Assembly (NCBI RefSeq): GCF_903969135.1
Contig: NZ_LR824569.1
Coordinates: forward strand, 3,927,001-3,991,000
Source of the DNA: Chryseobacterium sp. JV274
GTDB lineage: Bacteria; Bacteroidota; Bacteroidia; Flavobacteriales; Weeksellaceae
Direction of reading: 5' to 3'
DNA: 64,000 nucleotides
Shown here: in pieces, positions 1 through 64,000 of the stretch
Position numbering within the stretch: the first letter of the stretch is position 1
Layout: the number at the start of each line of letters is the position of its first letter
Made by a program: the position numbers and the translations under genes
Notes under the pieces: generated by a model
Told to the model about the DNA's origin: nothing
The model's database searches: none
The model's input: the letters and a program-made list of their open reading frames with translations, nothing else

Positions 1-393
1 CAGATGTGCCTGATAATTCCTGTTCGTTAGTTCATTGATAAAATGATTTATGCCGGTATAGATAGGAATATTTTTATCCTCATATTTAAGGATATGACTC
101 AGGAAATCTGAAATAAAGAAAATAACGGTATTGACTTTTATATCTGTATAAATGTCATTATTTTTTACCAGTTCAAACTTTGAAACAGTTGGTATACCAT
201 TGCCACGGAGAGGTTGTATTGAAAAATTCAGATGGCTCAGGGGCAGCAGCAGGGCTTTCTTTTTGTTCTTTTTAGCATAAATTCCTTTCAGAAAATAGCT
301 TTGAAAACCCTCTTCTTCAGTAAAACAATGCAATACAGCATCATTTTCTCCATATTTTATAAACGAAAGTAAAAAACCGTTTTGTGAATTCAT
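1..393 (-). CDS. recO: DNA repair protein RecO, N-terminal part (cut by window edge)
   Basis: The minus strand is open from an ATG at 393 to the window edge, giving the first 131 residues. The product starts MNSQNGFLLSFIKYGEN and contains a segment reading AVLHCFTEEEGF followed by a basic run AKKNKKKALL, which matches the N-terminal OB-fold of flavobacterial RecO. RecO loads RecA onto SSB-coated single-stranded DNA with RecR in the RecF recombination pathway. The zinc-finger and C-terminal helical region lie outside the window. Its start is only three bases after the stop of porZ, so the two genes are probably cotranscribed. Confidence 0.85.
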   Translation of the reverse strand, partial: MNSQNGFLLSFIKYGENDAVLHCFTEEEGFQSYFLKGIYAKKNKKKALLLPLSHLNFSIQPLRGNGIPTVSKFELVKNNDIYTDIKVNTVIFFISDFLSHILKYEDKNIPIYTGINHFINELTNRNYQAHL

Positions 394-396
394 TAA

Positions 397-2661
397 TTAA
401 TTGACTACTCCTATTTTGGCTGTAGCTTTATCTGACCCATCTTCATTGGTCATCAGGACAAAGTACATTCCTGATGCTACTCTTACCCCTTTCTGATTAT
501 TAAGATCCCATTCATAATAACCTCCTCTTGCTACTGCAGAGTGTACAACATTTCCTGCTGCATCTACAATTCTTATATTCGTTTTTTCTGCAAGACCCTT
601 AAGGGTAACTTTTCCTTTAAAATTAGAATATACAACAGGGTTAGGATATACTACAACATCACCGAAATTGGAAGTTACATCAGCAACATCACCCTGATAT
701 GTTACAATACCATTATATGTTACAAAATATACTTTCCCGGTTTTCTTATCAACTTTTATATCTGTAACACTGTTTGTAGGAAGAGGTGAATTTTCTTTAG
801 TAAAATGTTTTATTGTTTTCTGGCCGTCAGCAGAAAGGTAATATACACCACCACCATCAATGGAAACCCATTTGTAATTTCCTTCGTCTACTGCGATCTG
901 AAGAATAGCTGATTCCCTGAAAAGCTCTTCACCCAGCCCGTTTTGTTCTATGACTATAGGTTCTACTTCCGGCTGTGGATTTTTTATCTCAGATGCAGCA
1001 TTAGGCATAATCCTTAAACCTCCGTCTGTACCGATCCATGCATCTCCGGACTTATCAAATGCTACAGATAAGATTCCTCCTGAACTATTAAATCCATTAG
1101 AAGAACCCAGAATATAATCTGTATCATCGGAAAGGTTGGTTGCATTTTTATAGTCATATACCCAAAAGTTATTAGATCTCGGTAGCGGAGTCCACAGCAT
1201 ATTTTCATGGAAAACGGCCTTTTGTATACCATCACTGGCAAGAACTATTTTCTTGATGATAAAATCATCAGCGGCTTTATCATAGATTCCCATGGAAGGG
1301 TTTCCGTCATTAAATCCGAAGGAAACAAAAAGATTGTTCTGAGTATCTGTAGTCAATCCTACCGGACGTCTGTAGTAAGGCTGTGCACCGAGATTATAAT
1401 ACTTTACCAGATCAAAATCTTTGCTTGTGGCATTATATTTCATTCTGTAAACCCCATTATCCAGCATTGTATAGTTAGTAAAGAGAACTTCATTACTGTT
1501 ATAAGGACTTATAATAGCATCCAATACGTTGACAAAGACTGGACGATTTGGATTACTTTTATTGAAAAAAGAAGGATAAATCCAATCCGTACCGTTGAAA
1601 TAATAAAATCCCGGTTCTTGTGGAATAATGGACGGGTGGTTGTAATTATTTGCTCTGGCACCAGAGGAAACCAGAAGCTGATTATTATCGAAAAGATTAA
1701 TATTATAGGCAAAATTGTAGTAAGGGCCTGATGGTTTGAAAGTATTATTACTTTCATCCTTGATCCCTGATAATACGGTTCCTCCAAAAATTTTTCCACC
1801 AGCTGTTATTGCAGTGTTGCATTCTTCTCCAAGGCTTACCGCATTTTGTGATACCCCGTTTATTCCGTAGGTATACACTCTGTTGTCAGTAACTATAATA
1901 TTATTAGATGTAACAACGATATCACGGATATTATCAAAGTTCGTAGGAAGCTGAGTCGGAGTGCCGTTGTTGTAAAAATAGGCCGCTGTAGCTGATGAAT
2001 ATACAAGCTCAGATTCTGAATCTATATGCTTGAATGCTCCGGGAGCTTCCGTTGTCCATGTAGAATATACCGGGAAGGTAGTATTCAACTGATGGCTCTT
2101 CAATCCTGTATTGGTTACAGAGTATACCTTATTCCCGAATATGGTTGCTTCATTACTTGCTTCATACACCCCGCCAGTCAGGAAAAACGCAGAATCTCCG
2201 AATTCTTTATTGTTCAGATTAAATATGGAAAGTCCATAGCCTACAGAAATGACAGCCTGATTTCCGGTAATGGAAATATGATTGATTTTTTTATTTCCGT
2301 TATAGCCGGTAGCAATAGGAATATCAACAATATATTTGATTTCCTGTGGAGTGATAACATCCATGGAGCCGTTTTCATACCCAATAAGTCCTGTTTTAGT
2401 CTGTGGGTTGTAATCGAAGGCTGTTATTCCAATATTATGAAGGCCATTGGCCTTGGATAACTTCGTAATTTCTCCTGTTGATATTGTATAATAGAATATT
2501 CCGTTTTCTGTAGCTGCAATGATTTTCCCATTGTCTTCTTTCATAGCTAAGACTTTGTTATAGGAAAATACATCAGCCCATTTTTTCGATGAAATGACCT
2601 GCGCTTTTGTAAACTGCAGGGATGCTAAAATACCAAGAGAAATTATAGAGAGTTTTTTCAT
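397..2661 (-). CDS. porZ: T9SS component PorZ (beta-propeller with sorting domain)
   Basis: The 754-aa product has a Sec signal peptide (about residues 1-20, hydrophobic core then TKAQ). Most of the chain is repeated beta-propeller blades of the two-component-regulator propeller type (for example near GDAWIGTDGGLRIMP). The last 83 residues, from YPNP at about 672, form a T9SS type A C-terminal domain ending in KIGVVN. This combination is PorZ, a surface protein which in Porphyromonas works with PorU, the sortase that removes CTDs and attaches anionic LPS. Here it lies directly upstream of recO, an arrangement I recall from other flavobacteria, and one base after the metallophosphatase gene. 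The assignment rests on architecture and recall of the family. Confidence 0.85.
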   Translation of the reverse strand: MKKLSIISLGILASLQFTKAQVISSKKWADVFSYNKVLAMKEDNGKIIAATENGIFYYTISTGEITKLSKANGLHNIGITAFDYNPQTKTGLIGYENGSMDVITPQEIKYIVDIPIATGYNGNKKINHISITGNQAVISVGYGLSIFNLNNKEFGDSAFFLTGGVYEASNEATIFGNKVYSVTNTGLKSHQLNTTFPVYSTWTTEAPGAFKHIDSESELVYSSATAAYFYNNGTPTQLPTNFDNIRDIVVTSNNIIVTDNRVYTYGINGVSQNAVSLGEECNTAITAGGKIFGGTVLSGIKDESNNTFKPSGPYYNFAYNINLFDNNQLLVSSGARANNYNHPSIIPQEPGFYYFNGTDWIYPSFFNKSNPNRPVFVNVLDAIISPYNSNEVLFTNYTMLDNGVYRMKYNATSKDFDLVKYYNLGAQPYYRRPVGLTTDTQNNLFVSFGFNDGNPSMGIYDKAADDFIIKKIVLASDGIQKAVFHENMLWTPLPRSNNFWVYDYKNATNLSDDTDYILGSSNGFNSSGGILSVAFDKSGDAWIGTDGGLRIMPNAASEIKNPQPEVEPIVIEQNGLGEELFRESAILQIAVDEGNYKWVSIDGGGVYYLSADGQKTIKHFTKENSPLPTNSVTDIKVDKKTGKVYFVTYNGIVTYQGDVADVTSNFGDVVVYPNPVVYSNFKGKVTLKGLAEKTNIRIVDAAGNVVHSAVARGGYYEWDLNNQKGVRVASGMYFVLMTNEDGSDKATAKIGVVN

Positions 2662-2662
2662 A

Positions 2663-3613
2663 TTATGCGGTTATGCTGCTGTCTATTGCCTGATTGTTCC
2701 AGGAAATATGCTGTACGTTTTTGTTTGTATCAAAATAAAAATCTATTCTACCCAAAAGAAGACCTGCCCATCCTACCTGATTGACAAGTACGTTTTTGCC
2801 CTGTCTGTTGGTATAAGATTGAGGTTCCGGTAAAAATGTATGAGTATGGCCGCCCAGGATAATATCAATATTCTCTGTATTGGCCGCTAAAATTTTATCA
2901 CTTATTTTATTCGGTTCATCTTTATAATCATAACCGATGTGTGAAAGACAAATTACCAGGTCACATTTCTGCTCTTTTTTCAGATAATTTGAATAATGCT
3001 GTGCTACGTCAATGGGATTGGAATAAACGGTTTCTCCATACTGTTTTTTACCTACAAGGCCGTCCAGTTGAATTCCCACTCCGAAAATTCCTACTTTAAT
3101 TCCATTCTTGTTGAAGATCTTATACGGAGAAGTTTTCCCGTCAAGAATCGTATTTTTAAAATCATAATTGGAACAGATAAAAGGAAACTTCGCATTGGGA
3201 AGTACTTTTAAAAATCCATCAAGGCCATTATCAAAATCATGATTTCCCATGGTAGAGGCATCATATTTCATCATGGACATTAATTTAAACTCCAGTTCTC
3301 CTCCGAAGAAATTGAAGTAAGGAGTTCCCTGGAAAATATCTCCTGAATCAAGAAGCAGTACATTGCTTTCCTGATTTCTGATCTGCTGAATTAAGTTTGC
3401 CCTTCTTGCAAAACCTCCCTGATTAGGATTTTTTGTATAGCTTGCATCGAAAGGTTCTATTCTGCTATGCTGGTCATTGGTATGAAGAATAGTCAGTTTA
3501 TTTGCGGATTTTAAATCAAGAATTTTCAACTCTTCCGCCATCATCATATTGGGAGCTAAAGCCATTGCCAAAGATCCGCCTCCTATTGCTTTTAAAAAAC
3601 TTTTTCTATCCAT
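2663..3613 (-). CDS. Metallophosphatase, 5'-nucleotidase N-terminal-type domain
   Basis: This 316-aa protein has the calcineurin-like dimetal phosphoesterase motifs in order: TNDQHS (residues 45-50), DSGDIFQG, GNHDFDNG, SHIGYD and GGHTHTF. These are the metal-binding blocks of the UshA-type 5'-nucleotidase family. The N-terminus (DRKSFLK, then GGGSLAMALAP) resembles a signal region, but it lacks a twin arginine. The substrate-binding C-terminal domain of UshA is absent and is encoded separately by the gene upstream. The two overlap by one base (TAATG), so translation is probably coupled and the products probably form one enzyme. Likely role: periplasmic nucleotide or sugar-nucleotide hydrolysis. 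Confidence 0.85.
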   Translation of the reverse strand: MDRKSFLKAIGGGSLAMALAPNMMMAEELKILDLKSANKLTILHTNDQHSRIEPFDASYTKNPNQGGFARRANLIQQIRNQESNVLLLDSGDIFQGTPYFNFFGGELEFKLMSMMKYDASTMGNHDFDNGLDGFLKVLPNAKFPFICSNYDFKNTILDGKTSPYKIFNKNGIKVGIFGVGIQLDGLVGKKQYGETVYSNPIDVAQHYSNYLKKEQKCDLVICLSHIGYDYKDEPNKISDKILAANTENIDIILGGHTHTFLPEPQSYTNRQGKNVLVNQVGWAGLLLGRIDFYFDTNKNVQHISWNNQAIDSSITA

Positions 3614-4371
3614 TACTTCTTCCCGATAAAATTTAAACGAACATCTGAATTTACTACCACTTCAGGAGCCTTCTTAAAATAATCAATAAACAGATCTCTC
3701 ATTTTAATTCCTGTTGAGATTGATTCTCCTTTTGCAAAGAATTTCATGTTGTCTCCTCCCAGTGCAAGATAGTCTGAAGTAGCAATATAATAGTCTTTAG
3801 CCGGATCTACTGCTTTTCCGTTGATCAGGGATTTGATTACCTGTCCGTTATTGGTCTCAATATATAAATGAGAAACAGGATTGTTGACCTGCGTTTTTGC
3901 ATAATACTCAAAAAGTCCCTGTAAATCGGCTCCTTTCATTTTCACAATAACCACCTCATTTTCGAAAGGCATTACTTCAAATACATTTTTAAGTAAAATA
4001 TCACCCTTTCCGATAGTGGTACGGATTCCTCCGATATTGATCAATGCAGCATCTACATTCTGCTTAAGATGAGTTTTTATCCATTCATTACCTCCTTCAA
4101 ACGTATAGTCAGCTAAAAGATTGCCCAGATTGCTGTTGTCGCCCTGCTTTGTAAGATCCGCATTCGTGTGTGAGATCTTCTGGTTCATTTCTTTATCCAG
4201 TTTTTGCTTATAAGGCTCAATAAATTTTGCAAACTCCTCATCATTTTTTAGCTCATTATTAATAGAAATATTTTTCTGGGTCTTTACATCCGCAAGTTGC
4301 AGCGTAGAAGCTGTTTTGCATGCTGTAAGGGTTACCAGGGCAATTCCTATTAACAAGAATTTATTTTTCAT
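3613..4371 (-). CDS. 5'-nucleotidase C-terminal-domain lipoprotein
   Basis: I chose the ATG at 4371 (MKNKFLLIG) because it begins a lipoprotein signal with a lipobox ending LTAC (Cys18). The frame is open to 4392, but those codons precede the signal and lie between the -7 promoter element and this ATG. The 252-aa mature region matches the 5'-nucleotidase C-terminal domain: LGNLLADYTFEGG, a segment reading DAALINIGGIRTTI, and TSDYLALGGDNM, the substrate-binding signature. It has no metallophosphatase domain; that is encoded by the next gene, which overlaps its stop by one base. The two products together make a split UshA-like enzyme. It is probably anchored in a membrane facing the periplasm. 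Confidence 0.85.
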   Translation of the reverse strand: MKNKFLLIGIALVTLTACKTASTLQLADVKTQKNISINNELKNDEEFAKFIEPYKQKLDKEMNQKISHTNADLTKQGDNSNLGNLLADYTFEGGNEWIKTHLKQNVDAALINIGGIRTTIGKGDILLKNVFEVMPFENEVVIVKMKGADLQGLFEYYAKTQVNNPVSHLYIETNNGQVIKSLINGKAVDPAKDYYIATSDYLALGGDNMKFFAKGESISTGIKMRDLFIDYFKKAPEVVVNSDVRLNFIGKK

Positions 4372-4389
4372 AATATCTTTTAGTATATG

Positions 4390-4397
4390 CAAATATA
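4390..4397 (-). promoter_or_regulatory. -7 promoter element of the nucleotidase-porZ-recO transcript
   Basis: The minus strand reads TATATTTG, a full match to the Bacteroidota -7 consensus TAnnTTTG, ending 18 bases before the chosen ATG at 4371. I see no TTG at the expected -33 spacing, so the promoter is only partly supported. Confidence 0.45.
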
Positions 4398-4427
4398 ACT
4401 ATATGTATAATAAAACATTATTATTTA

Positions 4428-4459
4428 TTGTAAATTCTTACTGTAAATTATTAAATTTG
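4428..4459 (+). promoter_or_regulatory. Candidate promoter of dapA
   Basis: TTG at 4428-4430 and TAAATTTG at 4452-4459 fit the Bacteroidota promoter form. The spacer is 21 bases, slightly long. The element ends 19 bases before the dapA ATG, and the divergent nucleotidase gene has its own -7 element about 30 bases away. Confidence 0.5.
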
Positions 4460-4478
4460 ACAAAAATAATTCTAACAG

Positions 4479-5351
4479 ATGAGCATTTTAAAAGGAGTAG
4501 GTGTTGCATTGGTAACGCCCTTTAATGAAGATTTATCCGTTGACTTTGATAGTTTAACAAAACTGGTTGAATACAATATCGAAAACGGAACCAATTATTT
4601 GGTAGTATTGGGTACTACGGCAGAAGCCGCAACGCTTTCTGCAGAGGAGAAGAAACAGGTAATTGAGCATATCATTAAGGTGAATAATAAACGTCTTCCT
4701 TTAGTTTTGGGAATTGGCGGCAACGATACTCTTGACGTTAAGAAACAGATTGAAGAAGCAGATCTTTCTGCATTTGAAGCAGTACTTTCAGTATCTCCTT
4801 ATTACAATAAACCGAACCAGGAAGGTCTTTATCAGCATTATAAAGCTTTAGCTTCCACAGGGAAGAATATTATTATTTATAATGTTCCTTCAAGAACCGG
4901 TCAGAACGTAGAAGCAGATACTACCCTTCGTCTTGCAAAGGAATTTCCTAATTTATTCCTGATTAAGGAGGCTTCACCTAATATTTTACAGTATTTTGAT
5001 ATTCTGAGAAAGAAACCAGAAGGATTTTCATTGGTTTCCGGAGATGATGAATATACTTTACCCGTAACACTGGCAGGAGGAGATGGTGTGATTTCCGTAA
5101 TCGGGCAGGCATACCCTAAAGAATTCTCTACCATGGTACAGCTAGCTTTTGAAGGAAAAGTGAAAGAAGCTTATGCAATTCACAATAAGCTGGTAGATAT
5201 TACCCGTTTGATTTTTGCAGAAGGTAACCCTTGCGGTATTAAAGTAATACTGGCTGAAAAGGGAATCATTAAAAACTTCTTAAGACTTCCTCTGGTTGCT
5301 GCTTCAGAAGGTCTTCATGCAAAAATTAAAGCTGAAATGGCAAACATTTAA
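4479..5351 (+). CDS. dapA: 4-hydroxy-tetrahydrodipicolinate synthase
   Basis: The product is 290 aa, the normal size for DapA. It condenses pyruvate with aspartate semialdehyde, the first committed step of lysine and diaminopimelate synthesis in the cytoplasm. Visible family features are GTTAEAATLS (pyruvate-binding Thr-Thr), SPYYNKPNQEG (catalytic Tyr) and LIKEAS with Lys163 as the Schiff-base lysine, followed by SGDDEYTLP and GGDGVISV. It stands alone with its own candidate promoter and a strong terminator after it. Confidence 0.97.
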   Translation: MSILKGVGVALVTPFNEDLSVDFDSLTKLVEYNIENGTNYLVVLGTTAEAATLSAEEKKQVIEHIIKVNNKRLPLVLGIGGNDTLDVKKQIEEADLSAFEAVLSVSPYYNKPNQEGLYQHYKALASTGKNIIIYNVPSRTGQNVEADTTLRLAKEFPNLFLIKEASPNILQYFDILRKKPEGFSLVSGDDEYTLPVTLAGGDGVISVIGQAYPKEFSTMVQLAFEGKVKEAYAIHNKLVDITRLIFAEGNPCGIKVILAEKGIIKNFLRLPLVAASEGLHAKIKAEMANI

Positions 5352-5412
5352 TAAGGAATTGAATTTTAATATCACTTTAAAATTCAGCATTTCATTATTG
5401 AAAAATATAAGG

Positions 5413-5441
5413 GTGAAAAGTTTAGGCTTTTCACTTTTTTT
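5413..5441 (+). terminator. Terminator of dapA
   Basis: An eight-base stem GTGAAAAG/CTTTTCAC with a six-base loop is followed by seven T residues, 61 bases after the dapA stop. Confidence 0.85.
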
Positions 5442-5463
5442 AATCATAATAATACAATAAATC

Positions 5464-5976
5464 ATGAAATTAAGACAGGCAACAGCCGTGGATGTCCCTT
5501 TAATTCAAGATCTGGCACGAAGATCGTGGGAAAATGCCTATGCAGACATTCTTTCAAAAGAACAAATGGAATTTATGCTTTCCGAAATGTATTCTGAAAC
5601 AGAAATTCTGAACCACCTTCAGAATCCTAATTACCATTATTATCTCATTCAGGATGAAAATAATGACTCTTACGAAGGTTTTATCGGATATGAACATCAT
5701 TATGAAGATAAAACAACCAAGCTGCACCGTATTTATCTTGTTCCGGAGAGTAAGGGTAAAGGATTCGGCAAAAAAGCACTTCAGTTTCTGCATGAAAAAG
5801 TTTCTGAAAACGGAAATGAAAGAATTATTTTGAATGTGAATAAAAATAATGCTGCCCGAAGCTTCTATGAGTCTCAAGGATACAGGGTTTATGGGGAAGG
5901 TATTTTCGATATAGGGAACGGATTTGTAATGGATGATTACATGATGGAATTTCTAATTCACTTATCATTGACTTAA
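5464..5976 (+). CDS. GNAT-family N-acetyltransferase
   Basis: This 170-aa protein has the GNAT fold signature: an N-terminal substrate-side region (LRQATAVDVPLIQDLARRSW), then the acetyl-CoA pyrophosphate loop with LVPESKGKGFGKKAL near residues 92-106, and the C-terminal LNVNKNNAARSFYESQGY motif. It transfers an acetyl group from acetyl-CoA to an amine; the substrate cannot be read from the sequence. It is monocistronic, since a terminator precedes it and the next gene begins 286 bases later. Confidence 0.9.
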   Translation: MKLRQATAVDVPLIQDLARRSWENAYADILSKEQMEFMLSEMYSETEILNHLQNPNYHYYLIQDENNDSYEGFIGYEHHYEDKTTKLHRIYLVPESKGKGFGKKALQFLHEKVSENGNERIILNVNKNNAARSFYESQGYRVYGEGIFDIGNGFVMDDYMMEFLIHLSLT

Positions 5977-6136
5977 AATTTTGTAACTTTATCCTGTAAT
6001 TCTATAACAAGTGACTTCTTATTTTGAATGATCTTTGCTTCAGAACCAAATCACTTATAACAATACATTCATATGCTTGGTTTTGAGCTGACACAGCTTT
6101 TTATCAGTATATTTTTTTCATCCTTAGTGTTTAAAT

Positions 6137-6164
6137 TCCTGTATTCTTAAATACAGGAGTTTTT
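6137..6164 (+). terminator. Terminator downstream of the GNAT gene
   Basis: A perfect nine-base stem TCCTGTATT/AATACAGGA with a four-base loop is followed, after one G, by five T residues. It lies 160 bases after the acetyltransferase stop. Confidence 0.75.
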
Positions 6165-6262
6165 GCGTCTATTTGGTAAAAATAAAAAATTTGCAGCTAT
6201 TTCACTTTTAAATGAAATAAATTATTATATTTACTAAATAAAACTGGCTTATATATACTAGG

Positions 6263-6844
6263 ATGAAAATGTATGTTAAATTTGATTTCAATGCCCTTTG
6301 CAAGAAGGTATTGGACGAAAAACTTAAAGAACACGGGCTGAAGTACAGGTTGCTGAACTTCGGTGAAGTGGAATTTTATGAGCCCCTTACACAAGAACAA
6401 CACAGTCTTTTTAAGAAAAATCTTGAAGATTATGGTATAGAAATCATAGAAAGTCAAAAGACTGCGTTGGTACAGAAAATAAAAGATGCTATCGTAGAAC
6501 TGGTCTTTTCTGATGAGATTATACCGGTAAAAGCATCCATATATATTGCTGAAAAACTGAATCACAGCTATGGTTATCTTTCCAACCTATTTTCCGAAGT
6601 TGCTTATACATCTATTGAGAATTTTATTATTCTGCAAAAGATAGAGCACGCGAAAGCCCTGATCATAAGAAATAAACAAAGCCTTACAGAAATAGCCCAT
6701 AAGCTGAATTACTCCAGTGTGGCGCATTTGAGCACCCAGTTTAAAAATACAACGGGAATCACTCCCTCCCAGTTTCAAAAGATTATTGGAAAACGAAGAA
6801 GAGCTCAAAGCACGGTAATAAACCCTAAAATGCAGTATGAATAA
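6263..6844 (+). CDS. AraC-type transcriptional regulator
   Basis: The 193-aa protein carries a C-terminal AraC-type double helix-turn-helix. The first helix pair lies around KASIYIAEKLNHSYGYLSNLFSEV, and the second around SLTEIAHKLNYSSVAHLSTQFKNTTGITPSQFQ, with the conserved FK.TG.TP.QF pattern. The roughly 90-residue N-terminal part (MKMYVKFDFNALCKKVL) is shorter than a cupin ligand domain and resembles small stand-alone AraC proteins of Bacteroidota. Its stop overlaps the start of the receiver-like gene by eight bases, so the two are translationally coupled. Target genes are unknown. Confidence 0.85.
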   Translation: MKMYVKFDFNALCKKVLDEKLKEHGLKYRLLNFGEVEFYEPLTQEQHSLFKKNLEDYGIEIIESQKTALVQKIKDAIVELVFSDEIIPVKASIYIAEKLNHSYGYLSNLFSEVAYTSIENFIILQKIEHAKALIIRNKQSLTEIAHKLNYSSVAHLSTQFKNTTGITPSQFQKIIGKRRRAQSTVINPKMQYE

Positions 6845-7283
6845 AGAATTTCTGAACGTAATAGTAGCAGATAACGATGAAAACACCTTGATTTTTTTTA
6901 AAAATATTTTGAAAGAGTTGAAAATCTCTATAAAAGTTCAATGCTTCTGTAACGGAAAAGATATGATGTTATATCTGAATAATGATGATGCCGTAGTTCC
7001 GGAAATTGTTTTCATAAAATACACGATCCCTGGAAAAGACAGCTTGGAATGCCTGGAAGAAATTGGAGCGAATTCAAAATTCAATAATATGGTAACGACC
7101 ATTTTTTCTGAACCTATTTCGGAAAATGAAATTGAAGATATTTTTGTAAAAGGGGCCAATATTTTCATGAAAAAACCTGAGTCTTTTGAGAGTCTTAAAA
7201 AAGTACTTACAGAAATTATTACAATCAATTGGCAGTATCACACTTCAGGATTGAATAAAGATCATTTTATTCTAAAAGTATGA
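6837..7283 (+). CDS. Degenerate response-regulator receiver protein
   Basis: The 148-aa product has a CheY-like layout: an acidic pocket in the first strand (VADNDE, residues 10-15), a third strand where EIVFIKYTIPGKDSLECL aligns with the usual FLDxxMPGxDG, and the FMKKP lysine-proline motif near the end. The phosphoacceptor aspartate is replaced by Lys61, so it should not be phosphorylated in the standard way. It has no output domain. The overlap with the AraC-type gene suggests the two proteins act together, perhaps as a partner that tunes DNA binding. That role is inference. Confidence 0.75.
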   Translation: MNKEFLNVIVADNDENTLIFFKNILKELKISIKVQCFCNGKDMMLYLNNDDAVVPEIVFIKYTIPGKDSLECLEEIGANSKFNNMVTTIFSEPISENEIEDIFVKGANIFMKKPESFESLKKVLTEIITINWQYHTSGLNKDHFILKV

Positions 7284-7898
7284 TGAATAAAGGGATTTTT
7301 AATTTTGTATTAAGAAAGTATTAATCGTATTTGATGCATACTATTCACAAATAAGTGAAAATTTTATAACTAATACTTAAAATAATATAAAAAGGATCTG
7401 AATTAATATACTGACATTTGTAAAAGTAATCTGAGACACAAATTTCATTATATAGTAGAAGATACAGATGAATGAGAAGTAATTGTTTCTAAAAACAAAA
7501 ATTATATAAATCACGATGTTAGTTAACAAAATGGATTATACTAATTTTCCAATTTTAAAGCATAGAAGATCTTTAAACAAAACGGTACAATCATGAAAAC
7601 TCAAAAGTAGTTGGAGGTATTTTTATTCGTTTCATTCCCTCATCTCCAGCGAAACTCAGTTAGTTTTTATAATAAGCAAGTTGGAAAAAAATAATTCATT
7701 TTGTTTTTCATAATTTATTTTAATAGTTAAGGTTTTAGCTTATCTAAATATATATTGTTATATAGATATTTTCACACCACACCACATCACAAAATATTAA
7801 GCCTTAACTATTAAATAAATTTTTGAATATATCAAAAGTAATTTCTTCTAAATAACAGTTTTATAAGGGGGCCGCAGGAAGTATTTTCTGCGGTTTTT
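7284..7898. other. 615-base gene-free region with inverted repeat
   Basis: I see no convincing coding sequence here. The left 400 bases are AT-rich without strong structure. A five-codon ATG frame at 7593 (MKTQK then TAG) continues open for 27 more codons, but nothing shows that it is translated. The right part holds a long inverted repeat and a plus-strand terminator, listed separately. Confidence 0.6.
7711..7820 (+). ncRNA. Candidate structured RNA (large inverted repeat)
   Basis: The arms TAATAGTTAAGG (7721-7732) and CCTTAACTATTA (7802-7813) are perfectly complementary. Allowing a one-base bulge, pairing extends outward through AATTTATTT/AAATAAATT. Between them lies a second, weaker stem (ATCTA...TAGAT, about 7743-7768) and an unpaired C/A-rich stretch of CACACCAC type. 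About 50 bases after the repeat is a plus-strand terminator with no plus-strand gene before it. This suggests a short noncoding transcript; 6S-type RNA is one possibility. No promoter was found, so this remains a candidate. A MITE-like repeat is the alternative. Confidence 0.35.
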
Positions 7899-7900
7899 TT
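7870..7900 (+). terminator. Plus-strand terminator not linked to a protein gene
   Basis: The stem CCGCAG/CTGCGG with a ten-base loop is followed by seven T residues on the plus strand. The nearest plus-strand gene ends about 590 bases upstream. On the minus strand the hairpin is not followed by a T-run, so it is a poor terminator for recG, whose stop codon it abuts. Confidence 0.7.
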
Positions 7901-9986
7901 ATGAAATTTTACTCCACTTGTTTTTTCCTTTGTAGTATCTGATATAATAGTTTTTAATGATCAGATTATCAGGTCTGGACAGCATCGGATCCGCTTCCAG
8001 AATTTTTTCTACCGTATTTTTTGTTGTTTTAATGATCGCCGAATCATTAATCAGGTCCAATCTCTTAAAATCAACCACACCACTTTGCTGGGTACCCAGA
8101 ATATCTCCCGGACCACGAAGCTGCATATCCACTTCAGAAATTTTAAAGCCGTCATTGGTTTCAGTCATTGTCTTAATACGCGTTCTGCTTTCCTTCGACA
8201 ATTTGTCTGATGTCATCAGGATACAGTAACTCTGTTCAGCACCTCTTCCTACACGACCTCTTAATTGATGAAGCTGTGAAAGTCCGAATCTTTCTGAACT
8301 TTCAATAACCATTACGGAAGCATTAGGGACATTTACTCCAACTTCAATTACTGTAGTTGCCACCATAATTTCAGCTTTTCCCGAAGCAAAATAAGCCATT
8401 GCCGCGTCTTTTTCGTCCGGTTTCATTTTCCCATGAAGCATGGTCACGTTGTATTCTGAGAAATAATCCATGACATGTTCCAAACCTTCCACCAGATTTT
8501 TGTAATCTAAGGTTTCAGATTCTTCAATAAGCGGATATACAAAATAGACCTGCCGGCCTTTTTTAATCTCATCTTTACAGAAATTATAAACATATAGTCT
8601 GTCTTTTTCACGTCTGTGAGCCGTAATGATAGGTTTTCTTCCTACAGGCATTTCATCAATCACAGAAACATCCAGATCTGAGTAAAAACTCATCGCAAGT
8701 GTTCTCGGAATAGGAGTAGCGGTCATCACCAGAATATGAGGCGGAATTTTGTTTTTGGCCCAAAGTTTAGCACGCTGAGCAACTCCAAACCTATGCTGTT
8801 CATCAATAATTGCTAATCCCAGATTTTTGAATTTAACCTTATCTTCTAAAACTGCATGGGTTCCTACCAGGATTGAAAGTGTACCATTTTCCAATTCTTC
8901 ATGGATAATTCTCCTTTCCGCTGCTTTGGTAGAACCGGTCAGAATACGGATGTTGATTCCGGTTTTTTCTAACAGTTCCTTGATACCATTATAATGCTGC
9001 TGGGCAAGAATTTCTGTTGGAGCCATCAAGCAACTCTGAAAACCATTGTCCATAGCAATAAGCATGGTTAACAATGCCACCATCGTTTTCCCTGATCCTA
9101 CATCACCCTGTAAAAGCCTGTTCATCTGAATCGGCCTTTTCATATCAATACGGATTTCCTTTAATACCCTTTTCTGTGCATTGGTAAGCTCAAAAGGAAG
9201 GTGGTTTTCGTAGAAATCGTTAAAATGATCCCCAATAATTGGGAAAGGGTTGCCATGAGCCTGTGTTTTATGGTGAAGCTTTTTTAAGCCATATCCTAAT
9301 TGAAAAAAGAATGATTCTTCAAATTTCAACCTGTAATCAGCCTTATCAAAATGCTCTTTATCTTTCGGAAAATGAACATTCAGAAAAGCATGCTGTCTGG
9401 ACATGAATTTAAAGGTTTTCATGAGGTATTCCGGAAAATTCTCTTCAATAAGACCCGGAATTTCTTTGCAGATATTTTTCAATGCATTCTGAAAAAATCT
9501 TTGACTTAATCCTCTTTTAGTTAGTTTTTCTGAACTCGGATAAATAGGTTTAAGTCTTGTATCTCCTTCTTTACTTTCTTCAGCTTCTATTTCCGGATGC
9601 GGCATAGAAAACTGGCGGTTGAAAACATTGATTTTCCCAAAAATATAAACCTCCTTGTTAATAGGAAGCTGTTCTTTCAGCCATTTTGAATACTGGAACC
9701 ATACCAGATCCATGCTGCCTGTTTCATCATTGAATTTCGCAGATAATCTTTTAGTCTTCCCAGTCTGGATTTCCTGAACATGAGTGATTCTTCCCCTCAA
9801 TTGTATTTCCTGGCTGCTTTCTTCCCGAAGCTGAGAAACGGTATAAATTTTACTTTTATCCAGATAGCGGATAGGGTAGAAGTTCAGCATATCTTCAACA
9901 GTAGTCAGGCCCAATACACTTTTAATAAGTTTGGCTCTTTCCGGGCCTATGCCTTTTACGTATTCTATGGAGGTTTCGAGATTCAT
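7899..9986 (-). CDS. recG: ATP-dependent DNA helicase RecG
   Basis: The 695-aa length is normal for RecG. The N-terminal wedge/OB region (residues 1-170, with GRITHVQEIQTGKTKRLSAKF) is followed by superfamily 2 helicase motifs: Walker A GDVGSGKTMVALL at about residue 293, DEQH in IIDEQHRFGVAQR, TATPIPRTLA, and the late motifs VATTVIEVGVNVPNAS and QLRGRVGRG. RecG remodels stalled replication forks and Holliday junctions. The gene is on the minus strand downstream of a thioredoxin gene that has its own terminator, so it probably has its own promoter in the 160-base gap. Confidence 0.97.
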   Translation of the reverse strand: MNLETSIEYVKGIGPERAKLIKSVLGLTTVEDMLNFYPIRYLDKSKIYTVSQLREESSQEIQLRGRITHVQEIQTGKTKRLSAKFNDETGSMDLVWFQYSKWLKEQLPINKEVYIFGKINVFNRQFSMPHPEIEAEESKEGDTRLKPIYPSSEKLTKRGLSQRFFQNALKNICKEIPGLIEENFPEYLMKTFKFMSRQHAFLNVHFPKDKEHFDKADYRLKFEESFFFQLGYGLKKLHHKTQAHGNPFPIIGDHFNDFYENHLPFELTNAQKRVLKEIRIDMKRPIQMNRLLQGDVGSGKTMVALLTMLIAMDNGFQSCLMAPTEILAQQHYNGIKELLEKTGINIRILTGSTKAAERRIIHEELENGTLSILVGTHAVLEDKVKFKNLGLAIIDEQHRFGVAQRAKLWAKNKIPPHILVMTATPIPRTLAMSFYSDLDVSVIDEMPVGRKPIITAHRREKDRLYVYNFCKDEIKKGRQVYFVYPLIEESETLDYKNLVEGLEHVMDYFSEYNVTMLHGKMKPDEKDAAMAYFASGKAEIMVATTVIEVGVNVPNASVMVIESSERFGLSQLHQLRGRVGRGAEQSYCILMTSDKLSKESRTRIKTMTETNDGFKISEVDMQLRGPGDILGTQQSGVVDFKRLDLINDSAIIKTTKNTVEKILEADPMLSRPDNLIIKNYYIRYYKGKNKWSKIS

Positions 9987-10069
9987 TTTTCAGATTTCAG
10001 GATGCGGGTTTTTGAATTTTTTGATCCTTATTTTTTGACAAAAGAAATAAAGGTTCGAATTTCGGTAAA

Positions 10070-10103
10070 ATTAAAAAGACTTCCAAAAAATTGGAAGTCT
10101 GTA
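10070..10103 (-). terminator. Terminator of the thioredoxin gene
   Basis: The arms AGACTTCCAA (10078-10087) and TTGGAAGTCT (10091-10100) form a ten-base stem. On the minus strand it is followed by a T-rich run, 47 bases after the thioredoxin stop. Confidence 0.8.
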
Positions 10104-10146
10104 TGGTGAATTTTTAAAATTAAATCCGAAAATCCGGATCTCTATA

Positions 10147-10680
10147 TTAATCTTTGATTTTAGATTTAAACTTTTTCTGGTAATCTTCCCATTGTTCTCT
10201 GGTTTTAATCTTTTTGAACAAATCTTTTGAGATCAGTTCCAGGTAGGGTTCCAGTTCTTTGGCTGATAATTCTCCCTGAAGAATGGTGATAGGATCTCCA
10301 TGCTCATCCAGAAATACGGTGCTTGGAACAGCACCTACATTCATATACTGTGTAAACTCATGCAGTGAATTTTTTCCTTTTCTGTGCTCGGTATTAGGGT
10401 TTGAAAATGTTCTTCCGAAGATATCAATACTCTTTTTTTCTTCTGCATTAAACTTTACAGGATAATAATTCTCGTTCAGATTCTGAGCAATTACAGGATG
10501 TCCGTAAGTTTTTTTGTCCATTATTTTACATGGGCCGCACCAGTCTGCATAAAAATCAATCAGTATTTTTTTAGGATTTTCCTTTTGGGCTTTTAAAGCT
10601 TCCTCAATGGTCATCCACTTTACCTGGGCAAAACTGAAATTTAATAAAACTAAGAGAATTATGCTTAAAAATTTCTTCAT
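10147..10680 (-). CDS. Secreted thioredoxin-family protein
   Basis: This 177-aa protein has a signal peptide (hydrophobic LSIILLVLLNFSFA, cleavage near residue 18) followed by a thioredoxin domain. The redox motif is W47-C48-G49-P50-C51 inside IDFYADWCGPCKIMDKK, and the cis-proline region is GAVPSTVFLD. It probably acts in the periplasm as a disulfide reductase or isomerase. The C-terminal helical extension (KKIKTREQWEDYQKKFKSK) is lysine-rich. It is flanked by a terminator on its 3' side and stands between the first POT transporter and recG with no obvious functional link. Confidence 0.88.
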   Translation of the reverse strand: MKKFLSIILLVLLNFSFAQVKWMTIEEALKAQKENPKKILIDFYADWCGPCKIMDKKTYGHPVIAQNLNENYYPVKFNAEEKKSIDIFGRTFSNPNTEHRKGKNSLHEFTQYMNVGAVPSTVFLDEHGDPITILQGELSAKELEPYLELISKDLFKKIKTREQWEDYQKKFKSKIKD

Positions 10681-10723
10681 ATTGTGATATTTAGTTAAAA
10701 ATAAGCATAATTACTTATTCTTT

Positions 10724-12235
10724 TTATTTTACATCCTGCATTAATTTTTTCACGTACGGAGATATCAAAATTAATACCACTCCGGCAATTATTGCATATA
10801 ATCCTAATTGTTTATATCCATCAGTATAAGTGATCAATTCATCATAGTTGGTGGAACCTTCTTTTGCCGTAGCAAGACTGGCTCCGATAATCCCTGCAAC
10901 ATACTGTCCATACGCAGAAGCAAGAAACCACATTCCCATCATCATCCCCTGCAGATTCTTGGTAGACAGTTTGGTCATAATAGATAATCCGATAGGAGAG
11001 AGGCATAGTTCACCAAGAGTAATGATTAATAATGCCAGGGTAAAGAAATTCAATGAAGTAATTCCCTGAAGGTCTGCGAACAATCGGGTAGCAAATAGGG
11101 CATAATATCCTAATCCCAGGAAAATAAATCCTAATCCGAATTTAATAATGGTATTAGGTTCAATTTTTCTCTTATTCAGCCAAATCCAAAGAAGTCCGAT
11201 AATTGGAGCAAGGAAAATAATAAAGAAAGCTCCTCCAGAGTTATTCACACCATTAGGGTCTAATCCGAAAAGATCCTTGTTCAGGTTCTTAGCTGCAAAA
11301 ATACTTAAAGAGCCTCCACTTTGTTCGTAAATTCCCCAGAATATGATGGAGAAAATAATGAAAACCAGAGCTGCCCATAATTTTTTACGTTCTGAAGCTG
11401 TTACTTTGGACATTTCATAGAATAGATAAATTAAGGTTAATGGCCCAATGGTCCACATGAAATAATCTGTATATTCTGTCTGAGCAACCATGATCATAAT
11501 AATGGGTACAAAAACCAGTGACAATACATATACTCCGTATTCTTTCCATTTTGGTATAGGAGCTGTTTTTTCTTCTGCTAAAGGATGTCCCGGCTGTAGA
11601 CCAATAGTGCCCAATGTTCTTTGTGTAAATACAAAATTAATTAAACTTATCACCATTACGATCGAAGCCAGTCCGAAAGCAATATGCCATCTCATTTCTT
11701 CTGCAATAATATTACTTAGGAATTCTCCTTTACCAATGGCAATACACAAATAACCACCTAATAATGCCCCAAGATTAATTCCTGCATAGAAAAGCGAAAA
11801 GCCTGCATCAGCCCTTGAATCATTAGGTTTATAAAGTTGTCCCACCATGGATGAAATATTAGGTTTAAAGAAACCTGTACCCACTACGGTGAATGCTATT
11901 CCGAGGAAAAAGAATTTATGAGGATCTGTAGCAAGAATTAAACTTCCTACAATCATCAGGAGACCTCCCCAGAAGAGGGATTTTCTGAATCCTAAAATTT
12001 TATCGGCAAAAAGACCTCCTATAAAAGTAAAGGCATATACGAAAGCCTGAGTGGCGCCATATTGAAGGTTGGCTTCCTTTTCATGGAAATTAAGCTGTGA
12101 GATCATAAAGAAGACCAGCATTCCACGCATTCCGTAGAAACAGAAACGTTCCCACATTTCAGAGAAAAAAAGGCTCCAGATCTGTCTGGGATATTTTCCT
12201 TTGAAATCTTGTATTTCATCTAAAGTTAAGCTCAT
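10724..12235 (-). CDS. POT-family peptide:H+ symporter (first of three)
   Basis: The 503-aa polytopic membrane protein has the POT/PTR2 signature near the N-terminus (SEMWERFCFYGMRGMLVFFM; the E-x-x-E-R-F proton-coupling motif) and the second signature GTGFFKPNISSMVGQLY. About 14 hydrophobic segments can be picked out. The family takes up di- and tripeptides with protons across the inner membrane. The copy is shorter than the two homologues upstream and lacks their long internal loops. It lies 23 bases after the end of the YhcG pseudogene remnant, which separates it from the next transporter. Confidence 0.92.
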   Translation of the reverse strand: MSLTLDEIQDFKGKYPRQIWSLFFSEMWERFCFYGMRGMLVFFMISQLNFHEKEANLQYGATQAFVYAFTFIGGLFADKILGFRKSLFWGGLLMIVGSLILATDPHKFFFLGIAFTVVGTGFFKPNISSMVGQLYKPNDSRADAGFSLFYAGINLGALLGGYLCIAIGKGEFLSNIIAEEMRWHIAFGLASIVMVISLINFVFTQRTLGTIGLQPGHPLAEEKTAPIPKWKEYGVYVLSLVFVPIIMIMVAQTEYTDYFMWTIGPLTLIYLFYEMSKVTASERKKLWAALVFIIFSIIFWGIYEQSGGSLSIFAAKNLNKDLFGLDPNGVNNSGGAFFIIFLAPIIGLLWIWLNKRKIEPNTIIKFGLGFIFLGLGYYALFATRLFADLQGITSLNFFTLALLIITLGELCLSPIGLSIMTKLSTKNLQGMMMGMWFLASAYGQYVAGIIGASLATAKEGSTNYDELITYTDGYKQLGLYAIIAGVVLILISPYVKKLMQDVK

Positions 12236-12258
12236 AATGATATATGATTAAGTTCTAA

Positions 12259-12854
12259 TTAAGGGTTTTTATCTTTCTGATCCAGTTCAAAACGGATTCT
12301 GTCCTGGTCAATAATTTGTTTTAATTCTTCTTCTTTTGGGAGGTACAGCAGGTATTTGCTGGCGAATGAATTGTTTTTATCATTTAGAACGGAATACTTT
12401 ACAATGGTCTCATCCTTTTCTGAGCATAGTAGAATTCCGATAGTTGGGTTATCAAATCCCTTACATTCCAGTTATTTTGTACTGACTCATTCAGATAATA
12501 GTATCTTTTATCTTTATTATCTTGGCTTGAGAGTAATCTGTAATGAGACCAGCTCAATTGTTGAGACAATGTGTCAACAATTGGAAATGCTGTGTAAAAC
12601 TTCCGCATATTAGATAGGTTGGTGTAGTCAAAGCCTTTTCCAAATTCTAAAGTAAACTTTTGAGAAAGCTTTTTGAGCGTATATTTTCCGTATTCTGCAC
12701 GTTCTTTTCCCTGTTGCTCATCTTCCACAATAAGTTTTCCGATTTTCCAGTAGGTGAGCAGTAAAGTAGAATTCGCTATCCGAAAAACTTTTTCGCGCGA
12801 CTGCTTAATGATCTCCTTTACGGATTGGAATAAAAAATCTTCGGAAATTTCCAT
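12259..12854 (-). pseudogene. YhcG/DUF1016 PDDEXK nuclease, internally deleted and frameshifted
   Basis: The first 128 residues from the ATG at 12854 are a good DUF1016 N-terminal domain (EIIKQSREKVFRIANSTLL, LTYWKIGKLIVEDEQQG, and NLSNMRKFYTAFP). After NNWNVR the reading frame carries on in meaningless sequence to a stop at 12399. In another frame, from about 12460 to 12259, the C-terminal tail of the same family appears: DNPTIGILLCSEKDETIVKYS, then ASKYLLYLPKEEELKQII. The middle, which holds the nuclease catalytic D and ExK residues, is gone: roughly 130-150 codons compared with the family length of about 340 aa. The truncated N-terminal domain could still be made as a 151-aa protein. The remnant sits between two POT transporter genes. 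Confidence 0.85.
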
Positions 12855-12865
12855 CGTACGAAAAT

Positions 12866-12897
12866 AAAAAAAACCTCTGACTTAGCAGAGGTTTTAT
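12866..12897 (-). terminator. Terminator of the second POT gene
   Basis: AAACCTCTG and CAGAGGTTT form the stem. On the minus strand eight T residues follow, about 20 bases after the transporter stop at 12917 and just upstream of the YhcG remnant start. Confidence 0.8.
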
Positions 12898-12916
12898 TCA
12901 TATTTTGTTAATACAC

Positions 12917-14671
12917 TTAGTTTACACCGTGCATCATTTTCTTTAAGATAGGTGAAATTAAACCTAAGATTACAGAAGCAATACCACAAAGTACTACGAA
13001 TACCATGAAGAATTCGAATAAGTTGTGAATCTCAAATCCTACAAAAGTAGGGTTGTGTAATGGTAACTGAGCTTTATCAAAGGCAGCTACCTGGTCAGCT
13101 GTTAAGGTTACTTTTTTATCCAAAACATCCTGTAGGTTAACTCCTATTTCCTGTGCTTTTGTAAATTTATCACCTGTTGCAGGGATAAGAGCTCCTAATG
13201 AACCTGCCAAAGCGTATCCTGCAGCATTAGAGATAAAGAAAACACCATATAATAATGAGGCAAATCTTTTTGGAGCCAGTTTACCAACCAATGATAAACC
13301 AATCGGAGAAAGACAAAGCTCACCACAAGTCTGGATGAAATAGAGTAGCATTAACCATTTGATTGCTAATAATCCTGAGTTTCCAAGATCTTTTACATTG
13401 TGTGCAATGATAAAATAAGAAAGAGCTATTAACGCTAATCCCATTGCTTGCTTGAATGGAGATACCGGTTCTTTTCCTTTTGCTCTTAGCTTATCCCAAC
13501 ACAAACTGAAAGGAACTGCCAATAGAACTACGAAAATTCCGTTAAAGATCTGAACCATTGAAGGTGGCATATTCCAACCGAAAATGTTTCTGTCTGTTTG
13601 GTTATCTGCGATAAATGTTAAAGAAGAACCTGCCTGTTCGAATGCAGCCCAGAAGAAAATAATAAAGAATGATACGATATAGATTACCCAGATTCTCTGT
13701 CTTTCAATTTTGTTTTCAGCAGAACTCATGATCAGGAATGCTAAGGAAATACCGGCTGCATAGATGAATGGATAAATAATTCCTTTGATCAATTGACCCA
13801 TTTCTACTGCTTTAAAGCCAAATTCTCCTACAAGAAGATATCGGAAAGCAAAGAATAAAATCACAAATATAATTCCAGTAATACCTAAAGACATTCCTGA
13901 GAATTTAGCAGTCTGCGTTTCTCCTTCTTCAAAGTCTGCACTTGTATTGTTTTTAGGCAATCCTCCGATAGGTCTTCCTTCAGGGGTTACTACATATTTA
14001 TTTTTAAGGATAAAGAATGTTATTGTTCCGATTATCATTGCAATAGAAGCAGCTAAGAATCCCCATTTGAAAGCAAAGATATCTCTTACTCCAGTCGCAG
14101 CATCTTTTACGTCTCCTACGTATGGACAGATAAACTGACCTAAGAATGCTCCAATGTTGATCCCCATATAGAAAATAGTGAAAGCTGAATCCAGTTTAGA
14201 CTTTTCCTGTTTTGGATAAAGACTTCCTACCATTGAGGAAATGTTCGGTTTGAAGAATCCGTTACCAAAAATAATAACGAATAAAGCTAACCACATGATC
14301 ATTTTGGAACTACCCAGATCTGCGGAGAAGGTAGAGGCACTGATGAATAATAGAAACTGGCCAATAGCCATTAATGATCCACCAATAATGATTGCAAATC
14401 TGTTTCCGATATACTTATCAGCAATAAACCCTCCTAAAAGAGGTGTTAAATAACATAAAGCTAGAAATCCACCATAGATGATCGCCGCATCAGCTTCTTT
14501 TATTAATAAGGAATTTACCATGAAGAGCGTCAAAAGTGCTCTCATCCCATAAAAGTTGAAACGCTCCCACATTTCTGTTCCGAAAAGAACCCATAATCCT
14601 TTAGGATGCCTGGAATTCTTATTCTCTACAAATTCATCCGGTTTCGGACTCAATGCTTCAATATTATCCAT
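12917..14671 (-). CDS. POT-family peptide:H+ symporter (second of three)
   Basis: At 584 aa this is the longest of the three. It shows the same signatures (TEMWERFNFYGMRALLTLFM, and GNGFFKPNISSMVGSLYP) and the TCGELCLSPIGLSLVGKLAP motif seen in all three copies. The family imports small peptides by proton symport. A loop of about 40 residues before the last membrane segments (DVLDKKVTLTADQVAAFDKA) is absent from the first copy. It has its own promoter (TTG-N19-TATATTTG) and a terminator on each side, so each transporter is a separate transcription unit. Confidence 0.92.
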   Translation of the reverse strand: MDNIEALSPKPDEFVENKNSRHPKGLWVLFGTEMWERFNFYGMRALLTLFMVNSLLIKEADAAIIYGGFLALCYLTPLLGGFIADKYIGNRFAIIIGGSLMAIGQFLLFISASTFSADLGSSKMIMWLALFVIIFGNGFFKPNISSMVGSLYPKQEKSKLDSAFTIFYMGINIGAFLGQFICPYVGDVKDAATGVRDIFAFKWGFLAASIAMIIGTITFFILKNKYVVTPEGRPIGGLPKNNTSADFEEGETQTAKFSGMSLGITGIIFVILFFAFRYLLVGEFGFKAVEMGQLIKGIIYPFIYAAGISLAFLIMSSAENKIERQRIWVIYIVSFFIIFFWAAFEQAGSSLTFIADNQTDRNIFGWNMPPSMVQIFNGIFVVLLAVPFSLCWDKLRAKGKEPVSPFKQAMGLALIALSYFIIAHNVKDLGNSGLLAIKWLMLLYFIQTCGELCLSPIGLSLVGKLAPKRFASLLYGVFFISNAAGYALAGSLGALIPATGDKFTKAQEIGVNLQDVLDKKVTLTADQVAAFDKAQLPLHNPTFVGFEIHNLFEFFMVFVVLCGIASVILGLISPILKKMMHGVN

Positions 14672-14699
14672 TTCTATTGTTAATTTTTGTTAAGACTGA

Positions 14700-14729
14700 C
14701 AAATATAGTTTATTTTGGGTTTTTGGCAA
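14700..14729 (-). promoter_or_regulatory. Promoter of the second POT gene
   Basis: On the minus strand TTG (14727-14729), a 19-base spacer and TATATTTG (14700-14707) match the Bacteroidota consensus. The -7 ends 28 bases before the ATG at 14671. Confidence 0.7.
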
Positions 14730-14749
14730 GGTTTTAATTTTATTTTTAA

Positions 14750-14782
14750 ATAAAAAAGCTGCGGAACTATTCCGCAGCTTGC
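14750..14782 (-). terminator. Terminator of the third POT gene
   Basis: The arms AAGCTGCGGAA (14756-14766) and TTCCGCAGCTT (14770-14780) form a strong GC-rich stem with a three-base loop. A T-run follows on the minus strand, about 24 bases after the stop at 14804. Confidence 0.85.
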
Positions 14783-14803
14783 TAATCGTTATAATATCAA
14801 GGA

Positions 14804-16459
14804 TTAATGTCCTTTTTCTTTCATAATTTTGTTCAGTCTTTTTAACATAGAAAGACCTAAAAGTGTAGCAAATATTAACAAACCGAAGTTGACAAGGAAG
14901 TAATTCGTCTTGTTTTCGTAATTATACCACGTACTTGCCAGGATTCCGGAAAGCTTATTTCCCACAGAGTTGGCAAGGAAGAATCCTCCCATCATCAATG
15001 CGGTGATCCTTGCAGGGGAAAGTTTTGAAACAAATGAAAGTCCCATTGGAGACAAACATAATTCCCCGATGGTAATTACTCCATAGCTGGCAACAAGCCA
15101 TAGAGGAGATACTTTTACAGCTCCGTTATCTCCGGCCATTACTGCTAAAACCATTACCAGACAGGAAAGTCCTGAAATAAATAATCCTAAAACAATCTTG
15201 GTAGGAGTCAGGGGTTCTTTTCCTTTTCTTCTCAATAATGCCCAGAATCCAACGATCACTGGAGTCAGAGCAATAACCCAGAATGGATTGATAGACTGGA
15301 ATAATTCTGTATTGTATAAATATACTTTGTTTTCAGGGTTTTTCTCAAGGGCAACACGCTGTTCAGAAGAAATGTTTTTAAAATAAACATCTTTGCCTGT
15401 TTCTTTCTTAGTTTCTCCTTTGTCATCCTTTTGAGATCTGAACTGATTGTCATAAACCGGAGTTTCTTTGTTTTCATAGCTCTTGCCTTCCACCATATAA
15501 ATACCTTCCAATGGTTTTTCAAGAGAAGCAGGAACACTTCTGTCCGTATAATAATTCGCCCATCTCGTTAAAGCTGTACCATTCTGTTTGAAAACAGCCC
15601 AGAAGAACATACTGATCAGGAATACAGAAAGTAATGCTCCGATAGAAGCTTTTTCATCTGGTTTAGCTTTAAAGTAAAGAGATGCATAGAAGTAGATTAC
15701 AGGTACACATGCAAAAATAAAGGCATCTGTACTGTCACTTCCAAAAATATTGTTAGGAATAAACCAACCTATTGCTCCGGCAATAATAGCAGGAACAAAT
15801 ACTTTAAGCATAATTTCCGAAAGCTTGGTATCTCCTTCCTGTACGGGTTTCATCTGTGCAGCATGGATATAATGCTTTCTTCCGATGGTAAAAATCACCA
15901 TACCAATAAGCATTCCCACTCCGGCAGTAATAAAAGCCTCACCCCAGCCAAATTTATTACGCATAAATGCCGCAATAATGTTACAGATAAATGCTCCAAT
16001 ATTGATTCCCATATAGAAAATATTATATCCGGAGTCTTTATTAGCTTTATAAGGTTCCTCAGAATAAAGGTTTCCTAATAGCGTTGAGATAGTAGGTTTA
16101 AAGAAACCATTTCCAATAATAATTAATGCCAGTGAAGCATAAAACAGAGGCAAATCTTTAAACACTCCCATTCCTATATATCCGGCAGCCATTAAAAAGC
16201 CTCCCAGATAAATAGATTTAATATATCCTAAAACTCTGTCTGCCAGGAATCCACCAATGAAAGGAGTCAGATAAGTTAAGGCAATATAAGTTCCGAAAAT
16301 ATCATCAGCAGTTTTGTCAGGCAGTCCAAGGCCCCCTTTCATACCGGTAGGCTCAATAACATACAGCACAAAGATTCCAAGAATCAGGTAATACCCGAAA
16401 CGTTCCCACATCTCCGTAAAAAAGAGGAAGGGCAGGCCTTTAGGATGTTTAGTCTTCAT
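14804..16459 (-). CDS. POT-family peptide:H+ symporter (third of three)
   Basis: I chose the ATG at 16459 (MKTKHPKGLPFLFF), giving 551 aa. The open frame extends to a TTG at 16483, but that codon lies inside a -7 promoter match and is unlikely to be translated. Signatures are TEMWERFGYYLILGIF, GNGFFKPTISTLLGNLY and TIGELCLSPMGLSFVSKLSP. It differs from the other two by a soluble insertion of about 80 residues between membrane segments (charged, Lys/Glu-rich, around YDNQFRSQKDDKGETKKETG). The family imports di- and tripeptides. Promoter and terminator indicate its own transcript. Confidence 0.92.
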   Translation of the reverse strand: MKTKHPKGLPFLFFTEMWERFGYYLILGIFVLYVIEPTGMKGGLGLPDKTADDIFGTYIALTYLTPFIGGFLADRVLGYIKSIYLGGFLMAAGYIGMGVFKDLPLFYASLALIIIGNGFFKPTISTLLGNLYSEEPYKANKDSGYNIFYMGINIGAFICNIIAAFMRNKFGWGEAFITAGVGMLIGMVIFTIGRKHYIHAAQMKPVQEGDTKLSEIMLKVFVPAIIAGAIGWFIPNNIFGSDSTDAFIFACVPVIYFYASLYFKAKPDEKASIGALLSVFLISMFFWAVFKQNGTALTRWANYYTDRSVPASLEKPLEGIYMVEGKSYENKETPVYDNQFRSQKDDKGETKKETGKDVYFKNISSEQRVALEKNPENKVYLYNTELFQSINPFWVIALTPVIVGFWALLRRKGKEPLTPTKIVLGLFISGLSCLVMVLAVMAGDNGAVKVSPLWLVASYGVITIGELCLSPMGLSFVSKLSPARITALMMGGFFLANSVGNKLSGILASTWYNYENKTNYFLVNFGLLIFATLLGLSMLKRLNKIMKEKGH

Positions 16460-16480
16460 ATATTCAATTTTCAAATTTCC

Positions 16481-16488
16481 CAAAAATA
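16481..16488 (-). promoter_or_regulatory. -7 element of the third POT gene
   Basis: The minus strand reads TATTTTTG, matching TAnnTTTG, 21 bases before the ATG at 16459. No clear TTG lies at the -33 position. It overlaps the alternative TTG start and supports the downstream ATG. Confidence 0.45.
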
Positions 16489-16550
16489 AGTTTTTAATTT
16501 TAATTGATAAAATAAATAATACTTGCCTAAATGATTAATGAAATAAATAT

Positions 16551-16582
16551 AAAATCCCTTTCAAGAAAATTGAAAGGGAGGG
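16551..16582 (-). terminator. Terminator of the XRE regulator gene
   Basis: TCCCTTTCAA (16555-16564) and TTGAAAGGGA (16570-16579) form a ten-base stem with a five-base loop, followed on the minus strand by TTTTATATTT. It lies about 40 bases after the regulator stop. Confidence 0.7.
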
Positions 16583-16620
16583 TGATTATTCATGAATGAT
16601 TATATTATATATAGAAGATT

Positions 16621-16995
16621 CTATGAGCTAAAATCATTTTGAGATTTTAGTATTTGATTTTCTTCATTTAATTCACAAATCTTTTGTTTTAGAAAATCAA
16701 TGTAGTCCTGTAAATTTTCAATGATTGAATAATTGAAATTTTGGATGTACTGATATTGAGCAGAGTCTTTGAATGTGGAATTTTTATTACTGAACACCAT
16801 TTCTTCCTCTTCTTTAATATCAGAAATAGAAACACTGAGAGATTCAGCTATTTTCTTCCATTCATCTTCATGTATTCTGACCTCGCCCCGTTCTTTCCGG
16901 GAATAATTTGAAGGATCAGTAGATAAAATTTTTGCCATCTTCTCTTGAGAGATGCCTTTGAGTTTTCGTAGGTTTTTTAGTTTTTCTTGCTTCAT
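16621..16995 (-). CDS. XRE-family helix-turn-helix regulator
   Basis: This 124-aa protein has an N-terminal Cro/CI-type helix-turn-helix (residues 3-60: KLKNLRKLKGISQEKMAKIL, then DPSNYSRKERGE). A C-terminal segment of heptad character (NLQDYIDFLKQKICELNEENQIL) is probably a dimerising coiled coil. It is transcribed divergently from the small-peptide gene, with 150 bases between them. A perfect 22-bp palindrome lies 26 bases upstream of its own start codon, so autoregulation and control of the peptide operon are likely. That control is inferred from position. Confidence 0.85.
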   Translation of the reverse strand: MKQEKLKNLRKLKGISQEKMAKILSTDPSNYSRKERGEVRIHEDEWKKIAESLSVSISDIKEEEEMVFSNKNSTFKDSAQYQYIQNFNYSIIENLQDYIDFLKQKICELNEENQILKSQNDFSS

Positions 16996-17020
16996 GATTC
17001 TTAATGTCTATTGCAAATAT

Positions 17021-17042
17021 GCAAAACATGTACATGTTTTGC
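17021..17042. promoter_or_regulatory. Perfect 22-bp palindrome, probable operator
   Basis: Each half-site reads GCAAAACATGT and the two halves meet without a gap. Flanking GCAAAT (17013-17018) and ATTTGC (17048-17053) add an outer, slightly off-centre pair. It lies between the divergent XRE regulator and the peptide operon. The symmetry suits a dimeric helix-turn-helix protein. Confidence 0.65.
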
Positions 17043-17098
17043 AAGAAATTTGCCAAAAAAATACCTGATCTATTTCTCTTACTAGAGATTTTAATTTA

Positions 17099-17106
17099 TA
17101 GTTTTG
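17099..17106 (+). promoter_or_regulatory. -7 element before the small-peptide gene
   Basis: TAGTTTTG matches TAnnTTTG and lies 39 bases upstream of the peptide ATG. No TTG is found at the normal -33 distance, which would fit a promoter needing an activator. Confidence 0.45.
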
Positions 17107-17145
17107 AAAAGTCAATAATGACACAGAATATTTAATTAAAACATT

Positions 17146-17340
17146 ATGAAAAACAATTCTTTGAAAATGAAGAAAGCAAGTCTATCCAGAAATGAATTAA
17201 GATCACTTAAAGGAGGGAAAATAGGAAACGGAGGAGGAACTATTATCGGAATCGGTGGTGGAGAAGTAGAGTGCGGATGTGTACAAGCTGGTTGTGCTGG
17301 AGATGGTAGTGCAAGATGCGGAGGAGGATGTTGTAACTAA
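17146..17340 (+). CDS. Double-glycine-leader, Cys/Gly-rich peptide precursor
   Basis: The 64-aa product has a charged leader, MKKASLSRNELRSLKGG from Met8 to Gly24, of the double-glycine type cleaved by C39 peptidases. The 40-residue core after Gly24 is about 38% glycine and has six cysteines at residues 43, 45, 50, 58, 62 and 63, in the spacing C-x-C-x4-C-x7-C-x3-CC. That count allows three disulfides. The next gene encodes a VKOR-thioredoxin protein able to form disulfides. I infer a secreted, oxidatively folded peptide, possibly a bacteriocin or signal. No lanthipeptide or radical-SAM enzyme and no C39 ABC exporter are in the window, so the exporter must be elsewhere. Met1 or Met8 could be the start. 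Confidence 0.75.
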   Translation: MKNNSLKMKKASLSRNELRSLKGGKIGNGGGTIIGIGGGEVECGCVQAGCAGDGSARCGGGCCN

Positions 17341-17352
17341 AATTAAAATCGT

Positions 17353-17385
17353 AATCAGCAATGAAATTTCATTGCTGATTATTTT
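17353..17385 (+). terminator. Perfect hairpin between precursor and maturation genes
   Basis: The arms at 17353-17366 and 17367-17380 (AATCAGCAATGAAA and its complement) form a perfect 28-base palindrome, followed by ATTTTT. It lies 13 bases after the peptide stop and 15 bases before the next ATG. It is probably a partial terminator or an mRNA stabiliser, giving much more precursor than membrane protein. Confidence 0.65.
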
Positions 17386-17394
17386 TAAGTATTT

Positions 17395-18903
17395 ATGAAG
17401 AAAAATATTAATATATTAACAAGCTATTTAAATCTTGTCGATATCCATATTGATAAGACTGAGTTTGAATACCAGTTAAATGGACATCCGGAATTTCCTA
17501 ATATTCTGTCTTTTTCCGATACACTTCATTTTTTTAATATTGATTGTTCAATTTTTGAAATAGATGAAGAAGATGTTGAGCTGCTGCCTAAAAACTTTCT
17601 TTCAATCAATGAAGGAAATTTTACATTAGAAGAGAAAAAAAAATATGATATTTCAACTTCTAATGTTGTTTTATTAGTTGACAAGTCAGAGAGTTTTTAC
17701 AATGAAAAGAAGAAAAATAATCTTTTCTTATGGAGTAGCCTTTTATTGGGAACTCTAGTATTGTCTGTTTTATTATTAGACTTTTCTTTCTTTTATGCGG
17801 GAATCGCATTTTTATCACTTTCATTTTTAGGAATTTTCCTTTCTTATGAAGCCTATAAAAAAACGCATGGTAAAGGAACAATTATACCTTTAGGGGTATG
17901 TCAGAATAAGATGTTAAAAACTGACTGTGATTATGTATTTAATTATAAGAAATGGAAGTTTTTGGATATATCTGAAATCTCTTTATTGTTCTTTTTCTCT
18001 CAAATTATTAGTTTTATAGTTTTAGCGATATACAAAGATCTGAGTTTTTACTATTTTGTATATAAGTATATATTCTATTTGTTTATACCCGTTTCATTTG
18101 TTTCATTGTACTATCAGATCATTATTATTAAAAAGCTGTGTCCGGTTTGTATTGGTATCATACTTTGTGTTTATGCCCAGCTGGCTCTTTTATACTTTTT
18201 ACCAAATCAATTTGTAAAGATCAATCCATTTTCTATCGTTTTATATGGTTTGTTTGTCTTGGCTTCTGCTTTGTTTCTTCTTTATTTAAAGGAAAAAATT
18301 AATTGGAACAATAAATTGAAAGAAGAGATTGTAAAAAGTTCAAGGTTTAAAAAGAACTATACATTTTTCAGAAATAATCTTTCAATTCAAAAGAAAGCTC
18401 TTAATGACGATTTTTTAAGTTCTTTTAATTTTGGAACTTCGGATTCTAATTTAACATTAACTTTAGTGACGAATCCTTCTTGTAAATATTGTAAAGAATT
18501 CTACCCGACATTTATGAGAATAATAAATAATTACGGTAATAAAATTCATGTTCGCCTTGTATTGGATGCAGATCTGGATAATTTTTCTGAAGAATTACGT
18601 TCCACCTACATAAATATGGCCAGCATTTATGAAAATTCGGAAGATAAAACCACATTTTTTGTAGCTTTGGAAGAGTGGTATAAGATAAGAACAGATAAAA
18701 ATGGAATAGATAAATGGAATAATAAGTATTCTCATTTATTTAAAAATCAAGAAAATGTCATTGCGACCTTAAATAATCAGAAAAAATGGAGAAAGATAAA
18801 TGATATTAATTTCACACCGGATATTTTTATCAATGGTTATCAATACCCTATCGAATATGACAGAGCAGATTTAGAATATTTCTTATCTGAAATGATTGAG
18901 TAA
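17395..18903 (+). CDS. VKOR-family membrane protein with thioredoxin domain and C39-like N-terminus
   Basis: This 502-aa protein has three parts. Residues 1-100 resemble a C39-peptidase-like domain (LNGHPEFPNILSFSDTLHFFNID), but without the catalytic Cys near the N-terminus. Residues 110-300 are multi-pass membrane sequence with a vitamin K epoxide reductase pattern: loop cysteines C169 and C178, and the active pair C249-P-V-C252. Residues 345-502 are a thioredoxin-like domain with C363-K-Y-C366 after LTLVTNPS. The layout predicts periplasmic disulfide formation driven by quinone. It follows the Cys-rich peptide and precedes a GLPGLI gene by eight bases. The degenerate C39 region may bind the peptide leader; that is inference. 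Confidence 0.8.
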   Translation: MKKNINILTSYLNLVDIHIDKTEFEYQLNGHPEFPNILSFSDTLHFFNIDCSIFEIDEEDVELLPKNFLSINEGNFTLEEKKKYDISTSNVVLLVDKSESFYNEKKKNNLFLWSSLLLGTLVLSVLLLDFSFFYAGIAFLSLSFLGIFLSYEAYKKTHGKGTIIPLGVCQNKMLKTDCDYVFNYKKWKFLDISEISLLFFFSQIISFIVLAIYKDLSFYYFVYKYIFYLFIPVSFVSLYYQIIIIKKLCPVCIGIILCVYAQLALLYFLPNQFVKINPFSIVLYGLFVLASALFLLYLKEKINWNNKLKEEIVKSSRFKKNYTFFRNNLSIQKKALNDDFLSSFNFGTSDSNLTLTLVTNPSCKYCKEFYPTFMRIINNYGNKIHVRLVLDADLDNFSEELRSTYINMASIYENSEDKTTFFVALEEWYKIRTDKNGIDKWNNKYSHLFKNQENVIATLNNQKKWRKINDINFTPDIFINGYQYPIEYDRADLEYFLSEMIE

Positions 18904-18911
18904 ATTAAACT

Positions 18912-19736
18912 ATGAAAAAGCTATTATTTTTATTATTGGGAACATTCACCTGTTTTGCTCAAAGCAACAGATTTGTATATGATGTTGTATCTAAGAAAGA
19001 TTCCACCTCAAAAAATCTTATTAAAGAAAATTTTAATCTGGATATTTCTAAAGATGAAATGAAATATTATAATAGAATATACTATATCAATGATTCAATA
19101 TTTGCGACTAAAAATCAATATGGATTTAAAGGGTATAAACAGACTTCATTTCTGATTAAAAAAAATGATAATAATGAATACCAAAACTATGAATATATAG
19201 GAGATGTGAATTTTTATAAAATAGATGAAAAGGCGGAACAGAACTGGAAAATTACAGATAGTATCAAGATAGCTGATGAACTTCACCTTCAAAAGGCAAC
19301 AACACAATTTGGAGGAAGAAGTTGGGTAGCATGGTTTTCTAAAGATATTCCTATTCCTTATGGCCCCTATAAATTTAATGGATTACCAGGGCTCATTGTA
19401 GACTTGTATGACACAAAGGAAGATTATCATTTCAAGATCATAAAAAGCGAAAAAATTACAGAGGATTATAAACAGGTTTCATTAGAAAACTCTATTTCCA
19501 GAGCAATTCCTGTTAATCAGGTTAAACTGGATAAATTGAAGTTAGAATTGTATGATAGTCCTTTTAAATATATAATGAATGGAAGACTTGTCTTACCTGA
19601 AGGAAAGAAGTTGCAACTTGAAGACGGAACCATTCTCACCAAAGAACAGTTGAAACCAGCTGAAGCTAACGAAAGAAAAAAAATAAAATCTTTCAATAAT
19701 CCAATAGAGTTAGATAAAGCTGTAAAATATCCTTAA
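18912..19736 (+). CDS. GLPGLI family protein
   Basis: The 274-aa secreted protein has a signal peptide (KKLLFLLLGTFTCFAQS) and the family-defining motif GPYKFNGLPGLIVDLYD near residues 150-166. The GLPGLI family is restricted to Bacteroidota and has no established biochemical role. It ends in a lysine-rich tail (ERKKIKSFNNPIELDKAVKYP). With only eight bases after the VKOR gene it is the last gene of the peptide operon, and a strong bidirectional terminator follows. The context suggests a periplasmic or outer-membrane part in producing, exporting or tolerating the peptide. Confidence 0.88.
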   Translation: MKKLLFLLLGTFTCFAQSNRFVYDVVSKKDSTSKNLIKENFNLDISKDEMKYYNRIYYINDSIFATKNQYGFKGYKQTSFLIKKNDNNEYQNYEYIGDVNFYKIDEKAEQNWKITDSIKIADELHLQKATTQFGGRSWVAWFSKDIPIPYGPYKFNGLPGLIVDLYDTKEDYHFKIIKSEKITEDYKQVSLENSISRAIPVNQVKLDKLKLELYDSPFKYIMNGRLVLPEGKKLQLEDGTILTKEQLKPAEANERKKIKSFNNPIELDKAVKYP

Positions 19737-19774
19737 TAAAAACCCCCTTCAAAAGTTTGAAGGGGGTTTTTATT
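19737..19774. terminator. Bidirectional terminator between GLPGLI and S9 peptidase genes
   Basis: Arms AACCCCCTTCAAA (19741-19753) and TTTGAAGGGGGTT (19756-19768) are flanked by A-run and T-run, between convergent genes. Confidence 0.9.
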
Positions 19775-19790
19775 AGTTATAATGTATTGT

Positions 19791-21920
19791 TTATAAATTA
19801 TTCAAAATGAAATCTGTCATTTTCTGATACAGCTGAGGTCTTGTCTGTCCACCATAGATCCCGTGGTTTTTATCCGGGTAAGCCATGAAATCAAACTGTT
19901 TTTTGTTTTGAATCAATGCTTCAGAGAATTCCATAGAGTTCTGGAAGTGAACATTGTCATCAGCAGTTCCGTGAATCAGAAGGAATTTACCTTTTAACAG
20001 ATTTGCATATTCTGTAGGAGAGTTTTTATCATATCCATCAGGGTTTTCCTGAGGAGTTCTCATAAATCTTTCCGTGTATACAGAGTCGTAATATCTCCAG
20101 TTGGTTACCGGTGCTACGGCAATTCCCATTTTGAAAACATCTGCACCTTTGGTCATTGCTAAGCTGGTCATATAACCACCGAAGCTCCATCCGAACATTC
20201 CGATTCTGCTTTTATCAACATAAGATTGGCTTCCAAACCACTTTGCCGCCGTGATCTGATCTTCAATTTCATATTTCCCTAAATTCATATAGGTTACTTT
20301 CTTATATTTTGCTCCCTTGTAACCAGTTCCACGACCGTCTACACAAGCTACAATATAGCCTTTTTGTACAAGGTGGTTGAACCACATTGCATTTCCATTA
20401 TCCCATGAATTGGCAACCTGCTGAGATCCCGGTCCGGAATACTGGAACATAAATAAAGGATACTTTTTATTCGGATCAAAGTTTTTAGGCTTCATGATCC
20501 ATGCATTCATCTGATCGCCTACAGCATTTGGAATGGTGATGAACTCTTTTTCAACAAAATTATCCGTTTTTAATTTCTGTAACTGATCATTGTTGTTCTG
20601 AAGTTCTTTTACCGCTTTTCCGTTCCCGTCTTTTAAAACATAAGTGTAAGGTTTTGCTGCTGTAGAAGAGGTTTCAATGAAGTAATTATAGTTTTTGCTG
20701 AAATTGGCAGAGTTGTTTCCTTCAGCATTGGAGATCAGCTGAGATTTTCCGTTTTCAATATTTACTTTGGAAACAATCTTATTGATACTTCCTTTCTCGG
20801 TAGTCTGAACGTAAATTTCTTTCGATTTTGGATTGAATCCATAATAATCAGTTACCTCCCAGTTTCCTTTTGTGATTTGTTTTTTAAGCTTACCATCTTT
20901 GTCATACCAGTAAAGGTGGCGGTTTCCATCTCTTTCAGAAGCCCAAAGGAAAGAATCATCCTCAAGGAACTCCAGAGTAGGGCTGTCTGTATCAATCCAT
21001 TTATCATCAGTTTCAGTAAATAATTTCTGAACTGCCCCTGTTTTGGTATTTACTTTTAAAATATCTGAAGCATTCTGAATTCTCTCAGAAGTAATTAAAA
21101 CAATTTCATCCGGTTTTGCAGTCTGAAATACATTCGGGATGTAATAATTCTTGAAAGAACCTAAGTTCAGCTGCATTGTTTTTCCATTGTCAAGACGGTA
21201 CAGCTGTGCGGAAACCACAGAGTTTTTCTCACCTGCTTTTGGATATTTATAACGCATTTCAGCTGGATACAGGCTTTTTCCGTAGATAGGAATATAGATT
21301 TCAGGTACTTGCCCTTCGTCAGATTTTACAAATACAATGGCATCAGAATTCCTGGTCCATTCATACTGTCTTGCATGTCCGAATTCCTCTTCATAAACCC
21401 AATCTGCCAAACCATTCAGTATGGAATTCTTTTTACCATCAGTAGTAATCTGTGTGATTTTTCCTGAAGCAAGGTCCTGATAGAATAAATTATTATCAGA
21501 AATGAAGGCCACTTTTGTCGCATCAGGTGAAAATGTAGGCTCCTGAACTGTTTTTCCCTCATTCAGGCTGGTTACTTTTCCGGATTTTAAATCTTTTACA
21601 TCAAATTTTCCAAGGAAAGAATGTCTGTAAATAGGCTGGCTGCCTACCTGTAAAAGGATTTTAGACTCATCATCAGAAAAAATATAGCTTTCAAACTTTC
21701 CGTCCACAAGATTTCCTTCTTTCTGTGACGTTTTATAAGAATATTTTGCAATTCCTGATGGTTCAATCACAAGATAATTTTCACCGTTTTTCATGGATGT
21801 GATTCCTGCGATCCCTTTTCCACGGTAATATCCTGAATATATTTTATCTAAAGTAATTTCCTGTGCTGACACATTTTGGAATACAGCAGCAACAGTAAGA
21901 GTTAATAGGAGCTTTTTCAT
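19791..21920 (-). CDS. Dipeptidyl peptidase IV-like S9 family serine peptidase
   Basis: I chose the ATG at 21920 (MKKLLLTLTVAAVFQNVSAQ), which gives a signal peptide and 709 aa; the TTG at 21941 is inside a -7 promoter match. The N-terminal half is a DPP4-type beta-propeller (contains WVYEEEFGHARQYEWTRNSD, with the Glu-Glu substrate-anchoring motif). The C-terminal half is an alpha/beta hydrolase with catalytic Ser in GMFGWSFGGYM (about residue 578), Asp in HGTADDNVHF and His in YPDKNHGI. DPP4 removes X-Pro or X-Ala dipeptides from peptides. It is probably periplasmic, and could supply dipeptides to the POT transporters nearby; that link is inference. Confidence 0.93.
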   Translation of the reverse strand: MKKLLLTLTVAAVFQNVSAQEITLDKIYSGYYRGKGIAGITSMKNGENYLVIEPSGIAKYSYKTSQKEGNLVDGKFESYIFSDDESKILLQVGSQPIYRHSFLGKFDVKDLKSGKVTSLNEGKTVQEPTFSPDATKVAFISDNNLFYQDLASGKITQITTDGKKNSILNGLADWVYEEEFGHARQYEWTRNSDAIVFVKSDEGQVPEIYIPIYGKSLYPAEMRYKYPKAGEKNSVVSAQLYRLDNGKTMQLNLGSFKNYYIPNVFQTAKPDEIVLITSERIQNASDILKVNTKTGAVQKLFTETDDKWIDTDSPTLEFLEDDSFLWASERDGNRHLYWYDKDGKLKKQITKGNWEVTDYYGFNPKSKEIYVQTTEKGSINKIVSKVNIENGKSQLISNAEGNNSANFSKNYNYFIETSSTAAKPYTYVLKDGNGKAVKELQNNNDQLQKLKTDNFVEKEFITIPNAVGDQMNAWIMKPKNFDPNKKYPLFMFQYSGPGSQQVANSWDNGNAMWFNHLVQKGYIVACVDGRGTGYKGAKYKKVTYMNLGKYEIEDQITAAKWFGSQSYVDKSRIGMFGWSFGGYMTSLAMTKGADVFKMGIAVAPVTNWRYYDSVYTERFMRTPQENPDGYDKNSPTEYANLLKGKFLLIHGTADDNVHFQNSMEFSEALIQNKKQFDFMAYPDKNHGIYGGQTRPQLYQKMTDFILNNL

Positions 21921-21938
21921 TTCTAATTTTAATGATTC

Positions 21939-21946
21939 CAAATTTA
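21939..21946 (-). promoter_or_regulatory. -7 element of the S9 peptidase gene
   Basis: The minus strand reads TAAATTTG, matching TAnnTTTG, 18 bases before the ATG at 21920. A -33 TTG is not evident. Confidence 0.45.
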
Positions 21947-22241
21947 ATAATTCTTACTTATATAACCATATAAAATACAAAATCAAGATATCAAGTCCCG
22001 ATTTTATAAGCTTCATGCATCGTCCCGGATATTCTGTTTCTGGAGGATAATGTCCTTCAGGAGCGCAGAAAGAACTTCCATTTGCTTCCTTTAATTGTAG
22101 TCTTGAAATTTTTCAGGGTTAAATATTTTTAGTTTTCAGCTTTAAAATAATAATAAATATTCAGAAATGAAATTTTTAAAAAAGGCAATTTGGCAAAAAA
22201 ATTGAATATATAATAACTATAAATCAAATCAAATGATAATT
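21947..22241. other. Intergenic region with a GC-richer 100-base island
   Basis: This 295-base stretch is mostly AT-rich, but about 21995-22090 is clearly GC-richer. On the minus strand the island reads as an open frame containing CAPEGHYPPETEYPGRCMK. There is no good start codon, so it may be a gene remnant or a dispersed repeat. Confidence 0.35.
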
Positions 22242-22715
22242 ATGGAAACGAATGCATATAACCAGAAACTGAACCGTTATGTATTAAACGACCAGATTGT
22301 TTATACAGGTTTTTCCAGTTTTAATGACGCCGAAGAATGCGCACATAAAAAAGGAGGAAAATTGGTAGAAGTAGTGTTTAGAGACGGAAATGATAATCCC
22401 GAAATTACTGATGAAGCAGGGTTGATAGAGAAAAAAATGCATTACCATGTGTATGCAGGCGATGAATACAAATTTATTCATTCCTCCGATCCGGGATTCA
22501 GAAAATATGCGGATGAATTGCAAAAAATTAAAGCAAGACAACAGCAATCACCACCCGATGAAAGATATTTTGCCAATTTTGAAATTGAAAATGCGGAAGA
22601 TCCGATCATTGTAATCAAAAATGATCATTTTGAATCGGTAACATCGAGAGAGCGTTCAAAGTATTTGAAACATGCCTGCGTTTATGAATTAGGGGTATCC
22701 CTGCCAAAATCTTAA
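22242..22715 (+). CDS. Conserved-type hypothetical protein, 157 aa
   Basis: I do not recognise this family. I chose the ATG at 22242 (METNAYNQKLNRY); another in-frame ATG lies three codons upstream. The protein is soluble and charged with no signal peptide or membrane segment. It contains a glycine/lysine stretch HKKGGKLVEVVFRDGNDNPEI, a segment rich in aromatic residues and histidines (KKMHYHVYAGDEYKF), and ends ELGVSLPKS. It lies 12 bases before the DUF6496 gene and is probably cotranscribed with it. Small cytoplasmic genes with a DUF6496 neighbour suggest a stress or stationary-phase role, but nothing in the sequence proves it. Confidence 0.7.
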   Translation: METNAYNQKLNRYVLNDQIVYTGFSSFNDAEECAHKKGGKLVEVVFRDGNDNPEITDEAGLIEKKMHYHVYAGDEYKFIHSSDPGFRKYADELQKIKARQQQSPPDERYFANFEIENAEDPIIVIKNDHFESVTSRERSKYLKHACVYELGVSLPKS

Positions 22716-22727
22716 AAAAATATGATC

Positions 22728-22916
22728 ATGAGCAAGACTAAATATTCAGAAAAAGCTCAGGACAAAGTAGGAAAAGTGATGCACGAATTCAAAGAAGGAA
22801 AACTGAAATCTTCTTCCGGAAAGAAAGTGACAAGCAGAAAGCAAGCCGTAGCCATCGGCATTTCTGAAGCGAAAGAAAAGGGTCTTAAAGTGCCTGCAAA
22901 GAAAAATAGTAAATAA
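22728..22916 (+). CDS. DUF6496 domain protein (small basic)
   Basis: The 62-aa product from the ATG at 22728 is highly basic. It contains KVMHEFKEGKLKSSSGKKV and then the KQAVAIGISEAKEKG block typical of DUF6496 proteins. The function is not established. The lysine-rich, low-complexity composition resembles small nucleic-acid-associated or stress proteins. An alternative ATG two codons upstream is possible. It follows the 157-aa hypothetical gene closely, and a terminator comes directly after it. Confidence 0.8.
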   Translation: MSKTKYSEKAQDKVGKVMHEFKEGKLKSSSGKKVTSRKQAVAIGISEAKEKGLKVPAKKNSK

Positions 22917-22925
22917 ACCTATAAA

Positions 22926-22957
22926 GAAATGCCCGGAAATTTTTCCAGGCATTTTTA
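22926..22957 (+). terminator. Terminator of the DUF6496 gene
   Basis: AATGCCCGGAAA and TTTCCAGGCATT pair with one mismatch, followed by five T residues. It lies about 10 bases after the DUF6496 stop and before the convergent glgP-like gene. Confidence 0.75.
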
Positions 22958-22988
22958 TGAGATATAAAACTGAGAATTCGTATTTTCT

Positions 22989-24653
22989 CTATTTCGTTTC
23001 ATTATAAAGCACTCTATAATATTCATCTGCCATCCTGTCGCTGTTGAAATGATCTTTCACATCATTCATTGCATTGTGCTGGATTTTTCTCCATTCATCA
23101 GGATGATCATAATAGGTTGGAAGAATCTCGTTTTCAAGAATTTCATATAATTTGTTTAAATCATAGTTGTCCTGTTCATAGATGCTCATATTCAGATAAT
23201 CTGCTTTCGGAACAACGAAAGAGTTTTCTCTGTGTCTGGCAAATTCCGGGATCCAGCCGTCATCAGTGGATAAATTCACTGAGCCGTTCATGGCTGCTGT
23301 CATACCGGAAGTTCCTGAAGCTTCCCTTGGAACTCTGGGATTATTAAGCCATAGATCCGAACCTTGTTTTAAAGATTTACTTAAGGAAAGTTCATATCCC
23401 GTAAGAACAGCTATACTTTTATGATTTTTACTTTCCTCCACCAAAGTATTGAATGTGGAAATGGCGGAATAGTCCATTGGATAAGGTTTTCCTGCCCAGA
23501 TGATTTGTACCGGATATTTCGGGTTGTTCAGAAGCCTATAGAATCTTTCTTTATCATGTAAAAGAAGTTCTGCTCTTTTATAGCCTGCAAATCTTCTTGC
23601 CCAGACAATGGTAAAGATATTAGGGTTGAATAAATTTCCTGTTTGATCTGCAACAATACTGAACAGCTTTTTCTTTAAATACTTTTTACGGTAGTCAAAA
23701 ACAGTTGCATCATTTTCGTCTTTGGCGTTGTATAAAGGTTTATCAGACCAATATTTAAATTCCTGTGCGTTAGTGATAGACGTAATTTCACAGATGTCAG
23801 AATATTTATTCCACATGGCTCTGGAAACCACACCATGAAGCTGGGAAACTCCGTTGGCAATTCTGGCCATCCTCAATGCACAAAGGGAATGATTGAAACG
23901 GTCATCATTGGAGCCTTCAATCTTTTTTACTTCTTCCATGCTGTAACCGGAGAAATAGGACATATCATAACATAATCTGAAACTATGTTTTTCATTTCCT
24001 GCCTCTTCAGGTGTATGGGTCGTGAAAACCAGTTTTTCCTTAACTTTACTGAGGTCTCCGTTATATTTTTTCAACAGGTAAAAGGCTGCCGGAAGTCCGT
24101 GAGCTTCATTAAGATGGTAAACATCTCTTTCAATATTCAATTCATCCAATAGCTTGGCTCCTCCTTTTCCTAATAAAATATATTGGGCAAGCTTGGTAGA
24201 TTCATTGGCATCATATAATTTGTGACAGATCGTTTTGGAAACGTGGTCATTTTCCGGAACATCTGTGGAAAGAAAAAACATTGGTGCCGTATTGAACGTT
24301 TCAGGATCAAGGTACCATACTTTTACCCAAACCGGAGCACTGTGGATTTCGATTTGAAATTTTATTCCGGTATCTTCCAGAAAGCTGTACATTTTTCTCG
24401 TCCATACAGGCTGTAAAGTCTGATCATGATTTCTCGCCTGGTCATAATAACCAAACTTCCAAAGAATACCGATTCCTATAAGGTCCTGCTTAAGATTGTA
24501 GGCACTTCTCATATGAGATCCTGCCAGAAAGCCAAGTCCTCCCGAATATATTTTAAGTACTTGCTCAAGAGCAAATTCCATCGAAAAATAGGCGGTTTTT
24601 TTTGAATATTGAGGATTGATATTGTAGGGTATTCTGAAATTCCTAAAATCCAT
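22989..24653 (-). CDS. glgP: Alpha-glucan phosphorylase family protein (short GT35), PLP lysine absent
   Basis: The 554-aa protein matches the short alpha-glucan phosphorylases: KTAYFSMEFALEQ, KIYSGGLGFLAGSH, YHLNEAHGLPAAFYLL, FTTHTPEEAGNE, VWARRFAGYKRAELL, and PREASGTSGMTAAMNGS. In glycogen phosphorylases the last motif holds the lysine that binds pyridoxal phosphate (GNMK or GMK). Here the matching residue 452 is threonine (codon ACA). The enzyme would normally release glucose-1-phosphate from glycogen; without the lysine its activity is uncertain. It stands alone on the minus strand, with a -7 element TACCTTTG upstream and no glycogen operon around it. Confidence 0.85.
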   Translation of the reverse strand: MDFRNFRIPYNINPQYSKKTAYFSMEFALEQVLKIYSGGLGFLAGSHMRSAYNLKQDLIGIGILWKFGYYDQARNHDQTLQPVWTRKMYSFLEDTGIKFQIEIHSAPVWVKVWYLDPETFNTAPMFFLSTDVPENDHVSKTICHKLYDANESTKLAQYILLGKGGAKLLDELNIERDVYHLNEAHGLPAAFYLLKKYNGDLSKVKEKLVFTTHTPEEAGNEKHSFRLCYDMSYFSGYSMEEVKKIEGSNDDRFNHSLCALRMARIANGVSQLHGVVSRAMWNKYSDICEITSITNAQEFKYWSDKPLYNAKDENDATVFDYRKKYLKKKLFSIVADQTGNLFNPNIFTIVWARRFAGYKRAELLLHDKERFYRLLNNPKYPVQIIWAGKPYPMDYSAISTFNTLVEESKNHKSIAVLTGYELSLSKSLKQGSDLWLNNPRVPREASGTSGMTAAMNGSVNLSTDDGWIPEFARHRENSFVVPKADYLNMSIYEQDNYDLNKLYEILENEILPTYYDHPDEWRKIQHNAMNDVKDHFNSDRMADEYYRVLYNETK

Positions 24654-24679
24654 AAATGTGCGTTTGTGTTAGAAAAAGA

Positions 24680-24687
24680 CAAAGGTA
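24680..24687 (-). promoter_or_regulatory. -7 element of the alpha-glucan phosphorylase gene
   Basis: The minus strand reads TACCTTTG, a match to TAnnTTTG, 26 bases before the start codon. Only a GTTTA is found near the -33 position. Confidence 0.5.
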
Positions 24688-24857
24688 TTAATTATGAAAA
24701 TAAACTTTACATTAATTAACAGATAAATTAATTTTAAAACGAAGTGTTGAATTGTTTTTTTACTTACCTTTAAGTGTGTAAAATTTTGATTATCAAAAAC
24801 TTTTAACGATGAAAGCCCATGGCAGCATGTGTTCTTAATTAAATAAAAAAATCACAC

Positions 24858-25655
24858 ATGAAAAAGACGTTTTCTGAGGAAGATCTGATAAAGAATCTAA
24901 GTTTATATTATCTGAACAGGCATTTGAAAAAAAAGCCCATAGAGAAGTATCACCGTACCATAGACGAATCTCCGCTTCATGACCGTGAAAAATACAGAAA
25001 GAAATCCGAGATTCTACTTCTCAATTCTTTTATGCATCACTTCCCCGAAGTGAAATTTGAAAACCTTACCTGCGAGAGCCCAGACTTTATCGCAAAGCTA
25101 AACGACAAAAAAATTGGAATAGAACTGACTGAAGTAATCAATCATCTGGAAATGAAAAAAGTGGAAAGTACTTTGAATAAAATGTTCCGTCAGGCAGAAA
25201 TATTATTAGAACAGGAAGACACTACGAAATATCGTGGTGTTTATTTTTTAGAATTCCACCAGGAAACTAAATTTGATCATCTTGAAGCACAGCAGGAAAA
25301 TATTATTAATATCTATAAAAGCATCAAGAAAAATAAAGCCATGGGTTGTGTAAAAAGCATAAGAAAATCTTTTCACCGGAGAAATGTCTTTATCACTCAT
25401 GAATATAACATGAACCTTTTTGATGAACTCTGCTCGGAAAAAATCCTGGAACTCATTGAAAAGAAAAATGAAAAATTTCCTTACTACGATACCTCAGTGG
25501 ATGAATGCTGGCTGGTAATTGTTTCAGATATGAATTCTATTGCTTCAAGATATACCTTTATCCAGGATAAAGAACATTTGACGGAAGTAAAGAGTCCTTT
25601 CCATAAGATATTCCATCTCGAAAATCTGTGCGGGAATATTACAAGTATAAAATAA
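24858..25655 (+). CDS. Hypothetical protein with PD-(D/E)XK nuclease-like core
   Basis: The 265-aa soluble protein is highly charged. Around residues 75-95 it has CESPDFIAKLNDKKIGIELT, followed by EV. This looks like the PD...(D/E)-x-(E/L) core strand pair of restriction-endonuclease-fold enzymes (PDF, then GIELTEV), but the lysine of the motif is not obvious. The rest is helical and rich in Lys and Glu. The N-terminus is KKTFSEEDLIKNLSLYYLNR. There is no methyltransferase or partner gene nearby; the gene stands alone between glgP and the T9SS type B gene. The fold assignment is by eye and tentative. Confidence 0.6.
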   Translation: MKKTFSEEDLIKNLSLYYLNRHLKKKPIEKYHRTIDESPLHDREKYRKKSEILLLNSFMHHFPEVKFENLTCESPDFIAKLNDKKIGIELTEVINHLEMKKVESTLNKMFRQAEILLEQEDTTKYRGVYFLEFHQETKFDHLEAQQENIINIYKSIKKNKAMGCVKSIRKSFHRRNVFITHEYNMNLFDELCSEKILELIEKKNEKFPYYDTSVDECWLVIVSDMNSIASRYTFIQDKEHLTEVKSPFHKIFHLENLCGNITSIK

Positions 25656-25767
25656 AATTTTGTTTATTTACACATTGGTTATTTCGTGCTTTAATTTGAA
25701 ATTGTATGAACTATTTTAAATTATTTGCTGTTTTGATTTGAAATAGTTTAAAATTATTTAGATTTTA

Positions 25768-25797
25768 TTGTTTGTAATTAAAATATGGGTATATTTG
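25768..25797 (+). promoter_or_regulatory. Promoter of the T9SS type B protein gene
   Basis: TTG (25768-25770), a 19-base spacer and TATATTTG (25790-25797) match the Bacteroidota consensus. The start codon is 57 bases downstream. Confidence 0.7.
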
Positions 25798-25854
25798 GTG
25801 TACGTTGAATATCAATACGATGTATAACTAATGAACCATAAAAACATGTAATCT

Positions 25855-27957
25855 ATGAGAAAACTTTTACTTTTCATACTTCTGTGCATCTCTCATACTT
25901 ATTATTCTCAGGCAGATTGTGCCACTGCATTGTCCGTCTGCGGAAACTCAAATATCACTTACAGTCCTACAGGATATGGTAATATAAAAGAATTGGTCAA
26001 CTCGGGAAGTTGTATAGACTTTACCGGAGAGCATAATTCCATTTGGTATAAAATTACGATTGCTACTGGAGGTACCCTTACTTTTGATCTTGTTCCGAAT
26101 AATCCGGATGCCGATTATGACTGGGCTATTTTTGGCCCTAATGTAACCTGTGGAAGCTTAGGCTCACCAATACGTTGTAATGCTGCAACAGTTATCGGGC
26201 CCGGTCCTGCTACAGGATTAAATATGACAAGTACTCTTTTAAGTGCTGCCGGAGGTTCTCTGACTCCTTATTGCAGATATATGGATGTTTTACCAGGGCA
26301 AACGTATTATTTGTTTATTGACAACTGGGTAAGCAGCACCAGTTCTACAACTGCTCCGTTTTCTTTGACATGGGGCGGAACTGCCACACTGGCTTCACCG
26401 TTTACAGATCCTAATATCCAGACGCAGCCGTTTAACCCTCCTGGAATTCCGGCGGCCAACCCTGCCGATCCGAGAGAAGTGGTAATATGCTCAAGTACAG
26501 CTCTGTTTGATTTTTCTACATTGTCTGCAGGAATTCTTAATGGAAATCAAAACTTTAATGTAAGTTACCATCTGAGTCAGAATGATGCTTTAACAGGGAA
26601 TAATCCTATTACAGCTCCAATCACAGTAAATACAACTACTGTTTACTATTACAGTATCAATTATACCGATCCAACCAATGCCACCAATCCGCTTAATAAA
26701 TGTAAACAGGTTGGGACATTTAAATTCAAAGACGGTTCTATTACAGTTAAGAATGTAACATTAACCGAATGTAACAATAATAATGCGGGTACAGCTTTAT
26801 TTGATTTAACCACAGCAGATGTTATTGGAAACCCAAATGTCACTAAGAAATATTATCACACGATGGCGGATCTCAATGCCGGTATCAATGAAATTACAAC
26901 TCCCATGGCATTTGTATCTGCAGAAGGGGTTGTTTATGTAAAAGTCATCTCTGAATTTGGCTGTACAGCAGTCGCGCAGATCACATTGAAGTTTTATCCG
27001 GTAGTTGTTGTGAATGAAGTGACATTAAGATCATGTTTCATCGAAGGCAATCCTTCCACAGCATCTTTCAATCTTGTAAATGCTTCGGTAACGGGTCAGA
27101 CGAATCCTACAAAAAAATACTATCCTTCAATGACGGATGCTGTCAATCAGACTAATGAGATTTTGAATGCTAATAATTATATTGCTCCAAATGGATTTGT
27201 ATATGTAAGAGTTTCCAATGCTCAGGGATGTTATGCAGTAGCCAGAATTACCTTAGTCGTTATTGCGCCGGTATATTCTGCTACTCTTAAAGATGTAACT
27301 ATTTGTGCAGAAGATCAGACCACGCTGGATGCGGGTGCAGGATTCAAAAGCTACGAATGGAGCACAGGAGCCACTACTCAAACGATCAAAGCAGGAATTG
27401 GAGTATATTGGGTAAAACTTAAAACCGGAGAATGTATTGCTACACAAACAGTAAAAGTACTTCCTTCCGAGCAGCCGGTTGTTTCCGGAATTGATATTTC
27501 TAATAATACAATTACGGTGTCCGTAACAGGAGGAAATCCGGCATATAAATATTCAATAGACAATATCATTTGGCAGGACTCCAATGTTTTTAATAATCTT
27601 TCAAGAGGAGATCATAAAGTATACGTAAAAGACGCTTACGATTGTGATCCCATAGAAATAGGAGTGGTTGTACCAAATTTGGTTAACGTGATAACCCCGA
27701 ATGCAGATGGCGTGAATGATGTGATTGATTATTCAGCATTAGGCAGCAAGCAAAACCTGATCATGAATATTTTTGACCGCTATGGAAACAAAATCTTCCA
27801 GGCAGATAAATCAAATGGCTATAAATGGGATGGTACACAGGGCGGAAGAAGAGTGCCTACCGGAACTTACTGGTATTCTATCACATGGAATGAAAATGAT
27901 AAAAATAATACAGCAATCAAATTTACAGGTTGGGTATTGGTGAAAAACAGGGAATAA
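25855..27957 (+). CDS. Secreted adhesin-like protein with T9SS type B sorting domain
   Basis: The 700-aa protein has a signal peptide (RKLLLFILLCISHTYYSQA). Residues 20-180 look like a pre-peptidase C-terminal/jelly-roll-type domain (WYKITIATGGTLTFDLVPN). Several beta-sandwich repeats follow (blocks with TLTECNNNNAGTALFDLTTA, then RSCFIEGNPSTASFNLVNAS). The last 85 residues form a gliding-motility-associated type B C-terminal domain: NVITPNADGVNDVIDY, then NIFDRYGNKIFQ and GTYWYSITW. It is therefore exported by the T9SS encoded near 40 kb. A surface adhesin role is likely. It has its own promoter and terminator. Confidence 0.9.
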   Translation: MRKLLLFILLCISHTYYSQADCATALSVCGNSNITYSPTGYGNIKELVNSGSCIDFTGEHNSIWYKITIATGGTLTFDLVPNNPDADYDWAIFGPNVTCGSLGSPIRCNAATVIGPGPATGLNMTSTLLSAAGGSLTPYCRYMDVLPGQTYYLFIDNWVSSTSSTTAPFSLTWGGTATLASPFTDPNIQTQPFNPPGIPAANPADPREVVICSSTALFDFSTLSAGILNGNQNFNVSYHLSQNDALTGNNPITAPITVNTTTVYYYSINYTDPTNATNPLNKCKQVGTFKFKDGSITVKNVTLTECNNNNAGTALFDLTTADVIGNPNVTKKYYHTMADLNAGINEITTPMAFVSAEGVVYVKVISEFGCTAVAQITLKFYPVVVVNEVTLRSCFIEGNPSTASFNLVNASVTGQTNPTKKYYPSMTDAVNQTNEILNANNYIAPNGFVYVRVSNAQGCYAVARITLVVIAPVYSATLKDVTICAEDQTTLDAGAGFKSYEWSTGATTQTIKAGIGVYWVKLKTGECIATQTVKVLPSEQPVVSGIDISNNTITVSVTGGNPAYKYSIDNIIWQDSNVFNNLSRGDHKVYVKDAYDCDPIEIGVVVPNLVNVITPNADGVNDVIDYSALGSKQNLIMNIFDRYGNKIFQADKSNGYKWDGTQGGRRVPTGTYWYSITWNENDKNNTAIKFTGWVLVKNRE

Positions 27958-27978
27958 CAATAAATATAAAGCATAGAT

Positions 27979-28006
27979 AAAACCACTTCGTTTGAAGTGG
28001 TTTTTA
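27979..28006 (+). terminator. Terminator of the T9SS type B protein gene
   Basis: AAAACCACTTC and GAAGTGGTTTT form the stem around a GTTT loop, then T residues. It lies 22 bases after the stop. Confidence 0.85.
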
Positions 28007-28045
28007 TTTTTAAAAGTTTTTAAATTAGTTATCAAAATAGAAAAA

Positions 28046-28636
28046 ATGAAAGACCTGTTTGTAAAACGTTTTGAATATTATAAATCCCTGGGAGATAAAA
28101 CATTTGGTCAGCTTACTGATGAACAGATGTTCTGGCAGCATAATGATGAAAGTAATTCTATTGCCGTCATTGTGAAGCATATTGCAGGAAATATGCTTTC
28201 AAGATGGACTAATTTTCTGACTGAAGATGGAGAAAAATCCTGGCGTAATCGTGATGGAGAATTTGTCAATACATTTACGACTAAAGAGCAGGTACTGGAT
28301 TTTTGGGAAAAAGGCTGGGAATGTTTTTTTGATGCTCTAGAAAAGATAAATGATGATAATATGTATTCAACAACTTATATCAGAGGGGAAGCTCACCCTG
28401 TTATTGATGCTGTTCTCCGCCAGCTGGCTCACTATCCTTATCATATCGGCCAGATTGTTTATATCGCTAAGATGATAAAAAATGAAGATTGGAATACACT
28501 GACTATTGCCAGAAACCGTTCTCAGGAATTTAATACAGAAATGAAAGGCAAGTTTTTAAATAATGAACCGGATGCCAATTCGTCACCCGTCTGCTTTCAA
28601 AACAGCCCTGAAGTAAGGGATGAATATAAACAATAG
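28046..28636 (+). CDS. DinB-like/DUF1572 family protein
   Basis: I chose the ATG at 28046 (MKDLFVKRFEYYKSLG), giving 196 aa. The frame opens upstream at 27992, but that stretch overlaps a terminator. The protein is a four-helix-bundle DinB-like hydrolase/transferase. It contains IVKHIAGNMLSRWTNFL, with a His in the first metal-ligand position, and QLAHYPYHIGQIVYIAKM with the downstream His ligands (LAHYPYHIGQI), as in DUF1572 proteins. Members bind a divalent metal and some act on thiols such as bacillithiol. The substrate here is unknown. It sits 66 bases upstream of mtaB but is a separate unit, since mtaB has its own promoter. Confidence 0.8.
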   Translation: MKDLFVKRFEYYKSLGDKTFGQLTDEQMFWQHNDESNSIAVIVKHIAGNMLSRWTNFLTEDGEKSWRNRDGEFVNTFTTKEQVLDFWEKGWECFFDALEKINDDNMYSTTYIRGEAHPVIDAVLRQLAHYPYHIGQIVYIAKMIKNEDWNTLTIARNRSQEFNTEMKGKFLNNEPDANSSPVCFQNSPEVRDEYKQ

Positions 28637-28648
28637 ATTGAATCAATC

Positions 28649-28677
28649 TTGGATTCTTATTAAAATTACTATCTTTG
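28649..28677 (+). promoter_or_regulatory. Promoter of mtaB
   Basis: TTG (28649-28651), an 18-base spacer and TATCTTTG (28670-28677) form a full match to the Bacteroidota consensus. The ATG is 25 bases further on. Confidence 0.85.
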
Positions 28678-28702
28678 CACCCATAAAATTCAGGAGTAAC
28701 AA

Positions 28703-30049
28703 ATGTCTACTTTTCATAGAACTGCCGCGTTTCATACACTTGGCTGCAAATTAAACTTTGCAGAAACATCTACTATTGCCCGTCAATTAACAGATGCTGG
28801 TTATGATAAGGTAAGTTTTGATGATAAAGCGAATGTATATGTTATCAATACATGTTCCGTGACAGAAAATGCTGACCGTGAGTGTAAAATGCACGTAAAA
28901 AGAGCAATGAAAGCCAATCCGGAAGGACTGGTAGTTATTGTTGGATGCTATGCACAATTGAAACCTGAAGAAATTTCACAAATTGAAGGGGTTGATCTCG
29001 TTTTAGGAGCAAAAGAAAAATTCAATATTCTTAGCTATCTTGATGATTTAGAGAAATCCGAAAGTGAAGGAATAGTTCACTCATGTGAAATTGAAGAAAC
29101 AGACTTCTTTATCGGAAGTTATTCTATTGGTGACAGAACCAGGGCTTTTCTGAAAGTTCAGGATGGCTGTGACTATAAATGTACCTATTGTACGATCCCG
29201 TTAGCAAGAGGAATTTCACGTTCTGATACTATCGAAAATGTTCTCAGAAATGCCACAGAAATTGCTGCAAAAGACATCAAAGAAATTGTTCTTACAGGGG
29301 TGAATATCGGTGATTATGGTAAAGGTGAATTCGGAAATAAAAGACACGAGCATACTTTCCTTGATCTTATTTCAGAACTGGATAAGGTAGAAGGGATTGA
29401 AAGAATCCGTATATCTTCTATTGAACCCAACCTTCTGAAAGATGAAAGTATTGAGCTGGTTTCTAAAAGTAAAAGCTTTGTTCCTCATTTTCATATCCCA
29501 TTACAGTCCGGAAGCGATGATCTCTTGAAAAAGATGAAACGCCGTTACCTGACAAAACTGTATAATGACAGAGTAAACAAGATCCGCGAGGTAATGCCTG
29601 ATGCGGCTATTGGTGTAGATGTTATTGTAGGATTTCCGGGAGAAACAGAGGAGATATTTATGGAAACCTATAATTTCCTTAATGAGCTTCCTATCACTTA
29701 CCTTCACGTATTTACCTATTCAGAAAGAGAAAATACGGAAGCCGCTGCAATGGAAGGTGTTGTTCCAATAGCTGAAAGAAAAAAAAGAAATAAAATGCTT
29801 AGAATTCTATCTGAAAAGAAGAAAATGGCATTCTATCAGACACAACTTGGAAAATCGCTTCCTGTTCTTTGGGAGCACGAAAATAAAGACGGGAAAATGT
29901 TTGGCTTCACAGAAAACTATGTGAGAGTTCAAAAAGACTTTGACCCTGCCTCAGTAAACAAAATCGAATTTCTAAATTTAGAAAAAATCCTGTCAGATGG
30001 CACGGTTTCAGTGCAATCTTCCTACCAAAATTTTTTAGCAAAAGCATAG
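28703..30049 (+). CDS. mtaB: tRNA (N6-threonylcarbamoyladenosine-37 C2)-methylthiotransferase MtaB
   Basis: This 448-aa radical-SAM enzyme adds a methylthio group to t6A37 in tRNAs reading ANN codons. Visible features are the N-terminal MTTase domain with cluster-binding cysteines (HTLGCKLNFAE, VINTCSVTENADREC, VVIVGCYAQL), the radical-SAM triad in GCDYKCTYCTIPLARG (C-x3-C-x2-C), and a C-terminal TRAM region. The cysteines carry two 4Fe-4S clusters, one for SAM cleavage and one for sulfur insertion. The HTLGCKLN start distinguishes MtaB from MiaB and RimO. Confidence 0.92.
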   Translation: MSTFHRTAAFHTLGCKLNFAETSTIARQLTDAGYDKVSFDDKANVYVINTCSVTENADRECKMHVKRAMKANPEGLVVIVGCYAQLKPEEISQIEGVDLVLGAKEKFNILSYLDDLEKSESEGIVHSCEIEETDFFIGSYSIGDRTRAFLKVQDGCDYKCTYCTIPLARGISRSDTIENVLRNATEIAAKDIKEIVLTGVNIGDYGKGEFGNKRHEHTFLDLISELDKVEGIERIRISSIEPNLLKDESIELVSKSKSFVPHFHIPLQSGSDDLLKKMKRRYLTKLYNDRVNKIREVMPDAAIGVDVIVGFPGETEEIFMETYNFLNELPITYLHVFTYSERENTEAAAMEGVVPIAERKKRNKMLRILSEKKKMAFYQTQLGKSLPVLWEHENKDGKMFGFTENYVRVQKDFDPASVNKIEFLNLEKILSDGTVSVQSSYQNFLAKA

Positions 30050-30102
30050 GCTCTTTGCAAAATTTCCACTAAATTTATTTTTAAACTTTAAATACTACAT
30101 TC

Positions 30103-31617
30103 ATGAGAGATAAGTTTTTATCTTGGGGAATTGTATTAGTAGCTGCTATATGGATTATAGCACTGCTGATCAGAGCGCATTATTGGATACCAACACTGTT
30201 ATCCGCAATTTATGCATTAGGTGTATACAATGCTTACCAGTCAAAACATGCTATTTTGAGGAACTTTCCTGTATTGGGATACTTCAGGTATTTTTTCGAG
30301 AGTATTTCACCTGAAATGCAGCAATATTTTATTGAGAGGGAGACAGACGGGAAACCGTTTCCAAGAAATCAGCGTTCTGCAGTATACAGACGTGCAAAAA
30401 ATTTAAGTGATACCGTGGCTTTTGGTACACAGCTGGAGGTTAATCACAGAAAATATGAAGGGATCAAGCATTCTATTTATGCAAAATCACCGTCAGAAGA
30501 GCTTCCGAGAGTATGGGTAGGAGGAGAACAATGTACACAGCCTTACCACGCCTCATTATTTAATATCTCAGCCATGAGTTTCGGAGCATTGAGTGACAGA
30601 GCTCAGATCTCCCTGAACAGAGGGGCCAAAAAAGGAAATTTTTATCACAATACAGGAGAAGGAGGAATTTCACCCCACCATATGGAAGGAGGTGACTTAT
30701 GCTGGCAGATCGGAACAGGATATTTTGGATGTCGTGATGAAGAAGGAAAGTTCAATCCGGAGCTTTTTGAAAAATATGCGACACTTCCTAATGTTAAAAT
30801 GGTGGAAATTAAATTATCACAAGGGGCAAAACCAGGACATGGAGGAGTTCTTCCAGGTGTAAAAAATACTCCGGAAATTGCAGCGATTCGTCACGTAACA
30901 CCAGGAATGACCGTTATTTCGCCACCATCGCATACCTCATTCTCTGATGCAGCCGGATTGCTAAGGTTTGTACAGCAGTTGAGAGAACTTTCAGGAGGAA
31001 AACCTGTAGGATTTAAGCTTTGTATCGGTGATACCAAAGAATTTGAAGATATCTGCGTTCAAATGAATGTTCTGAAAATTTATCCGGACTTTATTACCAT
31101 TGACGGAGCGGAAGGAGGAACTGGAGCTGCTCCGCCAGAATTCTCGGATGGAGTAGGTATGCCATTGGAACCAGCTTTGATATTTGTCAACAGAACACTT
31201 AATAACTATAATGTAAGACACAAACTAAGAGTAATTGCCAGCGGAAAAGTTCTTACCAGTCTGGATATTCTGAGAGCAATTTCGATGGGGGCTGATATGT
31301 GTAACAATGCAAGAGGATTTATGTTCTCTCTGGGATGTATTCAGGCATTGAGATGTAATACAAACAACTGTCCTACGGGAGTCGCTACACAAGATAAAAT
31401 GCTTATCAAAGGACTTGATGTGACAGATAAGGCAGAAAGAGTATATCATTTCCATAAAAACACCCTTCATACTTGCAATGAACTGATTGCCGCAGCAGGA
31501 AGAAGTTCTTACGAAGAAGTAGATGCTACCATGTTTATGAGAGGAGATGAATTTGACCACCTTGCAGATCTTTATTTCCCGGATATCTTAGGAAATGTGA
31601 AGCAGAAGGCAAGATGA
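30103..31617 (+). CDS. FMN-binding glutamate synthase family protein
   Basis: The 504-aa protein has one or two membrane segments at the N-terminus (LSWGIVLVAAIWIIALLI), followed by the FMN-binding barrel of glutamate synthase. Features are NTGEGGISPHH, the loop IKLSQGAKPGHGGVLPG, ITIDGAEGGTGAAPPEF, and the 3Fe-4S motif C412-x5-C418-x4-C423 near NNCPTGVATQ. It lacks the glutaminase and gltB alpha-subunit parts. The exact reaction of this stand-alone family is not established; it may use ammonia or another amino-group donor. It is 53 bases after mtaB with no terminator between them and could be cotranscribed. Confidence 0.85.
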   Translation: MRDKFLSWGIVLVAAIWIIALLIRAHYWIPTLLSAIYALGVYNAYQSKHAILRNFPVLGYFRYFFESISPEMQQYFIERETDGKPFPRNQRSAVYRRAKNLSDTVAFGTQLEVNHRKYEGIKHSIYAKSPSEELPRVWVGGEQCTQPYHASLFNISAMSFGALSDRAQISLNRGAKKGNFYHNTGEGGISPHHMEGGDLCWQIGTGYFGCRDEEGKFNPELFEKYATLPNVKMVEIKLSQGAKPGHGGVLPGVKNTPEIAAIRHVTPGMTVISPPSHTSFSDAAGLLRFVQQLRELSGGKPVGFKLCIGDTKEFEDICVQMNVLKIYPDFITIDGAEGGTGAAPPEFSDGVGMPLEPALIFVNRTLNNYNVRHKLRVIASGKVLTSLDILRAISMGADMCNNARGFMFSLGCIQALRCNTNNCPTGVATQDKMLIKGLDVTDKAERVYHFHKNTLHTCNELIAAAGRSSYEEVDATMFMRGDEFDHLADLYFPDILGNVKQKAR

Positions 31618-31633
31618 TCGTAAAATATTACAT

Positions 31634-31667
31634 AAAAAAACACCGCTATTGAGACGGTGTTTTTTTA
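31634..31667. terminator. Bidirectional terminator
   Basis: An A-run, stem CACCG/CGGTG with a nine-base loop and a T-run lie between the convergent glutamate-synthase-like and lipoprotein genes. Confidence 0.85.
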
Positions 31668-31681
31668 TTATGTGATTACTT

Positions 31682-32452
31682 TTATTGTTGTTGTTCTGAT
31701 GTTTGTTTCTCACCACTTGGTCTGTCCTCCCTTCCATAAATCTGAAAGTTGAATACAAAAGATTTGTTTCTGTAAGAAGTATTCAAGTACGGATAATGGG
31801 GGTTTCTGGCAAAAGCAGCTCTTGAAGGAACGATAATCACTCCCTGTAAGTTATAAGGAGCCTCACTAGAAGGATTATTGAATGCTTTGAACTTTTGTAA
31901 AGCTTCTCTGAAACCAGGGATTTGATAATAACTTGCTTTTTTTGCAGCATCAGGGGTAGTAACAGGGTCTAATATTGATTTCTTTGTGTAATAAAACATA
32001 GGGTCAATAACAGGGATACCAGTTCCGTCAATGGTATTTAAAAAAGCAGCTTTTGCTTGAAATGAAGTATTTCCATCAGAATTAACTGCCAGATAGGAGT
32101 ATACTCTTCCCATGATTTTGATAATATCTGTACTTTCAATGGTTTTTCCATCAGCTGGTGAAGGCTGGGCTCCACTTCTCATGATATAAATAGTTCCGGA
32201 AGGAAGTGTTATAGGAGACAACTCAGATAGTTTCTTTTCATTGTCATCCGCAGTATCTGTTGAACTGAAAGTTTTTATATTACCCTGCGCATCCAGATAA
32301 TTCTCATCCATGAATTTCTTAATGGCTTGATCATCATACGTGTTTTGTGTTGCAACGTCTTCCGGCTCTACATAAGGTTCTGTCGTATCATCTTTTTTAC
32401 AAGCAGAAAAACACAAAGATCCTGCAAGGATATATAAAAATATTTTTTTCAT
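31682..32452 (-). CDS. FKBP-like lipoprotein
   Basis: The 256-aa product begins with a lipoprotein signal (KKIFLYILAGSLCFSACKK) and lipobox FSAC. The C-terminal half resembles an FKBP-type peptidyl-prolyl isomerase: IIKIMGRVYSYLA, a bulge region with GFREALQKF, and VIIVPSRAAFARNPHYPY then FVFNFQIYG. These align with the FKBP pattern of G(F/W)xEGL, IPxxxAYG and FxIEL, though with differences. It may assist folding of surface proteins, as the flavobacterial GldI lipoprotein does. It has a glutamine-rich tail (EQQQ). It is not next to any gld gene here. Confidence 0.7.
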   Translation of the reverse strand: MKKIFLYILAGSLCFSACKKDDTTEPYVEPEDVATQNTYDDQAIKKFMDENYLDAQGNIKTFSSTDTADDNEKKLSELSPITLPSGTIYIMRSGAQPSPADGKTIESTDIIKIMGRVYSYLAVNSDGNTSFQAKAAFLNTIDGTGIPVIDPMFYYTKKSILDPVTTPDAAKKASYYQIPGFREALQKFKAFNNPSSEAPYNLQGVIIVPSRAAFARNPHYPYLNTSYRNKSFVFNFQIYGREDRPSGEKQTSEQQQ

Positions 32453-32507
32453 TTCAAAAAACTTTAATTACTTTACAAATAATATAACGGCAAAAGTATA
32501 AAAAATT

Positions 32508-32945
32508 ATGAGAATAGATAAATTTTTATGGAGCATTCGTTTTTATAAGACGAGAAATATTGCAGCAGAGGAGATTAAAAAGAATAGAGTTTCTATAGGA
32601 ACGTCTTCCGTAAAGTCATCTAAAGAGGTAAAAGAAGGAGATACTATTAAAATCCGTAAAAATCAAATTGATTATAAAATAAAGGTAATTCAGCTTCCTA
32701 AAAGCAGAATAGGGGCTAAATTGGTGCCTCTCCATATCCAGGATGTGACCGACAAAGAACAATATGAACTGTTGAAACTTCGTAAGATGTCACAAGACTA
32801 TTACAGAAATAAAGGAGAAGGAAGACCTACGAAGAAAGACAGAAGGGAAATGGATGATTATGTAGGTAACGACATCGCTTCAGACTTTACAGACTGGGAT
32901 GATTTCTTTGGAGAGACAGATAATGGAGAGGAAAACGAAGATTAA
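32508..32945 (+). CDS. S4-domain RNA-binding protein (Hsp15/HslR-like)
   Basis: The 145-aa protein opens with an S4 domain (MRIDKFLWSIRFYKTRNIAA, residues 1-65), as in Hsp15, which binds stalled 50S-peptidyl-tRNA after heat shock. A basic stretch (YRNKGEGRPTKKDRREMDDY) and an acidic tail (FFGETDNGEENED) follow. The pattern of a compact S4 domain plus a charged tail matches HslR-type proteins of Bacteroidota. It is divergent from the FKBP-like lipoprotein (55 bases between start codons) and convergent with aroK, with a shared terminator. Confidence 0.85.
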   Translation: MRIDKFLWSIRFYKTRNIAAEEIKKNRVSIGTSSVKSSKEVKEGDTIKIRKNQIDYKIKVIQLPKSRIGAKLVPLHIQDVTDKEQYELLKLRKMSQDYYRNKGEGRPTKKDRREMDDYVGNDIASDFTDWDDFFGETDNGEENED

Positions 32946-32950
32946 CATAA

Positions 32951-32985
32951 AAAATAAAAAAGCTCTAGAGATAGAGCTTTTCTAT
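32951..32985. terminator. Bidirectional terminator overlapping the 3' end of aroK
   Basis: AAAAGCTCTA (32958-32967) and TAGAGCTTTT (32972-32981) form a ten-base stem with a four-base loop between convergent genes. The aroK stop codon lies inside the stem. Confidence 0.85.
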
Positions 32986-33480
32986 TATTTCGTTGACAAT
33001 ATCTTCCGGTTCTCTGGAATCTGTACCTACAGTGAATTGTGCTTTACTGTAAAACTGATTTCTTTCAAATAAATGTTTAGCGATGAATTCAGGGAGGTCT
33101 TCATCAGATATATTGGCAATCAACGGTCTTTTTTCTTTCTGTTTTGAAAGCCTTTCAACCAATGTTCCCACAGAACTTCTTAAGAAAACACTTTTAGAGT
33201 TATGATTGATGATCTCCATATTATTGTAATACACAGGAGTCCCTCCGCCAAGACTTAAAACTACATTTTCTTCCGAAGCCAATATCTCTTCCAGGGCCTC
33301 TCTTTCCAGCTTTCTAAAGTAAATCTCACCCTTCTTTTCAAAAATTTCCGGGATGGTTAATTTATTTCTTCTGGAAATCTCTTTATCGAGATCAATCAGT
33401 TTAAAATCGATTTTTTCGCTTAATATTTTGGAAATGTGAGATTTGCCACTTCCCATGTATCCAATCAATGAAATTACCAT
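32965..33480 (-). CDS. aroK: Shikimate kinase
   Basis: The 171-aa protein is the usual size for AroK. It phosphorylates shikimate at the 3-hydroxyl using ATP, in aromatic amino acid synthesis. Motifs are Walker A GYMGSGKSHISK (residues 7-18), DLDKEISRRNKLTIPEIFE (shikimate-binding Asp), SLGGGTPVYY, and the lid region QKEKRPLIAN. The stop codon lies in a shared terminator. The tRNA promoter begins just upstream of its start on the other strand. Confidence 0.95.
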   Translation of the reverse strand: MVISLIGYMGSGKSHISKILSEKIDFKLIDLDKEISRRNKLTIPEIFEKKGEIYFRKLEREALEEILASEENVVLSLGGGTPVYYNNMEIINHNSKSVFLRSSVGTLVERLSKQKEKRPLIANISDEDLPEFIAKHLFERNQFYSKAQFTVGTDSREPEDIVNEIIEKLYL

Positions 33481-33512
33481 GAATTTTTTTTAAACAAATT
33501 TGCGAAAAAGTT

Positions 33513-33541
33513 TTGAGATAAAGAAAAAAGTCATATCTTTG
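33513..33541 (+). promoter_or_regulatory. Promoter of the tRNA cluster
   Basis: TTG (33513-33515), an 18-base spacer and TATCTTTG (33534-33541) give a full consensus match, 54 bases before the first tRNA. Confidence 0.85.
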
Positions 33542-33595
33542 CACCACTTAAAACAAGGGACATTACTTAAATGAAAACTTGATGAGTAAGTGACC

Positions 33596-33668
33596 GACTC
33601 GGTAGCTCAGCTGGTAGAGCAATACACTTTTAATGTATGGGTCCTGGGTTCGAATCCCAGCCGGGTCA
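33596..33668 (+). tRNA. tRNA-Lys (anticodon TTT), copy 1
   Basis: A complete cloverleaf: acceptor stem GACTCGG/CCGGGTC with discriminator A, D-loop GGTAGAGC, anticodon loop CTTTTAA (TTT at 33629-33631) and T-arm GGGTTCGAATCCC. The CCA end is not encoded. It is the first of three tRNAs in one transcript. Confidence 0.97.
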
Positions 33669-33703
33669 CAAGCAATAAAAATTACTGAACTTGTAATTTT
33701 ATT

Positions 33704-33786
33704 GCCTGCGTGGTGAAATTGGTAGACACGCCATCTTGAGGGGGTGGTTTCCTAAGGATGTGCTGGTTCGAGTCCAGTCGCAGGCA
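33704..33786 (+). tRNA. tRNA-Leu (anticodon GAG)
   Basis: An 83-base class II tRNA: acceptor stem GCCTGCG/CGCAGGC, anticodon stem CCATC/GGTGG with loop TTGAGGG (anticodon GAG), a variable arm, and T-arm GGTTCGAGTCC. CCA is not encoded. Confidence 0.96.
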
Positions 33787-33841
33787 CTGCAAAGAAAAAT
33801 TTATAATTAATATTGAAATTTATTTCATTTTAATTGTGGCC

Positions 33842-33914
33842 GACTCGGTAGCTCAGCTGGTAGAGCAATACACTTTTAATGTATGGGTCCTGGGTTCGAA
33901 TCCCAGCCGGGTCA
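33842..33914 (+). tRNA. tRNA-Lys (anticodon TTT), copy 2
   Basis: It is identical over its 73 bases to the first tRNA-Lys, and the identity extends a few bases upstream (CCGACTCGG). The order Lys-Leu-Lys suggests a local duplication. Confidence 0.97.
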
Positions 33915-33969
33915 CAAGTTTACTGAAAAGTAAATTTTTTTCATATTAATATTTTGTGATTTGGTGTTT

Positions 33970-34003
33970 CAAAGGCTTCCTTCAGGAGGCCTTTGATTTT
34001 TTT
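33970..34003 (+). terminator. Terminator of the tRNA cluster
   Basis: The arms CAAAGGCTTCC and GGAGGCCTTTG pair with one G-T, with loop TTCA and a T-run after it, 56 bases past the last tRNA. Confidence 0.85.
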
Positions 34004-34028
34004 GTATTCAATCTAATGATCATAAAAT

Positions 34029-34367
34029 ATGAGTGATATTAATATAATTGATGAGGAATTAGCATGGATGATAGTTGCCGGATTATTGTCCGCAGCAGTA
34101 TTCTTTTTAATCTTTTTATATCATGTTATTGTTGCTCACATCAAATCCAATAAAGAGAAAATAAAATTTAAAGATACCAGATCATATGGTTATATCATAG
34201 GAGGAGGAGCTGTGATGGGCTTTGAATTCTTTTGTTTACTATTGCTTTTAGTCAAAAATAATAGTGTTCAAGAGATTGTAACTCTGCTGTTCACAGTGGT
34301 GTTATTCCTCTCTCCTGTAATGATTGGGTTGATTGGTTTTTATTACAATAGATCAAAAAAACTCTGA
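34029..34367 (+). CDS. Small membrane protein, unknown function
   Basis: The 112-aa protein has three hydrophobic segments: MIVAGLLSAAVFFLIFLYHV, IIGGGAVMGFEFFCLLLLLV, and IVTLLFTVVLFLSPVMIGLI. Short charged loops (KSNKEKIKFKDTRSYG) separate them. I do not recognise a family. The ATG at 34029 lies 26 bases after the tRNA terminator. The stop overlaps a terminator hairpin that serves the convergent panC gene. Confidence 0.6.
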   Translation: MSDINIIDEELAWMIVAGLLSAAVFFLIFLYHVIVAHIKSNKEKIKFKDTRSYGYIIGGGAVMGFEFFCLLLLLVKNNSVQEIVTLLFTVVLFLSPVMIGLIGFYYNRSKKL

Positions 34368-34390
34368 CGTTGCCATCAGAGTTTATATCT
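34355..34390 (-). terminator. Terminator of panC
   Basis: ACTCTGA and TCAGAGT pair around an eight-base loop. On the minus strand seven T residues follow. It overlaps the last codons of the convergent small membrane protein gene. Confidence 0.8.
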
Positions 34391-34418
34391 TATAAAAAGT
34401 ATGCGTTCTTGTATAATA

Positions 34419-35267
34419 TTAATCTAAATGCATATTGTCAATTAATCTTACACCATCCACAACTACTACAATAAAGGCTCTGAATTTTCTGTCTTTATAG
34501 AAGAAGTCAGTTTCCTGCAGAGTGTTTTCATCGGCAATCAGGAAGTATTCCAGCTTCATTCCCTGTTGGTTGTCGAAAATATCTGTTACCCTTTCCTTTA
34601 TTTCCGGTATTGTAACGGTTCTGAACCAATCGTTTACTTTTTGTAAAGTCTCATAAATGACTTTAGAAGCTTCTTTTCGGTCTTCATGAAGTCTCTGGTT
34701 TCTTGAGCTTAATGCCAATCCGTTTTCTGCTCTGTAGATGGGAACTCCTGATATTTTAACGGAAAGATGCTTTTTATCTACCATCTTTTTAATAATAGCA
34801 AGCTGCTGAAAGTCCTTTTCTCCAAAATAAGCATTGTCAGGCTGTATCTGTCTGAAAAGCTCTTCTACAACAGTTCCTACACCATCAAAATGTCCTGGTC
34901 TGGATTTTCCTTCCATCTCATTTTCTAATCCATCGAAATCATAACGCTGGCTTTCAGTTTTTTCAGGGTAGATATCTGCTACCTCAGGGATGTAAACGGC
35001 ATCTACAAGACCTGAAGTTTGAAGAATAAGAATATCTCTGTTAACATCCCTTGGGTATTTTTCAAGATCTTCAGAATTGTTGAACTGGGTTGGATTTACA
35101 AAAATTGAAGAAATAACAAGGTCATTTTCTTTTCTTGCCTCTTCATACAGAGAAAGATGGCCTTTATGTAAAGCGCCCATAGTAGGTGCAAAGCCAATTC
35201 TTTTCCCCATTTCTTTCTGTCTTTCAATAAAATCCTGAAGGACTTTCCTGTTTTTTATAACTTCCAT
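34419..35267 (-). CDS. panC: Pantoate--beta-alanine ligase
   Basis: The 282-aa protein is of normal PanC size. It joins pantoate and beta-alanine using ATP, the last step of pantothenate synthesis. Motifs are FAPTMGALHKGHLSL (nucleotide-binding HxGH), IFVNPTQF, YFGEKDFQQL and ALSSRNQRL (KMSKS-like). It is divergent from the glycogen-synthase-like gene, with about 170 bases between starts. Confidence 0.96.
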   Translation of the reverse strand: MEVIKNRKVLQDFIERQKEMGKRIGFAPTMGALHKGHLSLYEEARKENDLVISSIFVNPTQFNNSEDLEKYPRDVNRDILILQTSGLVDAVYIPEVADIYPEKTESQRYDFDGLENEMEGKSRPGHFDGVGTVVEELFRQIQPDNAYFGEKDFQQLAIIKKMVDKKHLSVKISGVPIYRAENGLALSSRNQRLHEDRKEASKVIYETLQKVNDWFRTVTIPEIKERVTDIFDNQQGMKLEYFLIADENTLQETDFFYKDRKFRAFIVVVVDGVRLIDNMHLD

Positions 35268-35391
35268 AGTTTATTTTAATGCTATTTCAAAAATACTAAA
35301 AATATCGTATAATAATATGCACTTTTAATAATTTGGAAAAGGGAATTTTCGTAAAAAAATGTTAATTAAAATAATGTTGGATGTTTTTTTG

Positions 35392-35399
35392 TAATTTTG
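35392..35399 (+). promoter_or_regulatory. -7 element of the glycogen-synthase-like operon
   Basis: TAATTTTG matches TAnnTTTG. The nearest TTG is only 12 bases upstream, too close for a normal -33. It overlaps a TTG that would extend the gene, supporting the ATG at 35439. Confidence 0.4.
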
Positions 35400-35438
35400 C
35401 ACATTAAAGCATTTTTACAAAAATTAGATAGAAAGTTT

Positions 35439-36209
35439 ATGCCGAATCAAAAAATACTGTACATTACTACAGAGATGTATCCATATCAGGAAGATACCAA
35501 TATGGCTGCAGTGGTAAACAAAATGGCACTTAAGATGCACCAAGAAGGCAATGATGTAAGAGTTTTTATGCCAAGATTTGGACAAATAAGTGAGAGAAAA
35601 TTCCAACTTCATGAGGTGATCCGTCTTTCAGGAATGAATATTATTATCAATGACCTGGACCAGCCTCTTATCATTAAAGTAGCGTCTCTTCCGGGGGAAA
35701 GACTTCAGGTTTACTTTATTGATAACGAAGAATACTTCAAAAGAAAACAATACTATTTTGACGATGAAGGAACTCCTTTCGAAGACAATGACGAAAGAGC
35801 TATTTTCTTTGCCAGAGGAGTTATTGAAACCATTAAGAAATTAAATTGGGTACCTGATGTAATTCATTTGAATGGATGGATGGCTTCTTTTGTTCCAATT
35901 TATCTTAAAACTTATTACGAATCAGATACTTATTTCAAAGACGCAAAAATTGTACTTTCTCTTTACAATGAGAAAGATGCAGACCTGGATAAAAAGATCG
36001 ACGAAAAACTACAGTTTGATAATATTTCAGGATTAAAAGCGTTAGATAACCCAACAATTAAAAGTTTTGTTATCGAAAGTATGAACTATGTAAATGCTGT
36101 TGTGAAAGGTGACGAGTTTCTGGATGAAGACCTGGATAAGGCTTTCAATGAAACCTCTACTGAGAAGTCGGAATATCTTGACATAGATTCTATAAATCAA
36201 CTTTATTAA
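35439..36209 (+). CDS. Glycogen/starch synthase-like protein, N-terminal domain only
   Basis: I chose the ATG at 35439 (MPNQKILYITTEMYPY), giving 256 aa. The sequence matches the first Rossmann domain of GT5 glycogen synthases (TTEMYPYQEDTNMAAVVNKM, then VRVFMPRFG, PDVIHLNGWMASFVPIYLK). The second domain, which binds ADP-glucose, is missing; known enzymes are about 480 aa. The C-terminal end is acidic. The nucleotide-sugar-binding KxGGL loop is replaced by DTNMAAV, so the protein is probably not a glycogen synthase, though it is usually annotated as one. A DUF4270 gene follows 13 bases later, so the two are probably one operon. Confidence 0.75.
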   Translation: MPNQKILYITTEMYPYQEDTNMAAVVNKMALKMHQEGNDVRVFMPRFGQISERKFQLHEVIRLSGMNIIINDLDQPLIIKVASLPGERLQVYFIDNEEYFKRKQYYFDDEGTPFEDNDERAIFFARGVIETIKKLNWVPDVIHLNGWMASFVPIYLKTYYESDTYFKDAKIVLSLYNEKDADLDKKIDEKLQFDNISGLKALDNPTIKSFVIESMNYVNAVVKGDEFLDEDLDKAFNETSTEKSEYLDIDSINQLY

Positions 36210-36222
36210 AAACACATTTTTA

Positions 36223-37866
36223 ATGACTCATAATCTTAAAAGGACCTTCGCCATGCTTTTATTGGCGATTTTCGGAAGTACAATCCTTTATAACTGTGAA
36301 CCGGATCCAGATTCTCTTGGTGAACAGTTGTTCAATGATGATGCAGCACAGGGTAATGAAATTGCATATCCAGTTATCGCATACAATTATAGCAACAATG
36401 ATTCAATTAGAAGTGATGCTGCCAGATTAATCAGCGGAGTGAATGAATCAGGTGCGGCTTCATATGTTGGTGTTCTTGGAGCTTTTACTGAAAGCCAGTT
36501 TGGAATGCAGAGAGCATCTTACGTTACTCAGCTGAGAATGCCGGTAGATAATTATGATTTTAATGGTGCCAATCCAAAAGTAGACTCTGTTGTTCTTGTA
36601 GTGAGACCACCAGCGAATACTGCAGCGAATACCTATTTCTTTGAAAGCGATTCATTAAAAACAAATACATTTGAGAAAAGTGATTTTCCAGTAGATGGAG
36701 TGGCTACAGCTGTTTCAATTGAGAAGAAAACTTACCCTGTTCGTAAATACGGTAAAATAGGCGGTGGTTCAAAATCAATGAAAATCAATGTACACGAAGT
36801 GACTACGTTCTTAGATTCAAATGATGATAAGTTCAAACGTTCCAATGCGGGTACGAGTATAAGCACTGGTGAGTTATTAGGATCAGGAGTGTTTGATGGT
36901 AACATTAACTCCCTGTCTATTACTAAAAAATCTGACAACTCAGTTGTATTTACAGGAAACCTGGGATTCAGAATGAAGCTTAGCAATACAAACTTTTTCC
37001 AGACTCATATCCTTGATAAAAAAGGAAAACCTGAACTTCAGGATGCTGCTAACTTTATCAGATATTTTAAAGGAATAAAAATTTCTGTAGATGAAACAGA
37101 TAAATACCTTTACCAGTTCTCTCCGAATGACCTGCAGCTTATTATGTATTATAAATATGATAAAACAGAAAACGGAACAACAACAAGACCACAAACAAAT
37201 CTTGTTTTCAACCTAGGAGGTTCTAATGCTCATATCGGACTGTATGAATACAACAACGCCGGAACTCCTGTCGCTAATGCTTTAGCGGCAAGCAACTCTA
37301 ACGAAGGTGATGAAAAGCTTTATATTCAGGGAATGGGTGGTCCTTCTGTAGTTATGAAAATTAAGGATGAGACAATTGCAGACCTTAAGAAGATCTATGT
37401 TGAAAAGAAAGCAGGTATTTTAAGTGCTAAGATAAGAGTATATGTAGATCCTTTAAGCTGGAAGAATACGAACTCAACAGAAGATCGTAGATTTTCAATT
37501 CTAACCAATACATTAAATAGTAATGGTACTATTGATTTCTCAAAGCTAGCATATACATCAGACTTATCAACAGGACTTGGGTTATATAATTACAACAAGG
37601 ATAAAGATTACTATGATATTGTAGTAACAAAAACAATCAAGGATCTTGTTGAAGGAGTAAAAGATAGTGATGGGAAGTTAATTGAGAATAAACCATTAGT
37701 AATCAGTGCTGGAACATTTGCAACAAATGCTACAGGAACCCTTTTAGGAGTTCGTAATACAACTAGAGCATTTGATATGAACAGAGTTATTTTGACAGGT
37801 ATAGATAAAACGAATACCAATCCAAAAAGAATCCAGCTGATGGTGACTTACGCTACAAAAAAATAA
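36223..37866 (+). CDS. DUF4270 lipoprotein
   Basis: The 547-aa protein starts with a lipoprotein signal (MLLLAIFGSTILYNC, with lipobox Cys). The rest is beta-rich and contains the DUF4270 features SQFGMQRASYVTQLRMP, a DSVVLVVRP strand, GVFDG and FSPNDLQLIMYYKYD. DUF4270 proteins are predicted outer-membrane lipoproteins of Bacteroidota without known activity. It lies between a glycogen-synthase-like gene (13-base gap) and glmS (37-base gap), all on the plus strand, and I recall this arrangement next to gldKLMN in other flavobacteria. Confidence 0.85.
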   Translation: MTHNLKRTFAMLLLAIFGSTILYNCEPDPDSLGEQLFNDDAAQGNEIAYPVIAYNYSNNDSIRSDAARLISGVNESGAASYVGVLGAFTESQFGMQRASYVTQLRMPVDNYDFNGANPKVDSVVLVVRPPANTAANTYFFESDSLKTNTFEKSDFPVDGVATAVSIEKKTYPVRKYGKIGGGSKSMKINVHEVTTFLDSNDDKFKRSNAGTSISTGELLGSGVFDGNINSLSITKKSDNSVVFTGNLGFRMKLSNTNFFQTHILDKKGKPELQDAANFIRYFKGIKISVDETDKYLYQFSPNDLQLIMYYKYDKTENGTTTRPQTNLVFNLGGSNAHIGLYEYNNAGTPVANALAASNSNEGDEKLYIQGMGGPSVVMKIKDETIADLKKIYVEKKAGILSAKIRVYVDPLSWKNTNSTEDRRFSILTNTLNSNGTIDFSKLAYTSDLSTGLGLYNYNKDKDYYDIVVTKTIKDLVEGVKDSDGKLIENKPLVISAGTFATNATGTLLGVRNTTRAFDMNRVILTGIDKTNTNPKRIQLMVTYATKK

Positions 37867-37903
37867 ATACAATAAATACAAAATACACTAGACAAAATAT
37901 AAT

Positions 37904-39757
37904 ATGTGCGGAATAGTAGGATATACAGGTTTTCAAGACGCTTACGAAATTGTAATTAATGGTCTTAGAAGATTAGAATATAGAGGGTATGACAGTGCCG
38001 GAATTGTTTTAGAAAGTCCAGGTAACAAGCTGGAAGTAGAAAAAACAAAAGGTAAAGTTGAGGATTTGGTGAATATTTCGAAAGAATTAAAAGGGAAGTT
38101 TAAAATTGGAATGGGACATACCCGTTGGGCAACCCACGGAGTTCCAAGCGACAGAAACTCCCATCCGCACTTGTCAAACAATGGAAAAATTGCAGTTGTA
38201 CATAATGGTATTATCGAAAACTATGATACCATTAAAACAATGCTTACGGAAAAAGGGTTTACTTTCAAATCAGAAACTGATACAGAAGTATTGGTAAACC
38301 TTTTTCAGTATTTTATGGATATTAATCCTGAAACTGATTTCCCGACTGCAGTAAGATATGCATTGAATGAAGTATATGGAGCGTATGCAATTACTGTACT
38401 TCACGAAGATTATCCAGGAGTATTGGTAGTGGGAAGATTAGGTTCTCCTCTGGCAATTGGAATCGGAGATAAAGAATACTTTATTGCATCTGATGCTTCT
38501 CCTTTCGTAGAATTTACGAAAGAAGCTATTTATCTTGAAGAAGGACATATGGCAACAATCTCTCTTGAAAATGGAGTAGATATCAGAACCATCAATGAAA
38601 ACTCTAAAATTGAGCCGGAAATTCAGGAGCTTAAGATGAGCCTGGAGCAGATCGAAAAAGGTGGATACGAGCATTTCATGCTTAAAGAAATCTTTGAACA
38701 GCCTAAATCTGTACACGATACAATGAGGGGAAGACTTCTTTTAGATGAAGGAGTTATCAAAATGGCTGGTATCTGGGATCATGTGGAGAGATTCAAAAAT
38801 GCCAACAGAATCATCATTATTGCTTGTGGAACTTCATGGCATGCAGGTCTTATCGGAGAATATCTGATAGAAGAATATGCAAGAATTCCTGTTGAAGTAG
38901 AATATGCATCAGAATTCAGATATAGAAATCCAATCATTACTGATAAAGATGTGGTGATCGCAATTTCTCAGTCTGGAGAAACAGCTGATACGATGGCTGC
39001 TTTAAAACTGGCAAAAGAAAAAGGTGCATTTATATATGGTATATGTAATGTTGTAGATTCTTCAATTGCAAGAATTACAGATGCTGGTTCATATACACAT
39101 GCCGGTCCTGAAATTGGGGTTGCTTCTACAAAAGCATTTACTGCACAGCTTACTATTCTTACTTTAATTGCATTTAAATTAGGAAAACACAACGGAAACT
39201 TAGGAAACGCTGAATTTATGAGCTTAATTGCTGAGCTTGATGCCATCCCTAAGAAAATTGAAGATGTGCTGAATACGACCCACGAGCTGACTCAAAATAT
39301 TGCAAAAGACTTTGTGAAAGCTACAAACTTCCTTTATTTAGGAAGAGGATACAATTATCCGGCTGCCCTTGAGGGAGCATTAAAATTAAAAGAAATTTCT
39401 TACATCCATGCAGAAGGATACCCGGCTGCAGAAATGAAGCACGGTCCAATTGCCCTGATCGATGAAAATATGCCAATTGTAATTATAGCACCTAAAAAAG
39501 GTCACTATGATAAGATTGTAAGTAATGTTCAGGAAATTAAAGCGAGAAAAGGTAAAATTATCGCTGTAGTGAATAAAGGAGACCGTCAGGTGAGTGAAAT
39601 GGCAGATTATGTTATTGAAATCCCTGAAACTTCAGAATGTTTCTCACCAATCGTTGCTTCCGTACCTCTGCAACTGCTTGCTTATTATATTGCAGTATAT
39701 AGAGGGGCAAACGTAGATCAACCGAGAAACCTTGCAAAATCTGTTACCGTGGAATAA
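37904..39757 (+). CDS. glmS: Glutamine--fructose-6-phosphate aminotransferase (isomerizing)
   Basis: The 617-aa length is normal. Met is followed by the catalytic Cys (MCGIVGYTGF), giving the glutamine amidotransferase domain with RRLEYRGYDSAG and HNGIIENY. Two SIS domains follow, with IACGTSWHAGLIGEYLIE, ISQSGETADTMAALKLAKEK and EGYPAAEMKHGPIALID. The enzyme makes glucosamine-6-phosphate for peptidoglycan and lipid A. The gap to gldK is 108 bases without a terminator. Confidence 0.98.
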   Translation: MCGIVGYTGFQDAYEIVINGLRRLEYRGYDSAGIVLESPGNKLEVEKTKGKVEDLVNISKELKGKFKIGMGHTRWATHGVPSDRNSHPHLSNNGKIAVVHNGIIENYDTIKTMLTEKGFTFKSETDTEVLVNLFQYFMDINPETDFPTAVRYALNEVYGAYAITVLHEDYPGVLVVGRLGSPLAIGIGDKEYFIASDASPFVEFTKEAIYLEEGHMATISLENGVDIRTINENSKIEPEIQELKMSLEQIEKGGYEHFMLKEIFEQPKSVHDTMRGRLLLDEGVIKMAGIWDHVERFKNANRIIIIACGTSWHAGLIGEYLIEEYARIPVEVEYASEFRYRNPIITDKDVVIAISQSGETADTMAALKLAKEKGAFIYGICNVVDSSIARITDAGSYTHAGPEIGVASTKAFTAQLTILTLIAFKLGKHNGNLGNAEFMSLIAELDAIPKKIEDVLNTTHELTQNIAKDFVKATNFLYLGRGYNYPAALEGALKLKEISYIHAEGYPAAEMKHGPIALIDENMPIVIIAPKKGHYDKIVSNVQEIKARKGKIIAVVNKGDRQVSEMADYVIEIPETSECFSPIVASVPLQLLAYYIAVYRGANVDQPRNLAKSVTVE

Positions 39758-39865
39758 AAAGTTGTTGTAAATAAAATAAATTTAGATTTCTTCCGTTATT
39801 TCAAAAAAAATCTTAAAAGTTTCTTAAAAAAATTATATATTTACGGCTTAATTATAAAAATTAAC

Positions 39866-41290
39866 ATGAAAAGGATATTTCTTTTATTATTGTCTGCGTC
39901 GGTAGCATCGGTATCTTGTTCAGGTGGTGGCAGCTCTTCTGTGGGGAAGCCAGGAACAAAAGGAGAATTGATACCAAGAGAAAAAACTAAATCATTTGTT
40001 GCGGAAAGACCATACGGAATGGTCGCAATTCCTGCAGGTTCATTTGTTGCTGGTTTAGCAGACCAGGATCCAACAAATACTCCTGAAAAAGCAGCATTGA
40101 AGACTGTTACTGTTTCTTCTTTCTTCATGGATGAAGCAGAAACTACCAACTCGGAGTACAGAGTATTTATCAACTATGTAAGAGACTCTATTGCGAGAAC
40201 TTTACTTGCCGAAGCTGCCGGAGAAGGTGGTGATGAAGGCGGACGTAAAGGAGCTGCAATAGGAGATTACGCATATCTTGCTAAAAAAGAAGAAAATTTA
40301 ACACCTTATCAAGAATATATGGAGGGCCAGGGTGGCCGGGAAGACGGAAGTTATGATGCCAGCAAAAGGTTAGATTGGAAAATCCCTTTGCACTGGAGCA
40401 CAACAAAATATCCGGATGTAGAATACGCAGAAGTTTTAGAATCTCTGTATCTGCCTTCTTCTTCCAGAATTGGAAACGAAAGAATTTTAGATGTAAGCAA
40501 GCTTAAATATACTTACCGTTGGGGAGATATGGATGCCGCTGTTGCAGATAACGAAAGAGGAGCTAATTACCTGAAAAGCGAAAGTATCGCGATCTATCCT
40601 GATACTACAGTTTGGGTAAAAGATTTCCACTTTGCTTACAATGAGCCATTGTTTGAACAGTATTTCTGGCACAAGGCTTACAAAGACTATCCTGTTGTTG
40701 GGGTAACCTGGGATCAGGCAAGGGCTTATTGTAACTTTAGATCTAAATTGAAATCTGATTACAACGAAAGTTTAAAAAGAAAAAAACAAAAACCATTAGT
40801 GTTCCGTCTTCCAACAGAGACTGAATGGGAATATGCTGCAAGAGGGGGAATGCAAAATGCTACTTACCCTTGGGGTGGTCCATATTTAATGGATGACAGA
40901 GGTTGTTACCTTGCTAACTTCAAACCGAAGAGAGGTAACTACATGGAAGATGAGAAAAAAGGTACTTATACATATACAGCTCCAGTTAAGAAATTTAAGA
41001 AAAATGGGTTTGGGTTATTTGATATGGCTGGAAACGTTTCTGAGTGGACATTATCTTCGTTTAACAATTCATCAGCTGGGTTCACTTCTACATTAAATCC
41101 TTCTACTAAGGATAAAAAAGATACGAAGAAATCTGTAAGAGGTGGATCTTGGAAAGATATAGGATATGCACTAATGACAGGTGCTAGAGATTGGGAAAGA
41201 AAAGATTCCGCAAGAAGCTATATCGGATTTAGAACTGTACAGGATATTCCTGAAGCAGCTGTTAAGCCAAGAAGAGTTAACAGAAATTAA
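39866..41290 (+). CDS. gldK: T9SS/gliding motility lipoprotein GldK
   Basis: The 474-aa protein has a lipoprotein signal (KRIFLLLLSASVASVSCSGGG). The rest is a formylglycine-generating-enzyme/sulfatase-modifying fold: PYGMVAIPAGSFVAGL, WDQARAYCNFRSKL, FRLPTETEWEYAARGGMQN, GLFDMAGNVSEW and VRGGSWKDIG. The enzyme active-site cysteines are not conserved, as usual for GldK. It forms the periplasmic ring of the T9SS with GldN. It begins a tight gldK-L-M-N operon (gaps 53, 53 and 22 bases), possibly from a weak -7-like TATATTTA at 39836. Confidence 0.95.
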   Translation: MKRIFLLLLSASVASVSCSGGGSSSVGKPGTKGELIPREKTKSFVAERPYGMVAIPAGSFVAGLADQDPTNTPEKAALKTVTVSSFFMDEAETTNSEYRVFINYVRDSIARTLLAEAAGEGGDEGGRKGAAIGDYAYLAKKEENLTPYQEYMEGQGGREDGSYDASKRLDWKIPLHWSTTKYPDVEYAEVLESLYLPSSSRIGNERILDVSKLKYTYRWGDMDAAVADNERGANYLKSESIAIYPDTTVWVKDFHFAYNEPLFEQYFWHKAYKDYPVVGVTWDQARAYCNFRSKLKSDYNESLKRKKQKPLVFRLPTETEWEYAARGGMQNATYPWGGPYLMDDRGCYLANFKPKRGNYMEDEKKGTYTYTAPVKKFKKNGFGLFDMAGNVSEWTLSSFNNSSAGFTSTLNPSTKDKKDTKKSVRGGSWKDIGYALMTGARDWERKDSARSYIGFRTVQDIPEAAVKPRRVNRN

Positions 41291-41343
41291 TCAGACAATT
41301 TTTCAATAACAATTTTATTTAACATTAAAAAAACTAACTCAAT

Positions 41344-42042
41344 ATGTTTAAGACTAAAGATGCTTGGATGAATTTCTTTTATTCATTCGGTGCTGCAATT
41401 GTAATTCTTGGAGCTTGGCTTAAAATTACTCACATTACCTTGGGACCAATTAACGGTAACATCGCTCTTACCGTGGGACTTATTACTGAGGCGATTATCT
41501 TTATCATTTTTGCATTTGACCCTCCAAAATCTGAAGAGTCTTATGCTTGGGAAAATGTTTATCCTGAATTATTAGATAAGCATGCTAACCCAAATCCATT
41601 ACACTCTAATGTATCTTCTAGAAATAACAATGCTGCAGCTCAATTTGCAGAATTAGAAAATTCTCTTTCTACCAAATTGGACAAAATGCTTGAGGATGCT
41701 AGATTAGATGTTCAATTATTTGAAAGATTAAGAACAGGAATTGATAAATTTTCAAACTCTGTTGATCAGATCAATCAAACTGTTGACGTATCTGCTTCTA
41801 CTCATAAATATAATGACCAATTAAATAAAGCTGCTCAGCATATGGAAAGCATGAACGCTCTTTATGCAATGCAACTTGAAAGCGGTAAAAAACAATCAGA
41901 ATTTGCTAACAAATATGTAGCAGATATGCAGAAATCTGCAGAACACTCTGAGAAATTCAATCAAGAGCTACAAGGTTTAACTTCTAATCTTAATAACTTA
42001 AATAGAGTTTATGGTGGTATGTTAACTGCTATGAAGTCTTAA
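41344..42042 (+). CDS. gldL: T9SS inner-membrane motor protein GldL
   Basis: The 232-aa protein has two membrane helices near the N-terminus (AWMNFFYSFGAAIVILGAWL and NIALTVGLITEAIIFIIFAF) with a Lys/His-bearing loop between them. The rest is a long cytoplasmic coiled-coil region (FAELENSLSTKLDKML, RLRTGIDKFSNSVDQINQTV). GldL pairs with GldM to form the proton-driven motor of the T9SS and gliding. The second helix contains the conserved glutamate (LITEAI). Confidence 0.95.
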   Translation: MFKTKDAWMNFFYSFGAAIVILGAWLKITHITLGPINGNIALTVGLITEAIIFIIFAFDPPKSEESYAWENVYPELLDKHANPNPLHSNVSSRNNNAAAQFAELENSLSTKLDKMLEDARLDVQLFERLRTGIDKFSNSVDQINQTVDVSASTHKYNDQLNKAAQHMESMNALYAMQLESGKKQSEFANKYVADMQKSAEHSEKFNQELQGLTSNLNNLNRVYGGMLTAMKS

Positions 42043-42095
42043 TTCCTAACCATTTCTAAATTTAACTATTTAATCAAAAAAACAAAGAAAAGAGA

Positions 42096-43685
42096 ATGGC
42101 ACAAGGAAAACAGACCCCTCGTCAGAAGATGATCAACCTGATGTATTTGGTGTTCATCGCGATGATGGCCCTAAATATTGATGCAGAAATCATCAGATCA
42201 TACTATGACTCTACCAGAGCATTGAATGAAACCAGAACTTTAACAGAAAAAAAGAACGAGAAGATCTTTGAAAGAACGCTGGAAGCTAAAGCTCAGCAGG
42301 TTCCGGATACTTACGCTCAGCCTTGGGCTCAGTACAAAGTGCTGAAAATCAAAATTGATGCGTTGGTAAAATCTTCTCAGGATATCAAAGATTTGTTAAA
42401 AAAACAATCTGAGTTTCACGATAAAGATAAGGACGGAAAAGATATTGACGTAAGTGAAAACTTTGCTGCACTTAACAACAATGAAGCAACTACTGAATAT
42501 TTCTTCAAAGAAGGAGATGAAAATACTCCATCAAAGAATGCATTAGATCTGAAAGCTAAAATTGATGATGTAAGAAACTATATCAATGCTACTTTTGGAA
42601 GCAATGGCCAGTTACAGGATTTAGTGGCAAGAGCTAACAAGTCTCTTATTGCGGAGTATCCTAAAGGGACTTCTCCAAATGAAAAGACTTGGTTCCAGAA
42701 TAAATTTTATCATCAGCCGCTAATTGCTGCAATATCTAATTTGGAGATTATCCAAAATGATGCCAGAAACGTTCAGTCTGATGCATTGGCACTATTACTT
42801 CAGGAAAAAGTAGATGCGAATATCAAATTCTCAAGCTACGAACCTATCGTTTCAGGTCCGGTTGATATCCAGGCAGGAAAACAAGCTGAAGTAAAAGTAA
42901 TGTTAGGAACTTATTCTAACAGCAATAAAATCAGCATCTCTGGTGTAAGCAAAGTAGAAAATGGTAAAGGTATTACACAAATTTCAGGTTCTGGAATTGG
43001 TGAACATAAATTAGGAGGTACAATTACATTGACAGATGCTACAGGTAAGCCACAATCTTTCCCTTGGACGCATACTTATAATGTAATCGCAGGACCTAGA
43101 GAAGTAAAACTTGAAAAAGGACTATTGCTTTCTGCTGATAAAATGAATGTAATGTATAGAGGACTTGAGAACCCTGTTTCAGGATCAATCTTAGGTGCTG
43201 ACAATTCCAAACTTTCATTATCTGCTGCGGGAGCTACTGTAAAAGGTAAAGGTCCAGGTAAATGGGATGTAACGCCTACTACAGGAAATGTAGTTAAGTT
43301 AACATTATCAGGAACAGATCCATATGGTAAGACAGTTTCTCAAGTATTTGAGTACAGAATTAAGAATATTCCTAGACCTCAGGGTCAGATCAGAGGTAAG
43401 GCTGTAAACTTTATGCCGGCAGGTTCTATCCCTAACCAGATTGTATCCGCTACTTTACCTGATTTTGACTTCCCTGTTTCATTCACTGTAAATAGCTTCA
43501 TTATCAAGCTTCCAGGAAAAGCAGGTACTCTGATTCAAGGTAGTTCACTAACAGGAGCAGAAGGTATGCTTAGAAATCTTAGACCTGGTGATGTAGTTCA
43601 GATCTATGATATTCAGGCTACGGCTACAGGATTGGGTAACCAGAGACTTAAGGAAATTTCACCTGTAATTATTAATGTACAATAA
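42096..43685 (+). CDS. gldM: T9SS motor protein GldM
   Basis: This 529-aa protein has one N-terminal membrane helix (RQKMINLMYLVFIAMMALNID) and then a long periplasmic region of helices and immunoglobulin-like domains. GldM spans the periplasm, connecting the GldL motor to the GldK-GldN ring. Its TM segment sits at residues 8-30, and the C-terminal domain includes GSILGADNSKLSLSAAGATV. The gene follows gldL with 53 bases between, and its stop is 22 bases before gldN. Confidence 0.95.
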   Translation: MAQGKQTPRQKMINLMYLVFIAMMALNIDAEIIRSYYDSTRALNETRTLTEKKNEKIFERTLEAKAQQVPDTYAQPWAQYKVLKIKIDALVKSSQDIKDLLKKQSEFHDKDKDGKDIDVSENFAALNNNEATTEYFFKEGDENTPSKNALDLKAKIDDVRNYINATFGSNGQLQDLVARANKSLIAEYPKGTSPNEKTWFQNKFYHQPLIAAISNLEIIQNDARNVQSDALALLLQEKVDANIKFSSYEPIVSGPVDIQAGKQAEVKVMLGTYSNSNKISISGVSKVENGKGITQISGSGIGEHKLGGTITLTDATGKPQSFPWTHTYNVIAGPREVKLEKGLLLSADKMNVMYRGLENPVSGSILGADNSKLSLSAAGATVKGKGPGKWDVTPTTGNVVKLTLSGTDPYGKTVSQVFEYRIKNIPRPQGQIRGKAVNFMPAGSIPNQIVSATLPDFDFPVSFTVNSFIIKLPGKAGTLIQGSSLTGAEGMLRNLRPGDVVQIYDIQATATGLGNQRLKEISPVIINVQ

Positions 43686-43707
43686 GGTTAATTTGTAAAA
43701 TCATATT

Positions 43708-44646
43708 ATGAAAAAATATATTAGCACCCTTTTAGTTTTAGTTTCGGGATTTGCATTTTCCCAGACTATTCTGAATGCTGCTTCTCCCGAAGAATTTAGA
43801 CAAATGAGATCTGAATCTATGAGAAAAGCAGGGGATACTGTTATCAGCAATAAAGTAAAGCCTCTTGAATATGGTTTCGTTGATGACAAAGATATTTACA
43901 AGAGTATGTTTGTTTGGGAAATCATTGATATGAATGATAAGATCAACCAGCCATTCTATTATGACAATCCGGATGGTCTTCTTTCTAGCTCTACAAGATC
44001 TTTATATCAATTATTACTTGATGGAGCTCTTAAAGGTGACATTAAGGAAGTGTATGATGACGAAAACTTTGTGACTAGACTTACACCTGAAGCCATTCAG
44101 AAAAGACTGGAAAGTATAAGACTTGACGAAGAAGCGATCGATATTCTTAACTCTGGAAGAACACTTACAGAAGACGAGAAAAAAAGATTAACAGATATCA
44201 TCAGAACTACAACTGATAAAGTAAAAGTTCTTAAAGTGATGGGTATGTGGTTTATCGATAAGAGAGACGGTCAAATGAAATACAGACCTCTAGGTATCGC
44301 AGCTATGGGGCCAGATCCTACATCTGTTGGAAGAATTGGTCCTGACGGTCAGCCTTTAGCTGGTGCCGATGAATTGATCGACTTATTCTGGATCTATTAT
44401 CCAAGCGCTCGTGATATTTTAGCAAACAATTATGTTTTCAATAGAAAAAATTCTTCTGCCGATCTATCTTTTGATGATATCATCAATGCAAGAAGATTCT
44501 CTTCTATTATCTATAAGTCTTCAAGCGGCTTAGGAGATGGTACTATCAAAGACTATATTCCTAAAAATGCTGATGAACAGCTGGAAGAAAGCGATAGAAT
44601 CAAATCGCAGATTCTTGACATGGAAAATGATATGTGGAATTACTAG
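43708..44646 (+). CDS. gldN: T9SS protein GldN
   Basis: The 312-aa protein has a signal peptide (KKYISTLLVLVSGFAFSQ). Family features include RPLGIAAMGPD and LFWIYYPSARDILANNYVFN, and the C-terminal helical part ends EESDRIKSQILDMENDMWNY. GldN forms the periplasmic ring with GldK below the outer membrane. It is the last gene of the gldKLMN operon, followed by a strong terminator. GldN is needed for T9SS secretion in flavobacteria. Confidence 0.95.
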   Translation: MKKYISTLLVLVSGFAFSQTILNAASPEEFRQMRSESMRKAGDTVISNKVKPLEYGFVDDKDIYKSMFVWEIIDMNDKINQPFYYDNPDGLLSSSTRSLYQLLLDGALKGDIKEVYDDENFVTRLTPEAIQKRLESIRLDEEAIDILNSGRTLTEDEKKRLTDIIRTTTDKVKVLKVMGMWFIDKRDGQMKYRPLGIAAMGPDPTSVGRIGPDGQPLAGADELIDLFWIYYPSARDILANNYVFNRKNSSADLSFDDIINARRFSSIIYKSSSGLGDGTIKDYIPKNADEQLEESDRIKSQILDMENDMWNY

Positions 44647-44666
44647 ATTTCACTTGATATTTATAG

Positions 44667-44698
44667 AAAACCTGAGTATTTTTACTCAGGTTTTTTTT
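44667..44698 (+). terminator. Terminator of gldKLMN
   Basis: CCTGAGTA (44671-44678) and TACTCAGG (44683-44690) with loop TTTT, preceded by A-run and followed by eight T residues, 20 bases after the gldN stop. Confidence 0.9.
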
Positions 44699-44786
44699 AT
44701 TATGAAATCGCCCTTTGCTTATTGCTAATCAATAATCAATGATATAGGCGGTTATATATGACCTTTAAATAAATGAAATTTCTCAT

Positions 44787-45821
44787 ATGAAAAATGTAGA
44801 TTATATTATTGTAGGAGACGGATATGCAGGACTTTTTCTGGCTCATCAGCTAATTAAGAACAATAAGTCCTTTGTGATCTTTTCTGAAGGAAGAAAAAGT
44901 GCTTCACAGGTTTCAGCCGGAATTATCAATCCTGTTGTTCTTAAAAAATTTACCACATTCTGGAAAGCACAGGAGCAAATAGACTTTCTTAAAGGCAGTC
45001 TTAAAGAAATAGAATCTTATACCGGAGAAAACTACCTGATCAATGCTCCCATACATAGAATTTTTCATGATGAGAATGAACAGAATCTTTGGTTAAAGAA
45101 ATCAGGAAATGAAGAATTATCAGCTTTTCTTGATAGAAATTTTGATCGCTTAAATGGGGTAAAAAACGATTTTCAGACGGGAAAGGTGAATCAGTCTGCC
45201 AGGCTTAATGTTAATGGTTTTTTTAGTGGTCTATTCAGTTATTTGGAAAAAAATGATCATTTAGTAAAAGAAAGATTCGATTATACTCAATTGAACCCTT
45301 CTGAATCGGTTTATAAAGATTTTTCTTTCAAAAATATCATTTTCTGTGAAGGAATGGGAGTGAAAGATAATCCATACTTTTCTGAAATAGCAGTGATTCC
45401 CAACAAAGGACATCATATAAAAGTAAAACTTTCCCAACCGATTCAGGAAAATGTCACCATTAAAAAGAAACATTTCTTATTTCCAACCGGAAACGGGCTG
45501 TATTTTTATGGTGGAACCTACGACAGAGATCAGCTTCATCACCATATCGATGACTCAGCGGTCACTCAATTAGTCAATGGGCTTTCTGAATTTTATCCCT
45601 ATGATTTTGAAGTGGAAGAAGTACATTTTGGCTTCCGTCCTACTGTAAAAGACAGAAGGCCAATCATTGGAAGACATGAAACATTGCATAACTTGTATGT
45701 TTTTAATGGAATGGGTGCACGTGGTATTCTGAATGGATGCTATTTTTCACGGGATCTGTTCCATTTTATTGAACAGGGTACCCCATTGCACGAAGAAGTT
45801 TCTTCAAAGAGGTTTCAATAG
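44787..45821 (+). CDS. FAD-dependent oxidoreductase (DAO/MnmC-C-like)
   Basis: The 344-aa protein starts with a dinucleotide-binding motif (YIIVGDGYAGLFLAHQLI, residues 5-22; G-x-G-x-x-G pattern). It ends with FNGMGARGILNGCYFSRDL, the flavin-binding C-terminal motif of D-amino-acid oxidase-like proteins. HFGFRPTVKDRRPIIG, near residue 285, is shared with the C-terminal oxidase half of MnmC. Its substrate cannot be read from sequence. It is a single-gene unit upstream of the SemiSWEET gene, 36 bases apart. Confidence 0.85.
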   Translation: MKNVDYIIVGDGYAGLFLAHQLIKNNKSFVIFSEGRKSASQVSAGIINPVVLKKFTTFWKAQEQIDFLKGSLKEIESYTGENYLINAPIHRIFHDENEQNLWLKKSGNEELSAFLDRNFDRLNGVKNDFQTGKVNQSARLNVNGFFSGLFSYLEKNDHLVKERFDYTQLNPSESVYKDFSFKNIIFCEGMGVKDNPYFSEIAVIPNKGHHIKVKLSQPIQENVTIKKKHFLFPTGNGLYFYGGTYDRDQLHHHIDDSAVTQLVNGLSEFYPYDFEVEEVHFGFRPTVKDRRPIIGRHETLHNLYVFNGMGARGILNGCYFSRDLFHFIEQGTPLHEEVSSKRFQ

Positions 45822-45857
45822 CATATCTTAGTGTAAAGATTCAAAACTATAAAATAT

Positions 45858-46118
45858 ATGGACGAAAATATATTAGGTATCATTGCCGGTTTTCTTACTT
45901 CTGTTTCAATGATTCCGCAGCTTGTAAAGGTGATCAGAGAAAAGAATGTAGAAGATATTTCTCTGGTCATGCTTCTTGTTCTTATTTCAGGACTTTCGCT
46001 GTGGGTCTGGTATGGGATAAAAAAAGATGAAATGCCTATTATTTTATCCAATGGATTTGCTGTTCTGGTCAATATCAGCCTTCTGATCTGCTATTTTATT
46101 TACAACAAAAAGAAATAG
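45858..46118 (+). CDS. SemiSWEET family sugar transporter
   Basis: The 86-aa protein has three membrane helices of a PQ-loop triple-helix unit: ILGIIAGFLTSVSMIPQLVK (with the MIPQ motif), ISLVMLLVLISGLSLWVWYG, and ILSNGFAVLVNISLLICYFI. Such half-transporters dimerise to move sugars. The basic tail is KKK. It is cotranscribed with, or 36 bases after, the FAD enzyme, and ends at a terminator shared with the META gene. Confidence 0.92.
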   Translation: MDENILGIIAGFLTSVSMIPQLVKVIREKNVEDISLVMLLVLISGLSLWVWYGIKKDEMPIILSNGFAVLVNISLLICYFIYNKKK

Positions 46119-46130
46119 AGTCTAATACAT

Positions 46131-46168
46131 AAAAAAGACGCCTCAGAAATGAAGCGTCTTTATTTTTT
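46131..46168. terminator. Bidirectional terminator between SemiSWEET and META genes
   Basis: AAAGACGC (46134-46141) and GCGTCTTT (46154-46161) with a 12-base loop, flanked by A-run and T-run. Confidence 0.85.
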
Positions 46169-46187
46169 TTATTTAAGTGAAATACGA

Positions 46188-46622
46188 TTATTGAAGAACA
46201 AATTTAGCTAAAGGAGCCATTCTTGCCTTGTTTAAAGTAAGCGTATTTCCATTTACAGAGTAATTATCCGCAGCAAGGATAGCTTTTGTAAACTGGTTTT
46301 CAATATCCAGATCTTCACAAGCCATCATAGTAGACATTCCCTGATTGAATTTTATTCTCATGATTTCAGGTTTGATCTCGAAAGTTCCTCCTAATCCGTT
46401 ACATCCGGCGTGGCCTTCATATCTCATTCCATTCATATCAAGTTTGAAATAAGGATTGTTTTTAGGATTTTTAAGATCAATCGGTTTCCCGTTAAGCTCT
46501 GTCAGTTTCCATGTTTTTCCAGTAATATCAGGAGTCGTTTTTTGTGCGTTTTGTGTTTTACATGAAACAACAAGAAATGTTGCAATAACAAGTGCCGATA
46601 AATAGTAATATAAACTTTTCAT
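46188..46622 (-). CDS. META-domain (HslJ-like) lipoprotein
   Basis: The 144-aa protein has a lipoprotein signal (LVIATFLVVSCKTQN). A META domain follows: GKTWKLTELNGKPID, GHAGCNGLGGTFEI, and MSTMMACEDLDIENQF. This family, which includes HslJ, is associated with envelope stress, but its biochemical role is not established. It is the downstream gene of a pair with the lipoprotein at 46660 (37-base gap). Confidence 0.9.
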   Translation of the reverse strand: MKSLYYYLSALVIATFLVVSCKTQNAQKTTPDITGKTWKLTELNGKPIDLKNPKNNPYFKLDMNGMRYEGHAGCNGLGGTFEIKPEIMRIKFNQGMSTMMACEDLDIENQFTKAILAADNYSVNGNTLTLNKARMAPLAKFVLQ

Positions 46623-46659
46623 AATGCTTATTTTTTTAAGATGAATGCTATTCCTTATG

Positions 46660-47052
46660 CTAATACGATGCCATTTTTGCGGGGCCAGACTCTTTTTTTG
46701 CCTGTTTAAGATGGAACAGAACCATGTCTACATTCTTTTTAAGAAAAGTTATATTTCCCTTAATATCAGAATATTGATACTCTTCATTGGAGGCTGTATA
46801 CTCAGGTAAAGCATCACTTTTTTTAAGGTCAAAAGTTTTACCGTTTAAATGTATAGTTGCGGTATTTTTAGTGTTGTTGATCGTTACTTCTATCTTTTCT
46901 CCATAGCTGTCAACATACACATCTTTGAAAATTTCGTCTGTGTTTTCGGGTGCAGCAGCGGTAATGGTTTCAGCTTCTTTTCCGGGATGTTTACACGCTG
47001 TTAGGGAAAGAATGGTCAATCCCAGAAGGATTGGTGGTAATAATTTTTTCAT
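46660..47052 (-). CDS. Small lipoprotein, possibly MliC-like
   Basis: The 130-aa protein has a lipoprotein signal (LLGLTILSLTACKHPG). The rest is a short beta-rich domain with VTINNTKNTATIHLNGKTFD and ITFLKKNVDMVLFH. This resembles the strand pattern of MliC/PliC lysozyme inhibitors, but the conserved catalytic-site-blocking residues could not be confirmed. It lies 37 bases upstream of the META lipoprotein and the two probably form an operon. If MliC-like, it would protect periplasmic peptidoglycan from lysozyme. Confidence in that role is low. Confidence 0.55.
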   Translation of the reverse strand: MKKLLPPILLGLTILSLTACKHPGKEAETITAAAPENTDEIFKDVYVDSYGEKIEVTINNTKNTATIHLNGKTFDLKKSDALPEYTASNEEYQYSDIKGNITFLKKNVDMVLFHLKQAKKESGPAKMASY

Positions 47053-47679
47053 AGTGATAAGTGATTTTAAAGTGTTTCATGAATTATGATGTTAATGCCT
47101 TATAAATTTACAAATATTTTTAATAAATATGTGTTAAATTTTCATAAACTAACAGAGAGTTAAGATTTTTTCTAATTTAACTCACTGTTTTTTGAAACAT
47201 TATTCACGAAACAGAAAGTAATAGTTATTGTAGGAAATTGAGGATCATCGTTGTTAATTCGGGAATTTTAAAGGACTTATTTTCAATAGTATAATGTATT
47301 TTTTTTCATTTGTTGTGTAAATTTTCGGCAAAAATAATTCAAAAAGAAGAGAGTAACAATAAGTAAATGTTAATAATTAGTAATCATGATAAAGTTTAGG
47401 TTTGATTATGGAAATTTTTAAAATAGAGTTCCAGGCCATTAAAATGTTCAAAAAAGTAACAACTTAAAAATTAAAATTTCCTTAATTCAAAAAAAATGGC
47501 TTGATTTTTGAAAATTGAAACTTGCACAGATGAGATGTCAGAATTGCTCGAATTACCCTTGAATAAAGAAATGTTTAATGTTTATTATATTTTTAGATTC
47601 AGGTAATTTAAAGGATAGTTAAATTTTGTTAATCCATGATGATAATATCATAATCTGGGTGTACATTTGCCACTTCAAA
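47053..47679. other. 627-base gene-free region with one long hairpin
   Basis: The region is AT-rich. One structure stands out: AACAGAGAGTTAA (47151-47163) and TTAACTCACTGTT (47177-47189) pair with one mismatch, followed by a T-run on the plus strand. A -7-like TACATTTG at 47662 lies only 11 bases before the next ATG. I see no coding sequence in the rest. Confidence 0.5.
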
Positions 47680-48066
47680 ATGAGAAACTTTATAGTATAC
47701 TTTTTAACTGGTCTTTTTCTGCTCTTTGTAGTAGAAAGTAGGCTCGACGTTAAAACGCTTCGAAATGACTATTCCGGTCATGTTTCTCATCATATACCGA
47801 AAAGAGCCAACCGTCTTAACCAGACTTTTGAAAAACTCTCTGTTCAGCAGATGGCTGATACTGTAGACAACTCCACATTAGAACTTGCTGAAAATGATTT
47901 CCAGTTATCTGACGTATGGCAGGCTATTGTTGTTTTTGCAGGAGTTTTCAGCCTGGTTTATATTTTTGGATTAAAAAGCGATAAACGGTTTAGACCGGAT
48001 ATTCATGGCTTTGTCTTCGGTCTTACAGCCAAAAGATTCATTCTGATCCGTTCTATTAGAATTTAA
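47680..48066 (+). CDS. Small membrane protein, unknown function
   Basis: I chose the ATG at 47680 (MRNFIVYFLTGLFLLFVVES), giving 128 aa; a TTG further upstream would add 18 residues but is unlikely. The protein has a hydrophobic N-terminus that could be a signal or membrane anchor, a polar middle (PKRANRLNQTFEKLSVQQMA), and a second membrane segment (VWQAIVVFAGVFSLVYIFGL). I do not recognise a family. It lies upstream of the RND efflux operon, separated by 143 bases. Confidence 0.55.
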   Translation: MRNFIVYFLTGLFLLFVVESRLDVKTLRNDYSGHVSHHIPKRANRLNQTFEKLSVQQMADTVDNSTLELAENDFQLSDVWQAIVVFAGVFSLVYIFGLKSDKRFRPDIHGFVFGLTAKRFILIRSIRI

Positions 48067-48209
48067 AATTTTCTCAATCTATTCTTTTTCTGCCTGATTT
48101 CAGGTAGAAATACTTTGCGTTGTGTATGCTGGTAATCATCACATCGTACCTCTTTTATTACCGTTTTATTTCTATCAAAACATTAACGATTTATATAAAC
48201 TCTAGAATT

Positions 48210-49295
48210 ATGATAAAGAGAGTTGCTTCGGGAATTGCGCTGAGTGTCCTTCTGTTGGCGGTTGGCTGCAATAAGAAAAAAGAAGAAAAAGAAGAAGTTA
48301 CCGTATTTCCGGTGACGTCCCCTGTAGTAATGGATACTGTAATCAACAAAGAATATGTTGCTCAGATTCAATCCGTAAAAAACATTGAAGTAAGAGCTCA
48401 GGAAAAAGGTTTCCTGGAAAAAATCTTTGTAGATGAAGGACAATACGTGCAGGCGGGACAGACATTATTCCGAATCATGCCTAAACTGTATCAGGCAGAA
48501 TTATTAAAAGCAAAAGCAGAGGTAGAACAAGCTTCTATCGAACTGAAAAATGCAAGTACATTAGCAGGAAACAATATTGTTTCTAAAAATGAAAAAGCAA
48601 TGGCAAAAGCCAAGCTGGATGCTGCCAATGCAGAAATGAAACTGGCTCAGATCCATCTTTCATTTACTGATATCAAAGCGCCGTTCTCTGGTGTTATCAA
48701 CAGAATTCCTTTGAAACTGGGAAGCCTGGTAGATGAAGGTGATTTGTTGACTTCATTGTCAGATAACACAAGTATCTATACTTATTTTAACGTTTCTGAG
48801 CCGGAATATTTAAGCTATCAGACTCACGCTGCAGACAGAGGAAGCAATCAGGTATCCCTGATCACAGCGAACGGAGAAACCTATTCGCAGAAAGGAGAGA
48901 TCCAGACTATTGAAGGAGAATTTGATAATGAAACAGGTAATATTGCTTTCCGAGCCAAGTTCCCCAATCCTGATAAGCTTTTGAGAAATGGAGAAACAGG
49001 AAAGATCCGGATGACAATGCCTGTTCACAATGCATTAATTATTCCACAGAAAGCTACTTATGAGATTCAGGATCAGAAATACGTATTTGTTATTGATAAA
49101 AACGGAGTCGCTAAATCCCGAAATATCAAAATTGCTTATGAACTTCCGGATCTTTATGTAGTAGGTTCAGGAATATCAAAAGGAGATCAGATCCTTTTGG
49201 AAGGAGTTCAGAAAGTGAAGGATGATCAAAAGGTGAAAACAAAATTCCAGGATCCTAAGAAAGTTCTTCAATCATTGAAATTAAAAGCAGAGTAG
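48210..49295 (+). CDS. RND efflux periplasmic adaptor (membrane fusion) lipoprotein
   Basis: I chose the ATG at 48210 (MIKRVASGIALSVLLLAVGC), which gives a lipoprotein signal and 361 aa; the frame opens earlier at a TTG. The protein has the HlyD/AcrA layout: a lipoyl domain (VRAQEKGFLEKIFVDEGQYV), a helical hairpin (KAKAEVEQASIELKNAS), a second lipoyl half (FTDIKAPFSGVINRI), and a beta-barrel. It bridges the inner-membrane pump and the outer-membrane channel. It starts an RND operon: adaptor, pump (21 bases later), and outer-membrane factor (overlapping the pump). Confidence 0.92.
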   Translation: MIKRVASGIALSVLLLAVGCNKKKEEKEEVTVFPVTSPVVMDTVINKEYVAQIQSVKNIEVRAQEKGFLEKIFVDEGQYVQAGQTLFRIMPKLYQAELLKAKAEVEQASIELKNASTLAGNNIVSKNEKAMAKAKLDAANAEMKLAQIHLSFTDIKAPFSGVINRIPLKLGSLVDEGDLLTSLSDNTSIYTYFNVSEPEYLSYQTHAADRGSNQVSLITANGETYSQKGEIQTIEGEFDNETGNIAFRAKFPNPDKLLRNGETGKIRMTMPVHNALIIPQKATYEIQDQKYVFVIDKNGVAKSRNIKIAYELPDLYVVGSGISKGDQILLEGVQKVKDDQKVKTKFQDPKKVLQSLKLKAE

Positions 49296-49316
49296 TGGTC
49301 TCTAAAATGAAGTAGT

Positions 49317-52300
49317 ATGTTTAAGAAATTCATTCGCAGACCAGTTCTGTCTATAGTAATCTCATTGATTATTGTATTTATGGGGATATTGTCATTGGTA
49401 AAACTTCCTGTGACGCAGTTCCCATCCATTTCTCCGCCTAAAGTAAATATTACCGCAGAATATCCCGGAGCTAACAACGAATTGTTGATTAAATCCGTAG
49501 TTATCCCTTTAGAAAGAGGGTTAAACGGAGTTCCAGGTATGAAATATATGACCTCGGATGCCGGAAATGACGGGGAAGCTTCCATTCAGCTTGTATTTGA
49601 TCTGGGGACAGATCCCAACGTAGCTGCGGTAAATGTTCAGAACCGTGTATCTTCAGTAGTGAACAAACTGCCGCCTCTCGTAGTACGTGAAGGGGTAAAG
49701 ATCACTCGTGAGGAACCTAACATGTTGATGTATATTAACCTGTACAGTGATGATCCTAAAGCTGACCAGAAATTCCTTTTCAACTATGCAGATATCAATG
49801 TAATGTCTGAATTGAGAAGGGTAAGCGGTGTTGGTTTTGCCGATATCCTGGGAACCCGTGAATATGCAATGCGTATCTGGCTTAAACCTGATCGATTAAC
49901 GGCTTATAATATTTCAGCTGATGAAGTAATGGAATCTCTGAATGAGCAGAGTTTGGAAGCTTCTCCGGGTAAAACGGGAGAAAGTTCCGGAAAACGCTCT
50001 CAGTCATTCGAATATATATTAAAATATTCGGGTCGTTTCAACAACGAAAAAGATTATGGAAACATTATTCTAAAAGCAAAGCCGGACGGTGAGTCTGTAA
50101 GACTGAAAGATGTTGCAGATATAGAATTCGGAAGTTCCATGTATGATATTTATTCCACATTGAACGGAAAACCATCTGCGGCAATTACAGTAAAACAATC
50201 CTACGGATCTAATGCAAGCGACGTTATCAAAAACGTAAAAGCATTGATGAAGGATCTTGAAAAAAATAATTTCCCTAAAGGCATGCATTATGACATCAGT
50301 TATGATGTTTCCAGATTCCTGGATGCCTCTATGGAAAAAGTAATTCATACTTTGTTTGAAGCCTTTATTTTGGTTGCTATTGTGGTATTCCTATTCCTTG
50401 GAGACTGGCGTTCAACTTTGATTCCGGCACTGGCTGTTCCTGTTTCATTGGTAGGAACATTTGCGGTGATGTCCGCTTTTGGAATTACCCTGAATATGAT
50501 TTCGCTCTTTGCCCTGGTAATGGCGATCGGGGTTGTAGTAGATGATGCGATTGTGGTAATTGAAGCCGTTCACGCCAAGATGGAAGAAAAACATCTTTCT
50601 CCATTGAAGGCAACAGAAGAAGCAATGCACGAGATCAGTGGAGCAATTATCGCAATTACGTTGGTAATGGCATCTGTATTTATTCCGATTGCATTTATGT
50701 CAGGACCGGTTGGAGTATTCTACCGTCAGTTCTCTATTACAATGGCCTCATCCATTATTTTATCAGGAGTTGTAGCACTTACTTTAACACCGGCTTTGTG
50801 TGCGTTGATCTTAAGAAATAACCACGGAAAACCTAAAAAGAAAACTCCGGTTACCATATTCCTTGATAAATTCAATAATGTATTTACAAAAGGAGCTGGA
50901 AGATATGAGAAGATGCTGAATAAAACAGTGACAAAGAAAACAATTACATTACCGTTACTGTTAGCATTTTGTGCCTGTACATATTTCCTCAGCAACTCTT
51001 TGCCATCTGGATTTATTCCGGCTGAAGACCAGGGAATGATCTATGCAATTATTCAGACTCCACCGGGATCTACGTTGGAAAGAACCAATCAGATTGCCAA
51101 AGAACTTCTTAGAGAATCTGAAGATATTGACGGTGTACAGTCTGTTTCTTCTCTTGCAGGATATGAAATTTTGACCGAAGGTACCGGATCCAACTCCGGA
51201 ACCTGTCTGATCAACCTTAAAAGCTGGGAGGACCGTAAAGAATCTGCTGCAGAAATCATTGAAAAGCTGGAAGAAAAAGCCAAGAATATTCCGGGAGCCA
51301 ATATTGAATTCTTCCAACCGCCTTCCGTTCCGGGATATGGAGCTGCCGGAGGGTTTGAACTTCGTTTACTCGATAAAGCAGGAAGCGGAGACTATCATAA
51401 AATGGAACAGGTGAGTAATGACTTTGTGAAAGAACTGAAGAAACGTCCGGAACTTGGATCGGCATTTACATTCTATTCCGCGAGTTTTCCACAATATATG
51501 CTTAAGATTGATAATGATCTTGCAGAACAAAAAGGAGTAACCATTGAAAAAGCGATGGATAACCTATCTACATTGATTGGGTCCAACTATGAGACGAGTT
51601 TCATCCGTTTCGACAGACCTTATAAGGTAATTGTTCAGGCAGGACCTCAATACCGTGCTTTACCAACGGATCTGTTGAAACTGTATGTTAAAAATGATAA
51701 AGATCAGATGGTTCCCTACTCAGACTTCATGAGATTGGAAAAAGTATACGGACTGTCTGAGATCACAAGACATAATATGTATAACTCTGCAGAGGTGAGT
51801 GGAACTCCGGCACCTGGATACAGTAGCGGACAGGCGATTAAGGCTATTCAGGAAGTGGCAGATAAAACACTTCCAAGAGGTTTCGGTATCGACTGGGCGG
51901 GTATTTCCAAAGATGAAGTAAGCCGTGGAAATGAAGCGGTATTTATCTTCCTTGTGTGTTTAGGATTTGTTTATCTTATCCTTGCTGCTCAGTATGAAAG
52001 CTTTATTCTTCCGTTACCGGTGATCTTATCACTTCCTACAGGTATTTTCGGAGCATTTTTATGTTTAAAACTTTTAGGGCTGGAAAACAATATTTACGCA
52101 CAGGTAGCAATGGTTATGCTTATCGGACTCTTAGGGAAAAATGCAGTGTTGATTGTAGAATTTGCTGTACAGAAAAAAGCAGAAGAAGGAATTTCTGTGG
52201 CAAAGGCAGCTATTGAAGGAGCCGCAATTCGTTTCCGTCCGATTCTGATGACATCATTTGCATTCGTTGCCGGATTGATTCCATTGGTTATTGCAACAGG

Positions 52301-52508
52301 TCCGGGAGCAATCGGTAACAGGACAATTGGTACTGCAGCGGCAGGAGGAATGTTGATCGGAACTATTTTCGGATTGATGATTATCCCAGGATTATATTAC
52401 ATCTTCGGAACTATTGCAGATAAGTCCAGATTGGCAAAATATGAAGAAGAAAATCCTTTAACAGAACAAACCGAACCTTATGAACATGATGGAAAATTTG
52501 AAGACTAA
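49317..52508 (+). CDS. RND multidrug efflux permease (HAE1 type)
   Basis: The 1063-aa length and sequence match AcrB/MexB-type pumps. Features are the first TM (RPVLSIVISLIIVFMGILSL), the pore-domain start LPVTQFPSISPPKVNITAEY, the TM4 relay acid pair in GVVVDDAIVVIEAVH, the second-half motif PAEDQGMIYAIIQTPPGSTL, and GLLGKNAVLIVEFA. The pump uses the proton gradient to export drugs, dyes or detergents. Substrates cannot be read. Its stop lies 26 bases into the outer-membrane factor gene. Confidence 0.97.
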   Translation: MFKKFIRRPVLSIVISLIIVFMGILSLVKLPVTQFPSISPPKVNITAEYPGANNELLIKSVVIPLERGLNGVPGMKYMTSDAGNDGEASIQLVFDLGTDPNVAAVNVQNRVSSVVNKLPPLVVREGVKITREEPNMLMYINLYSDDPKADQKFLFNYADINVMSELRRVSGVGFADILGTREYAMRIWLKPDRLTAYNISADEVMESLNEQSLEASPGKTGESSGKRSQSFEYILKYSGRFNNEKDYGNIILKAKPDGESVRLKDVADIEFGSSMYDIYSTLNGKPSAAITVKQSYGSNASDVIKNVKALMKDLEKNNFPKGMHYDISYDVSRFLDASMEKVIHTLFEAFILVAIVVFLFLGDWRSTLIPALAVPVSLVGTFAVMSAFGITLNMISLFALVMAIGVVVDDAIVVIEAVHAKMEEKHLSPLKATEEAMHEISGAIIAITLVMASVFIPIAFMSGPVGVFYRQFSITMASSIILSGVVALTLTPALCALILRNNHGKPKKKTPVTIFLDKFNNVFTKGAGRYEKMLNKTVTKKTITLPLLLAFCACTYFLSNSLPSGFIPAEDQGMIYAIIQTPPGSTLERTNQIAKELLRESEDIDGVQSVSSLAGYEILTEGTGSNSGTCLINLKSWEDRKESAAEIIEKLEEKAKNIPGANIEFFQPPSVPGYGAAGGFELRLLDKAGSGDYHKMEQVSNDFVKELKKRPELGSAFTFYSASFPQYMLKIDNDLAEQKGVTIEKAMDNLSTLIGSNYETSFIRFDRPYKVIVQAGPQYRALPTDLLKLYVKNDKDQMVPYSDFMRLEKVYGLSEITRHNMYNSAEVSGTPAPGYSSGQAIKAIQEVADKTLPRGFGIDWAGISKDEVSRGNEAVFIFLVCLGFVYLILAAQYESFILPLPVILSLPTGIFGAFLCLKLLGLENNIYAQVAMVMLIGLLGKNAVLIVEFAVQKKAEEGISVAKAAIEGAAIRFRPILMTSFAFVAGLIPLVIATGPGAIGNRTIGTAAAGGMLIGTIFGLMIIPGLYYIFGTIADKSRLAKYEEENPLTEQTEPYEHDGKFED

Positions 52509-53937
52509 AAATATAATCACAGCCATTGCCTTATCACTTGTTCTTGCAAGTTGTAAGGCGCCAATGGCGACTGTCATAAAAGACGAGGTAAAAGACAATA
52601 TTCCTCAGAATTTTAATCAGGAAGAACAGCAGGATGCAAATAACAATAGCGGAACAACTCCATGGAGACAGTTCTTTACAGATCCAAACCTGGTAACCCT
52701 GATTGAAACAGCTTTAAAAAATAATCAGGAACTATTAATCACTCTTCAGGAGATTGAAATTGCTAAAAGTGGTGTTTTAGCTAAAAAAGGTAGGCTTACC
52801 CCAACTGTTTCAGCAGGAATAGGAGCAGGATTGAAAAAAGCTGGCCGATATACCAGTGAAGGAGCTGGTGATGCTACTACAGAAATTGAACCTGGAAAGG
52901 AAATGCCGGATCCGCTGGGAAATTTTGAAGCGGGATTAAATGCAAGCTGGGAGATTGATATCTGGAAAAAACTCAGAACCGAAAAAGAATCTGCAGTGGC
53001 CCATTATCTTTCTACTGTGGAGGGTAAAAACTTTGTTTTGTCTAATCTTATTGAAGAAGTTGCTGATAATTACTATGAATTGCTGGCTCTTGATAATCAG
53101 TTAGATATTATACAGCAGTACATCAAGCTTCAGCAAAGAGCATTGGAAATTTCCAAAATTCAGAAGGAAGCTGCTGCAGCAACGGAACTGGCGGTGAAGA
53201 AATTTGAAGCAGAATTGGCGAAATCCAAAGCTGCAGAATATACAATCCGTCAGCAGATCACGGAGAAGGAAAACGGAATTAATGCTTTGTTAGGAAGATA
53301 TCCACAACCGATTGTTAGAACAAAGGAGAATTTTATGTCTACGATTCCTCCAACGGTTTATACGGGAATTCCGTCACAATTGCTGGCAAACCGTCCTGAT
53401 ATCAAGCAGGCAGAATTGGAATTAAAGGCTTCAAAGCTGGATGTAGAAGCAGCAAGAAAAGAGTTTTATCCCTCTCTGGAAATTTCTGCGACATTAGGAC
53501 TCGAGGCTTTCAAACCATCCTATCTTGTTAAATTACCTGAATCCATTGCTTACAATCTGGCAGGTGAATTAGCAGGACCATTGATTAATAAAAGTGCGAT
53601 AAAAGCTAATTTTCAGACAGCAGATGCAAAACAGGTTCAGGCATTGTACGAATATGACAAAACCATTTTGAACGCTTATCTGGATGTTGCCAATCTGATG
53701 TCGAAAGTTAAAAATATAGATCAGTATTATCAATTGAAATCTCAGGAGACCAAAGCCCTGGATCAGTCTATTGATATTGCCAATCAGCTATTCCGTAATT
53801 CCAGAGCAGATTATCTTGAAGTTCTTTTGAACCAAAGAGATGCGCTGGATGCTAAAATGGAACTTATTGAGGCAAAACAGAAACAGCTCAGCACAGTCGT
53901 TGACATCTATAAAAGTTTAGGTGGAGGCTGGAAATAA
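52480..53937 (+). CDS. TolC-like outer-membrane efflux lipoprotein (NodT/OprM type)
   Basis: The 485-aa protein begins with a lipoprotein signal (IITAIALSLVLASCKAP). Two OEP repeats follow: WRQFFTDPNLVTLIETALKNN, and LANRPDIKQAELELKASKLD. These form the trimeric channel in the outer membrane. The start overlaps the pump gene by 29 bases, indicating coupled translation. In-frame ATGs occur at codons 1, 3 and 4; the first is kept here, but Met3 or Met4 is equally possible. A terminator follows about 40 bases after the stop. Confidence 0.93.
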   Translation: MNMMENLKTKNIITAIALSLVLASCKAPMATVIKDEVKDNIPQNFNQEEQQDANNNSGTTPWRQFFTDPNLVTLIETALKNNQELLITLQEIEIAKSGVLAKKGRLTPTVSAGIGAGLKKAGRYTSEGAGDATTEIEPGKEMPDPLGNFEAGLNASWEIDIWKKLRTEKESAVAHYLSTVEGKNFVLSNLIEEVADNYYELLALDNQLDIIQQYIKLQQRALEISKIQKEAAAATELAVKKFEAELAKSKAAEYTIRQQITEKENGINALLGRYPQPIVRTKENFMSTIPPTVYTGIPSQLLANRPDIKQAELELKASKLDVEAARKEFYPSLEISATLGLEAFKPSYLVKLPESIAYNLAGELAGPLINKSAIKANFQTADAKQVQALYEYDKTILNAYLDVANLMSKVKNIDQYYQLKSQETKALDQSIDIANQLFRNSRADYLEVLLNQRDALDAKMELIEAKQKQLSTVVDIYKSLGGGWK

Positions 53938-53977
53938 AACATCATAATTCTATCAATAAACAGTTAATGTTTTTTGG

Positions 53978-54016
53978 AAGGGGTCAATTCTTTTGAGTTG
54001 GCCCTTTTTTGTTTTT
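53978..54016 (+). terminator. Terminator of the RND efflux operon
   Basis: GGGTCAA and TTGGCCC pair with one G-T around a ten-base loop, then six T residues and a further T-run. Confidence 0.75.
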
Positions 54017-54019
54017 AAT

Positions 54020-54036
54020 ACGACAAGTTTTGTCGT
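54020..54036. promoter_or_regulatory. Short palindrome downstream of the efflux operon
   Basis: ACGACAA and TTGTCGT are separated by three bases. It is about 175 bases upstream of the T9SS-sorted protein gene and could be an operator or part of the terminator region. No regulator is encoded nearby. Confidence 0.3.
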
Positions 54037-54210
54037 TATCCGGAGATAATTTTACACCAGAATAAAATGAATTTCAATATAAATAAAGAGGATTTAATAA
54101 TAAATAGTATGATTTACAGCATACCACATTAAAATAATTTTCATGTCTTAAAAAGTGTTAAATTCGCGAAGTTTTAAGAACTAATTACTAACTCAGAAAA
54201 CAACATTGGA

Positions 54211-55839
54211 ATGAAAAAATTCTATATCGGTGCATTCACCTTATGCACGGTCTTGGGTATCTCTGCTCAGGAAGTAGTGTGGCAGAAAGATATCAAATCC
54301 TCTACCCAGGATTTTCTTAGCCAGGTTACTACAACTATCGATCAGCAGTATCTTATTACGGGAAGCTCTATCCAAAGCGATAAGCAGCAAGCTTCAGGCA
54401 GTAAGCAAAATAATGGTTACGATTTTCACCTTGTAAAGTTGAACCAGCAAGGAAATGATGTCTGGGAGAAATACTTCTCAGGCTCCAACCATGATTATTT
54501 ATCAGCAACTGTTACCACACAGGATGGTGGATTTCTATTAGCCGGAACGTCTTATTCAGGAAAAGGATTGGATAAAAAAGACAATTCCAAAGGAGGATCA
54601 GATATCTGGCTGATCAGAATCAATGAATTTGGCGATGAATTGTGGCAAAAAACCTTAGGAAGCTCTTCCGATGAAGAAGCAAGATCTGTGATTCAAACTA
54701 CAGATTTAGGATTTTTTGTTGCAGGCAATGTACAGAACGCTGCAAAAGGTTACGGTTCCAAAGACGTTTGGATCACAAGACTTGATAAAGATGGAAAAGA
54801 ACTTTCCCAATTAATCTTAGGTGGGAAAGGCTTAGACGAAGTGGAAAAGATGATTCCAACGAAGGATGGAGGAGCTTTATTGGGAATTTATTCCAGGAGT
54901 TCTGAGGTTCGTGTTTCGGGATCTGAAAAGGGTTCCGGAATGCGAGATGCGGGTTCTGTGTCAAACATTCAAAACTCGAATTCCGTATCCCGAAACTCGA
55001 AACAAACTGAAAACTTTGGCGAGGGCGACTACTGGATCGTTAAGCTGGACAAAAATGGAAAAGTAGAATGGGAAAAGAATTTTGGAGGGAAAGGAGATGA
55101 TCATATCAGAACATTGGCATTAACATCAACTGGCTTCATCATTGGTGGAGAATCCAGATCAGAAAGGTCAGGAAACAAAATGGTAGGAATAGAAGAAGGG
55201 ACAGACCTTTGGCTGATTTCTTTAAATGAAAGAGGTGATGAACAGTGGCAGAAATCCTTTAATTTCAAAAACCGTGATATTTTGATGAGTATGAGTGTTC
55301 TTCATGCAGCAGATGACAAGTCTTCCAAAGGAATTTTACTAGGGGGCTATACTCAGGCTGAAGGAAGAATTCAGACTGATGATGAAACTTTCTGGATGCT
55401 CTATCTTGATCATAATGGCAATGAACAGTGGAGAAAACATGTAAAAGGAGAATCCAGAAAGAAGGAAGAAAGACTGTCTGATCTGAAGCTCAACAGAGAC
55501 GGTTCAATTGTTCTGGCTGGAACAAGTGCAGAAGAATTGGGTAAAGAAAACTGGAAGATCGTGAAACTGGGAGACAAGCAGGTTGATCAGTTAATTGAAA
55601 AATACGACATCAAAATCTATCCAAACCCTGTTTCAGATTATGCTTACGTAGAAATCGGCTTTGATTTTAAAGATGCTGATATTCTCTTGTATGATATGTC
55701 TGGAAGACAGCTTCAGAGTATTAAAACCAAGAACAGAGTGACTAAGATTAACACCCAGGCTTTGATTCAGGGGGCTTATCTGGTGACTATAAAAACAAAT
55801 GAAAATAGAACTGCTAACGCGAAGTTAATCAAATTATGA
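54211..55839 (+). CDS. T9SS type A sorted repeat protein, first gene of RHS operon
   Basis: The 542-aa protein has a signal peptide (KKFYIGAFTLCTVLGISAQ). About nine propeller-like repeats follow, with GGFLLAGTSYSGKG, IWLIRINEFGDELWQKTLGS, and DVWITRLDKDGKEL-type strands. A type A C-terminal sorting domain comes from YPNPVSDY (about residue 471) to the end. The middle, around residues 229-268, interrupts a blade with a Ser/Asn-rich insert (SEVRVSGSEKGSGMRDAGSV). At DNA level the insert contains an inverted repeat described in the findings. It overlaps the next gene by four bases (ATGA). Confidence 0.88.
   Translation: MKKFYIGAFTLCTVLGISAQEVVWQKDIKSSTQDFLSQVTTTIDQQYLITGSSIQSDKQQASGSKQNNGYDFHLVKLNQQGNDVWEKYFSGSNHDYLSATVTTQDGGFLLAGTSYSGKGLDKKDNSKGGSDIWLIRINEFGDELWQKTLGSSSDEEARSVIQTTDLGFFVAGNVQNAAKGYGSKDVWITRLDKDGKELSQLILGGKGLDEVEKMIPTKDGGALLGIYSRSSEVRVSGSEKGSGMRDAGSVSNIQNSNSVSRNSKQTENFGEGDYWIVKLDKNGKVEWEKNFGGKGDDHIRTLALTSTGFIIGGESRSERSGNKMVGIEEGTDLWLISLNERGDEQWQKSFNFKNRDILMSMSVLHAADDKSSKGILLGGYTQAEGRIQTDDETFWMLYLDHNGNEQWRKHVKGESRKKEERLSDLKLNRDGSIVLAGTSAEELGKENWKIVKLGDKQVDQLIEKYDIKIYPNPVSDYAYVEIGFDFKDADILLYDMSGRQLQSIKTKNRVTKINTQALIQGAYLVTIKTNENRTANAKLIKL
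54908..55001. repeat. REP-like inverted repeat inserted in frame
   Basis: TTCGTGTTTCGGGAT (54908-54922) and ATCCCGAAACTCGAA (54987-55001) pair at 14 of 15 positions. Inside are CGGAAT (54936-54941) and ATTCCG (54980-54985), so the element folds as a nested hairpin. It codes for the Ser/Asn-rich insert in the T9SS-sorted protein and breaks one repeat. The short motif ATGCGGGTT is also present near 9999, upstream of recG. Confidence 0.55.
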
Positions 55840-58800
55840 GAAAATTAGTACTAATAAGTATATTCTTTGTGTCATTATTTAATGCTCAAGAACAGACATC
55901 ACAATATGTTCCAAAGCCTATTGATATAAAATCACCACAAACCTACGAAATGGAGAGGTTTGGAAACATACCCGTGAATCTCTATTCAGGCAGTGTTGAT
56001 GTTGGTGTTCCACTATACAGCACAGAAATACCAGGAACTGGAGAAAGTTTTGCCCTTAATTTAGCATATAATTCCTCAGGGTTTATTCCTGCTAAGCAAT
56101 CAAACTATGTTGGGCATGACTGGTTTCTAAGTTATGGGGGAGCAATTACCAGAACCATTAACAATGTTCCTGATGATGTTAAACACAGTCCATTTACAGA
56201 AGGGGATCACACAGGCGGTGGATATCTTTCAGGTGCAAGAACAGTCGAGTCTCTAGGACTAACAAATCAGAATATTTTCGATGACCAATATCCTCGTTGC
56301 ATGTTGCAAACAAGTCCACCATATACTTATTTCCCGTATTTAAGTCCAGAACAGAAAATAGGAAAATTCTATGAGCTAGAACCCGATAAATTTAATTTTA
56401 ATTTCATGGGAATTTCTGGTTATTTTTATATTGGTATTGATCTAAAGCCTGTAGCAGTATCCAATGATACTAATCTAAAAATAGACATATCTGGAATTAC
56501 TATTCAAAATGACCCCAATAATTTTTGTAAGCCTGATCCCTCTCAAATTATTATTACTGATGGAAAAGGAAATAAATATTATTTTGGAGGTGATACTGAT
56601 AATCTAGAAGTTTCCTATGATTTAGGAATTCTAAATCAAACTCCAGTATACATACCCTATAATATGAAAATAATGTCGTGGTATTTATCCAAAATTGAAT
56701 ATGTCAATGGTCTTAATGTTGTTATTGAAAACAAGAAATATGGTTCTAATTGGACTAGGTTTTGTCACGGCAATTATTTTCCTCCTAAAGATTATAGTGA
56801 AAATTCTCTTAACGGATTAAACCAGAGTTTTTTTGACCTGAACTTTTATGTATCTGGTGGACGTGATATAAGACCTGGTAAGACCCAGACCAACTATTAT
56901 ATGGGACCCGAAGGTAATTTTAAAGGTGGGGCCAGTATGAATTTGGTTAAGAAGGTATTCCCTGCGAAAATAACCATTGATAATGTGGCAACTATTACAT
57001 TTGATTATACGGAGTTTCCCGCTTATACTTCCTATATTAATAATTATGGTGCTCCATATGCTTATGGATATAAATCTTTCAAATTAAATAAAGTATCTGT
57101 ATTTAATAATCAAAATAAAGAAATAAAAGCTATTAACTTTAGCTATAATAGGATAAAAGATTATTTTTTCCTTTCATCTCTAGTGGATGGTGATAAAAAA
57201 TATTCATTTGACTATTATAAAACTTCCAATCTGCCCGACCATGCTACTTTTGGTATTGATTTTTGGGGATATTGGAATGGTAAATCAGAAAATAACCAAC
57301 TTACTCCTGACTATGTATTTAATAATTCTTTATTGAGCTCTGATATTGTTGGGGATCAAAGGAATCCAAATCCTGAATTATGTGACGTAGGGTTGTTGAG
57401 AAAAGTTGAATATCCTACAGGGGGATATTCTTCTTTCTATTATGAACCTCATACCTATTCAAAAACAATCTGGAGGGATATAAATTCTCATTACTTACAG
57501 TATATGAGAAACCAAACAGGTATTGTTGGAGGCGCAAGGATAAAAAAAATAATCGATTTTGATGGAAAAGAACAAAATATCCGCGATTTTACTTATGACA
57601 GGGATGCTGATAACGGTTCGCTTTCAGCTAAAAGCAGTGGTATTAATAACTCTTTCTTTACCTATGTTTATTTGGATCACCCTCAGATATATATGTTTCT
57701 TAATCCTGTTCTTGATATTACAAGGCCACATGAATCCATAAATAGCATAAATCCTAATACATATACTAATAATCCTGTTAATTATTCACAGGTAAATGAA
57801 TGGGTCAATAATAAACTCTATAAAAAAAATTATTTTTCAGATTTAGAGAGTATTCCTGATGGAATGCCAGATAAAGATATTAAAAAAGCTTATGTTACTC
57901 CAGATGTTGAGGATAGTTATAAAAATTTAACACTTGAGTATGTAGATTATGGTTATTACAGAGGAAAACTGCTAAAGACGAACTATATGGGGGAGCAAGG
58001 AATCCCAGTTAAAAAAGTTGAAAATCAATACAGTATTATCAAATTGCAAAATAAGGATCAATTTGTAACCTGGGGAGCTTTTGAGCATCTTGTATACAAT
58101 CGATATTATAAGATCAATCTTAATCAACAACGTCTGACTTCTACAACGACCACAGATTTTCTAAATGGAAATATAATAAGTACAAAAACTGATTATAACT
58201 ATGATACTAACATAACCAATAACTTAAAATCAGAAGAATCTATTTTTGCAGATCAGACAAAATCAAAAACGGCTTATAAATATGCTAATGATATTTCGGG
58301 CTCTGCAGATCTTATTCAGAAAAACATGTTAGGTATTCCTTTGGAAACAACAATTTATAAAAACAATATTCCACTCGCTAAAACAAAACTAAGTTATAGT
58401 ACAAACTGGAATGGACATACTAAACTTTTACCTAAACAGACGCAATCTATACTACTAAATACCATTGATAGTTCTTCTGAAACATCAGAAAGTGAGATTA
58501 TATATGACCAATATGATACAAAAGGAAATCTTTTGCAATATCATACAAAATCAGGAACCATTACAAGTATTATATGGGGATATGATCAAACCCTGCCTCT
58601 AGCGAAAATAGAAGGTCTTGACTATAATTCGTTATTAGCAATATCTGGGATGTCTAATATCATAACCGATTTGCAAACTAAATCTGTTGCAGATGTGGAT
58701 GATTTAACGGAACAAACTTTCAATAATGCTTTGAATGATTTTAGAAAAAATCAATATTTGACCAACTATCAAATAACCACTTACACTCATAATCCGTTAA

Positions 58801-60398
58801 TAGGAGTTAGTAGTATTACTCCTGCTAATGGAATCAGAGAAATATATAAGTACAATGCTAATACTAATAGACTTGATAAAATTATTTCAGCAGATAATCA
58901 GGTACTAAAAGAATATAAATATAAATTTAAACAACCTGTCAGTGGGCTGTTCTATAATGATGAAGTATCAAACTACTTTATTAAAAAAAATTGTACTAGT
59001 GGCTTAGTTGGTGAACGCTATTTATATATCGTTCCAGAGAAAAAATACAGTTCTACGATCAGTAAAGATGATGCCAATCTACAAGCTTTAGCTGATTTAA
59101 AGAATAATGGACAATCGCAAGCAAATTTATATGGTAATTGCGTAGCCGCTACTTGTACTTTTAGCTCTTCAGATGCCGTCCCTTATTGGTCTGTAGGTGT
59201 GTCTAAAATTTCTTCTGTTACCGTTCAGTTGACTTTTGATGGCATATTTATAGACGATGATATTGTGATAAAAAATCTTTTATTACAAGGTGTAAAAGTT
59301 GGAAAAATTACTGGAAGCTGCGTACCTGCTGTAAAACGATATGGAGAAATCACAAGTAGAAACAGAGTGTGGTCTATTTCTGTTGAACCTAATGGGGATG
59401 TCATGTTGAAGTTTTTATACGAAACAGCTGCATATACCCCTTCTTCACTTGTTAATTTTACATTTACATACGATTTATATTATTATAATGCAGAACAGAA
59501 ACAAAACTTCACCAAGAATAACTGTACAGTTGGAACTTTTGCTAATCCTTACACTTATGTAGTTCCTGCTAAAACATATACGTCTGAAATAGCTCCATGG
59601 GATGCAGATCAGAAGGCTCTGGATGATATCAACGCTAATGGGCAGAATGTAGCCAACACAAATTCTGTCTGTTTATATTTTAATACAGAAAAAAGCCAAA
59701 CTTTCACTAAGAACTGTCCACCAGGAGGTATTGCAAGCTATACTTATATTGTACCTGCAAAAAAATATTCTTCTGATATAAGCCAGGCAGACGCAGATCA
59801 AAAAGCGTTAGATGAAATCAATACTAATGGACAAAATCAGGCTAATGCTGTGCCATGCTTTTATAATGTAGAAAAAAGTAAAGTATTCACAAAAAATTGT
59901 TCTGCAGATGCAGTATCAAATACCTATTTCTATGTAGTGCCTGCAAAAAAATACTCTTCTGATATTAGCCAGGAAGATGCTGATCAAAAAGCAATGGATG
60001 ATATCAATACTAATGGTCAAAATGAAGCCAACAACAGTCCATGTACTTATATTGGATGTGATATAATGTCACAGAACGGGATTACGCTTGGAGCTAGTTC
60101 TTTTGTAACCCAACCAAGTTCGGGGCATTTTAAAGCAAATTTGAGTATAATTGCTCCAAACAATACCTCCTGGTATAATAGTACAATGGCAAGTATTCCA
60201 GCTTCTTGTAGGCCCAATTCCACAAAAGTCATCAATAATGTTATGGAATATGGTACACATACTTTATGGAAAGTCACAATAAATACAAACGGAAGTATTG
60301 TTTTAACTCCAAGTGTAACTGATCCTGGTCCTAATCATGGCGGAATGGCAATTGCTGGTAAAGGAGCTTCTTTTGTTTTTGAATATGATAAAAACTAA
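55836..60398 (+). CDS. RHS/SpvB-like protein with DUF5977 repeats
   Basis: The 1520-aa protein has a signal peptide (RKLVLISIFFVSLFNAQEQ). Residues 30-1030 resemble the N-terminal half of an RHS-type cage (RFGNIPVNLYSGSVDVGVPL, then LNLAYNSSGF and NYVGHDWFLSYGGAITR). The C-terminus has four DUF5977 repeats at about 1048-1103, 1224-1280, 1289-1342 and 1350-1404, each with the pattern Y(I/V)VP-KKYSS-I-DA-QAL-D-NGQ-AN-C. A beta-rich domain of roughly 110 residues lies between repeats 1 and 2, and a related domain ends the protein. No T9SS CTD is evident. It overlaps the upstream gene by four bases and ends seven bases before the DUF6443 gene. Confidence 0.8.
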   Translation: MRKLVLISIFFVSLFNAQEQTSQYVPKPIDIKSPQTYEMERFGNIPVNLYSGSVDVGVPLYSTEIPGTGESFALNLAYNSSGFIPAKQSNYVGHDWFLSYGGAITRTINNVPDDVKHSPFTEGDHTGGGYLSGARTVESLGLTNQNIFDDQYPRCMLQTSPPYTYFPYLSPEQKIGKFYELEPDKFNFNFMGISGYFYIGIDLKPVAVSNDTNLKIDISGITIQNDPNNFCKPDPSQIIITDGKGNKYYFGGDTDNLEVSYDLGILNQTPVYIPYNMKIMSWYLSKIEYVNGLNVVIENKKYGSNWTRFCHGNYFPPKDYSENSLNGLNQSFFDLNFYVSGGRDIRPGKTQTNYYMGPEGNFKGGASMNLVKKVFPAKITIDNVATITFDYTEFPAYTSYINNYGAPYAYGYKSFKLNKVSVFNNQNKEIKAINFSYNRIKDYFFLSSLVDGDKKYSFDYYKTSNLPDHATFGIDFWGYWNGKSENNQLTPDYVFNNSLLSSDIVGDQRNPNPELCDVGLLRKVEYPTGGYSSFYYEPHTYSKTIWRDINSHYLQYMRNQTGIVGGARIKKIIDFDGKEQNIRDFTYDRDADNGSLSAKSSGINNSFFTYVYLDHPQIYMFLNPVLDITRPHESINSINPNTYTNNPVNYSQVNEWVNNKLYKKNYFSDLESIPDGMPDKDIKKAYVTPDVEDSYKNLTLEYVDYGYYRGKLLKTNYMGEQGIPVKKVENQYSIIKLQNKDQFVTWGAFEHLVYNRYYKINLNQQRLTSTTTTDFLNGNIISTKTDYNYDTNITNNLKSEESIFADQTKSKTAYKYANDISGSADLIQKNMLGIPLETTIYKNNIPLAKTKLSYSTNWNGHTKLLPKQTQSILLNTIDSSSETSESEIIYDQYDTKGNLLQYHTKSGTITSIIWGYDQTLPLAKIEGLDYNSLLAISGMSNIITDLQTKSVADVDDLTEQTFNNALNDFRKNQYLTNYQITTYTHNPLIGVSSITPANGIREIYKYNANTNRLDKIISADNQVLKEYKYKFKQPVSGLFYNDEVSNYFIKKNCTSGLVGERYLYIVPEKKYSSTISKDDANLQALADLKNNGQSQANLYGNCVAATCTFSSSDAVPYWSVGVSKISSVTVQLTFDGIFIDDDIVIKNLLLQGVKVGKITGSCVPAVKRYGEITSRNRVWSISVEPNGDVMLKFLYETAAYTPSSLVNFTFTYDLYYYNAEQKQNFTKNNCTVGTFANPYTYVVPAKTYTSEIAPWDADQKALDDINANGQNVANTNSVCLYFNTEKSQTFTKNCPPGGIASYTYIVPAKKYSSDISQADADQKALDEINTNGQNQANAVPCFYNVEKSKVFTKNCSADAVSNTYFYVVPAKKYSSDISQEDADQKAMDDINTNGQNEANNSPCTYIGCDIMSQNGITLGASSFVTQPSSGHFKANLSIIAPNNTSWYNSTMASIPASCRPNSTKVINNVMEYGTHTLWKVTINTNGSIVLTPSVTDPGPNHGGMAIAGKGASFVFEYDKN

Positions 60399-60405
60399 AA
60401 ACTGA

Positions 60406-63400
60406 TGAAAAAAATAATAATTCTGATAAACATTTTGTTTATTACAGGTAAAGTGCTGGCACAATTGAGCCCGACAGAAAACTATATTCAATCCAAAATG
60501 TATCTTGATTATAATGGCACCTCGCCTACAAAATCTTCAGAAACAGTTCAGTATTTTGACGGGTTGGGAAGGCCAAAACAGGTTGTCAATGTTAAGGCTT
60601 CACCCTTAGGGAAAGATGTAGTTACTCCCATTAAATATGACCAGTTCGGAAGACAGGTCCAGGAATACCTTCCCATTCCTCAGGGAAGCACTTTGAATGG
60701 AGCCATTATTCCTGATCCTTTAAGTAATTTAAGTAGTACGCCCTATGGTTCAGAAAAAATATATTCAGAAAAAATTATTGAAAATTCACCTTTAAACAGA
60801 GTTCTCGAACAAAAACAAATAGGTAATGACTGGAACGGGAAAACCGTAAAGTTCGGGTATGAAGCCAATTCTACAGCAGATAAGGTGAAAAAGTTTAATG
60901 CTCCTACAAAGTGGGTAAATAATGCTACAGAGTCAGATATCGTTAATAGTGGAATGTATGCAGATGCCCAGTTGTATAAAAATACAGTAACGGATGAAGA
61001 CTCAAACCAAACTATTGAGTTTAAAAACGGTCAGGGCCAGGTTGTATTGGTAAGAAAGGTCATCAGTGTTTCAGAAAATGCAGATACCTATTATGTTTAC
61101 AATGATTATAATCAACTGGCTTATGTGATCCCTCCCAAAGCTTCTGTAGAAGCAGATCCCAATACTGTGCTTAATGATTTATGTTACCAGTATAGATATG
61201 ACGGGAGAAACCGTTTGGTAGAAAAGAAACTTCCTGGTAAAGGCTGGGAGTATATGGTGTATAATAAAGCTGACCAGCTTATCCTGACTCAGGATACAGT
61301 CCTTAAAGGAAAAGGGCAATGGCTCTTTACTAAATATGATCAGTTTGGAAGAATCGTTTACACGGGAATCACAAATAATCCTGCCAGCAGGGCATCAATG
61401 CAAAATAGTGTTAATATCAATGCTAATTTATATGAAACCAGGACTGCTACAGCTGGATTTACCTTAAACGGCATGTCTGTAAATTATACTAAGCTTTCAA
61501 CTCCTACCGGTGTTACTCAGGTCTTAAGTGTTAATTATTATGATAACTATCCTGCATACAGCTTTAATCCTGCTTTCCCTTCAGCTATTCAGGGAGAACC
61601 TGTACTTTCCGGGACGCCTACAGCGGATGGAAGAAGTACAAAAGGACTTCCAGTGATGAGTTTTGTGAAAAATATTGAAGATGATAACTGGACAAAGAAC
61701 TATAATTATTACGATCAAAAGGGGAGGGTTATTGGAACTCATTCCGTCAATCATTTAGGAGGCTATACCAGAACAGAATCTGAGTTGGATTTTACCGGAA
61801 TTCCAAAGAAAACGGTTACTCTTCATAAGAGATTAGTGAATGAACCTGGAGTTACGATCACAGAGGGTTTTGAATATGATCATCAGAACAGATTACTGGT
61901 GCATAAACATCAGGTAGATGATAAGCCGGTACAGATTCTTACAGAAAACAGTTATAATGAACTGGCTCAGCTTACCAACAAAAAAGTTGGGAATAATCTG
62001 CAGAGTATTGATTATGCTTATAACATAAGAGGTTGGCTGACCGATATTAATAAAGCACAGATGTCAGTTCCTGATTTAGGAGGAAAACTATTTTCTTACA
62101 AAATCAAATACAATCAGGTGAATGGAATAGAGAATCCTGACCCTGCATTATTTTTAGGGAAAAATGTAAAGCCAAAGTATAATGGCAATATTGCAGAAGT
62201 AGATTGGAGAGCTGTGGAATCTATAGGAGCGAACCCTCCTATAGCACCTAAAAGATATGGGTATGCCTATGATGCATTGAACAGACTGTCAGCAGGATAT
62301 TATCAAAATCCTGTGAACCCTTACAGTAAAGAACATACAGAATCCTTAGCGTATGACCTGAATGGGAATATAAAAAGCCTTTACCGTACTGCTGCTTTGG
62401 AAGGAAGTAATACAACCGCTACTGTCATTGATGAATTGGAATATATTTACGGATCCAATAATCTGACCAATCAGGTATCTGTGATTAAAGACTACAAGAA
62501 TAATCCTTCAGGATATGAAGGCGGAGGTGGTACTATCCAGTATGACCTTAATGGAAACATGTGGCAGATGCCGGATAAAAACATCACCAAAATCACTTAC
62601 AATCATCTGAACTTACCCAATAGAATAGAGTATGGGACTTTGGGGCTTTCGGGATTGCATAATTACCTGTACAGAGCAGATGGAGTTAAGGTCCAAAAAA
62701 AGATTCCCAAAGGGGAATGCGGAATTATCAACTGTTATACCGTGACCGATATCACAGATTACCTTGATGGATTTCAATATTATCACAGTGAATCCGATAA
62801 CAATGGAGGCGGTGGTATTGAAGAACTTCGTATGATCTCCGAAAAGTTGAAATATGCTTATGAACAGCAGGCTTACAGTGTAGAAAGTGGAATTGTCACT
62901 GCAGAGAACCAGCAATTAAATACTCCTTTAGGAATAACCACAGTTAAGACTCCCCAGCTCATGTTCTTTCCTACAGCAGAAGGGTTTTATGATTACGTAA
63001 AAGATCAGTATATTTACCAATATAAAGATCATTTGGGAAATGCAAGGATAAGTTTTGCAAGAAACAGCGCAGGTGCCCTTGAAATTACAGATGCTAATGA
63101 TTATTACCCATTTGGGATGAATCACCTGAAGACCGGAAACGCGTTCTATGGATCTGGAAGTTATAAGAACTACAAGTACAACGGGAAGGAGCTTCAAGAA
63201 AGTGGTATGTATGATTACGGAGCGAGATTCTATATGCCTGACCTAGGAAGATGGGGCGTTGTTGACCCTTTAGCTGAAAAGATGAGAAGATGGTCTCCTT
63301 ATAATTATGTTTTTAATAATCCTATTATGTTTATTGATCCTGACGGGAGAGCTCCGGGAGGACCCGGTGATGGAAGCGATGGAAAAACTGTCCGAACACA

Positions 63401-64000
63401 GGATATAGAAGAAATTGTTCTTGTAGGAAGGAGGAAAGTCGGAGATTTTTTCAGTAGACTATGGAATGGTATTAAGAATGGTCTTAGAAATGAATATAGT
63501 TCTAAAACTAATAATGATAAGTATGGAGGTCTAAATTCATATCGTCAATGGCAAGGGAGTCCTTTTTATAATGAAGGGGAAACCAAAACAGATAGGATCT
63601 TCCGCTTAATTGGGAATAGCAAGCGGGAAGAAATGCTGGATTTTGGTGGTGGTGGTTATAATATGTTTGGTGGTTATGGAAGAGCCACCAAAGTCGCAAG
63701 TGCAGTTGAAGCAAGTACAGGGGAAACTAAAAATATTTCACAATTGTCTTATACTGTTGAGGAAAGTGGCGATCTTTTTGGGTTATTTTCATTTGAAGGG
63801 AAAGCTGATACACCAGAAATGACAATAGTTGCAAACTTAGAGCCAGAAGGAACTCATGTGAATATAAAAGTTGATATAATGCCTACTGAGGTCTTTTATG
63901 GTGGACAAGAATTAGAAGCATCTCATGCAAAGTATGCTGGGAAAGTAGGTATAAAAGATTATAAATCAGCAATAGAAGGTTGGGTGAAAAATAAGGGCCA
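60406..64000 (+). CDS. DUF6443/RHS-repeat core protein, C-terminus beyond the window
   Basis: The frame is open from an ATG at 60406 to the window edge, giving at least 1198 aa. There is a signal peptide (KKIIILINILFITGKVLAQ), then a DUF6443 region (TVQYFDGLGRPKQVVNVKAS, YDQFGRQVQEYLP). An RHS-repeat-associated core follows at about residues 870-985: YQYKDHLGNARISFA, DYYPFGMNH, YNGKELQESGMYDYGARFYM, DLGRWGVVDPLAEK and NNPIMFIDPDG. After that comes a variable tail of at least 210 residues (EIVLVGRRKVGDFFSRLW), which is the usual site of a toxin domain. Its function is unrecognised, and immunity genes would be past the edge. Confidence 0.85.

Follow-up and report, generated by a model that had tools for sequence, protein, structure and literature searches.

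We analysed a window of 64,000 nucleotides from Chryseobacterium sp. JV274 (contig NZ_LR824569.1), within which a compact cassette encodes an XRE-family regulator, a small precursor peptide with a double-glycine (GG) leader, a protein that fuses C39-like, VKOR and thioredoxin domains, and a GLPGLI-family protein (Table 1). An earlier note on this DNA had proposed these four open reading frames, and all four, together with the short gap it reported between the fusion and GLPGLI genes, agree with the coordinates found here. No exporter gene lies within the cassette.

Table 1. Features of the cassette, with positions counted from the first letter of the window
Feature	Position	Strand	Remarks
XRE-family regulator gene	16621..16995	-	124 aa; divergent from precursor
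Palindrome TGCAAAACATGTACATGTTTTGCA	17020..17043		Perfect, 24 bp (12+12 inverted repeat); probable XRE operator
Promoter element TAGTTTTG	17099..17106	+	Fits Bacteroidota -7 consensus; kept in the window, L003, L004 and the downstream copy of L005
Precursor gene	17146..17340	+	64 aa; stop codon 17338-17340
Leader	17146..17217	+	24 aa, GG at end
Core peptide	17218..17337	+	40 aa, six Cys
Terminator-like hairpin (attenuator)	17351..17382	+	Between precursor and fusion; covarying
C39-like/VKOR/DsbA-type thioredoxin fusion gene	17395..18903	+	502 aa; C39-like 1-~100, TM0 110-126, VKOR core 130-300, thioredoxin 319-502
GLPGLI-family gene	18912..19736	+	274 aa; starts eight bases past fusion; probable N-terminal signal peptide (by eye); PNGase-F-II-bowl/LolA-like fold (model, fold matches); candidate immunity or carrier protein
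Strong terminator-like hairpin	19734..19775		19 pairs; ends cassette, common to convergent DPP-IV gene

The precursor bears out the pattern described in the earlier note, a GG leader followed by a six-cysteine, glycine-rich core (C-x-C-x4-C-x7-C-x3-CC); the core contains 15 Gly, and its cysteines occupy precursor positions 43, 45, 50, 58, 62, and 63. The calculated mass of the core is 3550.457 Da when oxidised and 3556.504 Da when reduced, and that of the oxidised precursor is 6221.931 Da. All six cysteines are invariant in 18/18 aligned precursors (the window's own included), and pN/pS ratios of 0.05-0.19 across ten pairs of five orthologues indicate that the precursor is under purifying selection; diversifying selection, looked for by pN/pS among the five orthologues, was not found. 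Searched against NCBIfam at E<=1, the 18 precursors matched leader_Chryseo (NF047798, 15/18), TIGR04149 (5/18), and CCPGW (NF047792, 2/18), families whose precursors share the leader type of the cassette but carry automatic names only, with the window leader scoring 14.1 bits against NF047798, under its curated cut-off of 23.5. A further point of difference from these families is that the cassette holds no recognised radical-SAM gene.

The cassette is real and is conserved as a peptide/fusion/GLPGLI unit: in 18/18 window-type loci, a GG-leader peptide with six Cys lies 55-73 bp upstream of the fusion, and a GLPGLI gene 0-11 bp downstream of it, so that the co-occurrence across Bacteroidota genomes for which the earlier note had proposed a search is indeed found. 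C. artocarpi is an example of an environmental Chryseobacterium with one window-type cassette. The wide occurrence of the fusion without a Cys-rich GG peptide, which would have told against that note, is for the most part not seen, as 87/117 full-length fusions have a GG peptide of at least four Cys within 1.5 kb (80/117 within 300 bp), leaving 30/117 without one, 11 of which lack any GG peptide in the stretch examined. The set of fusions behind these neighbour counts, and behind the topology counts below, takes in loci G032, G056, and G085:C2. Counting open reading frames that score at least 8 bits on a purpose-made leader profile, we found 166 GG-leader frames in the 341 kb that lie no more than 1.5 kb from one of 114 full-length fusions, or 0.49 per kb. 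The controls, 20-kb stretches (n=20) taken from 18 relatives, gave 9, of which 8 are plausible and 7 of those lie in one stretch.

What did not hold is the picture of an isolated cluster. This genome carries two fusions, one of them in the cassette, as well as 57 GG-leader matches at E<=10 (35 above the curated cut-off), and across the phylum the fusion family is present in 33/296 genomes. Two C39 peptidase domains are encoded in the genome, both more than 200 kb from the cassette, one as part of an ABC transporter adjoining the second fusion. As the earlier note had stated, no lanthipeptide or radical-SAM enzyme was found among the genes scanned, which took in part of the window's open reading frames; separately, a SPASM-like protein at one split-VKOR locus scored 131.5 bits, below the cut-off of 175. 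PADLOC at E<=0.01 gave no match for the peptide, fusion, or GLPGLI protein, and generic HTH matches for the XRE protein.

Across fusion loci, GG peptides overwhelmingly contain an even number of cysteines (even 228, odd 5, none 6; n=239), and this number is even and non-zero in 94/104 sequence clusters despite quite different spacings. Such regularity argues against the idea that the even count is incidental and that the Cys-rich core instead serves to bind metal, or the enzyme works as a reductase and not as an oxidase; CxC and CC motifs are known from metal-binding peptides, but the VKOR-thioredoxin pairing is a dedicated one, and we regard this explanation as very improbable.

The VKOR fold and the four redox cysteines of the fusion are complete, with the hallmark loop Cys pair, Ser, CxxC, and four-helix core all present (C169, C178, S237, C249, and C252 in VKOR; C363 and C366 in thioredoxin). 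The earlier note had placed C249/C252 and C363/C366 correctly and had passed over C169/C178, a further VKOR pair that is likewise invariant. By profile scores, the window fusion passes for Thioredoxin_4 (30.8 bits, cut-off 23.2) and falls below the cut-off of 27.5 for Pfam VKOR (PF07884, 20.3 bits), which the genome's second fusion passes at 36.0 bits. That the N-terminus is a degenerate C39-like domain, as previously suggested, is upheld at family level by a family profile and by matches to Peptidase C39 (PF03412, cut-off 22) such as L239 (46.9 bits), P0035 (29.6), and P0034 (23.2); 9/28 family members match at E<=1, with the window copy outside these and linked by the family profile only. 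When eight fusion N-termini were aligned with eight transporter C39 domains, the catalytic Cys and His were absent from all of the former, and the catalytic Asp was apparently retained at least in L239. Fold searches gave no match over the N-terminal domain, an absence to which we attach no weight.

Next, we compared the membrane topology of the fusions with that of ordinary VKORs of the same phylum (n=22), which served as the reference since sequence searches yielded no solved VKOR as a control. The loops on the redox side are richer in K+R in 130/130 fusions vs. 0/22 ordinary VKORs, and an extra TM helix is present in 123/130 vs. 0/22; the charge count was made without the stretch before TM1, because this lies within the extra helix and is hence not independent of it. 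Based on the extra helix and the reversed loop charges, the putative leader-binding domain, VKOR site, and thioredoxin are predicted to face the cytoplasm, a step that we regard as likely and that would make the fusion inside-out with respect to its known relatives. Disulfides of bacterial secreted peptides are normally formed outside the cytoplasm, and the apparent inversion means that here they may form inside the cell before export. The alternative is that the fusion has the ordinary orientation and oxidises a peptide exported in reduced form, acting in the periplasm like canonical VKOR-thioredoxin fusions, with the C39-like domain as a transporter-touching scaffold or a relic. Most known bacterial VKOR/Dsb systems do act in this way, the fusion has the complete fold and Cys set for it, and the GLPGLI signal peptide, recognised by eye, implies that a periplasmic partner exists. 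Against this stand both topology counts, and a periplasmic site combined with the extra helix would place the N-terminal domain of ~100 residues outside without a hydrophobic signal, so we consider the ordinary orientation rather unlikely. The earlier note's peptide with its own folding apparatus therefore survives as a six-Cys GG peptide beside a VKOR-thioredoxin enzyme, whereas its order of events, secretion and then oxidative folding, is probably wrong, because the predicted topology puts the working face of the enzyme in the cytoplasm.

The XRE protein matches HTH_3 at 38.2 bits (cut-off 23). Its gene had been described as completing the unit, and a divergent XRE gene is indeed present here but is not a constant member: of 18 loci scanned, eight have a close orthologue, one (L008) has a distant relative at the corresponding position, and nine, two of them on one contig, have none. 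The palindrome TGCAAAACATGTACATGTTTTGCA is a single site genome-wide (<=3 mismatches, two central bases free), and with at most four substitutions it is found in 8/8 loci with a close XRE orthologue and 0/10 other loci, a distribution consistent with its probably being the XRE operator. The Bacteroidota -7 promoter consensus is TAnnTTTG, which TAGTTTTG fits; sigma-70-like promoters gave no signal (17 found vs. 20.4 expected). Another motif, TGTCAATANTGACA, is conserved close to the starts of many window-type precursors, and was dropped as a shared regulon signal for want of genome enrichment (9 forward and 6 reverse sites at <=1 mismatch; the reversed control gave 5 and 6).

Between precursor and fusion, the intergenic stretch folds at -19.6 kcal/mol. 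Across 17 sequences, 99.1% of cells in the hairpin are paired and 9/13 pairs show double changes, with 0/500 shuffles reaching the observed value on four of the five measures and 83/500 doing so on the fifth; in the related L053/L054 group, no such hairpin was seen.

Turning to the last gene, the GLPGLI protein passes TIGR01200 at 147.5 bits (cut-off 50), and GLPG is invariant in 26/26 sequences. A window-type GLPGLI gene occupies the same site without window-type peptide and fusion in four genomes, and its frame is intact in three of them; one such orphan falls within the cassette clade (100/99 support) and is constrained (pN/pS ~0.14). Since the gene persists without peptide and enzyme, as an immunity gene might, an immunity role is suggested, and on these comparisons the protein is most likely an immunity or peptide-binding protein. 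The same orphans count against a periplasmic carrier or chaperone that would be needed for peptide production rather than for immunity, a role we regard as possible, if doubtful. As a general partner of GG peptides, GLPGLI was rejected: the genome-wide link is weak, and the local link, though real, comes mostly from loci picked for VKOR or for the hot-spot.

The explanation of the whole that we find moderately probable is that the cassette serves to produce a small secreted peptide rich in disulfides. The intergenic hairpin would keep precursor message in excess of enzyme message; on the cytoplasmic side, the C39-like domain would provide the docking site for the GG leader. Oxidation of the core would fall to the thioredoxin domain, which VKOR would re-oxidise with quinone as the electron acceptor. 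A C39 peptidase-transporter from another locus would then cleave at GG and export the folded 40-mer with three disulfides, and GLPGLI would act later, in the periplasm, most likely in immunity or peptide binding. The peptide would more likely be a bacteriocin than a signal, an activity that we infer only from family resemblance and the orphan GLPGLI genes. In the opposing case it would be a pheromone, with XRE sensing peptide or precursor and GLPGLI as a receptor-side carrier, to which the divergent XRE gene with its unique palindrome and the purifying rather than diversifying selection among close relatives lend some weight; yet XRE is missing from about half of the scanned loci, the four genes include no kinase or receptor, and cores differ strongly from subfamily to subfamily, leaving a signal unlikely.

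Several known systems resemble parts of this scheme. VKOR-thioredoxin fusions of the Synechococcus VKOR type lack three features of the cassette enzyme, namely the C39-like domain at its N-terminus, the one additional TM helix, and the reversal of its loop charges, from which a cytoplasm-facing active site is predicted. The inverted VKOR of Aeropyrum pernix, which is reported to form disulfides on the cytoplasmic side, is not known to have a C39 domain or a tie to GG-leader peptides, unlike the cassette fusion. In HlyB-type transporters, a peptidase-dead C39-like domain serves substrate docking; there it sits on an ABC transporter, whereas in the cassette it sits on a probable disulfide oxidase. 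Within the literature consulted (mainly titles and abstract openings, few subscription journals), no description was found of GG-leader peptides paired with a VKOR fusion in Bacteroidota.

Closest in kind are the bacteroidetocins of class IIf (Coyne et al. 2019, PMC6671954), which, like the cassette product, are Bacteroidota GG-leader peptides with Cys and, in most loci, a thiol oxidoreductase gene as partner. Their leaders are given there as 15-16 aa long. The five closest members combine cores of 42-48 aa with four Cys; the Cys number is odd in bacteroidetocin C and no lower than two in more distant members. Here, the leader has 24 aa, and the core has 40 aa and six Cys. Bacteroidetocin loci are described there as having a five-TM protein, in most cases a separate thiol oxidoreductase, required for full activity, and an adjacent transporter, with a C39 peptidase-transporter involved and no immunity gene recognised (PMC6671954); the cassette instead has a single C39-VKOR-thioredoxin protein, GLPGLI, and no transporter. 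In leader length, Cys number, and locus content, the features checked against that description, the earlier view that this is not a bacteroidetocin is sustained.

More broadly, we tentatively propose, as an idea that could well be right yet falls slightly short of probable, that Bacteroidota possess an enzyme that installs disulfides under the direction of a leader. It would be an inside-out VKOR-thioredoxin whose peptidase-dead C39 domain would catch GG-leader peptides in the cytoplasm for oxidation before export, a leader-dependent RiPP-like modification run on the quinone pool and fed by dozens of even-Cys peptides in a single genome, to which the window cassette would add a copy of its own together with a GLPGLI protein for immunity. 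If true, the linkage of an inside-out membrane oxidase to a leader-binding domain would open a new route to cross-linked peptides. This route would be portable as a set of three or four genes, and it would account for the many Cys-rich peptides of bacteria that lack a recognisable DsbB. The widespread and unexplained GLPGLI family would gain a testable role, and the unstudied peptides, which number in the dozens in this one Chryseobacterium genome, may serve competition or signalling.

The four cassette genes lie exactly where the earlier note had placed them (see table), in a window genome that consists of one 5.2-Mb contig and whose nearest relatives mark it as a Chryseobacterium. The precursor carries a 24-aa leader with a GG end and a glycine-rich, 40-aa core with six cysteines; gene two joins a C39-like N-terminus, a VKOR core, and a DsbA-type thioredoxin, gene three encodes a GLPGLI protein, and the gene divergent from the precursor encodes an HTH_3 (XRE) regulator. 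The earlier note had named co-occurrence of precursor, VKOR fusion, and GLPGLI as a check. We drew on relatives from a 147-genome search (match in 89/147 genomes) and on 7 loci from a scan of named genomes, fetching the listed places with flanking DNA (L numbers denote these loci). In the subfamily of the window's own fusion (window-type), the unit is conserved: all 18 fusions, including two tandem cassettes in each of two genomes (L005 and L040), are preceded by a six-cysteine GG peptide at a distance of 55-73 bp and followed by GLPGLI after 0-11 bp.

Coordinates of the cassette genes, other genes in the window, and redox-type neighbors at related loci
Feature	Location	Strand	Remark
XRE gene	16621-16995	-	
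Precursor	17146-17340	+	
Fusion	17395-18903	+	502 aa
GLPGLI	18912-19736	+	fold like N-terminal domain of PNGase F-II
DUF1016/YhcG-type gene	12399-12854		short, N-terminal domain only, between POT transporter genes; L046 counterpart 330 aa, with PDDEXK domain
265-aa protein	24858-25655		sub-cut-off Imm6 match (18 bits vs 25)
AhpC/TSA-type protein	L055:7560-8726		
AhpC/TSA-type protein	L009:5421-5990		
AhpC/TSA-type protein	L295:4788-5915		

All six cysteines are kept across 18 aligned precursors (15 window-type and 3 from the related L051/L053 group), despite variation in loop length and at many other positions of the core; the second precursor of L048, with seven cysteines, is a counter-example to the six-cysteine rule. 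Nonsynonymous changes are far rarer than synonymous ones in five close orthologues (pN 0.013-0.048 vs. pS 0.14-0.42). A database search with the precursor alignment returned 55 hits with E no higher than 10, of which 51, including the window's own, reach 1e-7 or better; they come from Chryseobacterium wherever the source names an organism, and are annotated as "hypothetical", "bacteriocin-like", "Bacteriocin", or "TIGR04149 family rSAM-modified RiPP". The likeness of the GLPGLI fold to PNGase F-II is a link worth a look across the whole GLPGLI family.

The fusion loci hold 239 distinct GG peptides, and their core cysteine count is even and non-zero in 228, odd in 5, and zero in 6; clustering at 55% identity gives 94 even, 5 odd, and 5 without cysteine among 104 clusters (binomial p = 2e-22 against chance parity). 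Three fusion loci added later contributed five more peptides (three even, one odd, one none), and 22 of the 24 parsed from the window genome are even, with one odd and one mis-cut; plausible GG peptides of control stretches are even in 8/8 too. Paired cysteines across unrelated spacings would be the trace expected of disulfides.

In the fusion, C169, C178, S237, C249, C252, C363, and C366 are invariant in 16/16 diverse members and in 28/28 of a second alignment. The AlphaFold2 model (mean pLDDT 80.6, pTM 0.48) matches VKORs over residues ~129-275 and BcfH/ScsC/DsbA proteins over ~319-502. Sequence comparison marks the N-terminal domain as C39-derived. PF03412 scores 46.9 and 29.6 bits in two relatives (cut-off 22), with hits at E up to 1 in 9/28 members, and a profile of the family gives a collinear alignment to the C39 domains of transporters at 67% probability (two control regions reach ~0.5%). 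The eight aligned fusion N-termini lack the catalytic Cys and His of C39; the catalytic Asp seems to survive, at least in L239. Being an inactive form of a peptidase domain whose ancestors bound GG leaders, it would, we infer, be a natural docking site.

An extra hydrophobic helix precedes the VKOR core (residues 110-126 in the window copy) in 123/130 fusions vs. 0/22 ordinary VKORs of the phylum (from the 30 best-scoring loci), and with six helices the C39-like domain, all redox cysteines, and the thioredoxin are predicted to share one membrane side. When only loops within the VKOR core are counted, K+R averages 7.34 on the redox side vs. 1.07 opposite, with the redox side ahead in 130/130 fusions, which are related and thus not independent events, whereas ordinary VKORs average 1.55 vs. 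5.77, with the redox side richer in 0/22. By the positive-inside rule, which is statistical, this distribution places the working face of the fusion probably in the cytoplasm; TM1 itself is only weakly hydrophobic, but helix count and charge reversal agree in direction. A hydrophobic N-terminal signal occurs in 0/117 fusions. In 7/7 split loci, the thioredoxin half has K+R after its single TM helix and hardly any before. The two fusions are the only full-length VKOR matches in the window genome, which has no DsbB over the cut-off.

The gap between the XRE gene and the precursor contains a perfect 24-bp palindrome that has no second match in the window genome at up to 3 mismatches. With up to 4 substitutions it recurs at 8/8 scanned loci with a close XRE orthologue and at 0/10 others, equal to 7 and 9 independent loci as L006 = L040 and L007 = L041 by contig; L008, among the ten, has a distant XRE relative at the equivalent place. 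A terminator-like hairpin separates precursor and fusion, and its stem persists despite sequence differences from group to group. In 17 of the 18 window-type intergenic stretches, taken together, pairing holds in 99.1% of cells and 9/13 pairs have changed on both sides, with 0/500 shuffles as high on four measures and 83/500 on a fifth (further pair types). The hairpin, absent from the L053/L054 group, should leave more precursor than enzyme message.

More widely, a GG peptide with at least four cysteines lies within 300 bp of 80/117 full-length fusions and within 1.5 kb of 87/117; for 11/117, the DNA fetched contains no GG peptide. A phylum-wide sample gave fusion matches in 33/296 genomes; of 20 places inspected by eye (L229-L248, one shared with the first set), 16 carry a GG peptide of this cysteine-rich kind within ~1.5 kb, counting L231, whose peptide scores below the 8-bit cut used elsewhere, and L230, L238, L241, and L243 lack one. 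Arrays of similar cysteine-free, GNG/GST-rich GG-leader peptides stand on the opposite strand beside fusions at L230, L231, L234, and L235, and a control stretch without a fusion (L163) holds seven GG-leader peptides with 4, 6, or 8 cysteines in 20 kb. AhpC/TSA-type thioredoxin-like proteins adjoin GG peptides or fusions at three loci, suggesting further redox partners. A split version (L075-L077, L151-L154), with no GG peptide recognized nearby, pairs adjoining genes for a C39-VKOR (281-285 aa) and a membrane-anchored thioredoxin (219-220 aa) with GLPGLI; L075 adds a SPASM_w_grasp-like protein (131.5 bits, under cut-off). In another subfamily (L051-L054), one or two CxC..CC GG peptides accompany fusion and GLPGLI, next to a DUF6625 protein (scanned in L051) and one with a sub-cut-off GT25 match; these peptides are perhaps glycosylated.

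Bacteroidetocins likewise pair a GG-leader cysteine peptide with a thiol oxidoreductase, on which full activity depends there, and the general principle is thus already known; leader length, cysteine number, gene set, and enzyme architecture all differ, and the main text of that paper mentions neither VKOR nor Chryseobacterium (PMC6671954). The literature searched yielded no description of a C39-VKOR-thioredoxin fusion with GG peptides.

In the window genome, 57 leaders match at E up to 10, of which 35 exceed the curated cut-off; the genome also has two fusions and two C39 peptidase domains, one judged from its C39 part alone and the other in an ABC transporter adjoining the second fusion (L059, ~210 kb from the cassette), together with an HlyD-type adaptor and another six-cysteine GG peptide. 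L059 is probably the genome's general export and folding station, and the cassette thus seems to be a private version of machinery in general use by the genus. The earlier observation is sound and leads further than first proposed: behind the cassette there would be a disulfide system that is linked to leaders and spread across the phylum, with an enzyme that probably faces the cytoplasm.
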